A stretch of 58,040 nucleotides of DNA, taken from contig JBFLXJ010000001.1 of NCBI GenBank assembly GCA_040757085.1, positions 1-58,040 of the forward strand. The letters run 5' to 3'. Under the pieces are notes generated by a model. The model had not been told where the DNA came from, did not search any database, and saw only the letters and a list, made by a program, of their open reading frames with translations. How positions within the stretch are numbered: position 1 is the first letter of the stretch; each line of letters starts with the position of its first letter. The position numbers were made by a program, and so were the translations under genes. The DNA is from Bacillota bacterium. GTDB lineage: Bacteria; Bacillota; Sulfobacillia; JACIYH01. Positions 1 to 58,040 of the stretch are shown piece by piece.

Positions 1-585
1 CCGCCTCTCGTCCCCCGAGCCCAGGCACAGGAACTGGGAGGAGCGGGCACGGCGCCAGTCCTTGAGCCATTCATCGTGCGTCCGGTAGCCGTTTTCCTCC
101 AGGTGGAACTGCCGGCGGAAGAGCCTGTTTGAGCCAAAGCACATGCGGGGCACCACACGGTTGAGGTCCTGTTCCACCAGCGCCAGCCTGGACTCCAGTT
201 GGGCCAGCCGGCGCCTCTTGTGGTGGATCTCGAACCTCAGCCCCCACCTGGACCCCGGGCCTTCGGCCTGCTCCAGTCGCTCCTTGAGGCCGGCCAGGGA
301 TTCCTCCAGTGAACGGATCTGATCTTTCAGCCTGCGCGCGTGCCTCTTCCTGGCTTCGTGGGCGGCCTTCACCTTGCCCCCCAGTACCGAGGCCACGGCG
401 TTGAACATGCGGGCGGTGATGCCAAACGCGGGAAGGTAACGGCGCTTGCAGTCGGGCAGGGGTTCACCCCGGACGTAATGGTCACGGAAGAGGGTCCGCT
501 CGACGCAGCCAAAGAGGGCGGCAAAGGCCTCCAGCAGGGGATACAAAGACCTGTCTTTGATTCTGGTCTCAAAGGTTACCTTCAC
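1..585 (-). CDS. TnpB-related (IS200/IS605 OrfB family) protein, N-terminal part
   Basis: Reading the minus strand from a GTG at 585 gives 195 codons without a stop, so the gene runs off the left edge and its C-terminus is missing. A GGTGtGGTG ribosome site precedes the start. Residues about 1-80 and the following Lys/Arg/Glu-rich helical stretch (about 80-150) resemble the N-terminal half of TnpB-related proteins. The later segment reading CFGSNRLFRRQFHLEENGY and then WRRARSSQFLCLGSGDE matches, as I remember it, a conserved block of that family. TnpB-type proteins are RNA-guided nucleases carried by IS200/IS605 elements. The RuvC-like catalytic residues and any guide-RNA region lie outside the window, so activity cannot be judged. 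No tnpA is visible on this side. Confidence 0.72.
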   Translation of the reverse strand, partial: MKVTFETRIKDRSLYPLLEAFAALFGCVERTLFRDHYVRGEPLPDCKRRYLPAFGITARMFNAVASVLGGKVKAAHEARKRHARRLKDQIRSLEESLAGLKERLEQAEGPGSRWGLRFEIHHKRRRLAQLESRLALVEQDLNRVVPRMCFGSNRLFRRQFHLEENGYRTHDEWLKDWRRARSSQFLCLGSGDERR

Positions 586-1140
586 GCCACCACACCTGCC
601 AGTTACCCCGGACAAACCCTGCGCCGGGCCCATCTCCGCACATCGGTTCGTATGCATTATACCTGGGGGATGACCCCGTGCCAGCACCTGTTCGTCGCTT
701 GGTTGTCGCCTGATCTCTTGCAACTATTGCTGGGAACCTGCCGAGATTGTTGAGTGTCTTGCTCGCTGCGAGCAACCCCTCAGTGGTCGCCGTACCAGTC
801 GGGACACAGGAGACCAGTGTGCGAGAGTGCAAGCAACACAGTGGCCCGGCAACTCCCGGCTCCGCCAGATACGATGCCTGGGCCCGGACCACCTCGGCCA
901 CTGTTCGTTTGCCATCACTGCTCGCCCATACGAGCAGCGACAGGCGCGGCACACCAAATCCGGCAGCAATAAACGCTGCCGGTACGAGGGCACACTCACG
1001 CCCGCTGATTCTGGCTGCTTGCGCGCCCAATTCAGCGTTGGGACACCGTGCAACCCCGCACTCGGCAGCATCTGTTTGCTGAACTTCCCTGGGCCGTGCA
1101 CCCGAGGCGGCAGCGGAGCTACGGGTTACTCACGTCGCCC
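586..1140. other. 555-base stretch with no supported gene
   Basis: It lies between the transposon-like gene and the pseudopilin. Open frames exist on both strands, including one of about 150 codons on the minus strand, but none has a convincing ribosome site, recognisable motif or family resemblance. It may be decayed sequence next to the mobile gene, or the 3' untranslated region of the pilus operon. I see no tRNA and no convincing terminator. Confidence 0.5.
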
Positions 1141-1548
1141 CTATTCAATCTCGATGATGTCACCCTCGTAGATGTATATGTCGATCGTCCCCCTATCCTT
1201 GCCGTATATCCAGAGTTTGAAGTCGTTGCCAACCCTGGTGTAGCTGCCGAACGAGAAAGTAGCTCGCGCCTCCTGCTGCGGGAGGGCAATATAGTCGTCA
1301 AGCACATCGCGGAGATTCGCATAGCTTTGGATAGCACTTTCCGCCGGGTAGTCCCCTTGCTTTGAGGCAAATAGTACCATGGCGGTCTGGATGTTCTTGG
1401 CGTCGGTCTTGGCTGCCTTCTTCTTGGCGTTGTCGACGTAACCGCCCACCATGGGCACGGCTATGGCGACGAGGACGCCGAGGATCGTGATGACGACGAC
1501 CAGCTCGATGAGGGTAAAGCCCCGCCGATCCCTCCGCAGATACCTCAT
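1141..1548 (-). CDS. Type IV pilus / type II secretion pseudopilin (GspG-like)
   Basis: 135 aa. The start ATG at 1548 follows a GGGAG site, and the N-terminus is a class III prepilin leader: MRYLRRDRRG then FTLIE, so prepilin peptidase should cut after Gly10 and leave mature Phe1 and Glu5. Residues about 11-33 form the hydrophobic helix that anchors subunits in the membrane and packs the fibre core. The remainder (AKTDAKNIQTAMVLFASKQG onward) resembles GspG/PilA-like globular domains. It is the last gene of the minus-strand pilus operon, after the O-antigen-ligase-like gene. With a single pilin-like gene here, other pilins and the prepilin peptidase must be elsewhere. A longer in-frame reading upstream is rejected because it would bury the leader peptide. 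Confidence 0.88.
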   Translation of the reverse strand: MRYLRRDRRGFTLIELVVVITILGVLVAIAVPMVGGYVDNAKKKAAKTDAKNIQTAMVLFASKQGDYPAESAIQSYANLRDVLDDYIALPQQEARATFSFGSYTRVGNDFKLWIYGKDRGTIDIYIYEGDIIEIE

Positions 1549-1661
1549 TTTTGATCCGCTCCCTTCGCTCATGGGGCGTCCCGCCCCTGTAATCGATGCA
1601 GCATGATTCGCCATTTCAGGTAAAAATCCCTCCAGGTTGTTACTGATTCCCGATAACACGC

Positions 1662-3554
1662 TTACGGGCGCTGCCCGGCGGGAGGCACCGTCAAAGAGAC
1701 GAGGATGCGGGCGGCCTCGCGGAACACGCTCTCCAGTGTTTCGGGCGAGGCGGCGACGGTGCTCTGGAACTGCGTTCGGTGGGACAGTAAGAAGGCCAGC
1801 TCCTCCACTGCCCGCCGTTTCTGCCCGGCGGCCTCGTAAGCCAGAGCCAGGTGCAGGCGGATTTGCGGTTCCCACCTGTACAGAGCCACGGCCTGCTCAA
1901 GATGCACCAGTGCTGCAGGTGTGTTACCTGCGTGAAGGTACAGACACCCTACCAGATCCCGCAGGTAAGGATCGTAGGGGTTGTCGTGCGCACCTCTGAT
2001 GGCCGTGTCCAGAGCCCGGGCGAGCCAGTAAGAGTGATCCTGTGCATCATCCTCGTGGTCGCTCATCTGGCGCAGGATGTGGGCCAGCAGCATGGCGGTG
2101 CGGGGATGTCCGGGCAGAACCCACTGTGCTATCTCCGCCCGCTGCCGGGCAAGGACGAGGTTTCCCTCCTCCAGAGCATCCTGGGCTCGCTGACGGGCTA
2201 CCAGGGCGCCATATGGCCTGACCCCCAGGAGCACGGCCACGAGAAGCGCCAGGGGCAGTGCCACCGGAAGTGCCCGTCGTAAGTATGCTCCCGGCCGGGC
2301 TGGAATGGGGATGCGGTATGCTGCTGCCTCGGGTGCGCCGGCGCGCACCATGATCCCCAGGAGGGTGAACAGCAGCAGCACGACCGCCGGAAACTGCAGG
2401 TCGAGGTCCACGGCGCTGTGCACCAGGATGGCGGTGACACCTGCGGCAGCCGAAGCCGTGTCGGAAGCCACGGCAGCGCGACGGCGGAAGCCCAGGCGGT
2501 ACATACCCCGGACCGTGCCCGCCACTGCGACCAGCACCGCCCCACCCCCCAGCAAACCCAGCTCGGCCAGGAACTGCAGATAATCATTATGCAGCCGGTT
2601 GGCAAACAATTCCGGAGTGAGCTGAAAGGCGGTGGCCACCTGGTGGTAGGATCCGGCCCCCAGGCCGATCCAGGGACTCGTCAGGAACGCCCGGAGGCCG
2701 GAGCACCAGAATTCGAGCCGTCCCGTCCAGGAGGGGCTCCCGACCGTCGTTACCACCCGTTCGCCGGCCGTCCATAATCCCCAGGCGTGAGCCGAGACAG
2801 GAAGCCCGCGGCCCGCGGGTTGCAGGAAAAGGAGAGTGACGAAGATGGCAGTGCCGCCGATGGCCGCAGCAGCCAGGCTGCGAGCGGCATGGCGGCGGTG
2901 GGGCGCCAGCCAGAGGAAAACGCCGGCTGCGATGGGGGCGGTGAGCAGGGCACCGCGGGACCCGGTGTACAGAAAGGAAGCGACCAGCGCCGCGGCCGCA
3001 ACCAGGGCAAGGACGTTCCGTTTCGCCTGATAGGTGCTGGCCAGCCCCAGGGGCACGAAGGTCAGGGCGAGGAGGTAGGCGGCGTAACTGTTGGGATAGG
3101 TGAACGGGCCGCTCATCCTGACGGCGGGAAACGATGCGGAGGCACACCAGTACTGGTAGAGTGTGTACAGGGCAAGGGTACCGCCCAGCAGGGTAAGGGC
3201 CCAGGTCAAACGGCCAGCTGACCTCTGGTCAAGGAGGCGCGAGACGCAAAGGTACAGTGTAAAGGCAGCACCCCAGAAGAGGGCCTGTTCGTAGGAATCC
3301 GACGGAGCCACCGACCAGGAGATGCTCAGGGCCATGACCAGGGGGAGTCCTGCCCAGGCATCGGGCCAGTGCAGGAGTGCTGTGCGAATCTGGCAGGGGT
3401 TGGCTGCATTGGCCATGACATGGGGGCGAACCAGGAGGTAGGCGGCGAATGTGAGCAGGAGGTAGATCAGGGTGCGGGGGCCCGTGTACCAGGACCCCAG
3501 CGGCCAGGGGGAAAACAGGATCGCTGCCGCCACCAACCAGGCTGCCACGTTCAT
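1662..3554 (-). CDS. O-antigen ligase / Wzy family membrane protein with C-terminal TPR-like region
   Basis: 630 aa. About ten hydrophobic segments cover residues 5-430. A Wzy_C-type core follows the YTGSRGALL segment (about 196-204) and contains the family's HND motif, HNDYLQFLAELG, at 322-333. Residues about 455-620 are soluble and helical, with TPR-like spacing (QRAQDALEEGNLVLARQRAE; GNTPAALVHLEQAVALYRWE). Members join glycan repeats, ligate O-antigen to lipid A, or transfer glycans to pilins (PglL type). The gene lies between pilC and a pilin gene in the same operon. A role in pilin glycosylation is therefore an inference from context. Start ATG follows a GAGGAGGCGG site. Confidence 0.75.
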   Translation of the reverse strand: MNVAAWLVAAAILFSPWPLGSWYTGPRTLIYLLLTFAAYLLVRPHVMANAANPCQIRTALLHWPDAWAGLPLVMALSISWSVAPSDSYEQALFWGAAFTLYLCVSRLLDQRSAGRLTWALTLLGGTLALYTLYQYWCASASFPAVRMSGPFTYPNSYAAYLLALTFVPLGLASTYQAKRNVLALVAAAALVASFLYTGSRGALLTAPIAAGVFLWLAPHRRHAARSLAAAAIGGTAIFVTLLFLQPAGRGLPVSAHAWGLWTAGERVVTTVGSPSWTGRLEFWCSGLRAFLTSPWIGLGAGSYHQVATAFQLTPELFANRLHNDYLQFLAELGLLGGGAVLVAVAGTVRGMYRLGFRRRAAVASDTASAAAGVTAILVHSAVDLDLQFPAVVLLLFTLLGIMVRAGAPEAAAYRIPIPARPGAYLRRALPVALPLALLVAVLLGVRPYGALVARQRAQDALEEGNLVLARQRAEIAQWVLPGHPRTAMLLAHILRQMSDHEDDAQDHSYWLARALDTAIRGAHDNPYDPYLRDLVGCLYLHAGNTPAALVHLEQAVALYRWEPQIRLHLALAYEAAGQKRRAVEELAFLLSHRTQFQSTVAASPETLESVFREAARILVSLTVPPAGQRP

Positions 3555-3602
3555 GTTGCCGCCTCCTCGCTTGCCCGCCGGCGATCCGTGCTCGAGCCGC
3601 CT

Positions 3603-4820
3603 TCAGCCCACGTAGCGGAGAACCGAGAACATGGGCAGGAAGATAGAGATCATGATACCGCCCACCACCAGGCCCAGCAGGACGATCACCACCGGTTCCA
3701 CCAGGGCCGTTAGACGCTGGGACAATCGTTCTGCTTCCGTCTCGAACGTTTCTGCGACCCGTACGAACATGCGGTCCAGGGCCCCGCTCTCTTCGCCCAC
3801 GGCCACCATCTGGGTCACCATGGGCGGCACGAACGGTCCGGGCACGAGTCCGCCGGAAAGGCCGCGTCCCTGCTGCACGCTGGTTTCCGTGCGTTCCAGG
3901 ACGTCCCGGAGCACGAGGTTGGCGGCGGCGCGGCGGGCCACGGCCAGAGCAACCGGTAAGGGCACGCCTGCTTCCAGCATGGCGGCCAGGGTGCGAGCGG
4001 TACGCGACCAGGCCTGATCCACCAGTAGCTCCCCCACCAGGGGCAGTTTGAGGAGAAGCCGTTCGTAGGTTTCTGTGACTGCACCGCGCCCCCGCAGGAC
4101 GTGCCAGAGCCCCACGGCGGCCACAATCAGTGCCACGACCCCGTACCAAAAACGGCGCAAGAAAAAGCTGACGGATGCCAGGATGCGCGTGGGGAGCGGT
4201 AGCGGGGCCCCCAGGGTTTCGAACAGAGAAAGGAACCTGGGCACCACGAAGAACATGAGGAAAAACACGGCCGCGCAGGCCACCACGAGCACGATGACAG
4301 GGTACGTGAGGGAAGCCTTCACCTTGGCCACCGCTGCCTCCTCGCGCTGAAAGTGATCGGCCAGGCGGTTGAGCACGTCTTCCAGGTTGCCGCCCACCTC
4401 CCCTGCCGCCACCATGTTGGACAGGACCTCGGGAAACACGGGGCCCTGGGCGTGCAGGGCTGCGCTGAAGGTGTCCCCTGCTTCCAGCCGGGATATCACC
4501 CGGCCCAGCACCGTGCCCAGGCGGGAGCCGCGGTACTGGTGCTGGAGTACGCCCAGGGAGGTGATGAGGGAGATGCCGGCCGCCAGCATGGTGGCGAGCT
4601 GGCGGCAGAACCTTGCCAGCTCTGCCCTGCCCAGGGGCCGGCCGGGGAGCCTCAGTTCTCGCCGAACTACGGTGCCCAGGTCCCGGTCGATCTCCAGGTG
4701 CGTAACCACCAGAGCCCGGGATCTCAACTGGGCCAGTGCCGCCTGCCGGTCCGGTGCCTCCAGCCGCCCCCGGACGACCCGTCCTTCCTTATCTCGCGCC
4801 CGGAAACTCCACGAGGGCAC
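3603..4820 (-). CDS. pilC: Type IV pilus inner-membrane platform protein PilC (GspF family)
   Basis: 405 aa. Begins MPSWSFRARDKEGRVVRG, the usual start of PilC/GspF, and carries two T2SSF repeats (about 68-190 and 270-395). Three main membrane segments are visible, near 168-190, 220-240 and 375-398, the last ending in the IFLPMFSVL tail. PilC is the platform that couples the cytoplasmic PilB and PilT ATPases to pilin insertion and extraction. Its start lies 32 bases inside the end of pilT, so translation is probably coupled. The length is normal for the family. Confidence 0.93.
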   Translation of the reverse strand: MPSWSFRARDKEGRVVRGRLEAPDRQAALAQLRSRALVVTHLEIDRDLGTVVRRELRLPGRPLGRAELARFCRQLATMLAAGISLITSLGVLQHQYRGSRLGTVLGRVISRLEAGDTFSAALHAQGPVFPEVLSNMVAAGEVGGNLEDVLNRLADHFQREEAAVAKVKASLTYPVIVLVVACAAVFFLMFFVVPRFLSLFETLGAPLPLPTRILASVSFFLRRFWYGVVALIVAAVGLWHVLRGRGAVTETYERLLLKLPLVGELLVDQAWSRTARTLAAMLEAGVPLPVALAVARRAAANLVLRDVLERTETSVQQGRGLSGGLVPGPFVPPMVTQMVAVGEESGALDRMFVRVAETFETEAERLSQRLTALVEPVVIVLLGLVVGGIMISIFLPMFSVLRYVG

Positions 4821-5862
4821 GCCCGATCCCCCCGCCCGGCGCCGCTATTCGCCGGGTGTATTCGGCCTCAGAAATGATCCCCGCTTGCCAAAGGCGGGCC
4901 AGAGACTGGCGCATGGTCATCATCCCCATGGAGCCCCCGGTTTCCAGCACCGTCGCGAGCTGGTGGATCTTTCCCTCCCGGATCAGGTTGGCTGCGGCCG
5001 CGGTGCACACCAGCAGTTCGAAGGCGGCGACCCGCCCCGACCCGTCCGCCCGCGGGATCAGCTGCTGAGCGGCTACGCCCAGGAGGCACCCGGCCAGCTG
5101 GACGCGCACCTGATTCTGCTGTGCTGCCGGGAAAGCGTCCACGATACGGGCCACTGTTTGGGCGGCATCGATGGTGTGCAGGGTCGCCATGACCAGGTGG
5201 CCCGTCTCGGCTGCGGTGATGGCGGTGGCCATGGTGTCCAGGTCGCGCATCTCCCCGATCATGATCACGTCCGGGTCCTGCCGCAGGGCGGCCCGGAGGC
5301 CGTCGGCGAAACTGCGCGTGTCGCCACCGACCTCCCGCTGGTGCACCACACTGCGCCGATGGCGGTGCAGATACTCGATAGGGTCTTCCAGAGTGATGAT
5401 GTGGCGTTCTGAGTTCCGGTTGATGGTATCGATGAGAGCCGCCAGAGTGGTGGACTTGCCGCTGCCCGCGGGCCCGGTGACCAAGAGGAAGCCCTTGGGA
5501 GAAAATGCCATCCGGACCAGGGCAGGAGGGAGCCCCAATTCCTCGGGGGACGGCACTTCCGTGGGAATGAGCCTCACCGCGAACGCCACCGTGCCCCGCT
5601 GCATGAACACGTTGACCCGGAACCTGCCCAGTCCGGGAACGCCATATGAGAAGTCGAGTTCGCCCCGGCTCTCGAATTGAGCCCGCTGCTCGGGGGTGGT
5701 GACTTCGTCGACGAACCCCCTCACCTGTTCGGGGCTCAGGTCCGGTAGTGAAGTGCGCTCGAGCCTGCCGTCCACCCGCAACACGGGAGGAAGACCCGCA
5801 CCCAGGTGCAGGTCCGAAGCCCCGCGGGCGACAGCATGACGCAGCAGATCGTTCATCGTCAC
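4789..5862 (-). CDS. pilT: Twitching-motility / pilus retraction ATPase PilT
   Basis: 357 aa. An N-terminal PAS-like domain (ASDLHLGAGLPPVLRVDG) precedes the RecA-like ATPase core. The core has Walker A GPAGSGKST at 130-138, the Asp box/Walker B region DPDVIMIGEMRD near 196-207, and the His box HLVMATLHT at 222-230. The third Walker A residue is Ala where most PilT proteins have Thr. PilT hexamers drive pilus disassembly, powering twitching and DNA uptake. The gene starts 9 bases after pilB stops and overlaps pilC. A GTG at 5862 and an ATG two codons later are both possible starts. Confidence 0.93.
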   Translation of the reverse strand: MTMNDLLRHAVARGASDLHLGAGLPPVLRVDGRLERTSLPDLSPEQVRGFVDEVTTPEQRAQFESRGELDFSYGVPGLGRFRVNVFMQRGTVAFAVRLIPTEVPSPEELGLPPALVRMAFSPKGFLLVTGPAGSGKSTTLAALIDTINRNSERHIITLEDPIEYLHRHRRSVVHQREVGGDTRSFADGLRAALRQDPDVIMIGEMRDLDTMATAITAAETGHLVMATLHTIDAAQTVARIVDAFPAAQQNQVRVQLAGCLLGVAAQQLIPRADGSGRVAAFELLVCTAAAANLIREGKIHQLATVLETGGSMGMMTMRQSLARLWQAGIISEAEYTRRIAAPGGGIGRALVEFPGAR

Positions 5863-5871
5863 GGGTAGAGT

Positions 5872-7530
5872 TCACTCTCCTCCGAATGCTACCCGCCTGG
5901 CCTCTTCCAGGGAAATGAGGCCCAGCAACGCCTTCTGAACCGCGTCCTGCTCCAGCGTGCGCATGCCGTGCTCTACCGCGTACTGGTGAATGGCCGCCGC
6001 CGGTTGCCGGGCGAGAACCAGATCGCGTACCCCCTGGTCCACGGTCAACAGTTCGAAGATCCCCACCCGGCCCAGGAAACCGCGCCCCTCGCAGCGGGGG
6101 CACCCTTCTGCCCGCCTCACCTCAAGGGGCCCGGCGGGCAATCCCAGCGAGAGTCTCTCGGGGGCGTCTTCGGGTAGCAGGTAGCTTGCGGCACAGTGGG
6201 GACACAGGCGTCTGGCCAGCCGCTGGGCCAGCACCGCCCGCAGGGAAGACGCGACCAGGAACGGCTCCAGGCCCATGTCCAGCAGCCGGCTCACGCTCTG
6301 GGCTGCCCGGCCCGTGTGAAGGGTGCTCAGCACCAGGTGCCCGGTGAGGGCGGCCCGCACGGCTATCTCCGCAGTGTCGGGATCCCGGATCTCACCGACC
6401 ATGATGATGTCGGGATCCTGGCGTAAGATGGCGCGCAGCGCCGTCGCGAAGGTCAGCCCTGCCTTTTCGTTGATCTGCACCTGGTTAACGCCCGGGATGT
6501 GATACTCCACGGGGTCCTCCACGGTGACCAGGTTGAGGGCGGGGTCGTTCAGCCAGTTCAGGGAAGCGTGCAGGGTGGTGGTTTTGCCCGAACCTGTGGG
6601 CCCGGTGACGAGCACCATGCCGCGTACCTGCTGCAGGGTTTCCCGGTAGGCGTCCTGCACGTCGGGCAGGAAGCCCAGGTCTTCCAGCCGGGTGATGGCC
6701 TGCGCCCGGTCCAGGACCCTGATAGTCACCTTTTCACCGTAGACGGTGGGTAGGGTGGAGACACGCAGGTCCACAGACCGCCCCTCGTGTTCCACCCGGA
6801 AACCACCGTCCTGGGGCAGGCGCCGGACGGAGATGTCCATGCCGGCCATGAGCTTGATGCGCGAAATCGCGGGGGCCTGGGCACCCCGGGGTACTTCGAG
6901 GACCTCACGCAGGAGCCCGTCGATCCGGAACCTCACCCGAGCCCCATTCTCGTGCGGTTCGATATGCACGTCCGACGCCCGGGCAGAAACGGCCTGTTCG
7001 ATGATGCTGCTGACCAGCTTCACCACGGGTGCCTGTTCTACCAGTTCGCGCAGCCGGAAGACTTCGATCTCCTGGGGCCCGGCTGCCTGCAGGGTCTCTT
7101 CCAGGGCCTCCAGCTGGTACGCGCGTCGGAGCGCTTCCTCGAGCGCCCGGGCGGGTACGACGACAGGCTGTACCGCCAGGCCGGTGAGCAGCCTGACGTC
7201 TTCCTGGGCCAGCAGATCCAGGGGGTTAGCCATGGCCAGTTCCAGGACATTGCCCCGCCGGGCCAGGGGGATCACCCGGTGCCGCCTGGCCACCTGCTCG
7301 GGGATCAGTTTGACCGCCTCCCGCTCGTACGCCACGGTAGGGGAAAAGCGCAGGCCCAGCTGCTCGGCCAGGGCCCTGGCCAGGTCTTCTTCGGTGATGA
7401 ACCCCATCCGCATCAGGGTTTCGCCCAGCTTGGCCCCGGACCGCCGTGCCTCTTCCAGCGCCTGCTGAAGCTGGGCGCTATGTATGCGTCCTGATTGGAC
7501 CAGGATTTCCCCCAGGCGCTTGGGTGGCAT
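5872..7530 (-). CDS. pilB: Type IV pilus assembly ATPase PilB (GspE family)
   Basis: 552 aa from the ATG at 7530, chosen because CAGGAGG lies 8-9 bases upstream; an in-frame GTG seven codons earlier would overlap that site. Domains: MshEN-type N-terminus (about 1-140), the N2 region ASDVHIEPHENGARVRFRIDG, Walker A GPTGSGKTT at 310-318, Walker B DPDIIMVGEIRD near 372-383, His box HLVLSTLHT, and a zinc site formed by Cys443, Cys446, Cys477 and Cys480. PilB powers pilin polymerisation. It is the first gene of the pilus operon, transcribed divergently from valS. The MshEN domain raises the possibility of c-di-GMP control, as known for that family. Confidence 0.94.
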   Translation of the reverse strand: MPPKRLGEILVQSGRIHSAQLQQALEEARRSGAKLGETLMRMGFITEEDLARALAEQLGLRFSPTVAYEREAVKLIPEQVARRHRVIPLARRGNVLELAMANPLDLLAQEDVRLLTGLAVQPVVVPARALEEALRRAYQLEALEETLQAAGPQEIEVFRLRELVEQAPVVKLVSSIIEQAVSARASDVHIEPHENGARVRFRIDGLLREVLEVPRGAQAPAISRIKLMAGMDISVRRLPQDGGFRVEHEGRSVDLRVSTLPTVYGEKVTIRVLDRAQAITRLEDLGFLPDVQDAYRETLQQVRGMVLVTGPTGSGKTTTLHASLNWLNDPALNLVTVEDPVEYHIPGVNQVQINEKAGLTFATALRAILRQDPDIIMVGEIRDPDTAEIAVRAALTGHLVLSTLHTGRAAQSVSRLLDMGLEPFLVASSLRAVLAQRLARRLCPHCAASYLLPEDAPERLSLGLPAGPLEVRRAEGCPRCEGRGFLGRVGIFELLTVDQGVRDLVLARQPAAAIHQYAVEHGMRTLEQDAVQKALLGLISLEEARRVAFGGE

Positions 7531-7660
7531 GCCGACCGCCTCCTGCAACACAGGCGAGCTACCACCGTCTCCGGCAATAGAGGTGGCACCGTGTCCGCCT
7601 CTCGACAGCCTTCGACTTCTCGTTCGCTGAAATCCTGCCGAATCCTGCTCAACGCGGTGC

Positions 7661-7690
7661 TTGCCTGGGGCGGGGGGGAAAAGATATAAT
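7661..7690 (+). promoter_or_regulatory. valS promoter
   Basis: TTGCCT at 7661-7666, an 18-base spacer, and a perfect TATAAT at 7685-7690. Transcription would begin near 7697, just before the first paired element of the T-box leader. The assignment rests on consensus and position only. Confidence 0.7.
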
Positions 7691-7696
7691 GACGCA

Positions 7697-7955
7697 AAGG
7701 CGATGAAGGGGAGGAGTAGGGCCGTGTCCCGCCCCAGAGAGGGGGATCCCTGGTTGCGAGGTCCCCTGACGGGAAGGTCCGAACGTCGCCCCCCAAGCAG
7801 TCCGGCCGAGCCGCGGGGGACATCAGCCCTGGCCGGTGTCCCCGGTGCCGTAGGTCGGACCGGGTTCTCCCGTTAACGAGAAGAGAGGGCTGCCCTGGCA
7901 GCAGCAAGGTGGTACCGCGGGCCTCTTCCGTCCTTGCACGGGAGAGGCCTTTCCC
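7697..7955 (+). promoter_or_regulatory. T-box leader of valS (specifier GTC, Val)
   Basis: A tRNA-sensing leader. Stem I starts at GATGAAGGGG (7702), has the AG-bulge sequence CAGAGAGGG near 7735, and on its descending strand carries GAAC-GTC-G, placing a Val codon GTC at 7785-7787 in the specifier loop. The conserved CGTTA block is at 7871-7875. A small linking hairpin GCTGCC-CT-GGCAGC is at 7889-7902. The T-box core GGTGGTACCGCGG is at 7908-7920, and a terminator follows. Uncharged tRNA-Val is expected to stabilise the antiterminator and allow valS transcription when valine is short. Confidence 0.9.
7920..7952 (+). terminator. Intrinsic terminator of the valS T-box
   Basis: GGCCTCTTCCGT (7920-7931) pairs with ACGGGAGAGGCC (7938-7949), apart from a C/A mismatch, around a 6-base loop, followed by TTT. 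It overlaps the end of the T-box core, so antiterminator and terminator are mutually exclusive. Confidence 0.85.
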
Positions 7956-7990
7956 ATGATATGTGCAGAGTGACGAGGAGGGGGAGACCC

Positions 7991-10621
7991 GTGCAGGCGA
8001 GATTGCCTCCCGTGTATGACCCGAAGGCGGTGGAGGAACAGCGTTACCGGTTCTGGATGGAGGGGCGTTACTTTGCGGCCCGGGTGAACCGGGCGCGGGA
8101 GCCCTTCTGCATCGTCATCCCGCCTCCCAATGTGACCGGTTCGCTCCACATAGGGCATGCGCTGGACAACACCATGCAGGACATCCTGATCCGGTGGCGG
8201 AGGATGCAGGGGTACGAAACTCTGTGGCTGCCCGGCACCGACCATGCGGGCATCGCCACCCAGCACGTGGTGGAAAAGAGGCTGGCCAGGGAGGGCCTGA
8301 GCCGGCACGACCTGGGTCGGGAGAAGTTTCTGGAGCGGGTCTGGGAGTGGAAAAACGAGTATGAGTCCACCATCATTTCCCAGTTGCGCCGCCTGGGGGC
8401 GTCCTGCGACTGGTCCCGCACCCGCTTCACCATGGACGAGGGTTGCTCGCGGGCGGTGCGGGAAGTGTTCGTGCGGCTGTGGGAGAAGGGGGTAATTTAC
8501 CGGGGCGAGTACATCGTGAACTGGTGCCCGGAGTGCCGCACGGCCCTCTCCGACCTGGAGGTGGAACGGGAGGAAGCGACCGGCCGGCTGTGGTACGTCC
8601 GCTACCCCTACGCCGATGGGTCCGGGTACCTCACGGTGGCCACCACCCGCCCGGAGACCATCCTGGGAGACGTGGCGGTGGCGGTGCACCCCGACGATGG
8701 GCGCTACCGGGACATCGTGGGGAGGACGGTCGTGGTACCCATGGTGGACCGGCCCGTCCCCGTCATTGCCGACCGGGCGGTGGATCCTGACTTTGGCACC
8801 GGGGCGGTTAAGATCACCCCGGCGCACGACCCCGACGACTTTGAGGTGGCCGCCCGCCACGGGTTGGCAGCCATCGCCGTCATTGACGCCGACGGCAATA
8901 TGACGGCAGAGGCCGGGCGGTACGCGAAGATGACCAGGGAGCAATGCCGGCGGGCGATCCTGGATGACCTGCGGGCGGCCGGGCTCATCGAAAGAGAGGA
9001 AGAGCACACCCTGGCCCTGGGCCACTGCTACCGCTGTGACACGGTGGTGGAGCCGCTGCTTTCCCGGCAGTGGTTCGTGCGCATGAAGCCCCTGGCGGAA
9101 CCGGCCATCGAGGCGGTCAAACAGGGTGACATCGTCATCGTCCCCGAACGCTTCACCCGGGTATACCTGAACTGGCTGGAGAACATCCGGGACTGGTGCA
9201 TATCCCGCCAGATCTGGTGGGGCCATCGCATTCCCGCCTGGCACTGCCTCCGGTGTGGCCAAATCACCGTGTCGCGCACCGATCCTGCGGCCTGCGCCCA
9301 CTGCGGCAGCGACCGCCTGGAGCAGGACGAGAGCGTGCTGGACACCTGGTTTTCTTCCGCCCTGTGGCCGTTTTCCACCCTGGGATGGCCCGATCGCACC
9401 CCGGAACTTGAGTACTTCTATCCCACTTCGGTGCTGGTGACGGGGTACGACATCCTCTTCTTCTGGGTGGCCCGCATGATATTCATGGGCCTGGAGTTCA
9501 TGGGCAAGAAGCCCTTTCACTTCGTCCTCCTGCACGGGCTGGTGCGCGACGCCGAAGGCGAGAAGATGTCCAAATCACGCGGCACCGGCATCGATCCCAT
9601 GGACGCCATCGAGAAGTACGGGGCAGACAGCCTGCGCTTTTCCCTGATCATGGGCAACACGCCCGGGAACGACTTCCGGTTTTACTGGGAGAAAGTGGAG
9701 GGTGCCCGTAACTTCTGTAACAAGCTGTGGAACGCCGCCCGCTTCGTACTCATGAACCTGGACGACTTCGACCCGGAGGCCCGGGCTCCCCTGGCTCTGG
9801 CGGATCGCTGGATCCTGAGCCGTTACGCGCGCGTGCGCGACGAGGTCACCGGGTTGCTGGAGCAATTCCAACTGGGAGAGGCGGCCCGGGTGCTGTACGA
9901 CTTTATCTGGGACGAGTACTGCGACTGGTATATAGAGATGAGCAAGGGTCGCCTGGCCCAGCCCGGTCCGGGCAGGGCGGCTGCCCAGCGCACCCTGTGG
10001 CTGGTGCTGGAGGGCATCCTGCGCCTCTTGCACCCATTCATCCCCTTCATCACCGAAGAGATCTGGCAGCGGCTTCCCCACGAGGGTCCCGCCCTGGTGG
10101 TGGCGCCCTGGCCGGGGAGCAGGCCCGATCTGGTGGACCAGGCGGCTGAGGAACAGGTGACCCTGTGGATGGAGGTGACGCGGGCGATCCGCAACCTGAG
10201 GGCCGAGGTGGGCGTGGGGCCGGGACAGCCGGCCGCGGCTCTGGCGCACGCAGATCCCGAGACGGTGCGGGTCCTGGCCGCGGGGCGCGACATCATTTCC
10301 CGCCTGTCCTGGAGCGCGCCCTTTGAGGTAATGCGGGCCGACGAAGGACGACCCGCGCGCGCCGTGGCGTCCGTGGTGCGGGGGGTGGAAGTGTTCGTCC
10401 CCCTGGAAGGCGTGGTGGACGTGGCGCGCGAGGTGGAACGCACCCGCGCCCAGATCCGGCAGGCCGAAGCCGAACTGGAGCGGGTGGAAGCCCGGCTCTG
10501 CAATCCCCAATTCCTCGAGAGAGCGCCACAGGAAGTGGTGGACGAAATGCGGGCCCGCCAGCAGGAAGCGCTGGAGAAGGTGCGGAAACTCAGGGAGCGA
10601 CTGCAGCTGCTGGAGGGCTAA
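7991..10621 (+). CDS. valS: Valyl-tRNA synthetase
   Basis: 876 aa from the GTG at 7991, chosen for the AGGAGG site about 8 bases upstream; an earlier in-frame start would fall within the T-box terminator. Class I synthetase charging tRNA-Val. HIGH is seen as HIGH at 53-56 (GSLHIGHALD) and KMSKS at 525-529 (EKMSKSRGTG). The editing domain lies between them (TTRPETILGDVAVAVHP), and Cys pairs such as CLRCG and CAHCG suggest a zinc-binding insert. The C-terminal 60 residues form the tRNA-binding coiled coil (VAREVERTRAQIRQAEAELE). Length is normal. folC follows, an arrangement common in Bacillota. Confidence 0.97.
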   Translation: MQARLPPVYDPKAVEEQRYRFWMEGRYFAARVNRAREPFCIVIPPPNVTGSLHIGHALDNTMQDILIRWRRMQGYETLWLPGTDHAGIATQHVVEKRLAREGLSRHDLGREKFLERVWEWKNEYESTIISQLRRLGASCDWSRTRFTMDEGCSRAVREVFVRLWEKGVIYRGEYIVNWCPECRTALSDLEVEREEATGRLWYVRYPYADGSGYLTVATTRPETILGDVAVAVHPDDGRYRDIVGRTVVVPMVDRPVPVIADRAVDPDFGTGAVKITPAHDPDDFEVAARHGLAAIAVIDADGNMTAEAGRYAKMTREQCRRAILDDLRAAGLIEREEEHTLALGHCYRCDTVVEPLLSRQWFVRMKPLAEPAIEAVKQGDIVIVPERFTRVYLNWLENIRDWCISRQIWWGHRIPAWHCLRCGQITVSRTDPAACAHCGSDRLEQDESVLDTWFSSALWPFSTLGWPDRTPELEYFYPTSVLVTGYDILFFWVARMIFMGLEFMGKKPFHFVLLHGLVRDAEGEKMSKSRGTGIDPMDAIEKYGADSLRFSLIMGNTPGNDFRFYWEKVEGARNFCNKLWNAARFVLMNLDDFDPEARAPLALADRWILSRYARVRDEVTGLLEQFQLGEAARVLYDFIWDEYCDWYIEMSKGRLAQPGPGRAAAQRTLWLVLEGILRLLHPFIPFITEEIWQRLPHEGPALVVAPWPGSRPDLVDQAAEEQVTLWMEVTRAIRNLRAEVGVGPGQPAAALAHADPETVRVLAAGRDIISRLSWSAPFEVMRADEGRPARAVASVVRGVEVFVPLEGVVDVAREVERTRAQIRQAEAELERVEARLCNPQFLERAPQEVVDEMRARQQEALEKVRKLRERLQLLEG

Positions 10622-10746
10622 CCCCGGTGCGGGTCGGCCTGGCGAGCTCTGCAAGGGGAGGCTGCGCACGCACGGGCGCTGCGGGACCTGCGAGGGGCGA
10701 GAACAAGCAGCGGGGGTGCGGGCAGGGCAGGGAGAGGAGCCGGGGA

Positions 10747-12060
10747 ATGGATTACGAAGAAGCGCTTGAGTACATCCACGGTCTGGGCCGCTTTGGTTCC
10801 CGGCTGGGGCTGGAGCGCATCAGCAGGCTTTTGGAGCTGGCTGGCCACCCGCAGGCCGATTTGCGGGTGATACACGTGGCTGGCACCAACGGCAAAGGGT
10901 CGGTAACCGCCATGGCCGCTTCCGTGCTGGGAGCCGCAGGGCACCGGGTAGGGATGTACATTTCGCCTTACCTGGAGGATTTCCGGGAGCGCATACAGGT
11001 GGACGGCCAGTGTATCCCGGAGCGCGAAGTGGCCGCCTGGGTGGAACGCCTGCGCCCCCTGGTAGAGAGGGTAGTGGACGGCGGCCTTGACCACCCCACC
11101 GAGTTCGAGTTCATCACCCTGCTGGCCATGTGTTACTTTGCTGCCCGGCGGGTGGACTACGTGGTGCTGGAAGTGGGACTGGGCGGGCGGTTTGATGCCA
11201 CCAACGTGGTGGCGGAGCCGCTGGCCTGCGTCATATCCAACATCGCCCTTGACCACACCGATCGGCTCGGTCAGACCATAGCCGAGATTGCCTTCGAGAA
11301 GGCCGGCATCATCAAGCCCGGCCGCCCGGTGGTGACCGGTGCCCGTGATCCCGAGGCCCTGGAGGTCATCGCGCGGGTGGCCCGCGACAAGGGGGCACCC
11401 CTTTTCGTGGCCGGGCAGGATTTCACGTGGCAGGAGAGGTATTGTGACTGGCGGGGCCAGAAAGTCGATCTCCGTTGCCCGGGCCGCGATTTCCGCGACC
11501 TTTACATCCCCCTGGTGGGTCGCCACCAGCAGTCCAACACCGCCTGTGCGGTCACGGCCCTGGAGGTGGGTGTACCCGGTCTGCCCGAAAAGGCGGTGCG
11601 GGAGGGGGTGGCGGGTTGCCGGTGGCCAGGCAGGCTGGAGGTGCTGGGGGAACATCCCCTGGTGGTAATAGACGCCGCCCACAATCCCGACGGCGCAGCT
11701 GCCCTGCGGCAGGCTCTGGAACTGTTTCCCCGGCGGCGGCTGGTGATGGTGCTCGGCATCCTCAAAGACAAGAATGCCGAGGCCATGGTGCAGCTCCTGG
11801 CTCCCGGTGTCGACCTGCTCGTGGCCACCTCGCCGGCCGGACCGCGGGCCGGGAATCCGGAACGCATCGCCGATCTGGCCCGTCCCCTTTGTGGAAAGGT
11901 GGCGGTGGAACCCGACCTGGCTTTGGCGCTGGAACTGGCACTGGCAGCTGCTTCCCCCGATGACATGGTGCTGGTGGCGGGGTCCATCTACCTGGTAGGG
12001 CCGGCCCGGGCCCTGTTGCGGGCCCGTCTGGCTTCGAGCGCCAGTCCGACGTGCGCATAA
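10747..12060 (+). CDS. folC: Bifunctional folylpolyglutamate / dihydrofolate synthase
   Basis: 437 aa from the ATG at 10747 (MDYEEALEYIHGL, the normal family start); an in-frame GTG 40 codons upstream adds a low-complexity sequence and is rejected. Mur-ligase fold with P-loop GTNGKGS at 46-52, the SPYLEDFRERIQV substrate loop, EVGLGGRFDATNV, and the C-terminal domain with DAAHNPDGAAALRQ. It adds glutamates to reduced folates and can join glutamate to dihydropteroate. It lies 125 bases after valS and is probably in the same T-box-controlled transcript. Confidence 0.95.
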   Translation: MDYEEALEYIHGLGRFGSRLGLERISRLLELAGHPQADLRVIHVAGTNGKGSVTAMAASVLGAAGHRVGMYISPYLEDFRERIQVDGQCIPEREVAAWVERLRPLVERVVDGGLDHPTEFEFITLLAMCYFAARRVDYVVLEVGLGGRFDATNVVAEPLACVISNIALDHTDRLGQTIAEIAFEKAGIIKPGRPVVTGARDPEALEVIARVARDKGAPLFVAGQDFTWQERYCDWRGQKVDLRCPGRDFRDLYIPLVGRHQQSNTACAVTALEVGVPGLPEKAVREGVAGCRWPGRLEVLGEHPLVVIDAAHNPDGAAALRQALELFPRRRLVMVLGILKDKNAEAMVQLLAPGVDLLVATSPAGPRAGNPERIADLARPLCGKVAVEPDLALALELALAAASPDDMVLVAGSIYLVGPARALLRARLASSASPTCA

Positions 12061-12181
12061 AGCGCCAGCGGTGGCCAATAATACCAGATGATGCCATATC
12101 AGTCTGCGAAAGGAATCCCGTCGGGCGTGGCGAAATCTGTAGGCGTGTGTCCGTTCCTGGTGAGGGAAGGGGGGAAATCCC

Positions 12182-12439
12182 ATGCGGCGCCGGACGAGGG
12201 AGGGGGTGTCCCTGGTGGTCCTTCTCCTGGCGGGTCTCGTCCTGGGCACCCTGGTGGGGGAGATCTTGGGGGCTCGATTTCCCGCTCTGGCCGTGCTATC
12301 CCAGAGTAGGGGAATTGCCCTCGGACCCTGCTCCTTTGACCTGCGGGTGATATCTTTCACCGTAGGCCTGGGCTTGCAGGTCAACCTCCTGGGAGCGGCA
12401 GGGGCACTGGTGGGGATCATCCTCTGGTGGCGCAGGTAG
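12182..12439 (+). CDS. Small DUF4321-type membrane protein
   Basis: 85 aa with two hydrophobic segments (about 9-29 and 62-82) separated by a short loop with the pattern SRGIALGPCSFDLRVISFTVGLGLQVNLLGAAG. This matches my recollection of DUF4321, a family of unknown function encoded between folC/maf and radC/mreB in many Bacillota. The ATG follows an AGGGAAGGGGGG site. No catalytic residues are apparent. The usual maf gene is absent at this locus. Confidence 0.7.
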   Translation: MRRRTREGVSLVVLLLAGLVLGTLVGEILGARFPALAVLSQSRGIALGPCSFDLRVISFTVGLGLQVNLLGAAGALVGIILWWRR

Positions 12440-12583
12440 TCCTGGGCAAGGGGGAGGAATCGCGCAGGGGTGGTGAGGTAGCCCTGTGCGATGGAAGCGC
12501 GGGTGGCCTGCGCAAGGCGGCTCCCCATCCCGGTCGTCTAAGAGAGAGGGAAGGAGCGCCCTACCCTGGAAAACCGGTACACC

Positions 12584-13270
12584 ATGAGGGACCTCCCACC
12601 GGACGACCGCCCGCGGGAGAAGCTCATGCGGCACGGTGCGGAGGTGTTGTCCACGTCCGAACTGCTGGCGGTGGTACTGGGAAGCGGAAGCGAGGGGCAG
12701 TCGGCCCTGAGTCTGGCCCGTAGCCTTCTGGAGGAAGCCGGGGGCACCCTGTCCGGTCTGGCTACCCTGTCCGTCCAGGATCTGATGCGGTGGCACGGTA
12801 TGGGACCTGCCAAGGTGGCCCGGGTGCGGGCCACGGTGGAGCTGGCACGGCGGCTGTGGGCGGAGGAGGCGGGCTCACGCCCCGTGGTGCACAATGCCGA
12901 GGACCTGGCTGCCCTGGTGGTGCCCAGGCTGCGTTACCTCGACCGGGAACACCTGCTGGTGGTCATGCTGGACGCCTCCAACCGTGTGGTAGGGGTGGAG
13001 ACGGTGTCTGTGGGTGATCTCACCTCCTCTATTGCCCACCCGCGGGAAGTGTTCAAGCCCTGCATCCGGCGCAACGCGGCTGCGGTTGCCCTGGCCCACA
13101 ATCATCCTTCCGGTGACCCCCGGCCCAGCGAGGACGACGTGCAGGTAACCCAACGTATGATCGCGGCCGGGAAGTTGCTGGGGATAGAAGTGCTGGACCA
13201 CGTCATCCTGTCTGACCACGGATACATCAGCCTGCGTCAAGCGGGGTTCGGGTGGGAGAAAGGGGAATAG
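12584..13270 (+). CDS. radC: RadC family JAB/MPN+ domain protein
   Basis: 228 aa. The N-terminal half has the family start [18 protein letters not shown] and a helix-hairpin-helix ([21 protein letters not shown]). The C-terminal JAB domain has the full metal motif [14 protein letters not shown]: His172, His174, Ser182 and Asp185. RadC proteins keep a metalloprotease-like site, but their cellular role is unsettled despite the name. The gene ends two bases before the mreB start, the conserved Bacillota order radC-mreB. The ribosome site is weak, so translation may depend on upstream coupling. Confidence 0.93.
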
Positions 13271-13272
13271 CA

Positions 13273-14307
13273 GTGTTTTCGACGATCTACAAGTGGTTGT
13301 CGCACGACCTGGGCATCGACCTGGGCACCGCCAACAGCCTGGTGCACGTACGGGGAAGGGGGATCGTCCTGCAGGAACCATCCGTGGTGGCCATGGAGCG
13401 GGACGGCAGGGCGGTCCTGGCCGTGGGGGAAGAAGCCAAGCGCATGATCGGTCGCACACCCGGCAACATCGTGGCCGTGCGTCCCATGAAGGACGGGGTG
13501 ATCGCCGACTTCGACGTTACCATGACCATGCTGCGCTACTTCATCCACAAGGCCCTGCCCAACCGCGGGCTGGTGCGTCCCCGCGTGGTGGTGGCTGTGC
13601 CCAGCGGGGTTACCGAAGTGGAGCGCAGGGCTGTGGTGGATGCCACCTTGCAGGCGGGAGCCCGGGAGGCCTATCTGATCGAGGAGCCCATGGCTGCGGC
13701 CATCGGGGCGGGGCTTCCGGTGGAGGAGCCCACCGGCAACATGGTGGTGGATGTGGGGGGCGGTACCACCGAGGTGGCCATCATTTCCCTGGGGGGAATC
13801 GTTACCTGCCGTTCCATCCGGGTGGCCGGGGATGAGATGGACGAGGCCATCGTGTCGTACATCAAGCGCACGTACAACCTGCTCATCGGGGAAAGGACAG
13901 CCGAGGAGATAAAGATCCAGATCGGCTCAGCGTTCCCCGGGTACGATGATCAGGACATGGAAGTGAGGGGGCGGGATCTGGTCACCGGCCTGCCTCGCAC
14001 CCTGCGCGTCACGGCGGAGGAAATCAGGCGGGCTCTGAGCGAGCCGGTGGGGGCCATTCTGGAGGCCATCCGTACCACCTTGGAGCGTACTCCTCCCGAA
14101 CTGGCCTCGGATATCATGGATCGGGGGATATTCCTCACCGGCGGAGGCTCTCTCCTGAGGGGCTTGGATCGCCTGGTGGCGGAGGAAACGGGTATGCCCG
14201 TGCACCTGGCGGAGGAGCCCTTGTTGTGTGTGGCCCGGGGGACCGGGAAGGCGCTGGAGGAGATCCACACCCTGCGCAAAGTGCTCCTTAGCCCTCGCAG
14301 AGGGTGA
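13273..14307 (+). CDS. mreB: Rod-shape-determining actin homologue MreB
   Basis: 344 aa from the GTG at 13273, preceded by GAGAAAGGGG; the upstream in-frame ATG at 13252 would overlap radC and spoil the usual short N-terminus. Actin-fold signatures: phosphate 1 loop [15 protein letters not shown], phosphate 2 region [15 protein letters not shown], and adenosine region [13 protein letters not shown]. MreB filaments under the membrane orient the elongation synthase, here with MreC, MreD, PBP2 and RodA encoded downstream. It heads a module whose genes mostly overlap or lie within about 20 bases. Confidence 0.97.
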
Positions 14308-14326
14308 TCGGCAGGGAGGAGACGCC

Positions 14327-15223
14327 ATGCGGATCGCCGGGGCCAGGATCGCGGCCGCCCTCGGGGTGGGCTTGCTGGTAGTTTTCCTGGCCGGCCTCAC
14401 CGCCGCCGAGAGAGAGCGGGTCACTGCGTTTGAGCAGGCGGTGCGGGAAGGCCTGCGTCCCGCCCTGCTTGTGGTGGCCCGGGCGTCGGACACGCTGAAG
14501 GGGACGGTTACCACTCTGGTCTCTTTGCCCGAGATCAGGGAGCGGCAAAAGGAACTCGAGCGGGAGGCGGCCCGAGCCCGCGACCTGGAGCGACGGCTGG
14601 CGGTGCTGGAAGAAGAGAACCGCCGGCTGCGGGCACTGCTTGGTTTCCGGCCCCCGGTGCCGGGGCAGGTGGTGGGGGCACGGGTTGTGGGGCGAAATGC
14701 CGACAACTGGCTCAGCCGGGTGGTGATCGACCAGGGGACCGGAGCGGGCATATGCAGGGACGCCGCAGTGCTGACAGAAGAGGGGCTGGTGGGTAGGGTG
14801 TCTTCCCCGGGACCGTACCAGTCTGTGGTCACCCTCCTTTCCGACCCAGGTAGCGCGGTGGCCGCCATGGTGGCCAGCACCCATGACGCCGGGGTGTGTT
14901 ACGGGCAGGTGGGCACCGACCTTTTGCGCATGCGCTTTTTCTCCCGGGACGCCCGCGTGGCCCCCGGCGACCAGGTGGTGACATCGGGGCTGGGTGGGGT
15001 GTTTCCTCCCCACCTGATGGTGGGCACGGTGGTGGAAACCTTCCGCGGCGACTACGGCCTGGTGCAGTATGCCACGGTCAGGCCCGCCGCCGACCTCAAT
15101 CGTCTCGGGGAGGTGCTGGTCCTGGTACCCACCCCCGCCGGCACGCCGGTACCGGGTGGCGCTTCCGTCCCCGGGGGTGCTCCCCCTCCCGGCGCCGCTT
15201 ATGGGGCGGGGGGACCTCGATGA
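14327..15223 (+). CDS. mreC: Rod-shape-determining protein MreC
   Basis: 298 aa from the ATG at 14327 behind GCAGGGAGGAG. One N-terminal membrane segment (about 7-27), a coiled coil (about 64-104, REIRERQKELEREAARARDL), then the beta-barrel MreC domain (VVGARVVGRNADNWLSRVVIDQGTGAG). The tail is Pro/Gly/Ala-rich and probably disordered. It acts outside the membrane as the scaffold that activates PBP2-RodA. The stop overlaps the mreD start (ATGA). Confidence 0.93.
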   Translation: MRIAGARIAAALGVGLLVVFLAGLTAAERERVTAFEQAVREGLRPALLVVARASDTLKGTVTTLVSLPEIRERQKELEREAARARDLERRLAVLEEENRRLRALLGFRPPVPGQVVGARVVGRNADNWLSRVVIDQGTGAGICRDAAVLTEEGLVGRVSSPGPYQSVVTLLSDPGSAVAAMVASTHDAGVCYGQVGTDLLRMRFFSRDARVAPGDQVVTSGLGGVFPPHLMVGTVVETFRGDYGLVQYATVRPAADLNRLGEVLVLVPTPAGTPVPGGASVPGGAPPPGAAYGAGGPR

Positions 15224-15723
15224 CGAGGGTGCTCGCTGCAGTGGGCATGGTCGCCCTGGTGGCTGTTTTCCAGTTGGGTGCGGCGCCGCGCCTGGCCGTT
15301 CTGGGGGTGAAACCCGACTTCCTCCTCCTTGCCGTGATCGGGTTTGCCCTCTGCCGGGGGACGGTGGCCGGTTGCCTGCTGGGCGCTGGCGCGGGGCTGG
15401 TCGAGGACATCGTGGCGGGGCAGTACCTGGGGGTGCGGGCTCTATCCTTCGCGCTGGTCGGTCTTGGCACCGCTCGGGCCCGTGCCCGCATCTTCGGCGA
15501 TCAACCCCTGGTGCCAGTGGTGGCGGCCGTGGGGGGCACGGTACTGGCCGAGTTAGCGAGCTGGGCCATGTGGCGGATTCTGGGACTGCCCCTCCCCCTG
15601 GGGACGGGCCTGGTGCGGGTGGTGCTGCCGGCCAGCCTGTATAACGGTCTGATCGCTCCCCTGATCCCGGGATGGTGGGTGAGGCGCGAGCAACGGGGGC
15701 ACGAGGTGAGGGCCGGTGCCTGA
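15220..15723 (+). CDS. mreD: Rod-shape-determining membrane protein MreD
   Basis: 167 aa with about five membrane segments. The conserved KPDFLLLAVIGFALCRGTVAGCLLGAGAGLVEDIVAG segment is the MreD signature region (cited in parts: KPDFLLL, GLVEDIVAG). The ATG at 15220 overlaps the mreC stop by four bases, and its own stop overlaps the mrdA GTG by eight. It is a multispan partner of MreC in the elongation complex. A long frame that begins upstream inside mreC is not the real gene. Confidence 0.88.
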   Translation: MTRVLAAVGMVALVAVFQLGAAPRLAVLGVKPDFLLLAVIGFALCRGTVAGCLLGAGAGLVEDIVAGQYLGVRALSFALVGLGTARARARIFGDQPLVPVVAAVGGTVLAELASWAMWRILGLPLPLGTGLVRVVLPASLYNGLIAPLIPGWWVRREQRGHEVRAGA

Positions 15724-17584
15724 GGGATGGGACAGGCGCATACACCGGCTGGTGTTCGTGGTCATGGGGGTATTCCTGGTCCTGGCTCTATCCCTTGCCT
15801 ATCTGCAACTGGGTCCTGCCTCCGAGACGTATCGCCGTCTGGCCGACCGCAACCGCATCCGCATCCTGGACATTCCCGCCCCCCGGGGTGAGATATTCGA
15901 TCGCAACGGCTGCGCCCTGGCCACCAACCGTCCGGCTTTCGGGCTTTCCCTCGTGTTCCTGGGGTGGGACGAGGTGCGCCAGAGTGCCGCCAGGCTGGGG
16001 GAACTCCTGGGCCTGGACCCAGCGCGGGTGCAAGAGCGCGTCAGGGCGCAGGGGTACCGGCTGTACCAGCCCGTCCGCATCCTGGACGACCTTACTCCCG
16101 AGCAGCAGTCGGTGGTGGAGGAACACAGCTCCGAATTGCCCGGGGTGGTGATCGAAGTGCGTCCCCGGCGGTACTATCCCCTGGGTACCACCGCTGCCCA
16201 CGTGCTCGGGTACCTGCGTGAGGTCGGCCCGGAGGAACTGAGTCAGAAGGGGTATAAACTGGGGGACATGATAGGACGGTCGGGACTGGAGGCTGCCCTC
16301 GAAGAGTCCCTGCGGGGGCAGGACGGGGGAAGGCAGGTGGAGGTCAACCACCGGGGGTTCCCGGTGCGGGACATTCCCCCGGTTACCCACCCCGTGCCCG
16401 GCAAGGACGTCTACCTCACCATCGACCTGGAGCTGCAGCAGGCGGCGGAAAATGCCCTGGCCCGGACCATAGGGCGGCTGCAGGAGAAGTATCCGGGGGC
16501 GCGGGCGGGGGCGGTGGTAGCCCTCGATGTGCACACCGGCGAGGTGCTCGCCCTGGTGAGTTACCCCGCCTTTGACCCCAACGTGTTCACCCGGCCCGTG
16601 GCGGCGGACGAGTGGGCCCAGCTCACCTCTCCCGACCGTCCCCTGTGGAACCGCGCCATCGGAGGTGTGTACGCTCCCGGGTCCACCTTCAAGATGGTCA
16701 CCGCCATCGCCGCCCTGATGGAAGGGAAGGTCACGCCCGAAGAAAAGGTGGTGTGCCGGGGCTTTCACCCGGTGAGCGCGAGTTGGTCGCGACCCAAACG
16801 GTGCTGGGTGCGGGCGGGGCACGGCCCGGTAGACCTGCACCAGGCCATCGCCAAATCCTGTGACGTCTACTTCTACGAGATGGCCCGGAGGGTGGGAGTG
16901 GATGGCATTGCCAAATGGGCGACTGCCTTTGGCTTGGGGCAGAAAACGCACATTGGGTTGGCGGGCGAGGCGGCCGGGGTGGTGGCCAGCACGGCATACA
17001 AGGAGTGGGCATATCACGCCCGCACGAGTGACGGCAGTCGCCTCTTCCCCTGGATCGACACGCCACGCTGGCAGTATCCGGCCGAGGACATGGACGCGGC
17101 CATCGGCCAGGGATTCCATAGCTTCACCCCCCTGCAGATGGCGGTGTACACGAGTATGCTGGCCAACGGCGGGGTGAGGTACCGTCCCCAGCTGGTGCGG
17201 GAGGCGAGGGATGCGGCCGGGAACACGCAAGAGTTCGCGCCCCAGGAGGAGGGGAGGGTGGAACTGCCCGGCCCGGTTTGGGACGCGGTGCGCGCGGGGA
17301 TGCGGGCGGTTACCCTGCCCGGGGGCACGGCGGGAGGAGTGTTTGCCGGGTTCCCCGTGGCCGTGGCGGGCAAGACGGGGACAGCGGAAAACCCTCATGG
17401 TGACGACCACGCCTGGTTCGTCTGTTACGCGCCTTACCAGGAGCCCAGGATTGCGCTGGCGGTGCTGATCGAGCAGGGCGGCCACGGGACGGCGGCAGCG
17501 GCGGTGGCACGCGACGTCCTGACCCAGTTCTTCCACGTGGAAGCCACCATCCTCCCCGGCAGCACTATCACCACCGGTGAGTGA
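15716..17584 (+). CDS. mrdA: Penicillin-binding protein 2 (elongation transpeptidase)
   Basis: 622 aa, GTG start. One membrane anchor (about 12-32), a PBP dimerisation/pedestal domain (PAPRGEIFDRNGCALATNRP onward), and a transpeptidase domain with STFK at 323-326 (nucleophile Ser323), SCD at 381-383 and KTGT at 553-556. Asp in the third position of the SxN motif is usual for the PBP2 class. It cross-links peptidoglycan during side-wall growth, partnered by the RodA glycosyltransferase encoded at 19483. The start overlaps mreD and the end overlaps minC by eight bases. Confidence 0.95.
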   Translation: MPEGWDRRIHRLVFVVMGVFLVLALSLAYLQLGPASETYRRLADRNRIRILDIPAPRGEIFDRNGCALATNRPAFGLSLVFLGWDEVRQSAARLGELLGLDPARVQERVRAQGYRLYQPVRILDDLTPEQQSVVEEHSSELPGVVIEVRPRRYYPLGTTAAHVLGYLREVGPEELSQKGYKLGDMIGRSGLEAALEESLRGQDGGRQVEVNHRGFPVRDIPPVTHPVPGKDVYLTIDLELQQAAENALARTIGRLQEKYPGARAGAVVALDVHTGEVLALVSYPAFDPNVFTRPVAADEWAQLTSPDRPLWNRAIGGVYAPGSTFKMVTAIAALMEGKVTPEEKVVCRGFHPVSASWSRPKRCWVRAGHGPVDLHQAIAKSCDVYFYEMARRVGVDGIAKWATAFGLGQKTHIGLAGEAAGVVASTAYKEWAYHARTSDGSRLFPWIDTPRWQYPAEDMDAAIGQGFHSFTPLQMAVYTSMLANGGVRYRPQLVREARDAAGNTQEFAPQEEGRVELPGPVWDAVRAGMRAVTLPGGTAGGVFAGFPVAVAGKTGTAENPHGDDHAWFVCYAPYQEPRIALAVLIEQGGHGTAAAAVARDVLTQFFHVEATILPGSTITTGE

Positions 17585-18359
17585 TCGGCAGGAATTGGCG
17601 GGCTTGCGCAGAATTGGTAGCAAGTGGTGGTTTGCTACCGGAGGTTGGCTGCCGATGGAGGAAGGTCCGGCGTTGCTCAACGTGGGTCGCTGCCTGGTGA
17701 TGCGGGTCCCGTCGGAGGCAGGGTGGCAGCGTATGATGACTATCCTCAACGAACTGAAAGAGGGCCGGGGCGAGGAAGTCATCCTCGATACGGGACCCCA
17801 GGTCCTGGGCGCCCGGCAGCTGGTGGAACTGGAGCGCATCCTGAGCGCGCGGGGGTACCGGCTGGTGCGGGTGGTGCACGGACCGGCCCAGGCGGGAGGG
17901 CGTGCCTCTGAGAGCCGCTGCCCCGCCGCAGGGGGCGGACAGGGGCCAGCCCTGAGCGCGAGGGACCAAGGGGCCGTGGCAGCGGGTGGGGCGGAGAGTG
18001 CTCCCCGCGGGCGAGGGCGGGTGCGAGAACCGGGGGAGCGCACGCTGGTGAGGAGAGGGCCCCTGCGCTCCGGGCAGGTCATCCACTACCGGGGCAATGT
18101 GGTCATCCTGGGGGATGTGAATCCCGGGGCCCAGGTGGTGGCGACCGGGGACGTGATCGTCCTGGGGGCCCTGCGGGGGGTGGCTCACGCGGGAGCGGAC
18201 GGTTCCCGGGGGGCGGTGGTAGCGGCCCTGCGGCTGTGTCCCACTCAGCTGCGCATCGCTGACCTCATCCGGCGTGCTCCCGAGGGCGACCGCGAGCGGG
18301 AACACAGGCCCGAGCTTGCCCGGGTACGGGAGTCGGAAATCGTGGTGGAATCCCTGTAG
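17577..18359 (+). CDS. minC: Septum-site determining protein MinC
   Basis: 260 aa. The C-terminal domain (about 160-235) shows the beta-helix pattern of MinC: LRSGQVIHYRGNVVILGDVN then GAQVVATGDVIVLGALRGVAHAG. The N-terminal domain (about 30-105) is divergent but keeps EVILDTGPQVLGARQLVELE. Between them lies a Gly/Arg-rich linker. MinC blocks FtsZ assembly away from midcell when recruited by MinD. The GTG start overlaps mrdA, so it is probably translated by coupling. The last residues read RESEIVVESL, a MinC-like tail. Confidence 0.9.
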   Translation: MSDRQELAGLRRIGSKWWFATGGWLPMEEGPALLNVGRCLVMRVPSEAGWQRMMTILNELKEGRGEEVILDTGPQVLGARQLVELERILSARGYRLVRVVHGPAQAGGRASESRCPAAGGGQGPALSARDQGAVAAGGAESAPRGRGRVREPGERTLVRRGPLRSGQVIHYRGNVVILGDVNPGAQVVATGDVIVLGALRGVAHAGADGSRGAVVAALRLCPTQLRIADLIRRAPEGDREREHRPELARVRESEIVVESL

Positions 18360-18393
18360 TACCCAGGAGTCGCCGATCTGCGGGGGGATGGGG

Positions 18394-19194
18394 ATGGGCG
18401 AGATATGGGTGATCACGTCGGGTAAGGGCGGGGTGGGCAAGACCACGGCCACCGCCAACCTGGGAGCCGGTCTGGCCCTCCTGGGCAAGCGGGTGGCCAT
18501 GGTCGATGCGGACATCGGTCTGCGCAACCTGGATGTGGTGATGGGCCTGGAGAACCGGATCGTTTACGACCTGGTGGACGTGGCGGAGGGGTATTGCCGC
18601 CTCAAGCAGGCCCTGGTTAAGGACAAACGAGTCGAGGGGCTTTACCTGCTGCCTGCGGCCCAGACCAAGGACAAGACGGCAGTCAGCCCGGAGCAAATGC
18701 GCAGTCTGTGCCAGGAACTGGCCCGTGAGTTCGATTTCGTGCTGGTCGATTCCCCGGCGGGCATAGAGCAGGGATTCCGCAACGCTGTCGTGGCAGCAGA
18801 GAAGGCTCTCATCGTCACCACCCCCGAGGTGGCGGCCGTGCGCGACGCCGACCGGGTGATCGGGCTCCTGGAGGCGGCGGAGATGGCCCCTCCCCTGTTG
18901 CTCATCAACCGGGTGCGGGGAGACATGGTGCGCAGGGGCGACATGATGAACATCAACGACATGATCGAAGTGCTGGCCATCGAAGTGCTGGGGGCCATCC
19001 CGGAGGACGAGCAGATCATAGTATCAACCAACCGGGGGGAGCCTGCTGTCCTCATGCCGCATTCTCGGGCCGGACAGGCCTTCCGCCTGGTTTGCCGGCG
19101 GCTGCTGGGCGAGGATGTCTCCCTGCCCAACGTCTGGGAACCGGACGGGTGGCTGCTCAAGCTGCGGCGACTGATCGGGGCAGGAAACCGTTGA
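18394..19194 (+). CDS. minD: Septum-site determining ATPase MinD
   Basis: 266 aa starting MGEIWVITSGKGGVGKTT; a start two codons earlier (18388) is equally readable. Deviant Walker A GKGGVGKT with Lys11 and Lys16, DADIGLRNLDVVMGLE switch I, and FVLVDSPAG switch II. MinD dimerises on ATP, binds the membrane through a C-terminal amphipathic helix (WLLKLRRLIGAGNR here), carries MinC and is cycled by MinE. It sits between minC and minE. Confidence 0.96.
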   Translation: MGEIWVITSGKGGVGKTTATANLGAGLALLGKRVAMVDADIGLRNLDVVMGLENRIVYDLVDVAEGYCRLKQALVKDKRVEGLYLLPAAQTKDKTAVSPEQMRSLCQELAREFDFVLVDSPAGIEQGFRNAVVAAEKALIVTTPEVAAVRDADRVIGLLEAAEMAPPLLLINRVRGDMVRRGDMMNINDMIEVLAIEVLGAIPEDEQIIVSTNRGEPAVLMPHSRAGQAFRLVCRRLLGEDVSLPNVWEPDGWLLKLRRLIGAGNR

Positions 19195-19213
19195 GGGGAA
19201 GGGGGGAGCGGGC

Positions 19214-19486
19214 GTGTTCAACTGGAGGGGGCGTGGCCAGCCGACGATTTCCCCCAGCAGGGAGGTAGCCAAAGAACGCCTGCGCCTGATCCTGGTGCAC
19301 GACCGGGCGGGCTGCTCTCCCGAACTATTGCAGGCCCTCAAGGAGGAGATGGTGATGGCCATTTCCAGGTACCTGGAGGTTGAGAGGGAGGGAATCGAGA
19401 TCCGGCTTGTATCGGGCGAGAAGCAGGCAATGCTCGCAGCCAATATCCCTATCAGAGCGGTACGGCGAGCTGGTGTGTCCGTATGA
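19214..19486 (+). CDS. minE: Cell division topological factor MinE
   Basis: 90 aa, GTG start. The MinD-contact region SREVAKERLRLILVHDRAG (about 15-33) is followed by the dimerisation domain LQALKEEMVMAISRYLEVE and a beta strand GIEIRLVSGEK. MinE stimulates MinD ATPase and sweeps the inhibitor from midcell. Its presence shows an oscillating Min system rather than the DivIVA/MinJ type of Bacillus. The TGA overlaps the rodA ATG. Confidence 0.93.
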   Translation: MFNWRGRGQPTISPSREVAKERLRLILVHDRAGCSPELLQALKEEMVMAISRYLEVEREGIEIRLVSGEKQAMLAANIPIRAVRRAGVSV

Positions 19487-20628
19487 CCCTTACGGTTTCT
19501 CGGCCCCGGGCGTGGTTGCGCAATCTCGACCTGGGACTTGTGGGCGCGACGGCGGGCCTGGTGGTGTTCTCTCTGGCCGCCATCGCCAGTGCTTCGTACA
19601 GCATGAACCCCGACGACCGGTTATTCTTCGTGCGCAGGCAGGCTCTCTGGCTGCTGGTGGCTGTGGCGGTGGCCGTGCTGACAAGGTTGGTCGATTACCG
19701 GGTCATCGTGGCCTGGGCTGCACCCCTGTACCTGGTGAATCTGGCCCTCCTGGCTGCGGTGCTGGTAGTGGGGCGGGAGGCTCAGGGGGCCCAGCGCTGG
19801 ATTCCCCTGGGACCATTTGACCTTCAGCCTTCCGAGCTGGCCAAGCTCCTCACCATCGTGACCCTGGCGGCTCACCTTGGCCGCCGGGAAGTCCCGCTGC
19901 GAGGCCTGCGGGAGGCCCTGCCCTACGTGGCGCATGTGCTCGTGCCCCTGCTGCTTATCGTCGTGCAGCCCGACCTGGGAACTTCCCTGGTGCTGGGAGC
20001 AGTGCTGCTGGGCATGCTCTACGCTGCCGGAGTTCCCGGGGGCCGGCTGGTGGCGATGGTGGGGGCGGGGCTGTCTGTGGCCGCCCTGGCCATATGGGCT
20101 CATCTGACCTGGGGTTTTCCCCTTCCCCTGCGCGACTATCAGTTGAACCGCCTGCTGGTTTTCCTGCAGCCCGGTCGCGATCCCCTGGGGGCGGGTTACC
20201 ACCTTCTGCAGTCGAAAATAGCCATCGGCTCCGGAGACTTTTGGGGCAAGCGGCTGTTCTACGGTACCCAGAACCAGCTCAACTTCCTCCCCAACCGGCA
20301 TACGGACTTCATTTTTTCGGTCATCGGCGAGGAACTGGGGTTTGCAGGAGGAATCGCTGTTCTGGGGTTGTATTGTTATCTTGTGTACCGCGTGTTGCGG
20401 GTGGCTCGGCTGGCCGGTGACGTCCACGGGGGTCTATTGTGTGTGGGGGTAGCTTCCATGCTGGCCTTCCACGTGCTGGTGAACGTGGGGATGACGATGG
20501 GGATCATGCCGATTACAGGTATTCCCCTGCCCTTCATCAGCTACGGAGGCAGCAGCCTGGTCACCAGCATGATGGGCATCGGATTGGTCCTCAACGTCTA
20601 CGGCCGCAGGCAGAGGATTCGTTTCTAG
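19483..20628 (+). CDS. rodA: Peptidoglycan glycosyltransferase RodA
   Basis: 381 aa, about ten membrane segments, SEDS family. Signatures: GAQRWIPLGPFDLQPSELAKL, the QPDLGTSLV loop with the catalytic-type Asp, YQLNRLLVFLQPGRDPLGAGYHL, and the C-terminal TGIPLPFISYGGSSL. It polymerises lipid II into glycan strands, paired with PBP2 from the same operon, for lateral wall growth. The ATG overlaps the minE stop by four bases. It closes the shape and division module. Confidence 0.95.
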   Translation: MTLTVSRPRAWLRNLDLGLVGATAGLVVFSLAAIASASYSMNPDDRLFFVRRQALWLLVAVAVAVLTRLVDYRVIVAWAAPLYLVNLALLAAVLVVGREAQGAQRWIPLGPFDLQPSELAKLLTIVTLAAHLGRREVPLRGLREALPYVAHVLVPLLLIVVQPDLGTSLVLGAVLLGMLYAAGVPGGRLVAMVGAGLSVAALAIWAHLTWGFPLPLRDYQLNRLLVFLQPGRDPLGAGYHLLQSKIAIGSGDFWGKRLFYGTQNQLNFLPNRHTDFIFSVIGEELGFAGGIAVLGLYCYLVYRVLRVARLAGDVHGGLLCVGVASMLAFHVLVNVGMTMGIMPITGIPLPFISYGGSSLVTSMMGIGLVLNVYGRRQRIRF

Positions 20629-20680
20629 GCTGTGGACGTGGGTAATATGGCGCCGCAAGGGGCGAGAAGGAGGAGAGACG

Positions 20681-20977
20681 ATGGCTCTGAAGATCACGGC
20701 GGACTGCGTGAGCTGTGGGGCGTGTGAGCCGGTGTGCCCGAACTCGGCCATCAGCCCGGGGGACGATGTGTACGTCATCGACCCGGACAAGTGCACGGAA
20801 TGCTACGGTTGGCACGCCGAACAACAGTGTGCCTCGGTATGTCCTACCGACGCCTGCCTGGAGGATCCCGACCACAAGGAAAGCAAGGACGAATTGCTGG
20901 CTAAGTTCCAGCGCCTGAATCCCGGCAAGGAGCCGGAGAACGCGGACAATTGGCAGCCCCTGGGGCGGTCGGCCTAG
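20681..20977 (+). CDS. YfhL-type 2[4Fe-4S] ferredoxin
   Basis: 98 aa. Eight cluster ligands are visible: Cys9, 12, 15 and 19, followed by Cys38, 41, 50 and 54, with the longer spacing CTECYGWHAEQQCASVCP typical of the YfhL/Alvin-like subfamily; a ninth Cys is at 59. A C-terminal helical tail (HKESKDELLAKFQRLNPG) extends the fold. It is a soluble low-potential electron carrier with unknown partners. GGAGGAG precedes the ATG. It is followed by a strong hairpin terminator lying inside the convergent gene. Confidence 0.92.
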   Translation: MALKITADCVSCGACEPVCPNSAISPGDDVYVIDPDKCTECYGWHAEQQCASVCPTDACLEDPDHKESKDELLAKFQRLNPGKEPENADNWQPLGRSA

Positions 20978-21381
20978 GAGTCCTGGGAGGGCGCGGACGG
21001 AGACCCGGCCACCGGCCGGGTCTCTTCGATTTCGTCCCACCCGGCCTGTTCCTGTATGCCGCTGCGGGTCTCGTGCGAGCAGTCAGAACGGGCATCGATG
21101 AGTTCGAGTAGCCGGGGAACGAGGTCAAGCAGCCGCTCCACCGGGCCCGAGGCGGCGACAGGCAGGACCGTACACTGTCCCGGCTGGATGACGATCACGG
21201 CGCACGGGGTGGAACGGAGGCTGAGCACCAGGTTCGCGCCTCTGCTTCCTGCCAGGCAACTCACCGTCGCCGCGCATATGATAGTGGTCTCCCCCACCTG
21301 CAAGGGCGGGGAGAAGGTTGCCTCCGGGGCGTGCTCCCGCGCCAGTTCGGCCAGCATGTTGCTGATTGCCTCGGGTTCCAC
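20974..21381 (-). CDS. GerW (YtfJ)-like sporulation-associated protein
   Basis: 135 aa from a GTG at 21381 behind a run of G. Residues about 25-95 follow the GerW/YtfJ pattern: LQVGETTIICAATVSCLAG, a hydrophobic strand PCAVIVIQPGQCTVLPV, and VERLLDLVPRLLEL. In B. subtilis, YtfJ is a spore component. The usual glycine-rich central segment is shortened and Cys residues replace the IPVSRVSFG consensus, so this is a divergent member and the function is uncertain. The C-terminal 30 residues are polar. It is convergent with the ferredoxin gene, overlapping by four bases. Confidence 0.5.
   Translation of the reverse strand: MEPEAISNMLAELAREHAPEATFSPPLQVGETTIICAATVSCLAGSRGANLVLSLRSTPCAVIVIQPGQCTVLPVAASGPVERLLDLVPRLLELIDARSDCSHETRSGIQEQAGWDEIEETRPVAGSPSAPSQDS
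21000..21031 (+). terminator. Terminator after the ferredoxin gene
   Basis: GAGACCCGGCC (21000-21010), loop ACC, perfect 11-bp complement GGCCGGGTCTC (21014-21024), then TTCGATTT. The U-tract is imperfect. The hairpin lies inside the 3' coding end of the convergent GerW-like gene. Confidence 0.65.
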
Positions 21382-21496
21382 CCCATCCCCCCCACCATAT
21401 TTTCCCTCGCCAGGACCAGATTAGGCGGCCGGCATCCCAGGTACATAGTACCAGCAGGCTGCCAATATACATGGGACAGGGAGGGAGGTGCCCCTC

Positions 21497-22234
21497 ATGT
21501 TGCGGGCCTGGCGGCGGCGGTGGAGGAGATTGCGGCAGAGATGGAATCCACCCCAGGAATGGTTTTCTCCCCGCGAGGTGCAGCGGGCTCCCCTGGCCGG
21601 ATGGGTGAGGCAGGCGGCCATATCCCTGGCCCTGTTCTCCCTGCTGATAGCTCTGTACCAGTTGCCCGCGGACAATTCTCACCACCTGCGGCGGGCCATA
21701 TCCTACGTGGCAGAAGCCGACTACGACCCCGTGGCCTGGTACCAATCGGGGCAAGCGCGTGAGGTAATGGCCCGCTACTTCAGCCTGGAAGCGTGGAGAA
21801 ACATCCTTGGTGGCAAGAAAACGCAGCCCGCAGAGGAACTTCCACTCCTGTGGCCCACGCGGGGCCAGGTCACTTCCGGCTTCGGGTGGCGGAAGGACCC
21901 CGCCACAGGAAAAGAGGAGTTCCACGAAGGCCTGGATATCGCGGCCCCTGCCGGTACGCCGGTGCTGGCAGCCGGGGCCGGTACGGTGAAGGCGGTGCGT
22001 TCCAGCCCCGCTTACGGGAAGGTGGTGGAAATCGAGCACGGAGGCGGCATGACCACCGTATACGCCCACCTGGCCGAGGTGGTGGTGAAGGAAAAACAGA
22101 AGGTGACCGCGGGTGAACAGGTGGCCAGCGTGGGTCAGACGGGAAATGCTCGTGCTCCCCACCTCCACTTTGAGGTTCGTCTGGACGGAAAACCGGTGGA
22201 TCCCCTCACCTATCTGCCCGGCACCTCGCCCTAG
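21497..22234 (+). CDS. M23 (LytM-type) membrane metallopeptidase, SpoIVFA-like
   Basis: 245 aa from the ATG at 21497 (GGGAGG eight bases upstream; a GTG three codons earlier is possible). An Arg-rich N-terminus, one membrane segment (about 38-55), and a LytM domain from about 120: RGQVTSGFGWRKDPATGKEE, HEGLD (zinc His and Asp) and HLHFE. SpoIVFA has this layout and restrains the SpoIVFB protease encoded next door. Here the zinc residues are complete, so peptidoglycan cleavage is possible. The 12-base spacing to spoIVFB supports a functional pair. Confidence 0.82.
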   Translation: MLRAWRRRWRRLRQRWNPPQEWFSPREVQRAPLAGWVRQAAISLALFSLLIALYQLPADNSHHLRRAISYVAEADYDPVAWYQSGQAREVMARYFSLEAWRNILGGKKTQPAEELPLLWPTRGQVTSGFGWRKDPATGKEEFHEGLDIAAPAGTPVLAAGAGTVKAVRSSPAYGKVVEIEHGGGMTTVYAHLAEVVVKEKQKVTAGEQVASVGQTGNARAPHLHFEVRLDGKPVDPLTYLPGTSP

Positions 22235-22246
22235 GGGGCCGTTTCC

Positions 22247-23113
22247 TTGCGTTTTCAGCTGCGGGGGGTGGTGGTGGAAGTACACCCCCTCTTTCTCATC
22301 ACCCTCATATTGTTCTGGACAGGCCGGGGCGGGGTGGAGGTGGGGATTTTCCTCTTCAGCCTGGCGATCCATGAGTTGGGGCACCTGGCCGTACTCACCG
22401 GTCAGGGCCTGGGAGTCGCCCGTGTGGAACTCTTGCCGTTCGGGAGCGTGATTACTCCCCTGGCACCCACCCTCGAACCGGGGGAGGAATTCATGGTGGC
22501 GGCGGCCGGACCCCTGCACAGCCTGGTGCTGGTGGCTACGGGCTGGCTGGCTGCTCCCCGCGTGCCCAACCCTGACCTGGCCTCCTGGTTCCTGGAACTC
22601 AATGCCACTCTCGGCGTATTCAACCTCTTACCTCTGCTGCCCCTGGACGGGGGACGCATGTTACGCGCCCGCTGGGCCCTCTCCCTGGGGTGGCGGCGTG
22701 CTACCTGGCGACTGATCCGCCTGGGCAGGTGGGGGAGCGGGGTGCTCACCGCAGTGGCGGTCGTCGCCCTCCTGCAGGGGCGGATGCTGGTCCCCCTGCT
22801 GGTACTGGCCTGGGTGCTGTTACTGGCGGCGGGGCAGGAGGAGGAGTGGGGCATGTATCGTTTCCTGCGGCACGTGGAGGAAAAGCACCGCCGGCTGCGC
22901 TGGCGGGGGTTCATGCCCTCCGCGGGTCTTGTGGCCACCCCCCAGACCAGGCTGCTGGAAACGGTACGCCAGTTTTTGCCCCACCGCTACCATGTGGTGC
23001 TGGTGGTCGACCGGGGAGAGCCCCTGGGCTTGCTCACCGAAGAGCAGGTCTGGGAGGGCCTCAGGGCCTCCCCTTCCGCCACCCTGGCAGACATCCTCAA
23101 ACGGCAGTCTTGA
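22247..23113 (+). CDS. spoIVFB: M50 site-2 protease with CBS-like tail, SpoIVFB-like
   Basis: 288 aa, TTG start. The active site is HELGH at 42-46, with the second metal motif NLLPLLPLDGGR (Asp134). About six membrane segments run to residue 200. The tail (about 225-285) is a CBS-like domain (HRYHVVLVVDRGEPLGLLTEEQVWEGL). In spore formers SpoIVFB cuts pro-sigma-K in the mother-cell/forespore membranes. The neighbouring SpoIVFA-like gene and the position after minCDE-rodA match the conserved Bacillota locus. A non-sporulation role for this S2P cannot be excluded. Confidence 0.85.
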   Translation: MRFQLRGVVVEVHPLFLITLILFWTGRGGVEVGIFLFSLAIHELGHLAVLTGQGLGVARVELLPFGSVITPLAPTLEPGEEFMVAAAGPLHSLVLVATGWLAAPRVPNPDLASWFLELNATLGVFNLLPLLPLDGGRMLRARWALSLGWRRATWRLIRLGRWGSGVLTAVAVVALLQGRMLVPLLVLAWVLLLAAGQEEEWGMYRFLRHVEEKHRRLRWRGFMPSAGLVATPQTRLLETVRQFLPHRYHVVLVVDRGEPLGLLTEEQVWEGLRASPSATLADILKRQS

Positions 23114-23171
23114 GGCACAAAACCCTCACCGCAGAGGGTGGGTTGCCGTTAGCCCCATTTTCCAGGCGTCC

Positions 23172-23206
23172 CTGACGATGCGTCAGCACCGGGCCTTGGG
23201 TATAAT
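23172..23206 (+). promoter_or_regulatory. Promoter with inverted repeat upstream of the radical SAM-rng operon
   Basis: A perfect TATAAT at 23201-23206 lies 41 bases before the operon's first gene. No good -35 hexamer is seen at 17 bases; instead the inverted repeat CTGACG-ATG-CGTCAG (23172-23186) covers that position. It may be an activator or repressor site. It was identified from the sequence pattern only. Confidence 0.5.
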
Positions 23207-23246
23207 GTTGCGCGGAACGCAGGAAGCGGGGTGAGAGTCGCGACCC

Positions 23247-25112
23247 ATGATTGAGCCCGGAGAGAAGGCTCGCGTTAGGGAGTGGCTGCTGGAGACCGTG
23301 GAGAAGCCTGCCCGTTACCTGGGCACGGAGTGGAACGCCGTCCACAAGGATCATGAAAAGGTCGAAATCCTTTTCGCGCTGGCTTTTCCCGATGCTTACG
23401 AGGTGGGGATGTCCCACCTGGGTTCCAAGATCCTGTATCACCTGCTCAACCGGCGGGATGACACGGCGGGGGAGCGGGTCTACGCCCCCTGGGTGGACAT
23501 GGAGTCCCGGTTGCGAGAGAAGGGCATCCCACTGTTTGCCCTGGAAAGCTGGCGTCCCGTACGGGAATTCGACTTCGTGGGGTTTTCCCTGCAGTACGAA
23601 CTCAACTACACCAACATCCTGAACATGCTCGACCTGGCCGGCATCCCGCTGCGGTCGGCCGAGCGTGGTGGTGGCGATCCCCTGGTGATCGCGGGCGGTC
23701 CGTGCGCTTTCAACGCCGAAGCGCTGGCGGAATTCTTCGATTTCATGGTCCTGGGGGAGGCCGAGGAGGTCCTGGACGACATCCTGGACCTCTACCGGGA
23801 GTGGAAGCGGGCCGGGAGGCCAGGGGGCAGGCAGGAGTTCCTGCACCGGGTAGCCGGTATCCCCGGGGTGTATGTGCCCTGCTTCTACGATGTGGGTTAC
23901 TTCCCGGACGGCAGGGTGCGGTCGATTACGCCGCTGGCCGGAGCCCCTCCCCGGGTGAAGAAGCGGGTGCTACCGTCGCTGGATGCGGTTAGCTATCCCG
24001 TGCGCCCGCCGGTTCCCTACCTGGACGTCATCCACGATCGCATCATGGTGGAGGTGTTCCGGGGATGCAGCCGGGGCTGCCGCTTCTGCCACGCCGGTAT
24101 GGTCTACCGCCCCGTGCGGGAGAGGTCTTCCCAGGCGGTGGTGAGCCTGGCGGAACAACTGGTGCGGGCGACCGGGTACGACCAGATTTCCCTGGCCTCG
24201 CTGGCATCTGCCGACTACTCCGCCGTCACCCGGGTGGTGCGGGATTTGAACGAACGCTTCGGCCCCTGCGGAATCGGGGTGTCCCTGCCCTCCCTGCGCA
24301 TGGACTCCTTTTCCGTGGAACTGGCCCGGGAGGCCGCGCAGGTGCGCCGGGCCGGGCTGACCTTCGCGCCCGAGGCGGGGACGCAGCGGCTGCGCAACGT
24401 GATCAACAAGAACCTGACCGATGAGGAAATACTGGGGGCCGTGGACGCGGCCGTGTCGGCGGGGTGGGATAGCCTGAAGCTTTACTTTATGGTAGGATTA
24501 CCCACGGAGAGCGAGGGGGATTTGGAAGGAATAGCACACCTTGTGGATTCCGTTTCCCGCCGCGGAGGGCAGGGGGGACGGCGCTTGCGGTTGAGCGTGA
24601 GCGTGTCACCTTTTGTGCCCAAGGCGCATACTCCTTTCCAGTGGGAGCCCCAGAACAGCATACAGGTGTTGGAAGAAAAGTTCCGCATCCTGCGCCGGCG
24701 CCTGCGCATCCCCGGAGTCAACCTCTCCTGGCACGATCCCCGCATGAGTCTCGTGGAAGCCGTCTTCTCCCGGGGGGACAGGCGCCTGGGCCGGGTACTG
24801 GAACGGGCGTGGCGGGCCGGCTGCCGGTTCGATTCGTGGACGGAGTTCTGGGACTTTGTGCGCTGGGAGGAGGCCTTTCGGTCTGAAGGGCTGGATCCGG
24901 GGTTTTACGCGCACCGGGAGCGGGATTGTGACGAGGTGTTCCCGTGGGATCACCTGGATGCGGGCGTGGATAGGGAATTCCTGTGGGAAGAGAGGGAGAA
25001 GGCCTACCGGGGGGAAACTACTCCTGACTGCCGGTGGGATGCCTGTCCCGGTTGTGGGGTCTGCCCAGAACTGGGCGTAGGGATTGCCTTGCAGGGGGAG
25101 GCACGGGCGTGA
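23247..25112 (+). CDS. TIGR03960-type radical SAM protein
   Basis: 621 aa. The radical SAM cluster motif is CSRGCRFC with Cys274, Cys278 and Cys281, preceded by a B12-binding-like N-terminal domain (FPDAYEVGMSHLGSKILYHLLN). Downstream family features include TFAPEAGTQRLRNVINKN and a Cys-rich C-terminus CPGCGVC. This family is usually encoded directly before a DUF2344 protein and RNase G, as here. The pair is thought to act in RNA or ribosome-associated modification, but the reaction is not established. The stop overlaps the next GTG. Confidence 0.88.
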   Translation: MIEPGEKARVREWLLETVEKPARYLGTEWNAVHKDHEKVEILFALAFPDAYEVGMSHLGSKILYHLLNRRDDTAGERVYAPWVDMESRLREKGIPLFALESWRPVREFDFVGFSLQYELNYTNILNMLDLAGIPLRSAERGGGDPLVIAGGPCAFNAEALAEFFDFMVLGEAEEVLDDILDLYREWKRAGRPGGRQEFLHRVAGIPGVYVPCFYDVGYFPDGRVRSITPLAGAPPRVKKRVLPSLDAVSYPVRPPVPYLDVIHDRIMVEVFRGCSRGCRFCHAGMVYRPVRERSSQAVVSLAEQLVRATGYDQISLASLASADYSAVTRVVRDLNERFGPCGIGVSLPSLRMDSFSVELAREAAQVRRAGLTFAPEAGTQRLRNVINKNLTDEEILGAVDAAVSAGWDSLKLYFMVGLPTESEGDLEGIAHLVDSVSRRGGQGGRRLRLSVSVSPFVPKAHTPFQWEPQNSIQVLEEKFRILRRRLRIPGVNLSWHDPRMSLVEAVFSRGDRRLGRVLERAWRAGCRFDSWTEFWDFVRWEEAFRSEGLDPGFYAHRERDCDEVFPWDHLDAGVDREFLWEEREKAYRGETTPDCRWDACPGCGVCPELGVGIALQGEARA

Positions 25113-25873
25113 CCAGGCAGGTACTCCGCCTGCGGCTGGAAAAGTCCGGGGATGCCCGCTTTATATCCCACCTCGACTTCGTGCGTACCCTGGCCCATGC
25201 TTTCGTGCGGGCCGGGATTCCGGTATCCCTGACCCAGGGTTTTCACCCCCACCCACGGTTTTCTCTTGCACTGGCCCTGCCCCTGGGGGCGTCCAGCGAG
25301 GCGGAATACGCTGACGTGGAACTCGACCGCACCGTGGACGCCATGGAGGCAGCGCGGCAACTGAACCGGGTCCTGCCTTCCGGCATCAGGGTCAGGCAGG
25401 TCCAGGAGATCCCCGTGGGCACGCCGCCTTTGCAGTCCCAGGTGGGGGCCGCCAGGTGGCTGCTTGACCTGGAGCTCGCTCCCCAGCCGCCGGCCCTGCC
25501 CCCGGAACCGCAGGGGGTGGAGGAGGCGCTCTCGCGCATCCTGGAACAGCCCCACTTGCCCCTGGTGCGGGAAAAGGAAGGCAAGATCCGCACCCTGGAT
25601 GCCCGTCCCCTCATTCTGTCGGCCCGGGTGCGAGGCGGCAGCGGGCAGGAGGTAAGGGTGGAAGCGGTGCTGGCAGCAGGGAACCCGTCCTTGCGGGCGG
25701 CCGAGTTCGCCCGTTTGCTGGCCGAAGGGGGGGGCTGGGAATTGCGCCGCCTGCGGGTGCACCTCCTGCAGGTCTACGCGCGGAGGGACGGTACCCTGGT
25801 TGACCCGGCTCGTTTGGGAGAAGAAGCCTGGCGGAACTTCCACCGCAACCGCAAGCTCAATTTTGAGGAGTGA
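25109..25873 (+). CDS. DUF2344 / TIGR03936 protein
   Basis: 254 aa from the GTG at 25109, which overlaps the radical SAM stop. Family pattern: LRLEKSGDARFISHLDFVR, AGIPVSLTQGFHPHPRFSLALALPLG and SEAEYADVEL. In many bacteria this domain is fused to the C-terminus of the preceding radical SAM protein, so the two probably form one enzyme system. The function is unknown. The terminus reads HRNRKLNFEE, and the tail supplies the ribosome site of rng. Confidence 0.85.
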   Translation: MTRQVLRLRLEKSGDARFISHLDFVRTLAHAFVRAGIPVSLTQGFHPHPRFSLALALPLGASSEAEYADVELDRTVDAMEAARQLNRVLPSGIRVRQVQEIPVGTPPLQSQVGAARWLLDLELAPQPPALPPEPQGVEEALSRILEQPHLPLVREKEGKIRTLDARPLILSARVRGGSGQEVRVEAVLAAGNPSLRAAEFARLLAEGGGWELRRLRVHLLQVYARRDGTLVDPARLGEEAWRNFHRNRKLNFEE

Positions 25874-25878
25874 TTTGC

Positions 25879-27621
25879 TTGTCCAAAGAAATAGTGGTGT
25901 CTTCTGACGCGGACGAGACCAGGGCGGCGGTCCTGGAGGATGGCAAGGTGGTGGAACTTTACGTGGAACGCCCCCTGGTCCACCGGGCGGCCGGGAACAT
26001 TTACCTGGGACGGGTGGAAAACGTGTTGCCCGGTATGCAGGCCGCTTTCGTAAATATCGGCCTGGAGCGCAACGCCTTCCTGTACGTGGACGACGCCGAC
26101 GCCGTCATCGACGCCGAGGAGGAGACCGGGCGACGCCGGGTGCGTCGTGCCCGGCGCCGCCCCGGCATAACGGAGTTGTTGCATGAAGGCCAGTCCATCG
26201 TGGTACAGGTGGTGAAGGAGCCCCTGGGGACGAAGGGGGCACGGGTGACCACCCACATCACCCTTCCCGGACGGTACCTCGTGCTGATGCCCAACTTGGA
26301 CTACGTGGGTGTTTCCCGCCGCATTGAGGATGCCGCCGAACGCGACCGCCTGCGGCGCATCGCCCGCTCCATCAAGCCCCCCGGGGCGGGGATCATCGTA
26401 CGCACGGTGGCCGAGGGGCAGGAGGAAGCGGACCTCGTCCGGGACCGTGACTTCCTGGTCCGGATCTGGGAGCGCATCCGGGAACGGGCCCGCACCTCCG
26501 AGCCACCTGCCCTCCTGCACCGGGACCTGGGGCTGGTGTTCCGTCTGGTGCGCGATCAGTTCACCGAGGACGTGGATCGGCTCACCGTGGACGACCGGGA
26601 GCAATACGAGCGCATCCTCGACCTCCTGGACGCTTATTCGCCGGAGTTGAAGCCGCGCGTCCACTTCCACCGGCGCAATGCGGGGTCGGCATTCGAGGCC
26701 TACGATCTGGATCGGGAAATCGAACTGGCCTTGCGGCGCAAAGTGTGGCTGCGCTCGGGGGGATACCTGGTCATCGATCAGACGGAAGCTTTCTGCATCA
26801 TCGACGTGAACACGGGGAAGTACGTGGGAGAGACCAGCCTGGAGGATACGGTGCTGCGCACCAACCTGGAGGCAGCCGTGGAGATTGCCAGGCAACTCAG
26901 GTTGCGGGACATCGGAGGGATCATCGTCATCGACTTCATCGACATGGAAAGGGCCTCGCACCGGCAGAAGGTACTGGCCGCGCTGGAAGAGGCCCTGCGC
27001 AAGGATCGCACCCGCACCACGGTGCTGGGATTTACCCAGTTGGGCCTGGTGGAGATGACCCGCAAGAAGGTGCGGCCCGGCCTGGAAGCCCAACTGCAGC
27101 GTCCCTGCCCGTACTGCGAGGGTACGGGACGGGTCCTGAGCGAGGAGACGGTGGCTGCCCGTATCCGGCGGGAGATCAAGCGCATCCTCCGTACCACGGA
27201 CGCGGAGGCTATCCTGGTGGAGGCCAATCCGCGGGTGGCATCCCTCCTGATCGGCCCCGGCGGGTCCAATCTCCGGGAACTGGAGCGCGCCACCGGCAAG
27301 TCGGTGTTCGTGCGGGGTTCAGCCGAACTACACCTGGAGGCGATGAACCTGAAGGCGGTGGGCTCGCGGGAGGAGGTGGAGGCCAAAGCCTGTCCCGTAC
27401 GCGAGGGGGAGATCCTGGAACTGCGGGTGGAAGAACCCCACGTTACCAACCCGTGGGACGGCATTGCGCGCATCGAAGGCTATGTGATAGATGTGGAAGG
27501 GGCCGGCTCCCGGGTGGGGGAGCGGGTCCGGGTGGAGATCACCAAGGCTTTCCGTACCTTCGCCCGCGCCAGGTTACTCGATGCCCCCGTGGCTGAGCCA
27601 GACGTCCAGGCCGTCACCTGA
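25879..27621 (+). CDS. rng: Ribonuclease G/E family endoribonuclease
   Basis: 580 aa from a TTG at 25879 with GAGGAG eight bases upstream; a GTG three codons earlier would overlap that site. S1 domain near the N-terminus (GNIYLGRVENVLPGMQAAFVN), RNase H-like and catalytic region with the Asp residues in FCIIDVNTGKY and IIVIDFIDM, and the zinc-link CPYC motif near 412-416. The C-terminal 150 residues add a KH-like part (LIGPGGSNLRELERATGKS) and a TRAM-like beta domain (VREGEILELRVEEPH), as in clostridial members. It processes rRNA and mRNA 5' ends. In related genomes rplU usually follows; here the his region intervenes. Confidence 0.93.
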   Translation: MSKEIVVSSDADETRAAVLEDGKVVELYVERPLVHRAAGNIYLGRVENVLPGMQAAFVNIGLERNAFLYVDDADAVIDAEEETGRRRVRRARRRPGITELLHEGQSIVVQVVKEPLGTKGARVTTHITLPGRYLVLMPNLDYVGVSRRIEDAAERDRLRRIARSIKPPGAGIIVRTVAEGQEEADLVRDRDFLVRIWERIRERARTSEPPALLHRDLGLVFRLVRDQFTEDVDRLTVDDREQYERILDLLDAYSPELKPRVHFHRRNAGSAFEAYDLDREIELALRRKVWLRSGGYLVIDQTEAFCIIDVNTGKYVGETSLEDTVLRTNLEAAVEIARQLRLRDIGGIIVIDFIDMERASHRQKVLAALEEALRKDRTRTTVLGFTQLGLVEMTRKKVRPGLEAQLQRPCPYCEGTGRVLSEETVAARIRREIKRILRTTDAEAILVEANPRVASLLIGPGGSNLRELERATGKSVFVRGSAELHLEAMNLKAVGSREEVEAKACPVREGEILELRVEEPHVTNPWDGIARIEGYVIDVEGAGSRVGERVRVEITKAFRTFARARLLDAPVAEPDVQAVT

Positions 27622-27676
27622 GACGGCCGGGAGGACGTGTGGAATACCCGCATACGGTCCCATGGGGGGAGGACGC

Positions 27677-28003
27677 GTGGAATACCAGAGCCGCCTTAAG
27701 GACCCGGCCCTGGACTTTCTCTTCGAGGGCGTTTTGCGCCTGCAAAGCGTGGAGGAGTGCTACCGGTTTTTCGAAGACCTGTGTACCGTGGGAGAACTGC
27801 GCGCCATGGCCCAGCGTTTCCAGGTGGCTGCCCTCCTCCAAAAGGGTGCCACCTATGACCAGGTGGAGAAGCTTACGGGGATGAGTTCTGCCACCATCGC
27901 CCGCATCAACCGCTTCCTCCGCTACGGTGCGGACGGCTACCGTCTGATACTCTCGCGCCTGGAGAAAGAAGGTATCGCCCCGCCGGCCACGCTCCCGGGC
28001 TGA
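27677..28003 (+). CDS. YerC/YecD-type TrpR-like regulator (candidate HisR)
   Basis: 108 aa from the GTG at 27677 with GGGGGGAGG about five bases upstream. All-helical TrpR-like fold: LQSVEECYRFFEDLCTVGEL, MAQRFQVAALLQKG, then the DNA-reading helix-turn-helix ATYDQVEKLTGMSSATIARI (about 55-75). From memory, comparative genomics of Gram-positive histidine genes assigned a TrpR-family repressor (HisR) from this family. It ends 165 bases before hisZ, and a perfect palindrome sits at the his promoter. Regulation of the his operon in response to histidine is therefore a strong inference, not proven. Confidence 0.85.
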   Translation: MEYQSRLKDPALDFLFEGVLRLQSVEECYRFFEDLCTVGELRAMAQRFQVAALLQKGATYDQVEKLTGMSSATIARINRFLRYGADGYRLILSRLEKEGIAPPATLPG

Positions 28004-28061
28004 CCCGTCTCCCTGCCGCGCCGGCTGCCGCTCTTCGGGTCTGTCGGGTCTGTTCGGGGCC

Positions 28062-28091
28062 TTGACAGGGGGCGGCCAGGCGCGCTAGACT
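28062..28091 (+). promoter_or_regulatory. his operon promoter
   Basis: Consensus TTGACA at 28062-28067, an 18-base spacer and TAGACT at 28086-28091. Predicted start of transcription is near 28098, a few bases before the 24-bp palindrome. The leader before hisZ is about 70 bases and shows no T-box. Confidence 0.75.
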
Positions 28092-28102
28092 ACGTGTGTC
28101 GC

Positions 28103-28126
28103 CTTTAATGTGATATCACATTAAAG
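28103..28126. promoter_or_regulatory. Perfect 24-bp palindromic operator at the his promoter
   Basis: CTTTAATGTGAT followed by its exact reverse complement, with no spacer. It lies at about +5 to +28 relative to the predicted transcription start, a position where a bound dimer would block initiation or escape. AT-rich in a GC-rich region, which makes a chance occurrence very unlikely. The most economical ligand is the TrpR-like protein encoded just upstream. Confidence 0.8.
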
Positions 28127-28167
28127 CGATGAAGACATAAAGTGGGAGAGGGGACGGGGTAGGGGTC

Positions 28168-29271
28168 ATGGTGTTCCCTGGGACGACTGGGGTGCCGGGG
28201 ATGGTGATTGGGGATGGCGGCCTTGATGCCTGGCTGGACAGGGTGGCGTGCGTGCGGGCTGCCGAGAGTGTGTTGCGGGAAGTGTTTCTGGACCGGGGTT
28301 ACCGGGAGGTTAACCTGCCCGCGATAGAGGAGGCAGAAGATCGGCTGGTGCCCCGGGGTGGAGGGCAGGGGGGTTTCGCCGGTGGGGCAGGGCCGGCGGC
28401 GGCGAGAGATGGGGAAGGAGCGTACCGCTTCCTCGACCAGGAGGGGAGAGTTTGGGCGCTGCGCGCGGACGTGACGCCGGGGCTGGCGCGATTGCTCTGG
28501 AGCCGGGATGCGGACGGGCCCCGCCCGCGACGGCTTTTCTACATGGCCGAGGTTTACCGCCGCGTGCCGGGGCAGCGCGGACCGGTGGCGTTGTTGCAGG
28601 TGGGTGTCGAGGTGGTGGGTACCCGGGGGCCGGGTGAGGACGCCGGTATCCTTTCTTTGGCTGCGGTTGCGCTGCGCAGCCTGGGGCTGACCCGATTTCA
28701 GCTTTCGGTTGGACACGTGGGGCTCCTCAAAGAGATCTTGAGCGAGGCGGGCCTGGGTCCGGAGGAACGTGATCAGATCCTGGCGGCGCTGCAAGCTCGG
28801 GATTATGTGAAGCTGCACAGTTTGATCGCCGCGGTGCTCCCCGAGAAGGAAGCGCACAGGCTGACGCAATTCCTCACCTGGAGAGGCAGAGCTGCCGCCC
28901 TCTTGGGCGTGCTGCCCGCGCTTGGGATTCCGGGGGACAAGGCAAGAGCGGCTTTGGAGGATCTGCGCGGGTTGCTGGAGGCCTGCGGTGAGGAGAACAA
29001 CGTATTCGTGGATCTGGGCCTGGTGCGGGACAGGACGTATTACACCGGCATGGTTTTCGAAATGTGCGTGCCCGGCTTGAGCCAGCCGGCAGGTGGGGGT
29101 GGTCGCTACGACGGAGTGTTGAGCCCGGAGCCGGCCACCGGGTTCGCTTTCGACCTGGGGGCGGTGCTGGCCGTGGCCCCGGTTGGAGCCGCCACCGGGC
29201 CGGCCGGGGGGAGGGGCCCGTGGCCCGCGGTCACCGTGGGCGGCCGCCTGCAGGTCGCTGCCATTCACTGA
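28168..29271 (+). CDS. hisZ: ATP phosphoribosyltransferase regulatory subunit HisZ
   Basis: 367 aa. A histidyl-tRNA-synthetase-like protein without tRNA charging function: motif 2-like FYMAEVYRRVPGQRGPVALLQVG and the C-terminal HisRS-type segment FVDLGLVRDRTYYTGMVFEM, GGGGRYDGVL. It forms the active, histidine-inhibited ATP-PRT complex with short HisG, which is the next gene. The family's Gln residue follows RGP in place of HisRS catalytic Arg patterns. A Gly/Ala-rich insertion (about 64-78) is lineage-specific. It is the first structural gene of the his operon. Confidence 0.92.
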   Translation: MVFPGTTGVPGMVIGDGGLDAWLDRVACVRAAESVLREVFLDRGYREVNLPAIEEAEDRLVPRGGGQGGFAGGAGPAAARDGEGAYRFLDQEGRVWALRADVTPGLARLLWSRDADGPRPRRLFYMAEVYRRVPGQRGPVALLQVGVEVVGTRGPGEDAGILSLAAVALRSLGLTRFQLSVGHVGLLKEILSEAGLGPEERDQILAALQARDYVKLHSLIAAVLPEKEAHRLTQFLTWRGRAAALLGVLPALGIPGDKARAALEDLRGLLEACGEENNVFVDLGLVRDRTYYTGMVFEMCVPGLSQPAGGGGRYDGVLSPEPATGFAFDLGAVLAVAPVGAATGPAGGRGPWPAVTVGGRLQVAAIH

Positions 29272-29286
29272 GGGGCGGCCGGGACG

Positions 29287-29979
29287 ATGGACGACCAGGG
29301 ACTCGGCCTGACCGTGGCCGTCCTGAAGGGACGGGTTTTCCCCGAGGCCCGCGACCTTTTGGGGCGAGCGGGGCTGGCCGGTGTGGGGATGCTGTCCGAC
29401 AGTAGGCGTCTGGTGTGGGCCGCTGACGGGGGATGGCGGTACCTGCTGGTCCGCCCCCACGACGTGGTGACCTGCGTGCGGGAGGGGGTTGCCGACGTGG
29501 GCCTGGTGGGTAAGGACGTGCTGCTGGAGGATAGCGGCGGAGTGTACGAGATCCTGGATCTGGGCATTGGCGCCTGTCGCCTGAGCGTGGCGGGGCCATC
29601 CTCCCTGGCTTCAGCGTGGCCCGACGTCCTCTTGGCCCGGGGGGATGGCCTGCGCGTCGCCACCCGCTACCCGCGGGCGACCCGGGATTACTTTGCGCGC
29701 CGGGGATACTCGCCCCACGTGATCCAGCTCAGTGGGGCCGTCGAGCTGGCCCCGCAGGTGGGGCTGGCGGACGTTATCGTCGACCTGGTGGCCACCGGCC
29801 GTACCTTGCGGGAGAACGGCCTGGCCGAGTACGACCTGATCGAGCACATAACTACCCGCCTCGTGGTCAACACCGTCAGTTTTCGCTGGAAGGCAGCGGC
29901 CGTGCAAGCGCTGTGTGACCGGCTGGCCCGCGTCTGCCCCCCGGGAAAGGAAGACCGTCATGTCGTTCGCACCCCCTGA
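29287..29979 (+). CDS. hisG: ATP phosphoribosyltransferase, short form HisG
   Basis: 230 aa. It lacks the C-terminal ACT-like domain of long HisG, consistent with HisZ being present. Family motifs: AVLKGRVFPEARDLL, DVGLVGKDVLLED, the LRVATRYPRATRDYF loop, and the PRPP-binding signature ADVIVDLVATGRTLRENGL. Catalyses the first step of histidine synthesis, ATP plus PRPP to phosphoribosyl-ATP. The end overlaps hisC by 20 bases. Confidence 0.95.
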   Translation: MDDQGLGLTVAVLKGRVFPEARDLLGRAGLAGVGMLSDSRRLVWAADGGWRYLLVRPHDVVTCVREGVADVGLVGKDVLLEDSGGVYEILDLGIGACRLSVAGPSSLASAWPDVLLARGDGLRVATRYPRATRDYFARRGYSPHVIQLSGAVELAPQVGLADVIVDLVATGRTLRENGLAEYDLIEHITTRLVVNTVSFRWKAAAVQALCDRLARVCPPGKEDRHVVRTP

Positions 29980-31048
29980 TGACGCCATATGGCCCAGCGC
30001 CGGGGATGTCATATGGCTGGATGCCAACGAGAATCCCTACACGTGGCCCGAGCACTTGCTGGCTCAGGCCTGGGCAGCCTTCCGGTCCCAGGGCCCGCAC
30101 CGTTATCCCCGGAACAGGCGGCAGCTCTGCCGCGCGCTGGGGGCGTACGCCGGGGTGCCGGAGGAGTGGGTTTTGCCGGGCAACGGGTCGGATGAGTTGA
30201 TAATTGCCATGCTTTCCTCGCTGGGCCGTCGGGTGCGGCGCATCCTGCTTCCCTGGCCCACCTTCGGGTTCTACCGTCACGTGGGGAGAGCGCTCGATCT
30301 CCCCCTGGGCTTCGTGGAGCTGAAGGGGGACTTTTCCCTCCCCCTGGATGACCTGCTGGCGGGGTTGGGGCAGGGGAATGAGGCAATGGTGGTGCTTTGC
30401 CGCCCCAACAACCCCACCGGCAACCTGTTCGGACGTGAACTGGTGCTGGCCGCCCTGGAGGCCGGAGCGTGGGTGGTGGTGGACGAGGCTTACTATGAGT
30501 TCAGCGGGGAGACGGTAACGGATCTCCTGGGGCAGTATGGCCGATTGGTGGTTATGCGTACACTCTCGAAGGCTTTTGCCCTGGCAGGCCTGCGCGTGGG
30601 CTACGCCCTCGCTCATCCCGACACCCTGGCCCTGCTCCGGTCGGTGATGCAGCCTTACAACGTGGACGCCTTTTCCCTGGCTGCCGCCCTGGTGGCCCTC
30701 GAGCACGCCCACCTGGCCAGGAGCTGGGCGCGGGCCATTTGCGCCCATCGCGACCGTCTCGCGCGAGCCCTTCAGGCCCTCGGCCCGGTGCGGCCGTGGC
30801 CGAGCCGGGCCAATTTCCTGCTGGTGGAGGTGCTGCCCGAGGCGGGACGGCCGGCAGCGGATGTGGTGGCAGACCTGGCCGAGGGCGGGGTGCGCGTACG
30901 ATACTGGCCGGACGAGCCCCGGCTGCGCGACTTTTTCCGGGTGAGCGTGGGTCTGCCCCGAGACAACGCCATGTTTGTCGAGCGTCTGCACCGATTGCTG
31001 GCAGACCATGGGGGAGGGGACGGGGTACCCCGGGCGGAGGGGAGGTAA
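29960..31048 (+). CDS. hisC: Histidinol-phosphate aminotransferase
   Basis: 362 aa from the ATG at 29960, chosen for the GGGAAAGGAAG site; a start 15 codons earlier lies deeper within hisG. Fold-type I PLP enzyme: LDANENPYTWP at the start, NNPTGN at 150-155, DEAYYEF at 175-181, the PLP lysine Lys204 in TLSKAFALAGLRVGYA, and FLLVEV near the end. It transaminates imidazole-acetol phosphate to histidinol phosphate. Here hisC follows hisG directly, where hisD normally sits. Confidence 0.94.
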   Translation: MSFAPPDDAIWPSAGDVIWLDANENPYTWPEHLLAQAWAAFRSQGPHRYPRNRRQLCRALGAYAGVPEEWVLPGNGSDELIIAMLSSLGRRVRRILLPWPTFGFYRHVGRALDLPLGFVELKGDFSLPLDDLLAGLGQGNEAMVVLCRPNNPTGNLFGRELVLAALEAGAWVVVDEAYYEFSGETVTDLLGQYGRLVVMRTLSKAFALAGLRVGYALAHPDTLALLRSVMQPYNVDAFSLAAALVALEHAHLARSWARAICAHRDRLARALQALGPVRPWPSRANFLLVEVLPEAGRPAADVVADLAEGGVRVRYWPDEPRLRDFFRVSVGLPRDNAMFVERLHRLLADHGGGDGVPRAEGR

Positions 31049-31049
31049 A

Positions 31050-31754
31050 ATGCGGCAGGCACAGGTGCAACGACACACACGAGAAACACGGGTGACCGTG
31101 GATCTGGAACTGGACGGTTCCGGGAAGGTGCAGGTGGACACCGGTCTGGCCTTCCTCGACCACCTCCTGGCGGCGTTTGCCCTGCACGCGCTGTTTGACC
31201 TCCGGCTCACGGCGCGCGGGGATCTGGAGGTGGACGGGCACCACACCGTGGAGGACGTGGGGATGTGTCTGGGGCATGCTCTGCGCCGGGCCCTGGGCGG
31301 TGGGGAGGGGATATCCCGGTGGGGGTGGTGCCTCCTCCCCATGGACGAGGCCCTGGTGGAGGTGGCGGTGGACGCGGGGGGGCGGTCGTTCCTGGCGTAC
31401 CGGGTACCCGTGGTGCCTCGCTCCCTGGGAGCTTTCCACACCGAGATGGCCCCCGAGTTCTGGCGGGCCTTTGTCCGGGAGTCGGGTACCACCATGCACA
31501 TTCACCTGCGGCAGGGGGAAAACGTCCATCACATCCTGGAGGCACTCTGGAAGGCAGCCGGCGTGGCCCTCCGTCAGGCGGTGCGGATTGAGCCCCGCCT
31601 GCAGGGGGTCCCATCGACCAAAGGTGCGCCTGCCTGCAAAGACGTCCCTACATCCCGATCGGTGCCACCGGGTGCGGTTTTCAACCTATCGGAGGACGGC
31701 CACTCCGTCCCCGTCCAGCAGGCGGGTGGTCACGGGGAGGACAGGGGGTTATGA
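31050..31754 (+). CDS. hisB: Imidazoleglycerol-phosphate dehydratase
   Basis: 234 aa from the ATG at 31050 right behind GGAGGGGAGG. Metal-ligand motifs are intact: GHHTVEDVG, the FHTEM segment and ENVHHILEALWKA. The catalytic domain ends near residue 195; about 40 further residues, rich in Pro, Ser and Gly, form an extension not usual in the family. Monofunctional; no phosphatase domain. The TGA overlaps the hisH ATG by four bases. Confidence 0.94.
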   Translation: MRQAQVQRHTRETRVTVDLELDGSGKVQVDTGLAFLDHLLAAFALHALFDLRLTARGDLEVDGHHTVEDVGMCLGHALRRALGGGEGISRWGWCLLPMDEALVEVAVDAGGRSFLAYRVPVVPRSLGAFHTEMAPEFWRAFVRESGTTMHIHLRQGENVHHILEALWKAAGVALRQAVRIEPRLQGVPSTKGAPACKDVPTSRSVPPGAVFNLSEDGHSVPVQQAGGHGEDRGL

Positions 31755-32410
31755 GCCGACCTCAGGGCCGTCAACCGGGGTGCACCATCGGCGTACTGGA
31801 CATGGGCCTGGGTAACCTGGCCAGCGTCGCGCGGGCGGTGGAAGCGGTGGGGTTCTCCGTCCGGGTGAGTCAGAACCCGGCCGACCTGGAGCACGTGGCT
31901 GGTCTCATCGTGCCCGGGGTGGGGGCATTCGCTGCTGCCGCGCGCAGGCTGGATTCGGGAGGCGGTGCCACCCTGGTGCGGGAATTCCTGGCCCGCGGTC
32001 GACCGGTGCTGGGCATCTGCCTGGGGATGCAGGTCATGTGCTCCTGGGGAGAGGAGGGGGGCGGGTCATCCGGTCTGGGACTGGTGGATGCGCGGGTGTG
32101 CCGCCTGCCTTCGGGACGACCCGTCCCTCACGTGGGCTGGAACCAGGTCTACTGGAGCGGTCCCCTGGATATCTTGCAGGGGTTGGAACCCGGAACCTGG
32201 TTCTACTTTTCTCATGCCTACTTTGTGGATGGCTCATCCCTGCTTCGGGTGGGAGGTCAAACGGCGCGCACGGCGGTGACGGAATACGGGGTACGCGTAC
32301 TGGCTGCCCTAGAAAGTCCTCCCCTGTATGCGGTGCAGTTTCATCCGGAGAAGTCGGGGCCGGCCGGACTCCGGGTGCTGAGTGCTTTCGGGGAGCGGTG
32401 TGCATGCTGA
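31751..32410 (+). CDS. hisH: Imidazole glycerol phosphate synthase glutaminase subunit
   Basis: 219 aa, class I glutamine amidotransferase. Nucleophile Cys90 in GICLGMQVM, catalytic His and Glu in YAVQFHPEKSG near the C-terminus, oxyanion region VPGVGAF. It feeds ammonia to HisF, encoded two genes later. The start overlaps hisB and the end overlaps hisA by seven bases. Confidence 0.94.
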   Translation: MSRPQGRQPGCTIGVLDMGLGNLASVARAVEAVGFSVRVSQNPADLEHVAGLIVPGVGAFAAAARRLDSGGGATLVREFLARGRPVLGICLGMQVMCSWGEEGGGSSGLGLVDARVCRLPSGRPVPHVGWNQVYWSGPLDILQGLEPGTWFYFSHAYFVDGSSLLRVGGQTARTAVTEYGVRVLAALESPPLYAVQFHPEKSGPAGLRVLSAFGERCAC

Positions 32411-33222
32411 TCGTGCCTGCCTTGGACCTGCGGGGTGGGAAGGTGGTGCGCCTGTACCGGGGGTGCCTGGACCGGGCCACCGTGTACTCGTCTGACCCGG
32501 TGGAGGAAGCACGGCGCTGGGTCGAGGCGGGAGCCCGGCGCCTGCACCTGGTGGATCTGGATGGGGCTGCCTGCGGGTACCCCGTCCAACTGGACCTGGT
32601 GGCCAGGGTGATCCGGGCTGTGGACGTACCCCTTCAGGTGGGGGGCGGTCTGCGCTCCGAGGCCCAGGTGGCCAGGGTGCTGGAGGCAGGGGCGCAATGG
32701 GCGATCCTGGGCTCCGCTGCCGCGCGGGACCCCGACCTGGTGGGAAGGTGCCTCGAGCGCTGGCCCGACAGGATCATGGTGAGCCTGGACCTGCGGGGGG
32801 GTCGGGTGGCGCTGGACGCCTGGCAGAAGACTGCGGCGATGGATGGCGTCGCCCTGGCCCGCTTCTGGGGCGAACGGGGGTTGCGGGACCTCATCGTCAC
32901 CGATGCCGACCGGGACGGCACCCTGGCCGGCGTCGACCCCGCCCTGTGGGAGCCCTTTCTGGGAGGGCCGTGGCGGCTGTGGGCGGCGGGAGGAGTGGCG
33001 GGTGAGGAGGATCTGAGACGCCTGGCGGCGCTTGCGCCGCGCGGGCTGGCAGGCGTGATCGTGGGGCGGGCTATATACGCCGGGGTTCTCGACCTCCGGC
33101 GGACGGACCTGGTGAGCGGGGCGAACGATACCGGAAAGGGGACGGACGGCGCCGGAAACCGGGATGATGCTGGCACAACTGACGGGGTGCGGGGAGTGGG
33201 ACGATGCTGGCACGGCGGATAA
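32404..33222 (+). CDS. hisA: Phosphoribosylformimino-AICAR-phosphate isomerase
   Basis: 272 aa from the ATG at 32404; in-frame starts upstream lie inside hisH. TIM barrel with the paired phosphate-binding halves: [20 protein letters not shown] with the general-base Asp8, [36 protein letters not shown] (acid Asp) and [14 protein letters not shown]. The last 35 residues (after [11 protein letters not shown]) are low-complexity Gly/Asp/Thr and beyond the usual barrel. Overlaps hisF by 19 bases. Confidence 0.93.
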
Positions 33223-33980
33223 TCCCCTGCCTGGACGTGGATAAGGGGCGGGTGGTCAAGGGTGTCAGGTTCGGGGACCTGCGCGATGCCGGGGACCCGG
33301 TGGAACTGGCGCGGACTTATGCGGAGGAGGAGGCCGACGAACTGGTCTTCCTGGACATCTCGGCTTCTTTTGAGGATCGGCAGATAATGCTGGACGTGGT
33401 GGAAAGGACCGCCAGCCGGGTTTTCATCCCCCTTACCGTCGGCGGCGGCATCCGTACCCTGGAGGACATGCGGGCCGTCCTGTGCCGAGGGGCAGACCGG
33501 GTGGCGGTGAACACCGCGGCCGTACGGGACCCGGGTTTGCTGGCCCGGGCGGCTGATCGCCTCGGCAGCCAGTGTGTAGTGCTGGCCATCGATGCCCGCC
33601 GGACTGGGCCGGGAAGGTGGGAAGTATTCACCCACGGCGGGCGCCGGCCTACCGGACTGGACGCAGTGGAGTGGGCGCGACGGGCGGTGGAATTGGGAGC
33701 AGGGGAGATCCTCCTGACCAGCATGGACCGGGATGGCACCCGGTCGGGGTTCGATGTGGAACTCACCAGGGCGGTGGCGGGAGCTGTCCCCGTGCCTGTG
33801 ATCGCCTCGGGGGGAGCGGGCGGTCCCGCGGACTTCCTGCACGTGCTTACCGAGGGGGGTGCCTCGGCGGCACTGGCGGCTTCCCTGTTTCACTACCGGG
33901 TCCTCACCGTGCCGGATCTCAAGGAGTACCTGGCCCGCCACGGCGTCCCCGTACGCCTTTCGATGCTGGCCCGGGCGTAG
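33204..33980 (+). CDS. hisF: Imidazole glycerol phosphate synthase cyclase subunit
   Basis: 258 aa TIM barrel. [21 protein letters not shown] carries the catalytic Asp11; others are [41 protein letters not shown] (second catalytic Asp) and [13 protein letters not shown]. It makes imidazole-glycerol phosphate and AICAR using ammonia channelled from HisH. Length is normal for the family. Confidence 0.96.
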
Positions 33981-34054
33981 GGGAGAGCGCACTGCGGTGC
34001 CGGGACGGACAGGGCAGAACCGGCGCCGTAGCGACACAGGCAGAGGGGGAGAAC

Positions 34055-34873
34055 ATGGACAGAACTGACGTGGCCGCTGTAACGGAAGTACGCTTTGGCC
34101 CCGACGGCCTGGTGCCGGTGGTGGTGCAGAGTGCGGTGAGCGGCGAGGTGCTCATGCTCGCCTTCGCCAACCGGGAAGCCCTAGTCCGCACCCTGGGGGA
34201 GGGGAAGGCCTGGTACTTCAGCCGGTCGCGCGGGCGCTTGTGGTGCAAAGGGGAAACGTCCGGCAATTTCCAGGAGGTGGTGGAAGTCCGCTGTGACTGC
34301 GACGGTGATGCCCTCCTGTACCGGGTGAACCCTGGCGGCCCCTCCTGCCACACCGGCCACCACTCCTGCTTCTACCGCACCCTTTGCCCGGCGCCGGGCG
34401 CCCCCGGCCAGGAGGCCCGGGTGGCGCAGGGGGATATGGTTCGGGCCGAGCAGAGCGGGCCGGCGCCAAACTGGACCGGCGCGGGCATTCTGGCCGAATT
34501 GGCCGCCCTGCTCCGGGAGCGCCGCAGGGAGCGGCCGGCCGGGTCGTACAGTGCGGCTCTGTTTTCCGCGGGGAGGGCGCGCATCGCCCAGAAGGTCGGT
34601 GAAGAGGCGGTGGAGGTGGTAGTGGCCAGCATGGGTGGTGATAGGGAGCGGATGGTGGCCGAGGTGGCCGACCTTCTGTTTCACGTGCTGGTCTTGCTGG
34701 CCGATGCAGGCATTGACCTTGCGGAGATCTGGGCAGAGCTGGGCCGCCGCCACGTCTCGGCCTCCTCCAGCGCCACCCGGCAAGGGTCAGGTCTCCTCAC
34801 CATCCGGCATAGGAGGCCACCTTTTCGTCGGGCACGCGCCCTTTGCAGACGTCATCCAGAGCCCGCTCGATGA
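34055..34873 (+). CDS. hisI: Bifunctional PR-AMP cyclohydrolase / PR-ATP pyrophosphatase
   Basis: 272 aa from the ATG at 34055 behind AGAGGGGGAG. HisI part (about 12-115): [31 protein letters not shown] and CHTGHHSCF with zinc/magnesium-binding Cys, Asp and His. HisE part (about 145-235): [28 protein letters not shown] (two fragments of one helix bundle) and [18 protein letters not shown]. The last roughly 25 residues are Arg-rich and run 77 bases into the convergent aminotransferase gene, so they may not be conserved. It is the last gene of the his operon. Confidence 0.92.
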
Positions 34874-36149
34874 TACGCACGCCCTCGTCTGCCTCATCCT
34901 CCGTGAGTGTCAGGGGTGGCGTGATTTCGAGGACGTTGGAGTGGATACCCACGTAAAACAGCACCAGGCCCAGCTCAAAGCAGCGGTACACCACCTTGGC
35001 GGTCTCACGATCAGCGGGTTCCTTGGTGGTCCGATCGCGGACAAGTTCCACACCGATGATCAGGCCACGCCCCCGCACGTCTCCGATCAGCGGATAACGA
35101 GATTTGAGTTCCTCCAGGGACGTCTTCAATCGCGCACCCACCCGGGCTGCGTTCTCAACCAGCCCTTCTTGCTCGATGACATCGATGGTGGCCAGCGCAG
35201 CTGCGCATCCCACGGGGTGTCCACCGGTGGTGAAGAGGTGGGTGGCAAGGCCGGCGTCCAGGATCTCTTGCCTCGCCACCACGGCACTGAGAGGGAACCC
35301 CGATGCCAGGGGTTTGGCCATGGTAACTGCATCCGGTACCACGCCGCTGTGCTGGAACGCAAACATGTTCCCCGTGCGGCCGAACCCGACCTTCACCTCG
35401 TCCACTACCAGCTTGATGTCGTACCGGTGACAGATATCCGCAAGTCCCGGCAGGAATTCGTCCGGGGGCACCAGGTCTCCCGCATCGCTCTGGATGGCCT
35501 CCACCACGACTCCAGCCGTGTCTTGGGGCGGGCAAATGGTCTTGAAAATGTAATCCTCGATGAAACGCAAACAGAAGATCCCGCAGCGTTGCCGCTCCTT
35601 TCCGAAGGGGCAGCGGTAACAGTATGGGTACGGCACCTTGACCACGGCACCCGAGCCCAGGAACCTCGCCTGGGCGGTATGGCCGGAAAGAGATAGCGAG
35701 CCGCCCGACTGACCGTGGTACGCGCCAACGAAAGAGAGCATCCGCTTCCGCCCTGTGGCCATGGGCACCATTTTGGCCACGCAGTCGTTGGCGTCAGACC
35801 CTGAGAGGCCGAACCAGCAGCGTTTCTCGAAGTCGCCGGGCACCAGCGCGATCAGCCTCTCAGCCAGGAGAACGCTGGGCTCGGACACGACGCTGGTGAA
35901 GGAGTTGAAGGTAGTCCGGTCGAACTGCCTCCGGACCGCCTCCACCACCCGCGGATGGCCGTAGCCCGTGTTAGCCACGGCCCATCCCGCCGTGAAGTCG
36001 AGGTACTCGTTACCGTCTGCGTCCCATAGCCTGGAGCCCCGGGCCCGGTCCAGCACCAGAGGAAAGAACCTGATCTTGAGGTTTTTACCCACCGACCTTT
36101 CGTCCCGGAAAACAAGTTCCCGGGCACGCTCACCGGGCGGTACCTGCAT
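34797..36149 (-). CDS. Class III PLP aminotransferase (4-aminobutyrate-type)
   Basis: 450 aa. PLP lysine Lys279 in [22 protein letters not shown] at 115-121, and the Asp of [13 protein letters not shown] near 250 that contacts the pyridine. A Cys quartet (CYRCPFG, CGIFC; about 177-193) resembles that of many 4-aminobutyrate aminotransferases. The family moves omega- or alpha-amino groups from diverse amines to a keto acid. It is the last gene of the sigma-54 operon, so it probably transaminates a product made by the upstream ligase/amidohydrolase enzymes. The substrate is not predictable. The 3' end overlaps hisI, antisense. Confidence 0.85.
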
Positions 36150-36205
36150 CCATTACTCCCCCCGTACTTTGCTCGCTAACCCGGAACGAAACCAGTGTGA
36201 GGCGA

Positions 36206-37327
36206 TCACATGGCAAACAGTTTCTGCGCGTTCTCCATCAGGACACTCCTGATGGCGAACCTGGCAAAGGCCTCCCGCACGAAACCCCGGTCCACCAGCT
36301 CCTGAAAGAGCTCGACGAGGGCCCGGCGGGTCAGGATCGCACCCAACCACGCTACTTCCGGTACCGCAAAGCAGTCCGATCCGTGCATGACCTTTTCCAC
36401 GGTCGCAGTGTGCAGGACCTCCTCGAGGAGAAGCTTGACCCCCCCGTAGCCGGAAAACGGCGAAAGCAGAGACGTGTCAAGGTACACGTTCTCGAGAACC
36501 CTGGCCATGAACGCAGCCTGCCGGCACCAGGGGTAACCTGCGTGCACCAGGACTACGGGAACTTCCGCGTACGGATCCTTCGTGAGGATGTCGTATAGCA
36601 GCTCCGGCCGGGCTATTTCCAGTTTGATCTCGGAATCTCCGGCCCCGGTGTGGATGGTCATGGGCTTGCGGTACAACCGGCATAGTTCCATGGCCTGAAG
36701 CAAGCACCAATCACGCAAGGGCTTCAGGCTGACCGGTTCCCCGTCCCTCACTGCGAAGGACTGCTCGGCCTGCTGCTCGCTGGCGGGATGGACCCCCAGT
36801 CCCGTTCGGTAGGCGATGATGGACTTCAGCCCCTTGCAATCGGGCCGGGAGAGTGCCCCGGCCACCCCTTCCAGGTACCGCACCCGGAAAGAGGCGAAGT
36901 CGGAGCACTCACCCAGCAACCTCTGGATCAGGGGTTCGATCCGGAAGATCTCACCCACGGGGACGCCCGTCATTTCCCGCCAGTAGTTCGGCGACAGGGG
37001 TGGCTGCGGGTAACCGAAGTCCACCACCATCCCCCGGATCCCCGCGTCCTGCATGAGCCACCGGGTGTAGCCCACCAGGTCCGCCGCCCTCTCCCGGCGC
37101 TCTGCCATCACCGCGTCGGGCTCGGGCTCGCATCCGAAAAGCCGCGCCATCTCAAGCAGCATCTGCTCCTCCACCAGCCCTGCTCCGGCAGGCGCCTTCC
37201 TGCCCGGGCGGGGCACGCTCAGGCTGAAGGACCTGCAGAAATCTGCCCAGGTTTCCGGGTACGTCTCTGGGCAGGGATGGCAGTGCGCATCCACTACCGG
37301 AAACTCGTCCCCGTTGAGCAGTTCCAC
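36206..37327 (-). CDS. FluG/nodulin-6-type amidohydrolase (Amidohydro_2 family)
   Basis: 373 aa, GTG start behind a GGAG site. Metal-ligand pattern: VVDAHCH (His15, His17), PMTIHTGAGD, VVLVHAGYPW and a late HGSDCF. The KSIIAYRTGLG block matches my recollection of the N-terminal amidohydrolase half of FluG-like proteins, whose C-terminal half is a glutamine-synthetase-like domain. Here the GS-like protein is a separate gene two positions upstream, so the operon resembles a split FluG. The reaction (hydrolysis of an amide or decarboxylation) is not determined. Confidence 0.72.
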   Translation of the reverse strand: MELLNGDEFPVVDAHCHPCPETYPETWADFCRSFSLSVPRPGRKAPAGAGLVEEQMLLEMARLFGCEPEPDAVMAERRERAADLVGYTRWLMQDAGIRGMVVDFGYPQPPLSPNYWREMTGVPVGEIFRIEPLIQRLLGECSDFASFRVRYLEGVAGALSRPDCKGLKSIIAYRTGLGVHPASEQQAEQSFAVRDGEPVSLKPLRDWCLLQAMELCRLYRKPMTIHTGAGDSEIKLEIARPELLYDILTKDPYAEVPVVLVHAGYPWCRQAAFMARVLENVYLDTSLLSPFSGYGGVKLLLEEVLHTATVEKVMHGSDCFAVPEVAWLGAILTRRALVELFQELVDRGFVREAFARFAIRSVLMENAQKLFAM

Positions 37328-37333
37328 GCGCTA

Positions 37334-38674
37334 TCACTCCGCTTTGGTGCGGGCCACATAGGCCCTGAAGTAAACCCACAGCGCTGTGATCCAGGCTATA
37401 CCCCAGAGTAGCGCGCCAGGAGACCCTACGAACGTACCCCAGAGGACAACACATATGCCAATGATCCCGACGATGGGCAGCAGGGGGTAAAGAGGTTGCC
37501 GCCAGGGCAGAGCCGCGACCTCGTGCGGGCACCGGGACCTGTACAGTATGGCCGCCACCACGGCCAGGAACCATGAGACCAGCCAGGCCAGCACCAGTTG
37601 CAGAGAGAGGTCCACGTATACAATGTCGGGGTCGCGAACACCGAGCAGGATCAGGCCCACCGAAATGGCCCATATTACCACGATACCCCAGACCGGCGTC
37701 CTGGTGCGGGGGTGGAGGTACCCCAAGAAAGCTGGCAGGTACCCGTGCCGAGCCTGGTCCCAGAATACCCGTGAGGTGGAGTACAGGGTCCCCATGTGCA
37801 GGCAGGTGGCGGCGGCCAGCCAAGCAGCCACGTTGATGACGAAAGCGCCCGCGTACCCGAATGCCACCCCGGCCGCCTTGGTGAACGGGGACTCCTCCAT
37901 GGTCACTTCGGTCCAGGGAACCAGCCCGAGTGCCACCGCGTGAGCGGCGGTATAAAGAACAAGGAAGGTGATGCTCGACCAGACCAGCCCGCGGGGGAGG
38001 TCAACGGGCCTGCGGCACTCACTACCCGCGGTGGCCAGGGTCACGGCTCCCATGTACGCATACGTCCCCAGCGGGATGGCAGCCATGAACCCGGAGAACC
38101 CCGTGGGGAACCAGGGCGAGAAATTAGCCGGGTTGACACCGCGTGCTCCGAACAGCGAAAAGGCTGCCATCAGTCCTACCAGCCCCACGGTCATGTACAG
38201 CTGGACTTTGCCCGACAGCCCTGTGCCGACGATGTTCAGGATCGCGAACAGGGTCAACCAGGCCACCCCGAAGATAACCGTCCACAACTCCTGATCGAGC
38301 TGGGGGAAGAACCAGGTGGTGATACGCCCAATGGCCAGGCCCACGCTCCCCCCGGCTATCACCCAACCGATGGCGAAAGAGAATCCGGACAGGAAGCCCC
38401 ACCATTTGCCCAGGAAGCGCTCCACCCATACGGACATGGCGCCCGCGCTGCTCATGCCCACGGCCAGTTCGCCGAGGGCCACCATCAGGCAAGCCAGGAA
38501 AACCCCGGCCAACAGATACGCGAAGAGGGATCCGGGACCGGCGGTAGCTATCCCCTGACCTATCAGGAGGAATATCCCGTCACCGACCACCGCACCCACT
38601 CCGATCGCCCATACCTCCCAGAAGCCCAGGTTACGCAAGGGCTCGACTTCGAAGAGTTCGGCTCGCTTGGACAT
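37334..38674 (-). CDS. APC-family amino acid/amine permease
   Basis: 446 aa, about twelve membrane segments. The first helix has the APC substrate-binding sequence VWAIGVGAVVGDGIFLLIGQ, with the unwound GVGAVVGDGIF region. Others include GELAVGMSSAGAMSVWVERF and ILNIVGTGLSGKVQLYM. It should import the compound that the operon degrades, probably by proton or sodium symport or exchange. AAGGAGGG precedes the ATG. It sits between the ligase and the FluG-type hydrolase with only 6-15-base gaps. Confidence 0.9.
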   Translation of the reverse strand: MSKRAELFEVEPLRNLGFWEVWAIGVGAVVGDGIFLLIGQGIATAGPGSLFAYLLAGVFLACLMVALGELAVGMSSAGAMSVWVERFLGKWWGFLSGFSFAIGWVIAGGSVGLAIGRITTWFFPQLDQELWTVIFGVAWLTLFAILNIVGTGLSGKVQLYMTVGLVGLMAAFSLFGARGVNPANFSPWFPTGFSGFMAAIPLGTYAYMGAVTLATAGSECRRPVDLPRGLVWSSITFLVLYTAAHAVALGLVPWTEVTMEESPFTKAAGVAFGYAGAFVINVAAWLAAATCLHMGTLYSTSRVFWDQARHGYLPAFLGYLHPRTRTPVWGIVVIWAISVGLILLGVRDPDIVYVDLSLQLVLAWLVSWFLAVVAAILYRSRCPHEVAALPWRQPLYPLLPIVGIIGICVVLWGTFVGSPGALLWGIAWITALWVYFRAYVARTKAE

Positions 38675-38689
38675 ATGGCGACGCCCTCC

Positions 38690-40024
38690 TTAGAACAGGT
38701 CTGCGAAATGCTCGATCTCCCACGCGGATACCTGCCGGTGGTACTCCTCCCACTGGAACCGCTTCAGTAGCACGTACTCGTCGTGCATGGTGGATCCGAA
38801 TACCTCTCGGAAGAAGGTGCTTCGCTCGAGGTGATCTGCCGCCTCGCCCAGGTTACGCGGGAGCCGCCTGATTCCTTTGCGGCTGCGTTCCTCGGGCGGC
38901 AGGTCGTGGGGGTCCTGGAGCACCGGGTCCCCCGGGTCCATGCCCCTGCGAATGCCGTCCATTCCCGCCGCCAGCACGGCTGCCATCGCGAGATAGGGGT
39001 TGGCGGAGCCGTCCACAGGCTTGAACTCCAGGTTGGTGGTCTCGGCTTCCCGGCCCTTTTGGCCCGACACCACCCGGATCGCCGCCTCCCGGTTGTCAGG
39101 GCCGTAGCACGCGTATGCCGATGCCCAACTGTGGGGTACGATGCGCTTGTAAGACGTGACACAGGCCGCAGTGAAAGGCAGGATCGCGGGCAGGTGGTGC
39201 AGGACACCTGCAATGAACTGCCTGGCCAGCGGGGAGATACCCAGGGGGTCGTCTCCGTCATAAAACAGGTTGCGCCCTTCCTTCCACAGGCTTATGTGCA
39301 GGTGTGCCCCGCTCCCGGCCAGGCCCCCGAAGGGTTTGGGCATGAAGGAAGCCACCAGCCCGTGCCTGGCCGCCACGCCCTTGACTGTCTCCTTGAAAAT
39401 GACCTGGTGGTCGGCCGCCTTCAGCCCGGTGTCGTACTTGATGATGACCTCCTGCTGTCCCGGTCCGTACTCCGGATAATACTTCTCGACGACGAGGCCC
39501 ACTTGGGTTAGAGCTTCTACTATGTCCAGGACCACGTCTTGCGCACCGTTCATGCCGGACGTGGCAAAGCACACGCTGCGATCGAATGGCACATACCCCT
39601 GGTCGGTACGCCGCATCAGGTAAAATTCGTTCTCGAAACAAGCTTTAACTTCGTACTCTATACCGGCGAGCACGTTCTTGAGAGCGGTGCGCGGGCACGT
39701 CCCCGTGGGTTGATGCCTGGTATCGACGAAGTCGCATATCATGGCCGCCTGGCGGTGCGCGTACGGCAACAGGTGGAACGTCTCCGGGTCGGGAATCCCC
39801 CGGATTTCTCCCACGCATCCGAACCTGGTCCCGGAAACCAGCGTGTCGAGGGCGCTGAAGAACGGCATGCACGCCGCAAAGGCGTGCCCTGACGCCATGT
39901 CGCTCTCAAGCTGGTCCCGGTGGCAAGTGTACCCCCGGGTCACCCCGTCACAGTCGACGTACAGGAACCTCACCAGCAACACGTCATTCTCTTTCACCAG
40001 CCGCAGGACATCTTCTTTGGTCAA
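38690..40024 (-). CDS. Glutamine-synthetase-like ligase (type I fold)
   Basis: 444 aa from a TTG at 40024, chosen for GGAGGGAGG just upstream and because LTKEDVLRLVKENDV matches the usual GS start; an in-frame GTG 22 codons earlier is less likely. Beta-grasp domain (VRFLYVDCDGVTRGYTCHRD) and catalytic domain with ENEFYLM (metal Glu), YYPEYGPGQQEV, GSGAHLHIS (ATP/metal His) and DGSANPYLAMAAVLAAG. The beta-grasp region is divergent from housekeeping GlnA. In a catabolic operon with amidohydrolases and a permease it may gamma-glutamylate an amine, as PuuA does, but this is inference. Confidence 0.83.
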   Translation of the reverse strand: MTKEDVLRLVKENDVLLVRFLYVDCDGVTRGYTCHRDQLESDMASGHAFAACMPFFSALDTLVSGTRFGCVGEIRGIPDPETFHLLPYAHRQAAMICDFVDTRHQPTGTCPRTALKNVLAGIEYEVKACFENEFYLMRRTDQGYVPFDRSVCFATSGMNGAQDVVLDIVEALTQVGLVVEKYYPEYGPGQQEVIIKYDTGLKAADHQVIFKETVKGVAARHGLVASFMPKPFGGLAGSGAHLHISLWKEGRNLFYDGDDPLGISPLARQFIAGVLHHLPAILPFTAACVTSYKRIVPHSWASAYACYGPDNREAAIRVVSGQKGREAETTNLEFKPVDGSANPYLAMAAVLAAGMDGIRRGMDPGDPVLQDPHDLPPEERSRKGIRRLPRNLGEAADHLERSTFFREVFGSTMHDEYVLLKRFQWEEYHRQVSAWEIEHFADLF

Positions 40025-40099
40025 CGGAACCAGCCTCCCTCCGCTTGACCGCGCAGACTCATCGCCTCGTCGGATCGGTCCTGGCCGCACGCAATCCCA

Positions 40100-41293
40100 T
40101 CACCTCCTTCCCCACTGCAAGAGCAGAAATGCCATGCCCGCTACGGCCGGCGGTAACGCCCCCTCGTCGAAATCGAAGGCAGGATGATGGAGAGGATGGA
40201 GGAACCCCTGTTGTGCGTCCCTGATGCCAATCCTGATGTAGGTGGCGGGAGCCGCGCGGGCAAAGCGGGCAAAGTCTTCAGACCCCATGGACGGTTCGGT
40301 GATGCGGATGACCCGGTCGCGCCCCCACATGGCCACAAGGCACTCTTCCGCAAAGGAAGTAACCGCAGGGTCGCAGAACATGGCGGGCTCACTCCCGAGC
40401 TCTCGGAATTCCCCCTCCACCCCGTGAGTGAGGCGCAGACCGGCAAGGATCTCCCTCATACGGCCGACAGCGAACCGGGCGATTTCCTCCGAAAGGGCAC
40501 GCACCGTGCCTTCCAGGCAAACTTCCTCCGGAATTGCATTTAGCACCGCACCCCCGTAAATACGCCCGAAACTTATAACCAGCGGTACCAGGGGACCCGT
40601 GGCCCGCGACACCAGCAACTGCACGGCGTCCACGAAGGCGGCCAGTGCCGGGACCGGATCCACGGAAAGGTGGGGGTGGCCTGCGTGTCCGCCCTTTCCT
40701 CTGAGCACGATGCTGAAATCCGTGCTCCCGGCCGTCATAACCCCGTACCGCAGGCCGAAATGCCCCGCGGGAAGGTCAGGAAACAGGTGAAACCCGAAGA
40801 CAGCATCCACCTGCGGGTTGTCCAGCACCCCTTGCTCGATCATGGGAGCGGCACCGCCCGGGTGTTCTTCCCCTGGCTGGAATATGAGCTTCACCGGGCA
40901 CGCCAGTTTGTCCCGGTGCCTGGACAGCAGCTCCGCCACACCCAAACCCACGGCCAGGTGTCCGTCATGCCCGCAGGCGTGAGCGACGCCAGGATTGACG
41001 GAAGCATAAGGAGCACCGGTTGCCTCCTGGAGGGGAAGACCGTCCATGTCAACCCTGAGTGCTACTGCCCGCCCACCGCGCTCACGGGGAGGGTACAGGA
41101 CGCCCACCACCCCCGTCTGGGCCCATCCCCCGCTCGCCTCCCAACCCAGCGTCTGCAAATGTTCCAGGACTTTTGCTCCTGTGCGGTGGCACTCCAGCCC
41201 CAGTTCCGGGTGTCGGTGAAAGTCACGCCGCCACGCCGTCAGCAGCGGCAGCAGTTCATACGCTTCTCTGACCAGGTCTTCGGGCACCAACAC
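40100..41293 (-). CDS. M20 family metal-dependent amidohydrolase
   Basis: 397 aa from the GTG at 41293. The longer frame beginning at 41365 is excluded because it would start upstream of the sigma-54 promoter. Zinc-site motifs of the hippurate/IAA-amino-acid hydrolase group: RRDFHRHPELGL, LRVDMDGLPLQE, AHACGHDGHLAVGLGVAELL (20 residues, Cys-Gly-His-Asp-Gly-His), FQPGEEHPGGA and PSMGSEDFARFA. It hydrolyses the amide of an N-acyl or gamma-glutamyl amino compound in the cytoplasm. First gene after the promoter. Confidence 0.9.
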   Translation of the reverse strand: MLVPEDLVREAYELLPLLTAWRRDFHRHPELGLECHRTGAKVLEHLQTLGWEASGGWAQTGVVGVLYPPRERGGRAVALRVDMDGLPLQEATGAPYASVNPGVAHACGHDGHLAVGLGVAELLSRHRDKLACPVKLIFQPGEEHPGGAAPMIEQGVLDNPQVDAVFGFHLFPDLPAGHFGLRYGVMTAGSTDFSIVLRGKGGHAGHPHLSVDPVPALAAFVDAVQLLVSRATGPLVPLVISFGRIYGGAVLNAIPEEVCLEGTVRALSEEIARFAVGRMREILAGLRLTHGVEGEFRELGSEPAMFCDPAVTSFAEECLVAMWGRDRVIRITEPSMGSEDFARFARAAPATYIRIGIRDAQQGFLHPLHHPAFDFDEGALPPAVAGMAFLLLQWGRR

Positions 41294-41318
41294 GTTCCAC
41301 CCCTTGCCGGAGCGTAGG

Positions 41319-41335
41319 AGCAAACCCCGTGCCAA
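41319..41335 (-). promoter_or_regulatory. Sigma-54 (-24/-12) promoter of the catabolic operon
   Basis: On the minus strand this reads TTGGCACGGGGTTTGCT, matching the consensus YTGGCAC-N5-TTGCW; the invariant GG and GC are ten bases apart. Predicted transcription start is near 41308, giving a very short leader that holds only the ribosome site of the M20 gene. It lies in the 108-base gap after the activator gene. Confidence 0.88.
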
Positions 41336-41357
41336 TCGGCGGTGACATTCCTGGCCA

Positions 41358-41401
41358 GCATACATCCAACGCTTTCGGCAGGGGAGAGAGGATGCATATG
41401 C
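41358..41401. promoter_or_regulatory. Candidate activator-binding inverted repeat
   Basis: GCATACATCC (41358-41367) and GGATGCATATGC (41390-41401) form an interrupted inverted repeat (five plus five complementary bases with a two-base bulge) 25-70 bases upstream of the -24 element. It is closer than most enhancer sites but is the only dyad in the gap. Confidence 0.4.
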
Positions 41402-43501
41402 CTATCGGGAGCCGCCCGTTAATCCCTCTGCACCCGTTCCTCCGGCAGGTGGCACAGCCAGAAGTTCTTTTCCTGCAGGCGTGAGATGCGTCCCGCTACG
41501 CCCGCGGCCGATGCGCACCAGTCCCGCAGACTCCAGCTTCTTGAGCAGAACGCGCACTTCGTGCTCACTGAGCCCCAGCCCGGAGCGGGCCAGGCTGCGC
41601 CTCCCCAGCCGGCGGCCTCCGTGCTCTGCTTCCCCGAGCCTCTGCAGGAGCGCGAGTGCCTGCGGATCCCTCACCAGAGCGCCCGGGGACGCAGAGCGGG
41701 CTACCGAGCCCCTGATGTGCACGGGCAAATCCTGAATAGTGGGATCCCCTTCCACGACATTGATCAGGTACTCGATGCAGTTTTCCAGTTCCCGGACGTT
41801 CCCCGGCCAGTGGTAGCGCAAGAAGGCCTGGAGCACCTGTTCCGTCAGGCGCATGCGCGAGCGCCGGGCGCGCAAGAAGTGCTGGGCCAGGAGGATGATG
41901 TCCTCCTTTCTTTCCCGGAGCGGGGGCACGTATAGGGGTAGAACGTTCAGACGGTAGTACAGGTCCGACCGAAATTGCCCTTCTTCCACCAGCCTGCTCA
42001 GGTCGCGGTTGCTGGCCGCGATGACCCGCACGTCCACCGGGATGACGCGGGTGCCCCCCACCCGTACGATCTCTTTCTCCTGCAATACCCGCAGCAACCG
42101 GGCCTGGAGGCGAAGAGGCATGTCTCCGATTTCGTCCAGGAAGATCGTTCCCCGGTGAGCCTCTTCGAAGAAACCAGCCTTCCCGCCCCGCCGAGCACCG
42201 GTAAAAGCCCCCTCCTCGTACCCGAACAGCTCGCTCTCAAGTAAGGTTTCGGGAAGGGCTGCACAGTTCACGGGCACAAATGGAAAACTCCGGCGCGCCG
42301 AGGCGTTGTGTATGGCGTGGGCAAGCAGTTCCTTGCCCGTGCCGCTTTCTCCCAGAATCAGAACAGCAGAGGAGCCAGCAGCCATCTTCCGCGCCTGCTC
42401 CAGCACGGCCCTCATCGCCGGGCTGTTGCCCACGATATCGGTAAATGAGTACTTGGCCACGTGGCCTTTACCGCGGAGTTCGGCCCGTAAACGAGCTTCC
42501 AGCTGCTCAATTTCACTCGCCTCGCGGAGCGTGATCACCCCGCCTACGACATTGCCTTCCCTGGACAGGGGAGCTTTGCTTACCACCAGGTTTTTCCCTG
42601 CCTGCCTCACCAGGATGTCATGGACAGATACACCTTGGTTCAGGACTTCTTCCAGCTCCACGCCCGGGAGGAGTTCGCCCACGGGCAGCCCCAGCGCTGC
42701 CCATGCCTGCCGGCCCACAATTGCTTCGGCTCGCCGGTTGAGGAGTGTAACCCTGCCCTCCGCGTCGAATGCCACCACCCCGTCACGGACCAGGCTAACC
42801 ACCTGCTCGATTTGTGTCCGCATCTCGGCCAGGCGGCCCAGGGCCGCCATCATGCCGGGGCTACGGGGAATGGTCTCCGACATGTACCGCGACACCATTT
42901 TGTTTGCTGCTTCGTCGAACAGGCCGAACTTGCTCAGGATGTCCACCACCGTGCTGCCGTCTACGACGCGGTCGCCGATATCGAGAATCTTCTTCACGCC
43001 CGGGGGGACAAGGTGCGCTTCGCCGGGCGTGATGGCCATCTCCAGACAAGGCGGCTGCGGCATCTGGGGATATACCGGCACCAGTTCCAGGTGCTTGGCA
43101 CCGAGTTCGTACAGCAGTGCCACGGTATCTGCTGCCGACTCCTGATCGTCATTCACGAGCATAGCCTTCGTGCCGGGCGGGAGTGCCATCAGTTCTACCC
43201 AGGAATCTTTACGGATCGTCCGTCTAACCAGCAGTATGTCCGTACCGGGCTGCACGTGCCTGGCCACCTCGCTGGTCAGTTCCACGGACGATACCAGTAC
43301 CAGGTCGTATCCCCCGAGATGCGGCAACCCCTTTTCGAACGAAAAGCAGTCGATAGCCACCCTTTCGCCCAACAACGGCTTCAACTGCTGCCCTATAACC
43401 TCACTGGTTCGCTGCCGGAAGGCTATTAGCGAGCAACGGGCAGCGGTCGCCGCTCGATCAACGGACCCCCCGGCACCTGCGCTGTCCCCCGCACTTCCCA
43501 A
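41402..43501 (-). CDS. Sigma-54-dependent transcriptional activator (PrpR_N-like sensor, PAS, AAA+)
   Basis: 699 aa, TTG start eight bases after AGGGG. Residues about 22-215 resemble the PrpR_N sensory domain; 225-330 is a PAS domain (VVAFDAEGRVTLLNRRAEAI). The AAA+ module has Walker A GESGTGKE (384-391), the sigma-54-contacting GAFTGA loop (431-436) and Walker B GTIFLDEIGD (451-460). The C-terminus (about 620-690) is a winged-helix-like region (GLSEHEVRVLLKKLESAGLV), not a Fis-type helix-turn-helix. It lies directly upstream of, and on the same strand as, the -24/-12 promoter and should respond to the operon's substrate. Confidence 0.93.
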   Translation of the reverse strand: MGSAGDSAGAGGSVDRAATAARCSLIAFRQRTSEVIGQQLKPLLGERVAIDCFSFEKGLPHLGGYDLVLVSSVELTSEVARHVQPGTDILLVRRTIRKDSWVELMALPPGTKAMLVNDDQESAADTVALLYELGAKHLELVPVYPQMPQPPCLEMAITPGEAHLVPPGVKKILDIGDRVVDGSTVVDILSKFGLFDEAANKMVSRYMSETIPRSPGMMAALGRLAEMRTQIEQVVSLVRDGVVAFDAEGRVTLLNRRAEAIVGRQAWAALGLPVGELLPGVELEEVLNQGVSVHDILVRQAGKNLVVSKAPLSREGNVVGGVITLREASEIEQLEARLRAELRGKGHVAKYSFTDIVGNSPAMRAVLEQARKMAAGSSAVLILGESGTGKELLAHAIHNASARRSFPFVPVNCAALPETLLESELFGYEEGAFTGARRGGKAGFFEEAHRGTIFLDEIGDMPLRLQARLLRVLQEKEIVRVGGTRVIPVDVRVIAASNRDLSRLVEEGQFRSDLYYRLNVLPLYVPPLRERKEDIILLAQHFLRARRSRMRLTEQVLQAFLRYHWPGNVRELENCIEYLINVVEGDPTIQDLPVHIRGSVARSASPGALVRDPQALALLQRLGEAEHGGRRLGRRSLARSGLGLSEHEVRVLLKKLESAGLVRIGRGRSGTHLTPAGKELLAVPPAGGTGAEGLTGGSR

Positions 43502-43555
43502 CTGTGCATCCCCTCGCGCTCACCAAAAATGCTGAAGTCCCCGTGTACTTTACGA

Positions 43556-43584
43556 AGGATAACCCATATTGCGCGGCCGTTCAA
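43556..43584 (-). promoter_or_regulatory. Candidate promoter of the sigma-54 activator gene
   Basis: On the minus strand TTGAAC (43584-43579), a 17-base spacer and TATCCT (43561-43556), about 55 bases before the TTG start. A sigma-70-type match; moderate consensus only. Confidence 0.45.
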
Positions 43585-43701
43585 CGTTCCTGTGATCTGC
43601 TGATCTTCTGGTCAAGACTCGGCACATAGATGCCGCCGGGGGGAGCGACATCCCATCGCCGGCGGGCGGGCGCCGGTCGCAGGCTGGCAGGTGCCATGTT
43701 T

Positions 43702-43730
43702 TTGACAGGCAGGTGGGGGCATGGTAGAAT
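43702..43730 (+). promoter_or_regulatory. rplU promoter
   Basis: TTGACA (43702-43707), 17-base spacer, TAGAAT (43725-43730): a near-consensus promoter. The start of transcription falls near 43737, so the leader before the rplU GTG is only about 15 bases and holds no L20/L21-type autoregulatory structure. Confidence 0.82.
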
Positions 43731-43751
43731 AGCCACCCGGGGGTTATCCGC

Positions 43752-44054
43752 GTGTATGCTATAGTGCAGACTGGCGGGAAGCAGTACCGGGCCGAAGAAG
43801 GCCAGGTGCTGGTGGTGGAAAAGCTGGCGGCTCAACCGGGCGAGCAGGTAGAGTTGCCGGTGGTGGCCCTTGTGAAAGACGGTCAGGTGGTAACGGACCC
43901 CGGGGCGCGGGTTGTGGCCCGCGTGCTGGATCACGTCAAAGGCCGCAAGATCATCGTCTTCAAGTACCGCGCCAAGGTCAACTACCGCCGCAAGACGGGG
44001 CACCGTCAGCAGCACACCCGCCTGCGGGTGGAAAGCATCCAGCCCGCGTCGTAA
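43752..44054 (+). CDS. rplU: 50S ribosomal protein L21
   Basis: 100 aa, GTG start, [18 protein letters not shown] being the universal L21 N-terminus. [27 protein letters not shown] is the basic 23S-binding loop (cited as [16 protein letters not shown]). Length matches the family. First gene of the conserved rplU-prp-rpmA-obg operon. Confidence 0.97.
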
Positions 44055-44076
44055 TCGGGGTTCGGGTCTACGGGCC

Positions 44077-44427
44077 GTGATCATCGTCGAGGTGCGCCGG
44101 CGGGCGGGCAGGGTGGCGGGGTTCAGTGTGCGCGGGCACGCTGGGGCTGCCCCGCGCGGCAAAGATATCGTATGTGCGGCTGTCTCTGCCCTCACCCAGG
44201 CGGCCGTGGCCGGGCTGGAAGAACACCTGGGCCTGCGTCCCCGGGTTCTCATTGAGCAAGGGCGACTGGATTGCCAGCTTGCTCCCGGTGAGGAGGAAGA
44301 CCCGCGCGCACAGGCCATCCTGGCCACCATGGTGCTGGGATTGCAGGGGGTGGCGCAGGCGCAGCCCGGTCGCGTGCGGATGTCGCAGGTGGATGAAGAA
44401 GACACCGGCGCAGGCAGGCAATGCTGA
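44077..44427 (+). CDS. prp: Ribosomal-processing cysteine protease Prp
   Basis: 116 aa from the GTG at 44077. The catalytic pair is seen in VRGHAG (His21) and DIVCAAVSALTQ (Cys33), the invariant spacing of Prp. It removes the N-terminal extension of L27, whose gene is next. A hydrophobic dimer strand and the VLIEQGRLDCQL segment follow. Confidence 0.92.
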   Translation: MIIVEVRRRAGRVAGFSVRGHAGAAPRGKDIVCAAVSALTQAAVAGLEEHLGLRPRVLIEQGRLDCQLAPGEEEDPRAQAILATMVLGLQGVAQAQPGRVRMSQVDEEDTGAGRQC

Positions 44428-44497
44428 GAGGGTGTGACGAAAAACGGCGCCCGACCGTGCATGAAGGGTCGGTGGCCGGTGACAGGAGGTGAATACC

Positions 44498-44791
44498 ATG
44501 CGGGTTATCGATATCCAGTTGTTCGCCCACAAGAAGGGCGTGGGAAGCTCCCGTAACGGTCGTGACTCCCGGTCCAAGAGGCTGGGAGTGAAGGCTTCCG
44601 ACGGCCAGTGGGTCTCGGCCGGGAGCATCATCGTGCGCCAGCGGGGCACCCGGGTGGTGCCGGGAGTTAACGTAGGTGTGGGCCGGGATGACACCCTGTT
44701 CGCCCTGGCCGACGGGGTGGTCAGGTTCGGGTCCCGGGGCGATCGCAAGGTGGTAGGGGTGTTCCAGCCCGAGGCGGGACTCCAGGCGTAA
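44498..44791 (+). CDS. rpmA: 50S ribosomal protein L27 with Prp-cleaved extension
   Basis: 97 aa from the ATG at 44498, spaced correctly behind ACAGGAGGTGA; an in-frame GTG three codons earlier overlaps that site. The N-terminus MRVIDIQLF is a short extension ending in the Prp recognition sequence; cleavage after Phe9 would expose [15 protein letters not shown], the mature L27 end that reaches the peptidyl-transferase centre. This extended form is typical of Bacillota. Confidence 0.96.
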
Positions 44792-44796
44792 CTCCC

Positions 44797-45804
44797 GTGC
44801 CGGACGGGATGTTCGTAGACGAGGCCCGCATATACGTGGAGGGTGGCGCGGGAGGCAACGGGTGTGTTGCCTTCCGGCGCGAAAAGTTCGTGCCCAGGGG
44901 AGGCCCTGCGGGCGGAGACGGCGGGCGCGGTGGTGACGTGCGCCTGCGAGCCGACCCGGGGCTTTCTACTTTGCTGGACTTCCACTACCGCCGCCATTTC
45001 CGCGCGGGCCGGGGGGAACACGGGTCGGGAGGAAACCGCACGGGAGCGGATGGGGAAGACGTCCTGATCCCCGTTCCCGTGGGGACCGTGGTGAGGGACG
45101 GAAGCACCGGGGAGGTGCTCGGTGACCTGGTGGAACCAGGCCAGGAGCTGGTGGTGGCGCGGGGAGGCCGGGGGGGATGGGGCAACGCGCGCTTTGCCTC
45201 GCCTCGCAACCGTGCGCCGCGCCGGGCAGAGCCGGGGCAGCCCGGAGAGGCTCGCTGGTTACGGCTGGAACTGAAGCTGCTGGCCGATGCGGGGCTGGTG
45301 GGTCTGCCCAACGCGGGCAAGTCCAGCATCCTCGCCAGGGTATCGGCTGCGCGGCCCAAAGTGGCCGATTACCCCTTCACCACCCTGGAGCCCTCGCTGG
45401 GGGTGGTGGCCGTTCCGGGAGGCGGCAGCTTCGTCCTGGCCGACATTCCCGGACTCATCGAGGGGGCCCATGCGGGAAAGGGCCTGGGGCACCGGTTCCT
45501 GCGCCACATCGAGCGCACCCGCGTACTGGTGCACGTGCTGGATCTGGGCGCTCCCCCGGAACGGGAGTTGTATCGGGATTACCTCACGATCAACCGGGAA
45601 CTCGAGCAGTATCACCCCGACCTGGCCCGGCGTCCCCAGGTGGTGGTAGCCAATAAGGTGGATCTGCCGGGGGCGCGGGAGAGATTGCGGGAACTGAGGG
45701 AGCGGTTGGGGCACGTGCATGCGGTGTCCGCCCTCACCGGAGAAGGGATTCCCGAGATGATCGTCGAAGTGGCGCGCGTTCTTGCCGGGCGTGAGCGGCC
45801 ATGA
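44797..45804 (+). CDS. obgE: Obg family GTPase
   Basis: 335 aa; GTG at 44797 or ATG at 44809 ([18 protein letters not shown], the normal start). The Gly-rich Obg fold spans about 5-160, then the G domain with P-loop GLPNAGKSS (169-177), switch [23 protein letters not shown] and SAL. It lacks the C-terminal OCT domain of Bacillus Obg. Acts in 50S assembly and stress control. Its 3' end contains the nadD promoter. Confidence 0.95.
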
Positions 45805-45810
45805 TATAAT
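45782..45810 (+). promoter_or_regulatory. Promoter upstream of nadD
   Basis: TTGCCG (45782-45787), 17-base spacer, TATAAT (45805-45810) at the end of obg. Gives the nadD gene group a start independent of rplU. Predicted from consensus only. Confidence 0.6.
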
Positions 45811-45846
45811 CGCTTCTGTAGACTACCGTTTCGGCAGGTTGATCGA

Positions 45847-46554
45847 GTGAGCCAATCCGTTCCGGATAATATCGGTATCATGGGTGGGACCTTCGACCCC
45901 ATCCACCTGGGGCACCTGGTGACTGCAGAGACAGCTCGCCAGGCTTTTCATTTGCGCAAGGTTATCTTCGTGCCCGCGGGCAGGCCGCCTCACAAAGAAG
46001 GACGGGTGATTACGGAGGCGGGAGACCGGTACCTGATGACCGTGCTGGCCACCATCTCCCACCCCGATTTCTATGTAGACCGCATCGAGATCGACCGGGA
46101 AGGCCCTTCTTACAGCGTGGATACGGTGGCGTACTTCAGGGAGCAGTATCCGGACAGCAACCTGTATTTCATTACGGGTGCCGATGCGGTACTGGAGATC
46201 TGTTCCTGGCACAACTGTCACCGCCTGCTCTCTATGTGCCGGGTCGTGGCGGCCACCAGGCCCGGCTACGACCTGGCCGGTTTGAGCCGGCTCGCGGATG
46301 TAGTGGGGGAAGAACTTTTCTGCCGCATTGTCCCCCTGGAGGTACCTGCGCTGGCCGTGTCCTCGAGCGACCTGCGCAGACAGGTGGCTGAAGGGAAGTC
46401 CATCAGGTACCTGGTACCCCAGGCTGTGGAAGAATACATCCATAAGCACGGGTTGTACCGCAGGCCCCGAGAGCGCCGGGCGGCTGCTGATTGGGGCGTG
46501 GTTCACATAGAAGGGCCCATCTTGACAGGAAAGGCAGGTGAAGAGGATGGTTAG
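45847..46554 (+). CDS. nadD: Nicotinate-nucleotide adenylyltransferase
   Basis: 235 aa, GTG start with a weak ribosome site. GGTFDPIHLGHL (14-24) has the HxGH motif of nucleotidyltransferases; FVPAGRPPHK and the late VSSSDLRRQVAEGKSIRYLVP are NadD signatures. Makes nicotinic-acid adenine dinucleotide in NAD synthesis. The last 30 residues extend past the usual end and overlap the following gene by eight bases. Confidence 0.94.
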   Translation: MSQSVPDNIGIMGGTFDPIHLGHLVTAETARQAFHLRKVIFVPAGRPPHKEGRVITEAGDRYLMTVLATISHPDFYVDRIEIDREGPSYSVDTVAYFREQYPDSNLYFITGADAVLEICSWHNCHRLLSMCRVVAATRPGYDLAGLSRLADVVGEELFCRIVPLEVPALAVSSSDLRRQVAEGKSIRYLVPQAVEEYIHKHGLYRRPRERRAAADWGVVHIEGPILTGKAGEEDG

Positions 46555-46804
46555 GACCCTGTACGTGGGAAACCTGCCGTGGGCTACCACGGAGGAGGAA
46601 CTCGCCCGCGCGTTCTCGGCCTATGTGGAAGTTCGCGGTTGCCGCATCATCACCGATCGTGAAACCGGACGTTCCCGTGGTTTCGGGTTCGTGGAGGTAG
46701 ATGAGGGCGACGTGGAGAAGGCCGTACACGCGATGAACGGCGCCATTATCGGCGGCCGGGAGATTGTGGTCAACGAGGCCAGACCGCGGCAGAACAAGTA
46801 CTGA
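46547..46804 (+). CDS. Single-RRM RNA-binding protein
   Basis: 85 aa from the ATG at 46547 after AGGTGAAGAGG. RNP2 is LYVGNL (4-9), RNP1 is RSRGFGFVEV, with the ending GGREIVVNEARP. These small RRM proteins are known from cyanobacteria and some other bacteria and bind RNA; the targets are unknown. Followed immediately by an intrinsic terminator. Confidence 0.92.
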   Translation: MVRTLYVGNLPWATTEEELARAFSAYVEVRGCRIITDRETGRSRGFGFVEVDEGDVEKAVHAMNGAIIGGREIVVNEARPRQNKY

Positions 46805-46828
46805 GACCTATCGCACCCAGAAACGAAT

Positions 46829-46864
46829 GCCTCTCTTGCCAGGCCCCAAGGGAGGCTTCGTTTT
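46829..46864 (+). terminator. Terminator after the RRM protein gene
   Basis: GCCTCTCTTG (46829-46838) pairs with CAAGGGAGGC (46847-46856), one G-U pair, loop of eight bases, then TTCGTTTT. A standard intrinsic terminator. Confidence 0.8.
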
Positions 46865-46906
46865 GCGGCGAGGAGGGATTCCCGGACGGAGTACCTGGAA
46901 GCGGCT

Positions 46907-47545
46907 GTGGCGAGGCGGCTTCCCGCCCACAGGTGGGCCCACAGTTTGGGAACTGCTACCGTGGCGCGGGAACTCGCTCCCCGGTTGGGAGCTGATCCTG
47001 CCAAAGCGTGGATCGCCGGGCTGGTGCACGACATCGCCCGTGACCTGCCCGCGGGAGAACTGTTGTCGCTGGCAGGGTGTTTTGGTATACTGGTTGACAC
47101 GGTGGAACGGGAGGCGCCCGAACTCCTCCACGGGCCGGTGGGGGCGGAACTGGCACGACGGGAGTTGGGTGTGGACGACCCGGAAATCCTGGATGCCGTG
47201 GCGCGGCACACGGTAGGCGGGGCGGGGTTGCGCCCGCTTTCGCTTCTGTTGTATCTGGCCGACTTCATAGAGCCGAACCGGGATTTCCCCGGGGTGGAGG
47301 AAGTGCGGCAGACGGCACGCAGGGACCCGGAACTGGCGGCACTTTGGACCATGGAAAAGACACTGACGTACCTGTTCCGGGAGGGCCTGCCTGCCCACCC
47401 GGCGACGCTGGAGGGTCGCAACTTCCTGTTGTCCAGGTTGGTCAAGGAGGGTCGGTGGCGTCCCTGGGGAGGCGGGGCTCAGGATGCCCGGTGTCATGAT
47501 CGAGCCCACGCGGGCAGCAACGAGACTCGGACGGAAAAGGAATAA
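46907..47545 (+). CDS. yqeK: YqeK-type HD-domain hydrolase
   Basis: 212 aa from a GTG at 46907. HD-domain ligands: HRWAHSLGTA (His12), VHDIARD (His41-Asp42), LHGPVGAELAR, and DFIEPNRDF. YqeK enzymes cleave diadenosine tetraphosphate in B. subtilis relatives. There is no ATG/GTG/TTG between the upstream stop at 46802 and 46907, though AGGAGG sits at 46871; a CTG at 46895 would add four family-like residues (LEAA), so the true start is uncertain. The C-terminus overlaps the LCP gene by 62 bases. In Bacillota this gene usually follows nadD. Confidence 0.87.
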   Translation: MARRLPAHRWAHSLGTATVARELAPRLGADPAKAWIAGLVHDIARDLPAGELLSLAGCFGILVDTVEREAPELLHGPVGAELARRELGVDDPEILDAVARHTVGGAGLRPLSLLLYLADFIEPNRDFPGVEEVRQTARRDPELAALWTMEKTLTYLFREGLPAHPATLEGRNFLLSRLVKEGRWRPWGGGAQDARCHDRAHAGSNETRTEKE

Positions 47546-48851
47546 GCCGGGCCGCCGGCCGTGGAAGTGGGTACTGCTGGGGGTGCTGATGCTGCTGGCC
47601 GGCTGGGTGGGGTGGGCCGGCTATATGACGTACGCCGGCCTGCGCCAGGGGCTGGGTACGGGGGAGGGTGAGGTGGCGCCTCCCCTGGTGGAACCGGGAT
47701 CCCGCGTGAACGTGCTTGTGCTGGGCCTGGATTTCCAGTTGGATGCCCATGGCAAACCCATCACGGACTGGCGGCGATCCCGTGGGCGTGCTGACACGAT
47801 TATGCTGGTCAGTTTTGACCTGGAACGCAGGGAAGTGGGTGTACTTTCCTTGCCCCGCGACTCCCGCGTGGAGATTCCCGGCCACGGTTCCGAAAAGCTC
47901 AACGCCGCCCACGTCTACGGGGGGCCAGGCCTGGCCATGCGCACGGTGGAGGAACTCACGGGGGTCCCCGTTCATTACTACGTGCGCACCAGTTTCGATG
48001 GTGTGGCCCGCCTGGTGGACCTGCTGGGCGGGGTGGAATTCGATGTGCCCCGGGACATGCATTACGAGGATCCCTACCAGAACCTGTACATCCATCTCAA
48101 GGCGGGGCGGCAGGTGCTTGACGGGGAAGCGGCAGTGAAACTCCTTCGCTTCCGGCAGTACCCGGATGGGGACATAGAGCGCATCCGCGTGCAACAGGCC
48201 TTCGTGATGGCGGCGGCCAGGAAGGCCCTTTCCGTGGTCACGCTGGCCCGGTTACCTTTCCTGGTGGATGATGTGCTGGCCTGTGTGGAAACCAACGTGC
48301 CGGCGGGCAGGGTCCTGGCCCTGGCCCGGCTGGGATTGAGTCTGGACCCGGATGCCATACGGATGGGTACCGCTCCCGGGGTGCCCCGGGACATCGGGGG
48401 AGTGAGTTACTGGATCCTGGACCAGGTGGGGCTGGCCCGCACCGTACGACAGGTACTGTACGGGATCGAGTACCCCGTACTGGTGGAGGTGTTAAACGGC
48501 AGCGGACGACCTGGTCTGGCAGCTCGAGCCGGCGACATCCTGCGTAAGCAGGGGTTCTCCGTAGTGCGCATCGGTAACGCCAGCGGGGAGCACCGCCGTA
48601 CCGTAATCCAGGTGCGCGGGGCCGGTGATCTGGAGGCCGATGCGGTGGCAGCCGCATTGTCGGGCATGGTGAGCCGGCCCGCCGTGCAGAGGTTACCCAG
48701 TGAGGCCAATGGTGAGGCCGGAGGACAGGGTCGCAGTCAGGCCGGTGGGCAGGGTGGCGAACAGGGCACACCCTCCCGGGACGGCAGCGGAACCGCCCAG
48801 CTTACCGTGATCCTGGGCGACGATGTAGCGGCACCGGGGAGTGAACCATAA
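47484..48851 (+). CDS. LytR-CpsA-Psr (LCP) family cell-wall ligase with LytR_C domain
   Basis: 455 aa. Basic N-terminus and one membrane helix (about 28-52). The LCP domain contains RADTIMLVSFDLERREVGVL, the polar LPRDSRVEIPG motif, YGGPGLAMRTVEELTGVPV and the Arg-rich LLRFRQYPDGDIERIRVQQ. A LytR_C domain (about 330-400, VLVEVLNGSGRPGLAARAGD) and a Gly/Gln-rich tail follow. LCP enzymes transfer teichoic-acid-like polymers from undecaprenyl lipid to peptidoglycan. ATG at 47484; a second ATG four codons later is possible. Confidence 0.92.
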   Translation: MPGVMIEPTRAATRLGRKRNKPGRRPWKWVLLGVLMLLAGWVGWAGYMTYAGLRQGLGTGEGEVAPPLVEPGSRVNVLVLGLDFQLDAHGKPITDWRRSRGRADTIMLVSFDLERREVGVLSLPRDSRVEIPGHGSEKLNAAHVYGGPGLAMRTVEELTGVPVHYYVRTSFDGVARLVDLLGGVEFDVPRDMHYEDPYQNLYIHLKAGRQVLDGEAAVKLLRFRQYPDGDIERIRVQQAFVMAAARKALSVVTLARLPFLVDDVLACVETNVPAGRVLALARLGLSLDPDAIRMGTAPGVPRDIGGVSYWILDQVGLARTVRQVLYGIEYPVLVEVLNGSGRPGLAARAGDILRKQGFSVVRIGNASGEHRRTVIQVRGAGDLEADAVAAALSGMVSRPAVQRLPSEANGEAGGQGRSQAGGQGGEQGTPSRDGSGTAQLTVILGDDVAAPGSEP

Positions 48852-48863
48852 CGGCGCAGGGGA

Positions 48864-49250
48864 GTGAGCCGTAACTTGGAAGCTCTCGAACTGGCCCTGC
48901 TGGCGGCACGAGCCGCGGAGGACAGGAAGGCCAGGGACGTCATGGTCATGGAGATGCGAGAACTCACTACGGTGACAGACTACTTTGTGCTGGCCAGCGG
49001 GCGTACCCCCATACAGGTGCGCGCCATTGCTGACCATGTGGAGGACGAAGCCTCCCGGCGGGGGGCCCGTTTGCTCCACCGGGAAGGGTACGAGCGTGGT
49101 CGATGGGTGCTGCTGGACTACGGTGACGTGGTCGTCCATGTCCTGTGTGAGGAAGAGCGAAAGTTCTATGCCCTCGAGCGCCTGTGGGGTGACGCCCCGG
49201 TTGTATACAGTGCCGGCAGCCCGGCGCTGGCGGTAGAGAGCGGGAATTGA
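48864..49250 (+). CDS. rsfS: Ribosome silencing factor RsfS
   Basis: 128 aa. Nearly every conserved block is present: AEDRKARDVMVMEMRELT, TDYFVLASGRTPIQVRAIAD, and GYERGRWVLLDYGDVVVHV. It binds L14 and keeps 50S and 30S subunits apart during starvation. GTG at 48864 assumed; TTG four codons later is an alternative. The stop overlaps the next gene's TTG. Confidence 0.94.
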   Translation: MSRNLEALELALLAARAAEDRKARDVMVMEMRELTTVTDYFVLASGRTPIQVRAIADHVEDEASRRGARLLHREGYERGRWVLLDYGDVVVHVLCEEERKFYALERLWGDAPVVYSAGSPALAVESGN

Positions 49251-50590
49251 CGGTGCGCCCCTTACGTGTCATCCAGGACAGTCCGGCCCGGGTGCTGGTG
49301 GTCGGTTTTGCCGCCGTGATTGCGGTCGGCACCCTGCTTTTGATGATTCCCGCTGCTACTGCGCCCGGGCGGCGCACGGACTTCCTCACCGCGCTTTTTA
49401 CCGCCACCTCTGCCACCTGCGTGACGGGACTGGTGGTGGTGGACACGGCCACCCACTGGTCCTGGTTGGGGCACGTGATCATCGCCTGCCTCATCCAGGT
49501 GGGAGGGCTGGGCATCATGACCATGTCCACGTTCTTTGCCCTGCTCATAGGCAAGCGAATTACTCTGCGGGAGAGGCTGGTGATGCAGGAGGCACTGGGA
49601 CGGTTTACCGCGGCCGGTATCGTCCGCCTCGTGCGCCTGGTCCTGCTGACCACCGCCCTCTGTGAAGGCCTGGGCACCCTGCTGCTGTTTTCCCAGTTGG
49701 TGGGGCGGTATCCGGCCCCGCGTGCCCTCGCCCTGGCGGCCTTCCACAGCATCTCGGCCTTCAACAATGCGGGATTCGACCTGTTCTCGGTGAGCCTGCA
49801 GCCGTTCGTGGACGATGCCGGGGTGGTGCTGGTGGTCGCTGCTCTTATCATTCTGGGAGGCCTGGGATTCGTGGTTCTGGCTGACTTGTGGGGTATCCGG
49901 AGGGGTCACTGGCGGCCCACCCTGCACACCTTCCTGGTGCTCAGGGTTACCGCCCTCCTCATTCTGTTTGGCACCCTGTTCATCCTGGTGCTGGAGTGGA
50001 ACAATCCCCTCACCCTGGGCCCGCTTTCCTTGAAGGGGAAAATCCTGGCTGCGCTGTTCCAGGCAGTCACCCCCCGTACGGCCGGCTTCAGTGTGGTCCC
50101 GGTGGGGGGGCTAACCGTCCCCACCCTGCTGCTGACCATCATCTTCATGTTCGTGGGAGCTTCGCCGGGAGGCACCGGCGGGGGAGCCAAGACCACCACC
50201 GTTGCTTCCCTGGTGCTGGCCGTTTGGGCCACGGTGCGGGGGTACCCGGAAATAACGGTGCATGAGCGCAGGTTGCCCTGGGACGTGGTGCAGAGGGCAC
50301 TGGCCATCACCTTCATTTCCCTCGCCCTGGTGATGGCCGTGAGCATGGCACTGAGTCTGACCGAAGGGGGCGAGTACCTCCCCCTGCTCTTTGAAGCCAC
50401 GTCGGCATTCGGCACCGTGGGGTTGTCCACCGGGGTGACGCCTGACCTTTCCGTGCCGGGACGCCTGCTCATCATCCTGACCATGTTCGCGGGGCGGGTG
50501 GGTCCTCTCACGCTGGCGATCGCGCTCGCCAAGCGTGCCCGTCCCCTGCCGCCCCTGCACTACCTGGAGGAGAAAGTGGCCGTGGGTTGA
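49247..50590 (+). CDS. ktrB: KtrB/TrkH family potassium transport subunit
   Basis: 447 aa, four M1-P-M2 repeats. Selectivity-filter loops: TSATCVTGL, AFNNAGFDL, TPRTAGFSV and SAFGTVGLSTG, each with the key Gly or its neighbour. K+ enters through a pore gated by the KtrA ring encoded next. A TTG at 49247 overlaps the rsfS stop; GTG at 49253 is equally plausible. Confidence 0.93.
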   Translation: MTVRPLRVIQDSPARVLVVGFAAVIAVGTLLLMIPAATAPGRRTDFLTALFTATSATCVTGLVVVDTATHWSWLGHVIIACLIQVGGLGIMTMSTFFALLIGKRITLRERLVMQEALGRFTAAGIVRLVRLVLLTTALCEGLGTLLLFSQLVGRYPAPRALALAAFHSISAFNNAGFDLFSVSLQPFVDDAGVVLVVAALIILGGLGFVVLADLWGIRRGHWRPTLHTFLVLRVTALLILFGTLFILVLEWNNPLTLGPLSLKGKILAALFQAVTPRTAGFSVVPVGGLTVPTLLLTIIFMFVGASPGGTGGGAKTTTVASLVLAVWATVRGYPEITVHERRLPWDVVQRALAITFISLALVMAVSMALSLTEGGEYLPLLFEATSAFGTVGLSTGVTPDLSVPGRLLIILTMFAGRVGPLTLAIALAKRARPLPPLHYLEEKVAVG

Positions 50591-50669
50591 AAATCTCCAG
50601 GGTGACCGCGGGGGGCTGCCCGAGTCGCAAGGAAAGCGATAATATTTGAAGGCGGGCAGGGATGAGCGC

Positions 50670-51347
50670 ATGAGAGAGTTCGCTGTGCTGGGGTTGGGAC
50701 GCTTCGGGAGTGCAGTGGCCAAGGCCCTGTTCGAACAGGGACATTTCGTGCTGGGCGTGGACACCGACGAGGCGAAGGTGGCTGCCATCAGCCAGTGTTG
50801 CTCACGGGCGGTGCGGGCCGACGTCACCGACGAGGAGGCGCTGCGGGCGCTGGCCATCTGGGAGTACGACGCGGTCGTGGTGGCCATGGGCAACCTGCAG
50901 GTCAGCCTGCTTACCACCATCCTCCTCAAAGAGATGGGCACCAAGTACGTCATCGCCAAGGCCGCCTCGGAGATCCACGGAAAAGTGCTCCGCAAGCTGG
51001 GAGCGGACCGGGTGGTGTTCCCCGAGCGTGACATGGGGGTGCGGGTGGCCCGCAATCTCACCGCCTTCCGGGTGGTGGACCACCTGGAAGTGTCCCCCGA
51101 GTTCAGCCTCGTGGAACTCACCGCCGGCAAAGAAATGGCCGGCAAGACCTTACGCCAGCTCAGCCTGCGCGCTCGGTACGGGGTCAACGTCCTCATGATA
51201 AAAAAGGGCCAGGAGGCCACATATCTGCCTCTGGCGGACGAAGTGGTGAACGAAGGCGACGTGCTGGTGGTGGCGGGTCGCAACGAGGCGCTGGCCCGCT
51301 TCGAGAAGGTGCTGGAAGAGGCAGCCCGCGTCGGCCACCTTCCCTAG
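50670..51347 (+). CDS. ktrA: KtrA/TrkA-type potassium-channel regulator (RCK)
   Basis: 225 aa from the ATG at 50670. RCK_N Rossmann start FAVLGLGRFGSAVAKALFEQG with the acidic end of strand 2 (GVDTDEAKV), then RCK_C (about 140-220, EFSLVELTAGKEMAGKTLRQ; DEVVNEGDVLVVAGRNEAL). It binds ATP/ADP or cyclic dinucleotides and gates KtrB. 79 bases after ktrB; same operon. Confidence 0.94.
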   Translation: MREFAVLGLGRFGSAVAKALFEQGHFVLGVDTDEAKVAAISQCCSRAVRADVTDEEALRALAIWEYDAVVVAMGNLQVSLLTTILLKEMGTKYVIAKAASEIHGKVLRKLGADRVVFPERDMGVRVARNLTAFRVVDHLEVSPEFSLVELTAGKEMAGKTLRQLSLRARYGVNVLMIKKGQEATYLPLADEVVNEGDVLVVAGRNEALARFEKVLEEAARVGHLP

Positions 51348-51396
51348 CCCGCGTAGCCGGTGCCGCGATTCCAAATTTAGTGGACTTGCGTTTTCC

Positions 51397-51425
51397 TTGA
51401 CGGCTGCGACGGTCCGTCATATAAT
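51397..51425 (+). promoter_or_regulatory. leuS leader promoter
   Basis: TTGACG (51397-51402), 17-base spacer, perfect TATAAT (51420-51425). Transcription start near 51432. Everything downstream, including tRNA-Ala, should be on this transcript. Confidence 0.85.
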
Positions 51426-51687
51426 ACGGCTTGAACTGCATTAACGCGAACGGCCGTGATGGGGAGCAGTAGGCCGTGGCTGCCCGGTCAGAGAGCCGGT
51501 GGGTGGTGCAAACCGGTCGAGCGGCAGGCCGAACTCACCCCGGAGCCGATGCAGCGAAGGGCCCGTCGGGTGCGTGAGGGAATGAGCTGGCTTCCAGTTC
51601 ACCAGGTTGCCTCACGCGGGGATGCGGGAGGGCTCGGGTAGCTGCAACCGGGTCGATGCCCGTTACAGCCATGAGTGGATAAAGCGT

Positions 51688-51763
51688 GGGGCCGTAGCTC
51701 AGTTGGGAGAGCGCATGAATGGCATTCATGAGGTCGTGGGTTCGACTCCCATCGGCTCCACCA
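51688..51763 (+). tRNA. tRNA-Ala (anticodon GGC)
   Basis: Full cloverleaf of 76 bases including encoded CCA. Acceptor GGGGCCG/CGGCTCC with the alanine identity pair G3-U70; D arm GCTC/GAGC; anticodon arm CATGA/TCATG around loop ATGGCAT (anticodon GGC, reading GCC and GCU); T arm GTGGG/CCCAT with TTCGACT; discriminator A73. Every expected pair is present, so it should be a working tRNA. It lies inside the leuS T-box leader. Confidence 0.96.
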
Positions 51764-51805
51764 GAGTTTTTCTTGCTTTATCAAGCGGGGTGGTACCGCG
51801 GGAGG

Positions 51806-51836
51806 ATTCCCGTCCCCATGGGGGACGGGAATTTTT
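51806..51836 (+). terminator. Intrinsic terminator of the leuS T-box
   Basis: ATTCCCGTCCCC, loop ATG, GGGGACGGGAAT: a perfect 12-bp stem, followed by TTTT. It competes with the antiterminator formed by the T-box core at 51789-51801. Confidence 0.92.
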
Positions 51837-51887
51837 CGTAGCCAGGGCGGTTTTCCCGGGGTGCCCTCCATCAGGGGAGGTAGTGAG

Positions 51888-54401
51888 TTGGCCACGGGTT
51901 ACGAGCCTCACAGCCGCGAACTTTACTGGCTCGACCGCTGGGAAGAGTGGGACCTCTACCGGGCCGAGCAGGATCCTTCCCGGCCCAAGTATTACTGTCT
52001 GGAGATGTTCCCCTACCCGTCGGGCGACTTTCACATGGGTCACTCGCGCAACTACACCATCGGGGACGTACTGGCCCGCTTCCGCCGCATGAACGGGTAT
52101 AACGTGCTCCACCCCATGGGGTACGACGCCTTCGGTCTTCCCGCGGAGAATGCAGCTATCCTGCGGGGCATGCATCCCGCCCGGTGGACATGGGGGAATA
52201 TCGACAAGCTGCGCTACTGGTTCCGCCGCATGGGGTATTCCTACGACTGGGAGCGGGAGATATCCACCTGCCACCCGGATTACTATCGGTGGACCCAGTG
52301 GATGTTCCTGTTCCTGCACCGCCGCGGGCTTACCTACCGCGCCCGTGCTCCCGTCAACTGGTGCCCCCGCTGCGCCACCGTGCTGGCCAATGAACAGGTG
52401 GTGCAGGGGGGATGCTGGCGCTGCCACACCCCGGTGGTGAGGAAGGAACTGGAGCAATGGTTCTTCCGCATCACCGCCTATGCCGACCGGCTGCTGGAAG
52501 ATCTCAAGCTGCTGGATGGGTGGCCGGAGCGGGTGAAGGTAATGCAGGCCAACTGGATTGGGCGCTCCGAGGGAGCAGAAATCCGCTTCCCGGTGGAAGA
52601 ACTTGGCGAGGACATCACCGTGTTCACCACCCGGCAGGACACGCTGTACGGCGCGACCTTCATGGTCCTGGCCCCAGAACACCCCCTGGTCAAGCGGTTG
52701 GTGGCGGGTAAGCCCCATGAGGCTCGGGTGCTGGAGTTCGTGGCCGAGGCCACCCGGCGGCAGCAGCAACCGGATGAAGCGGTGGCCGAACGCCCCAAAG
52801 AGGGGATTTTCCTGGGCTCATACTGCCGCAATCCGGCCACCGGCGAACGGATGCCCATCTGGGTGGCCGATTACGTGCTCATGGAGTACGGGACGGGGGC
52901 GGTGATGGGGGTTCCCGCCCACGACCAGCGCGACTTCGAGTTCGCCCGCCAGCACGGGCTGCCCGTGCGGGTGGTCATCCAGCCCCCTGGAGGGAACCTG
53001 GATGGGGAGACCATGTCCATGGCCTACGACGGGCCCGGCGTCATGGTGAACTCGGGCCCCTTCGACGGGACTCCCAGCGAAGAGGGCAGGGCCCGCGTTA
53101 CGGCCTGGGGTCAGGAGCAGGGTTGGGCGCGGCCCGCCGTCCAGTACCGGCTGCGCGACTGGTTGGTATCCCGCCAGAGGTACTGGGGTGCACCCATCCC
53201 CGTGGTCTACTGCGAAAAGTGCGGCATCGTGCCCGTCCCCGAGGAAGATCTGCCCGTGCTGCTGCCCGAGGTGGTGGATTTCTCGCCCAGGGGCATGTCT
53301 CCCCTGGCCACGTCCCGGGAGTTCGTGGAGACCACCTGCCCCACCTGCCGGGGGCCGGCCCGGCGGGAGACGGATACCATGGATACCTTTGTGTGCTCCT
53401 CCTGGTACTACATGCGCTTCGTCTCTCCCCGCTACACGGCGGGGCCCTTCCAGAAGGAGGCGGCCTTCTACTGGCTGCCCGTTGACCAGTACACGGGCGG
53501 CATAGAGCACGCAGTGCTGCACCTCCTGTATTCCCGGTTCTTCACCAAGGTGCTGTACGACGCCGGGCTGGTCCCCGAGCCGGAACCCTTCCGCCGCCTG
53601 CTCACCCAGGGGATGGTGCTCAAGGACGGGGCGGCCATGTCCAAGTCGCGGGGCAACGTGGTGGAGCCGGGACCCATCGTGGAAAAGTACGGTGCCGATA
53701 CCGCCCGCATATTCGTGCTGTTTGCTGCCCCGCCCGAGAAGGAGATCGATTGGTCGGAGCGGGGCGTGGAAGGCGCCTTCCGCTTCCTGATGCGGGTGTG
53801 GCGCCTGGGCGAGGTGCGGCACGGCCTCTTCCGTCAGGTTTCCGGTGAGCCCGGGAGTGAGGTAGACAGCGCCGGGAGGGAGGTACGGCGCCTGGTACAC
53901 CGCACCATCAAGAAGGTCACGGAGGACGTGCGGGACCGCTACATGATGAACACGGCTCTGGCCGCCCTCATGGAGATGGTCAACGGCCTGTATGCGTACG
54001 TGGGCGAGGATCGCACCGGTGGCGACCCGGAGGTGGTGGCCGAGGCCCTTCACAGCCTGGCCCGTCTTCTGGCGCCGTTTGCGCCCTTCCTGGCGGAAGA
54101 AATGTGGCACCACCTGGGAGGGGACGGGAGCGTGCACAGGCAGCCGTGGCCTGCCTACGATCCTGCCCTGGTGGCGGTCGAGGAAGTGACCGTGGTGGTG
54201 CAGGTCGACGGGCGGGTGCGTCATCGCTTCCAGGCCCCGGCCGATGCCACCCCCGAGGACCTGGAGGCTCAGGCGCTGGCGGCACCGCGGGTGCGGCAGT
54301 TCCTGGCTGGCAGGGAGGTGGCCCGCGTGGTGACCGTCCCCGGCAAGCTGGTGAGCATCGCCACCGTCCCTCTGGCTGACAGGAGTAGCCGTTCTCCTTG
54401 A
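51888..54401 (+). CDS. leuS: Leucyl-tRNA synthetase
   Basis: 837 aa from a TTG at 51888 with GGGGAGGT seven bases upstream; an in-frame start nine codons earlier lies before that site. HIGH motif is HMGH at 49-52 (SGDFHMGHSRNY), the editing domain contains TTRQDTLYGATFMVLAPEHP, and KMSKS appears as AMSKS at 583-587 (first Lys replaced by Ala). Zinc-like Cys pairs: CPRCATV, CWRCH, CEKCG, CPTC. Length and domain order are normal. Controlled by the T-box upstream. Confidence 0.96.
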   Translation: MATGYEPHSRELYWLDRWEEWDLYRAEQDPSRPKYYCLEMFPYPSGDFHMGHSRNYTIGDVLARFRRMNGYNVLHPMGYDAFGLPAENAAILRGMHPARWTWGNIDKLRYWFRRMGYSYDWEREISTCHPDYYRWTQWMFLFLHRRGLTYRARAPVNWCPRCATVLANEQVVQGGCWRCHTPVVRKELEQWFFRITAYADRLLEDLKLLDGWPERVKVMQANWIGRSEGAEIRFPVEELGEDITVFTTRQDTLYGATFMVLAPEHPLVKRLVAGKPHEARVLEFVAEATRRQQQPDEAVAERPKEGIFLGSYCRNPATGERMPIWVADYVLMEYGTGAVMGVPAHDQRDFEFARQHGLPVRVVIQPPGGNLDGETMSMAYDGPGVMVNSGPFDGTPSEEGRARVTAWGQEQGWARPAVQYRLRDWLVSRQRYWGAPIPVVYCEKCGIVPVPEEDLPVLLPEVVDFSPRGMSPLATSREFVETTCPTCRGPARRETDTMDTFVCSSWYYMRFVSPRYTAGPFQKEAAFYWLPVDQYTGGIEHAVLHLLYSRFFTKVLYDAGLVPEPEPFRRLLTQGMVLKDGAAMSKSRGNVVEPGPIVEKYGADTARIFVLFAAPPEKEIDWSERGVEGAFRFLMRVWRLGEVRHGLFRQVSGEPGSEVDSAGREVRRLVHRTIKKVTEDVRDRYMMNTALAALMEMVNGLYAYVGEDRTGGDPEVVAEALHSLARLLAPFAPFLAEEMWHHLGGDGSVHRQPWPAYDPALVAVEEVTVVVQVDGRVRHRFQAPADATPEDLEAQALAAPRVRQFLAGREVARVVTVPGKLVSIATVPLADRSSRSP

Positions 54402-54402
54402 G

Positions 54403-54483
54403 GTGGAACGGGGCCCGGAACAGCCCGCCGGGGACCATGTTTCCTGGTGGAAGGAACTGGGTAGCGTGATGGCGAAACAGTAA
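54403..54483 (+). CDS. Possible 26-residue small protein
   Basis: GTG at 54403 to TAA at 54481-54483, beginning two bases after leuS stops. The sequence reads MERGPEQPAGDHVSWWKELG and then SVMAKQ; the WW dipeptide and even composition look protein-like rather than random. The ribosome site is weak, so expression would depend on coupling to leuS. I do not recognise a family. It may be chance. Confidence 0.25.
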   Translation: MERGPEQPAGDHVSWWKELGSVMAKQ

Positions 54484-54488
54484 AGGGG

Positions 54489-54509
54489 CGGCTCCCGCTG
54501 AGGGAGCCG
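54489..54509 (+). terminator. Hairpin after leuS
   Basis: CGGCTCCC (54489-54496), loop GCTGA, GGGAGCCG (54502-54509), perfect 8-bp stem but followed by TCTGCC rather than a T run. A possible terminator of the leuS transcript. Confidence 0.45.
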
Positions 54510-54563
54510 TCTGCCTATGCTGACCTGTACTGGCCTGAGCTGCAGGGGGGAGGTGCGGGGGCA

Positions 54564-55331
54564 GTGTCTTCGCCTGAGCGTCTGGCCACGGTAGTGCTGC
54601 TCAGCCTGGCCCTGCTGGCGGTACCGGTTACCCTGTGGCGTCATGGTGCCCTGGGTAGCGGGCTGTTGGGAGTGCATGATTATGGTCGTGCGGAGCCTGC
54701 TGCGCCGTCCCGCAGCGATCGACTGCCAGGAACGGGGGGCGGGTCCGAACCACCAGGAGCAGGTGACGACTCTCAGCCGGGGGGAGAGCATCACGGAGGG
54801 GGTGACGGTCTTCAGCCGGGGCAGGGGGTTAGCGCGCCCGAGCCCTATCGGGGTGTGGATGCGGGCGGCCCGGACGGGGGACTGGTTGTGCACGTGGCGG
54901 GGGCGGTAAGAGATCCGGGGGTGTATACCCTGCCCGCGGGCGCCCGGGTGGTGGACGCCATCCGGGCGGCGGGCGGGGAAAGGGACGAAGGTGCCGCCTG
55001 GGTCCTGAATCTCGCCGCGCGGGTTCTGGACGGAGATCGCATCTACGTGCCCACCCGGCAGGAGGTGGCGGGGTCCGGGGCCGGGACCAACTGGCAACAA
55101 GCGTCTCCGGTCGCCTCCGGTGGGACCGGACCCCTGCGGCCGGTTGATATCAACCACGCTTCCGTCCAGGAGCTGGATACCGTTCCCGGAATCGGTCCTG
55201 CTCTGGCGCAACGCATTGTGGCTTTCCGCAAGGCCAACGGCCCCTTTGCTCGAGTGGAAGACCTCACCAGGGTTCCTGGCATCGGACCCAAAACCCTGGA
55301 GAGCATGAAGGACTGGCTGGTTGCCCGGTGA
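54564..55331 (+). CDS. comEA: Competence protein ComEA (SLBB plus helix-hairpin-helix)
   Basis: 255 aa, GTG start after GGGGGGAGGTG. One N-terminal membrane segment (about 6-24), a Gly/Pro/Ser-rich spacer, an SLBB domain (about 106-162, LVVHVAGAVRDPGVYTLPAG) and two HhH units (about 190-254: VDINHASVQELDTVPGIGPA, then FARVEDLTRVPGIGPKTLES). ComEA binds double-stranded DNA outside the membrane during uptake. comEC is not adjacent, as thrC follows. The pilus ATPases at 4789-7530 could supply the uptake motor. Confidence 0.9.
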   Translation: MSSPERLATVVLLSLALLAVPVTLWRHGALGSGLLGVHDYGRAEPAAPSRSDRLPGTGGGSEPPGAGDDSQPGGEHHGGGDGLQPGQGVSAPEPYRGVDAGGPDGGLVVHVAGAVRDPGVYTLPAGARVVDAIRAAGGERDEGAAWVLNLAARVLDGDRIYVPTRQEVAGSGAGTNWQQASPVASGGTGPLRPVDINHASVQELDTVPGIGPALAQRIVAFRKANGPFARVEDLTRVPGIGPKTLESMKDWLVAR

Positions 55332-55441
55332 GGGGCCCTGATGCCTGCTGGAGGGCCCAGTACTTCGGCTAACGCCTGGCCGGAGAGCGCTTTCGCGCTT
55401 GCGGGGACAGGCAGGCGGCGAGGCAGTGAGGGGGGCAGTGA

Positions 55442-55471
55442 TTGCAGGCAGTTGCTGAACCGTGCTAAGAT
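55442..55471 (+). promoter_or_regulatory. Candidate promoter of thrC
   Basis: TTGCAG (from 55442), 18-base spacer, TAAGAT (ending 55471), 39 bases before the thrC start. A moderate match; no leader structure is evident. Confidence 0.45.
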
Positions 55472-55510
55472 CAGGCTGTCGCGTGCTCCGCTGAGGGGAA
55501 GGGAGAGAAA

Positions 55511-56779
55511 TTGGGTTTTTCTTTGCGCTGTACGCGTTGCGGAGAGGTTTACCCGGCCGATCCGGCGGCCACTACCTGCCCGGTGTGTGATGGGGGTCCG
55601 GAATCCCCCAGCATCCTGGAAGTGAGGCAGGAAAGCGGACTGGATCGCGGCATGTGGGAAAGGATGTTGGCCCGATCTCCGCGTGAGTGGGGGATATGGC
55701 GCTTCGGAGAGATGCTCCCCGTGGAGAGGGTGCCCAGGAACTGCGGCGGTGAGGTGCTCACCGGAGGTGAAGGTGACACGCCGCTCCTGCGGGCATGGCG
55801 GCTGGGGGAGGAGTTGGGAGTCGACCTCTATCTGAAAAACGAAGCCTTCAATCCCACCGGCTCTTTCAAAGACCGGGTGGCTGCCATGGTGGTGGCCAAG
55901 GCCCTCGAGGCGGGGGCAGGCCGGCTGATCCTTTCGTCTTCCGGTAACATGGCGGCGGGGGTGGCTTCCCTGGCGGCGGTGGCGGGTTTGCGGGTCACGG
56001 CGGTGGTGGCACCGGAGACCAGCGTGGCCAAGGTGGCTCAGATCAAGATGTACGGGGCGGACGTGGTGCGGGTAGGCCCCACTGAGACGGACCGCCTGAA
56101 TCTGTGTCTGGAAGCGGCCCGGCGCCTGGGATGGTTCACCGCCACTTCTCCCCTTTGTCCGTACGGGTCTTACGGGGCCAAGACCATGGCCTACGAGGAG
56201 TGGTATCAGCTGGGCGCGCGCAGAGACCGCGCGCCCGACTGGGTGGTTATCCCGGTGGGGTACGGCTGCAATTTCGTGGGGCACTGGAAGGGATACCTTG
56301 ACCTCCTGGAGGCCGGTTTCATTTCCCGCCTGCCCAGGCTGGTGGCGGTACAGCCGGAAGGGTCTCCTTCCCTTGTGAAGGCCTGGGAGGAAGGAAAGGA
56401 AGAAGGCGTACCGGGTCCTCAGAATTCCATCGCGGGTGGCATTTCCCAGACCCTCACCCTCAATGCCCGCCAGTGCCTGCAGGCCATGCGCCAGACGGCG
56501 GGCCTAGGCGTGACGGTGAGTGACACAGAAATGCTGGATGCTCAGCGCGATCTGGCGCGCCGGGCGGGCGTGTTCGCGGAACCTTCGGCCGCAGCAGCGG
56601 TTGCGGGCGTCAAGAAGCTGGCCGCCCGCGGGATGTTCGCGCCGGGCGATAGCGTGATTGCGGTGCTCACGGGGAGCGGGCTCAAAGATACTGAAATGGC
56701 GCTCCAGTCGGCCGGTGGCGATGCCCCCACCATTCCCCCCCGGGTCGAAGCGCTGCTGGAGGTGCTTCCCCCGGAGTAG
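55511..56779 (+). CDS. thrC: Threonine synthase
   Basis: 422 aa, TTG start after AGGGGAAGGGAGAG. N-terminal zinc ribbon with Cys7, Cys10, Cys23 and Cys26. Fold-type II PLP enzyme: schiff-base Lys120 in NPTGSFKDR, the SSSGNMAAGVASLAAVAGL phosphate/substrate loop, and VLTGSGLKD near the C-terminus. Converts O-phosphohomoserine to threonine. The Met in GNM replaces the more common Thr/Ala, so a relative acting on another phospho-substrate is possible. It stands alone without hom or thrB. Confidence 0.85.
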   Translation: MGFSLRCTRCGEVYPADPAATTCPVCDGGPESPSILEVRQESGLDRGMWERMLARSPREWGIWRFGEMLPVERVPRNCGGEVLTGGEGDTPLLRAWRLGEELGVDLYLKNEAFNPTGSFKDRVAAMVVAKALEAGAGRLILSSSGNMAAGVASLAAVAGLRVTAVVAPETSVAKVAQIKMYGADVVRVGPTETDRLNLCLEAARRLGWFTATSPLCPYGSYGAKTMAYEEWYQLGARRDRAPDWVVIPVGYGCNFVGHWKGYLDLLEAGFISRLPRLVAVQPEGSPSLVKAWEEGKEEGVPGPQNSIAGGISQTLTLNARQCLQAMRQTAGLGVTVSDTEMLDAQRDLARRAGVFAEPSAAAAVAGVKKLAARGMFAPGDSVIAVLTGSGLKDTEMALQSAGGDAPTIPPRVEALLEVLPPE

Positions 56780-56798
56780 TTGGGGAGGCACCGGTGGA

Positions 56799-56828
56799 TT
56801 GACGCCGGGCACGCGGCCGGTGTATGAT
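56799..56828 (+). promoter_or_regulatory. Promoter of the ECF-transporter leader
   Basis: TTGACG (56799-56804), 18-base spacer, TATGAT (56823-56828), a strong match. The start of transcription is near 56835, leaving a 264-base leader before the transporter gene. Confidence 0.78.
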
Positions 56829-56866
56829 GCTGACGGGTAGCATCCTGATCACGGAGGAGCTACACC

Positions 56867-57097
56867 GTGAGCGAGCGAGTACGGGAAAGAGGCTGCTTGG
56901 ATCCGCAAGGACCGGGACAGGCGGACAAAAACCGGGCCTTTCTGCCTGTGACGGGCAGGAGGCTCTTTTTGTGCTCGGGGGCGCCTGAGCGGGTGGCCAA
57001 GTGCGGCCGCTGCCTTGTACGCCGGCTCGCGAACCCCTGCCTTGGGCGTCGGGTCGCGGGTCCCATGCTCGCCGCGGTGGCTCGAGGGGGGTTCTGA
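56867..57097 (+). CDS. Possible 76-residue Cys-containing leader protein
   Basis: GTG at 56867 is seven bases after a perfect GGAGGAG, and the frame ends one base before the transporter ATG. The product is basic, with Cys residues in the pattern CSGAPERVAKCGRCLV and a further Cys nearby. An intrinsic terminator at 56935-56970 lies inside it. It could be a translated attenuator or a chance frame in a structured leader. No family recognised. Confidence 0.35.
   Translation: MSERVRERGCLDPQGPGQADKNRAFLPVTGRRLFLCSGAPERVAKCGRCLVRRLANPCLGRRVAGPMLAAVARGGF
56935..56970 (+). terminator. Attenuator-like terminator in the ECF-transporter leader
   Basis: GGCCT-TT-CTGCC (56935-56946) pairs with GGCAG-G-AGGCT (the strand ending at 56964) around a short loop, followed by CTTTTT; AAAAA lies upstream. 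About 100 bases downstream of the promoter and 128 bases before the transporter ATG, so it would stop transcription unless relieved. Confidence 0.7.
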
Positions 57098-57098
57098 C

Positions 57099-57821
57099 AT
57101 GACTCTAGTCAAAGTGTCTACGCGGCAGGTGGCGGTGGCCGGGCTGCTGGGCGCCCTCACCATCGCCCTGGGGCTGACCCCGCTGGGGTTTGTCCCCGTG
57201 CCCACCCCGGCAGGTAGCGCCACCACCATGCACATCCCGGCGATCATCGCCGGAGTGGTGGAAGGGCCCGCCGTAGGAGCCGCGGTGGGGGTAATCTTCG
57301 GGTCCTTCTCCTTCTACCGGGCGCAGACCCAGGCCAATCCCGTGGCACGCATGATGTTCACCGACCCGCTGATCGCGTTTTTGCCGCGGATTCTGATCGG
57401 GGTGGTGGCCTGGACGGTGTTCTGGTTCTGTCAGCGGGGGGCAACTGTGACCACCGGTAGGGGTGCCCGCAGCCTGTTTGCGGCCGCCTTCGGAGGCGTG
57501 GTGGCCCACACCTGCTACCAGGCCATGTTCCGCTACGAAATGCTGGACGGTGCAGCCGCTCTGGGGGTGGGGCTGGCGACGGGCGCCGTGGTGGCTGCCG
57601 TGGTGTGGAAGGTGCTGTCAGTCCGCGCCGGGGCGGTGGGGCTGGCCGCCCTGGCCGGTAGCTTGACCAACACGGTGGGTGTGCTCGGCCTCTCCGTGCT
57701 GAGGGGTTACATCCCCGCCCCGGCCGCCCTGGCAGTGGGAGTCCTGCACGGCATCCCCGAGATGCTGGTGGCATCCGTCCTCGCCGTGCTCGTCTACCGG
57801 GGACTGGCCAAGCGCGCCTGA
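57099..57821 (+). CDS. ECF transporter S component
   Basis: 240 aa from the ATG at 57099. About six membrane segments, with the energy-coupling-factor S-component pattern: VAVAGLLGALTIALGLTPLG, then PAIIAGVVEGPAVGAAVGVIFGSFS and a late TNTVGVLGLSVLRGY. S components capture a vitamin or metal-related ligand and dock on a shared ATPase-T module. The ligand is not predictable; pantothenate- or cobalamin-precursor-type transporters are possible. No energising subunits are nearby. Confidence 0.85.
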   Translation: MTLVKVSTRQVAVAGLLGALTIALGLTPLGFVPVPTPAGSATTMHIPAIIAGVVEGPAVGAAVGVIFGSFSFYRAQTQANPVARMMFTDPLIAFLPRILIGVVAWTVFWFCQRGATVTTGRGARSLFAAAFGGVVAHTCYQAMFRYEMLDGAAALGVGLATGAVVAAVVWKVLSVRAGAVGLAALAGSLTNTVGVLGLSVLRGYIPAPAALAVGVLHGIPEMLVASVLAVLVYRGLAKRA

Positions 57822-57917
57822 ACGGGCCCCAGCTCGTGACGTTCGAGGGCGTGGTTGGCGGGGGGCCAGCGCCCGGGGGCCCCGGGGCGGTCACTGTCAC
57901 CCGGGGCGGTCTGGCAT

Positions 57918-57981
57918 GTTGCCTCAGAATAAAAAGTACTTGTACCACGGATCGTTGCCTCAGAATGAAAGGTACTTGTAC
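57918..57981. repeat. Two 28-bp near-identical direct repeats, 36-bp period
   Basis: Copies at 57918-57945 and 57954-57981, each GTTGCCTCAGAAT followed by an A-rich block and GTACTTGTAC, differing at two positions. The spacer is eight bases. AT-rich in a GC-rich region. Upstream, CCCGGGGCGGTC also occurs twice (near 57880-57911). Two repeated sites at this spacing resemble transposase-binding sites near an element end, such as IS21-type ends. No transposase gene is visible before the window stops. Confidence 0.6.
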
Positions 57982-58040
57982 TCAAGTGGGTTAACCCCTT
58001 TCTGCGAGGACTGGGGTTTGAGCGGAGACGACTGAGTCGA

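Follow-up and report, generated by a model that had tools for sequence, protein, structure and literature searches.

A tRNA-Ala(GGC) gene nested in the stem III loop of a leucine-specific T-box leader

Upstream of leuS in a Bacillota genome, a complete gene for an alanine tRNA lies between the two halves of what reads as a leucine-specific T-box. Are the tRNA and the T-box one RNA, and if so, can such a leader serve both as a sensor of tRNA-Leu and as a source of tRNA-Ala? These questions were examined in the window, the 58,040-nucleotide stretch of contig JBFLXJ010000001.1 (assembly GCA_040757085.1) that was analysed, and in related genomes. We conclude, with a probability of roughly 0.8, that the leuS leader is a dual-function RNA: a Leu-specific, transcription-attenuating T-box and a constitutive tRNA-Ala(GGC) precursor hosted in its stem III loop.

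Anatomy of the nested leader

The elements of the leader in the window are as follows.

51397..51425, + strand: sigma-70 promoter TTGACG-17-TATAAT (11 of 12 matches, against a shuffle mean of 0.1)
51447..51820, + strand: T-box leader (RF00230) from stem I to the antiterminator, with the tRNA gene interrupting stem III (covariance model)
51534..51536, + strand: Leu specifier codon CTC, within GAACTCACC (sequence and RF00230 alignment)
51673..51677, + strand: discriminator motif RRRxG, here GAGTG, 5' of stem III (sequence; motif as given in PMC7583486)
51678..51685, + strand: stem III 5' arm GATAAAGC (RF00230 alignment, folding, covariation in relatives)
51688..51763, + strand: tRNA-Ala(GGC) gene with encoded CCA and G3:U70 (ARAGORN, RF00005)
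51775..51782, + strand: stem III 3' arm GCTTTATC, followed by AA at 51783-51784 (RF00230 alignment, folding, covariation)
51789..51801, + strand: T-box core GGTGGTACCGCGG, with the TGGT bulge at 51791-51794 (sequence and RF00230 alignment)
51806..51836, + strand: intrinsic terminator ATTCCCGTCCCC-ATG-GGGGACGGGAAT-TTTT (sequence and fold)
51861..54401, + strand: leuS, leucyl-tRNA synthetase ORF, with a GTG start at 51861 (TIGR00396, 1038 bits)

A sequence-only reading of this DNA had proposed a complete tRNA-Ala(GGC) gene with CCA in the leuS leader, and both ARAGORN and RF00005 (65.4 bits) place the gene at 51688-51763. The Leu T-box that the same reading described is genuine. RF00230 matches the leader at 87.6 bits (E 9.5e-20) over model positions 1-219, the full length of the model, and the CTC specifier, the core, and the 12-bp terminator are all in place. 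The specifier agrees with the amino acid of the downstream gene, leuS, and stem I carries the AGTA motif. In the RF00230 alignment the tRNA occupies the stem III loop, between the GAGTG and AA discriminator motifs, which bears out its proposed location inside the loop of a linking hairpin. That hairpin is here named stem III and, according to PMC7583486, is an integral part of the T-box discriminator and more than a linker. The leader of the window has the RRRxG-stem III-AA discriminator pattern in the form GAGTG-GATAAAGC ... GCTTTATC-AA. The terminator hairpin (51806-51832) consists of 12 bp and a 3-nt loop and is followed by T4. Its 5' arm overlaps the 3' arm of the antiterminator in sequence, alignment, and fold, and the two compete. 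An automated terminator scan of the leuS leader region did not list this terminator. A TTG at 51888, preceded by GGGGAGG, is a plausible true start of leuS.

Because 87.6 bits falls below the Rfam gathering score of 93 for RF00230, a default Rfam scan misses the leuS T-box; the tRNA insertion is most likely the cause of the sub-threshold score. The minimum free energy of stem III with the tRNA is not significant (z -1.36), and covariation was therefore used instead. In the valS T-box of the window (7694-7938), stem III is short and plain. The 2-base loop once ascribed to it is a gap within a 6-bp palindrome; a real loop would have 4 nt. There are 12 T-box matches in the genome of the window, and a tRNA lies inside only one. 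The window also holds a pan motif (RF01749, 45.3 bits) at 56834-56924, a cis-regulatory RNA of pantothenate genes.

Judged by promoter position, the leader is a single transcription unit. A promoter scan with shuffles found no second promoter in 51340-51900, TTGACG-17-TATAAT being the sole one. Among the listed loci, a sigma-70-type promoter precedes the T-box in 95 of 115, against 10.4 in shuffles, and stands at a median distance of 197 nt 5' of the tRNA. A promoter between stem I and the tRNA occurs in 7 of the 115 (1.8 expected), and one between the tRNA and the core in none. Separate transcription units are rejected, since a promoter between the tRNA and the core is absent from the window and from all 115 listed relatives. 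The sequence-only reading had named two observations that would speak against nesting: a transcript start between the tRNA and the core, and relatives in which tRNA and T-box are separate units with another linking hairpin. No promoter was found at the first position in the window or in the listed loci (0/115), and in the relatives the two arms of stem III, on either side of the tRNA, show covariation. The promoter position likewise supports the proposal that the leuS promoter drives the tRNA, which is reached before the terminator.

Conservation, structure, and descent

In a DNA search of 60 relatives, the tRNA and the T-box core match together as a single block, followed by leuS, in genomes of many families. 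The arrangement was then defined as a pattern, any tRNA T-arm 20-50 nt 5' of a T-box core, and scanned for in one genome per species, which gave at least 120 stretches. In the window's class the pattern occurs in 34 of 154 genomes, in one of them (L210) without a tRNA. The species scan and the window's class together yield at least 135 tRNA-bearing loci, at least 128 of them distinct. The isotype is tRNA-Ala(GGC) in 135 of the 135 listed loci that have a tRNA over the T-arm, and no other tRNA was found in stem III of a T-box among the matches listed, though the pattern allowed any tRNA T-arm. leuS follows the core in nearly all listed loci; most of those lacking a LeuS match end too early to tell, and one (L132) has more than 1 kb behind the core without one. 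As a control, the pattern read backwards gave 0 matches in the 518 genomes scanned. Chance coincidence is rejected because the nested arrangement is conserved, with the same isotype and the same stem throughout these loci and no backward match. Thirteen pattern hits lack a tRNA (L076, L077, L080, L091, L112, L121, L129, L141, L143, L151, L156, L167, and L210); they were taken to be chance matches or ordinary T-boxes and excluded. Two loci followed by leuS (L085, L122) were left out of the counts, ARAGORN having found no tRNA in the available sequence.

By the labels of the sequence records, the matches listed come from Bacillota, Chloroflexota, Thermomicrobiota, Armatimonadota, Coprothermobacterota, Caldisericota, and Actinomycetota. 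The Bacillota among them include Syntrophomonas, Thermosyntropha, Desulfofundulus, Desulfovirgula, Pelotomaculum, and MAGs labelled Thermaerobacter and Symbiobacterium. In the LeuS tree, nested loci labelled as a Proteobacteria MAG and a Desulfovibrio MAG fall within other groups, and they are probably mis-binned. Of 63 genomes from the class of Syntrophomonas palmitatica, 53 contain the pattern, as do 31 of 301 drawn from the phylum of a Thermomicrobiaceae genome.

The relatives also retain the T-box around the tRNA. RF00230 matches 30 of 30 related loci tested and spans the tRNA in 29, the exception being L208; scores range from 34 to 121 bits, with 9 of the 30 above the gathering score and 21 below. 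The stem III arms pair with a mean helix score of 15.9 within a locus, as compared to 11.4 when arms of different loci are combined (200 permutations, sd 0.22, highest 11.98). In 96 of the 127 distinct loci listed, RRRNG and AA immediately flank a helix of 4-12 bp, and in these 96 loci GC, AT, TA, CG, and GT pairs interchange at equal positions of stem III. The remaining 31 of the 127 do not fit this strict anchor. The length and sequence of the stem III loop and the spacing from the tRNA to stem III vary freely among the listed loci. Of the related leaders, 122 extend far enough to be assessed for the specifier context AACTC[AG], which 113 of them contain. Nearly all related cores read GGTGGTACCGCG, although the scan pattern itself selected for such cores. 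The 3' arm of the antiterminator was found in 128 of 128 listed distinct loci. In a simple scan, a terminator-like hairpin with at least 5 T was seen in only 73 of the 128, so some members may use another output. Leaders without a nested tRNA (L257, L263, L270) have an ordinary hairpin as stem III.

Individual leaders depart from this plan. One leader (L252, genome G028) carries about 75 nt of extra sequence between the tRNA-Ala and the 3' arm of stem III, across which GATAAGGC and GCCTTATC still pair. The extra segment has a T6 run as well as inverted repeats (CTGCTG/CAGCAG and GGCGGGCCCGCC); it may be a small mobile element or a further terminator within the T-box. In nested leuS T-boxes of Coprothermobacterota and Caldisericota (L090, L113), stem I is much shortened, with CTC and tRNA-Ala kept. 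In three loci of the window's class (L254 in G017, L258 in G052, and L259 in G036), stem I and the TGGN core are lost, and tRNA-Ala(GGC) and the terminator remain before leuS; the contig of L254 begins within the tRNA, and the stem III arms of L259 are still recognisable despite the decay. Eight Chloroflexota loci (L101, L147, L148, L158, L164, L177, L179, L188) carry a second alanine tRNA, tRNA-Ala(CGC), just 5' of stem I, giving the order tRNA-Ala(CGC) - stem I - tRNA-Ala(GGC) - core - leuS.

In a LeuS tree built with FastTree only, nested leaders occur on two sides, one of Chloroflexota, Armatimonadota, and Thermomicrobiota and one of Bacillota; the state changes at least 16 times over the 132 rows. 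Either an old origin or a joint spread of leuS and its leader, with losses afterwards, would fit this pattern. LeuS proteins of nine genomes in the window's class (G038, G005, G088, G089, G010, G035, G051, G091, G092) group with those of Chloroflexota and Armatimonadota, which suggests transfer of leuS, sometimes with the nested leader.

Such a history could also be that of a passenger: a tRNA that landed once in a tolerant loop, was inherited with leuS as the only copy, and has no regulatory meaning. The single isotype in all listed loci points to one origin, the loop varies freely, and the three decayed T-boxes keep their tRNA, all of which is as expected for a passenger. However, the association is stable across deeply separate LeuS clades, and some Chloroflexota have gained the additional 5' tRNA-Ala(CGC); together these suggest that there is at least an advantage in a shared leader. 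A tRNA devoid of regulatory meaning is thus a serious possibility that we hold to be somewhat less probable than its opposite, and the main parts of this explanation are compatible with the dual-function leader.

The nested tRNA and the proposed working of the leader

The nested tRNA is under selection as an alanine tRNA, to judge from its sequence across the loci. The G3:U70 alanine identity pair is found in 128 of 128 listed distinct loci and the full acceptor stem in 127 of 128. No tRNA-Ala(GGC) besides the nested gene was found in the genome of the window, and the other tRNA-Ala found there has the anticodon CGC; this inventory rests on loci from genome searches of a draft assembly that is 98% complete in 34 contigs. 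In the single-contig genome G025, the nested copy is the sole GGC, with CGC and TGC elsewhere, and one genome (G044) has a further, divergent tRNA-Ala(GGC) besides the nested one. GCC and GCT, the codons read by tRNA-Ala(GGC), make up 192 of 304 Ala codons (63%) in seven ORFs of the window. The conservation across phyla, the unvarying isotype, the sole genomic copy, and the extra upstream tRNA-Ala(CGC) of some Chloroflexota had escaped the earlier reading.

The ends of the nested tRNA resemble those of other tRNAs. CCA is encoded in about 99 of 128 listed distinct loci and absent from about 29, in which it must be added after processing. Position -1 is T in 94 of the 128, the base described as optimal for RNase P in PMC9433436. 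Nested and free tRNAs are alike in their -2/-1 dinucleotide (GU in 63 of 125 nested versus 38 of 90 free), so that the nested tRNA resembles any usual substrate of RNase P. The idea that nested copies carry a special leader for slow RNase P cleavage (G-2 U-1) is rejected, as this dinucleotide is not enriched in them, and the RNase P leader dinucleotide of the nested tRNAs holds no signature of delayed processing.

These data allow a mechanism to be proposed for the dual-function leader. Transcription would start just 5' of the T-box and would always pass the tRNA before reaching the terminator; tRNA-Ala would thus be made whatever the charging of tRNA-Leu. With the base of stem III, GAGTG, and AA intact, the discriminator should be able to form while the tRNA projects from the end of stem III. 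When tRNA-Leu is charged, termination would leave a short tRNA precursor, and when it is uncharged, polymerase would read through into leuS. The tRNA would be released later by RNase P and 3' processing, with CCA addition where it is not encoded, and this cut would part stem I from the leuS mRNA. That excision separates stem I from the antiterminator, as had been pointed out earlier, follows from the anatomy in the RF00230 alignment. About 75 nt separate the end of the tRNA from the end of the terminator, a distance transcribed in a second or two. Given this short distance, processing probably takes place mostly after the attenuation decision. In Staphylococcus aureus, according to PMC4608709, prematurely terminated leuS, valS, serS, and glyS leaders are detected as RNAs, and RNase Y cuts the valS, leuS, and serS leaders between stem I and the T-box sequence. 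By analogy, a cut in that interval, to which S. aureus leaders are normally subject, would be compatible with T-box function.

Processing might itself be regulatory. RNase P and 3' processing could compete with antitermination or later shape the 5' end of the leuS mRNA, so that leuS expression would respond to tRNA-maturation capacity as well as to tRNA-Leu charging. The cut would necessarily separate sensor from output, the S. aureus leuS and valS leaders are cut in the same interval (PMC4608709), and the nested arrangement is kept across phyla. On the other hand, nested tRNAs do not have a GU leader more often than free ones do, and the spacing from tRNA to stem III varies freely. A regulatory role for processing is regarded as unlikely. 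The same low standing applies to the related proposal that maturation of the nested, non-cognate tRNA-Ala gates the output of the T-box, processing determining how long the sensor or the leuS message persists. If gating did occur, production of tRNA-Ala would be coupled to the control of leucyl-tRNA synthetase in one RNA kept across several phyla.

The sequence-only reading had further suggested that the ACCA of the unprocessed tRNA-Ala pairs in cis with TGGT in the core, which would bias the switch. ACCA (51760-51763) is indeed complementary to TGGT (51791-51794) in the window, but A73 and CCA are general features of tRNAs and the complementarity is expected anyway. Moreover, the encoded ACCA is missing from 29 of 128 listed distinct loci, and the 3' end of the unprocessed tRNA is extended rather than free, whereas the T-box bulge reads a free uncharged NCCA end (PMC7583486). 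Pairing in cis is therefore very improbable. Least credible of all is a dead T-box in which only the tRNA and the terminator matter: the decayed loci L254, L258, and L259 in the window's class are exactly such relics, but the window and most other loci retain the specifier, stem I, the TGGN core, the antiterminator arm, and also stem III.

Relation to known leaders and meaning

On every testable feature the leader belongs to the T-box family; the nested gene and its conservation are new. It shares with RF00230 leuS leaders the AGTA stem I, the CTC specifier, a stem III flanked by RRRxG and AA, the TGGN core, an overlapping terminator, and the cognate synthetase downstream. It differs in that the stem III loop, a short hairpin loop in ordinary leuS and valS leaders, is here a complete tRNA gene for another amino acid. 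It is known that tRNA genes can share a transcript with an mRNA, from which RNase P and 3' processing cut the tRNA out, and the nested tRNA resembles such tRNAs in that it would come from the transcript of a protein gene. In contrast to these, it lies inside a structured regulatory RNA, between sensor and switch and before a regulated terminator. One review (PMC7583486) finds "curious" the insertions, of unknown function, that occur in all domains of T-boxes, and mentions stem III insertions in translational T-boxes. These likewise place extra sequence in stem III, but the insertion described here is an apparently functional tRNA gene in a T-box with a long stem I and a terminator. The RNase Y-cut valS, leuS, and serS leaders of S. 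aureus are also severed between stem I and the T-box sequence; there, by PMC4608709, the cut is made by an mRNA-decay enzyme, whereas tRNA-processing enzymes are predicted to make it here and to release a stable product. The literature searched, in the parts available, holds no mention of a tRNA gene in a T-box; an earlier mention in Vitreschak 2008 or Gutierrez-Preciado 2009 is possible.

Some of the "curious insertions" described for stem III of T-boxes (PMC7583486) find a natural explanation in the nested leader. Many nested T-boxes are missed by default Rfam scans, as were the 21 of 30 loci that scored under the threshold. The arrangement is a ready system for studying co-transcriptional RNA switching against RNA processing, and it is accessible in culturable species such as Syntrophomonas wolfei and Desulfofundulus. 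For the organisms themselves, the supply of a tRNA for most alanine codons is tied to a leader that controls leucine charging. For the family, a riboswitch can host the complete gene of another stable RNA within its own switching structure, apparently still working, and keep it for a long time.
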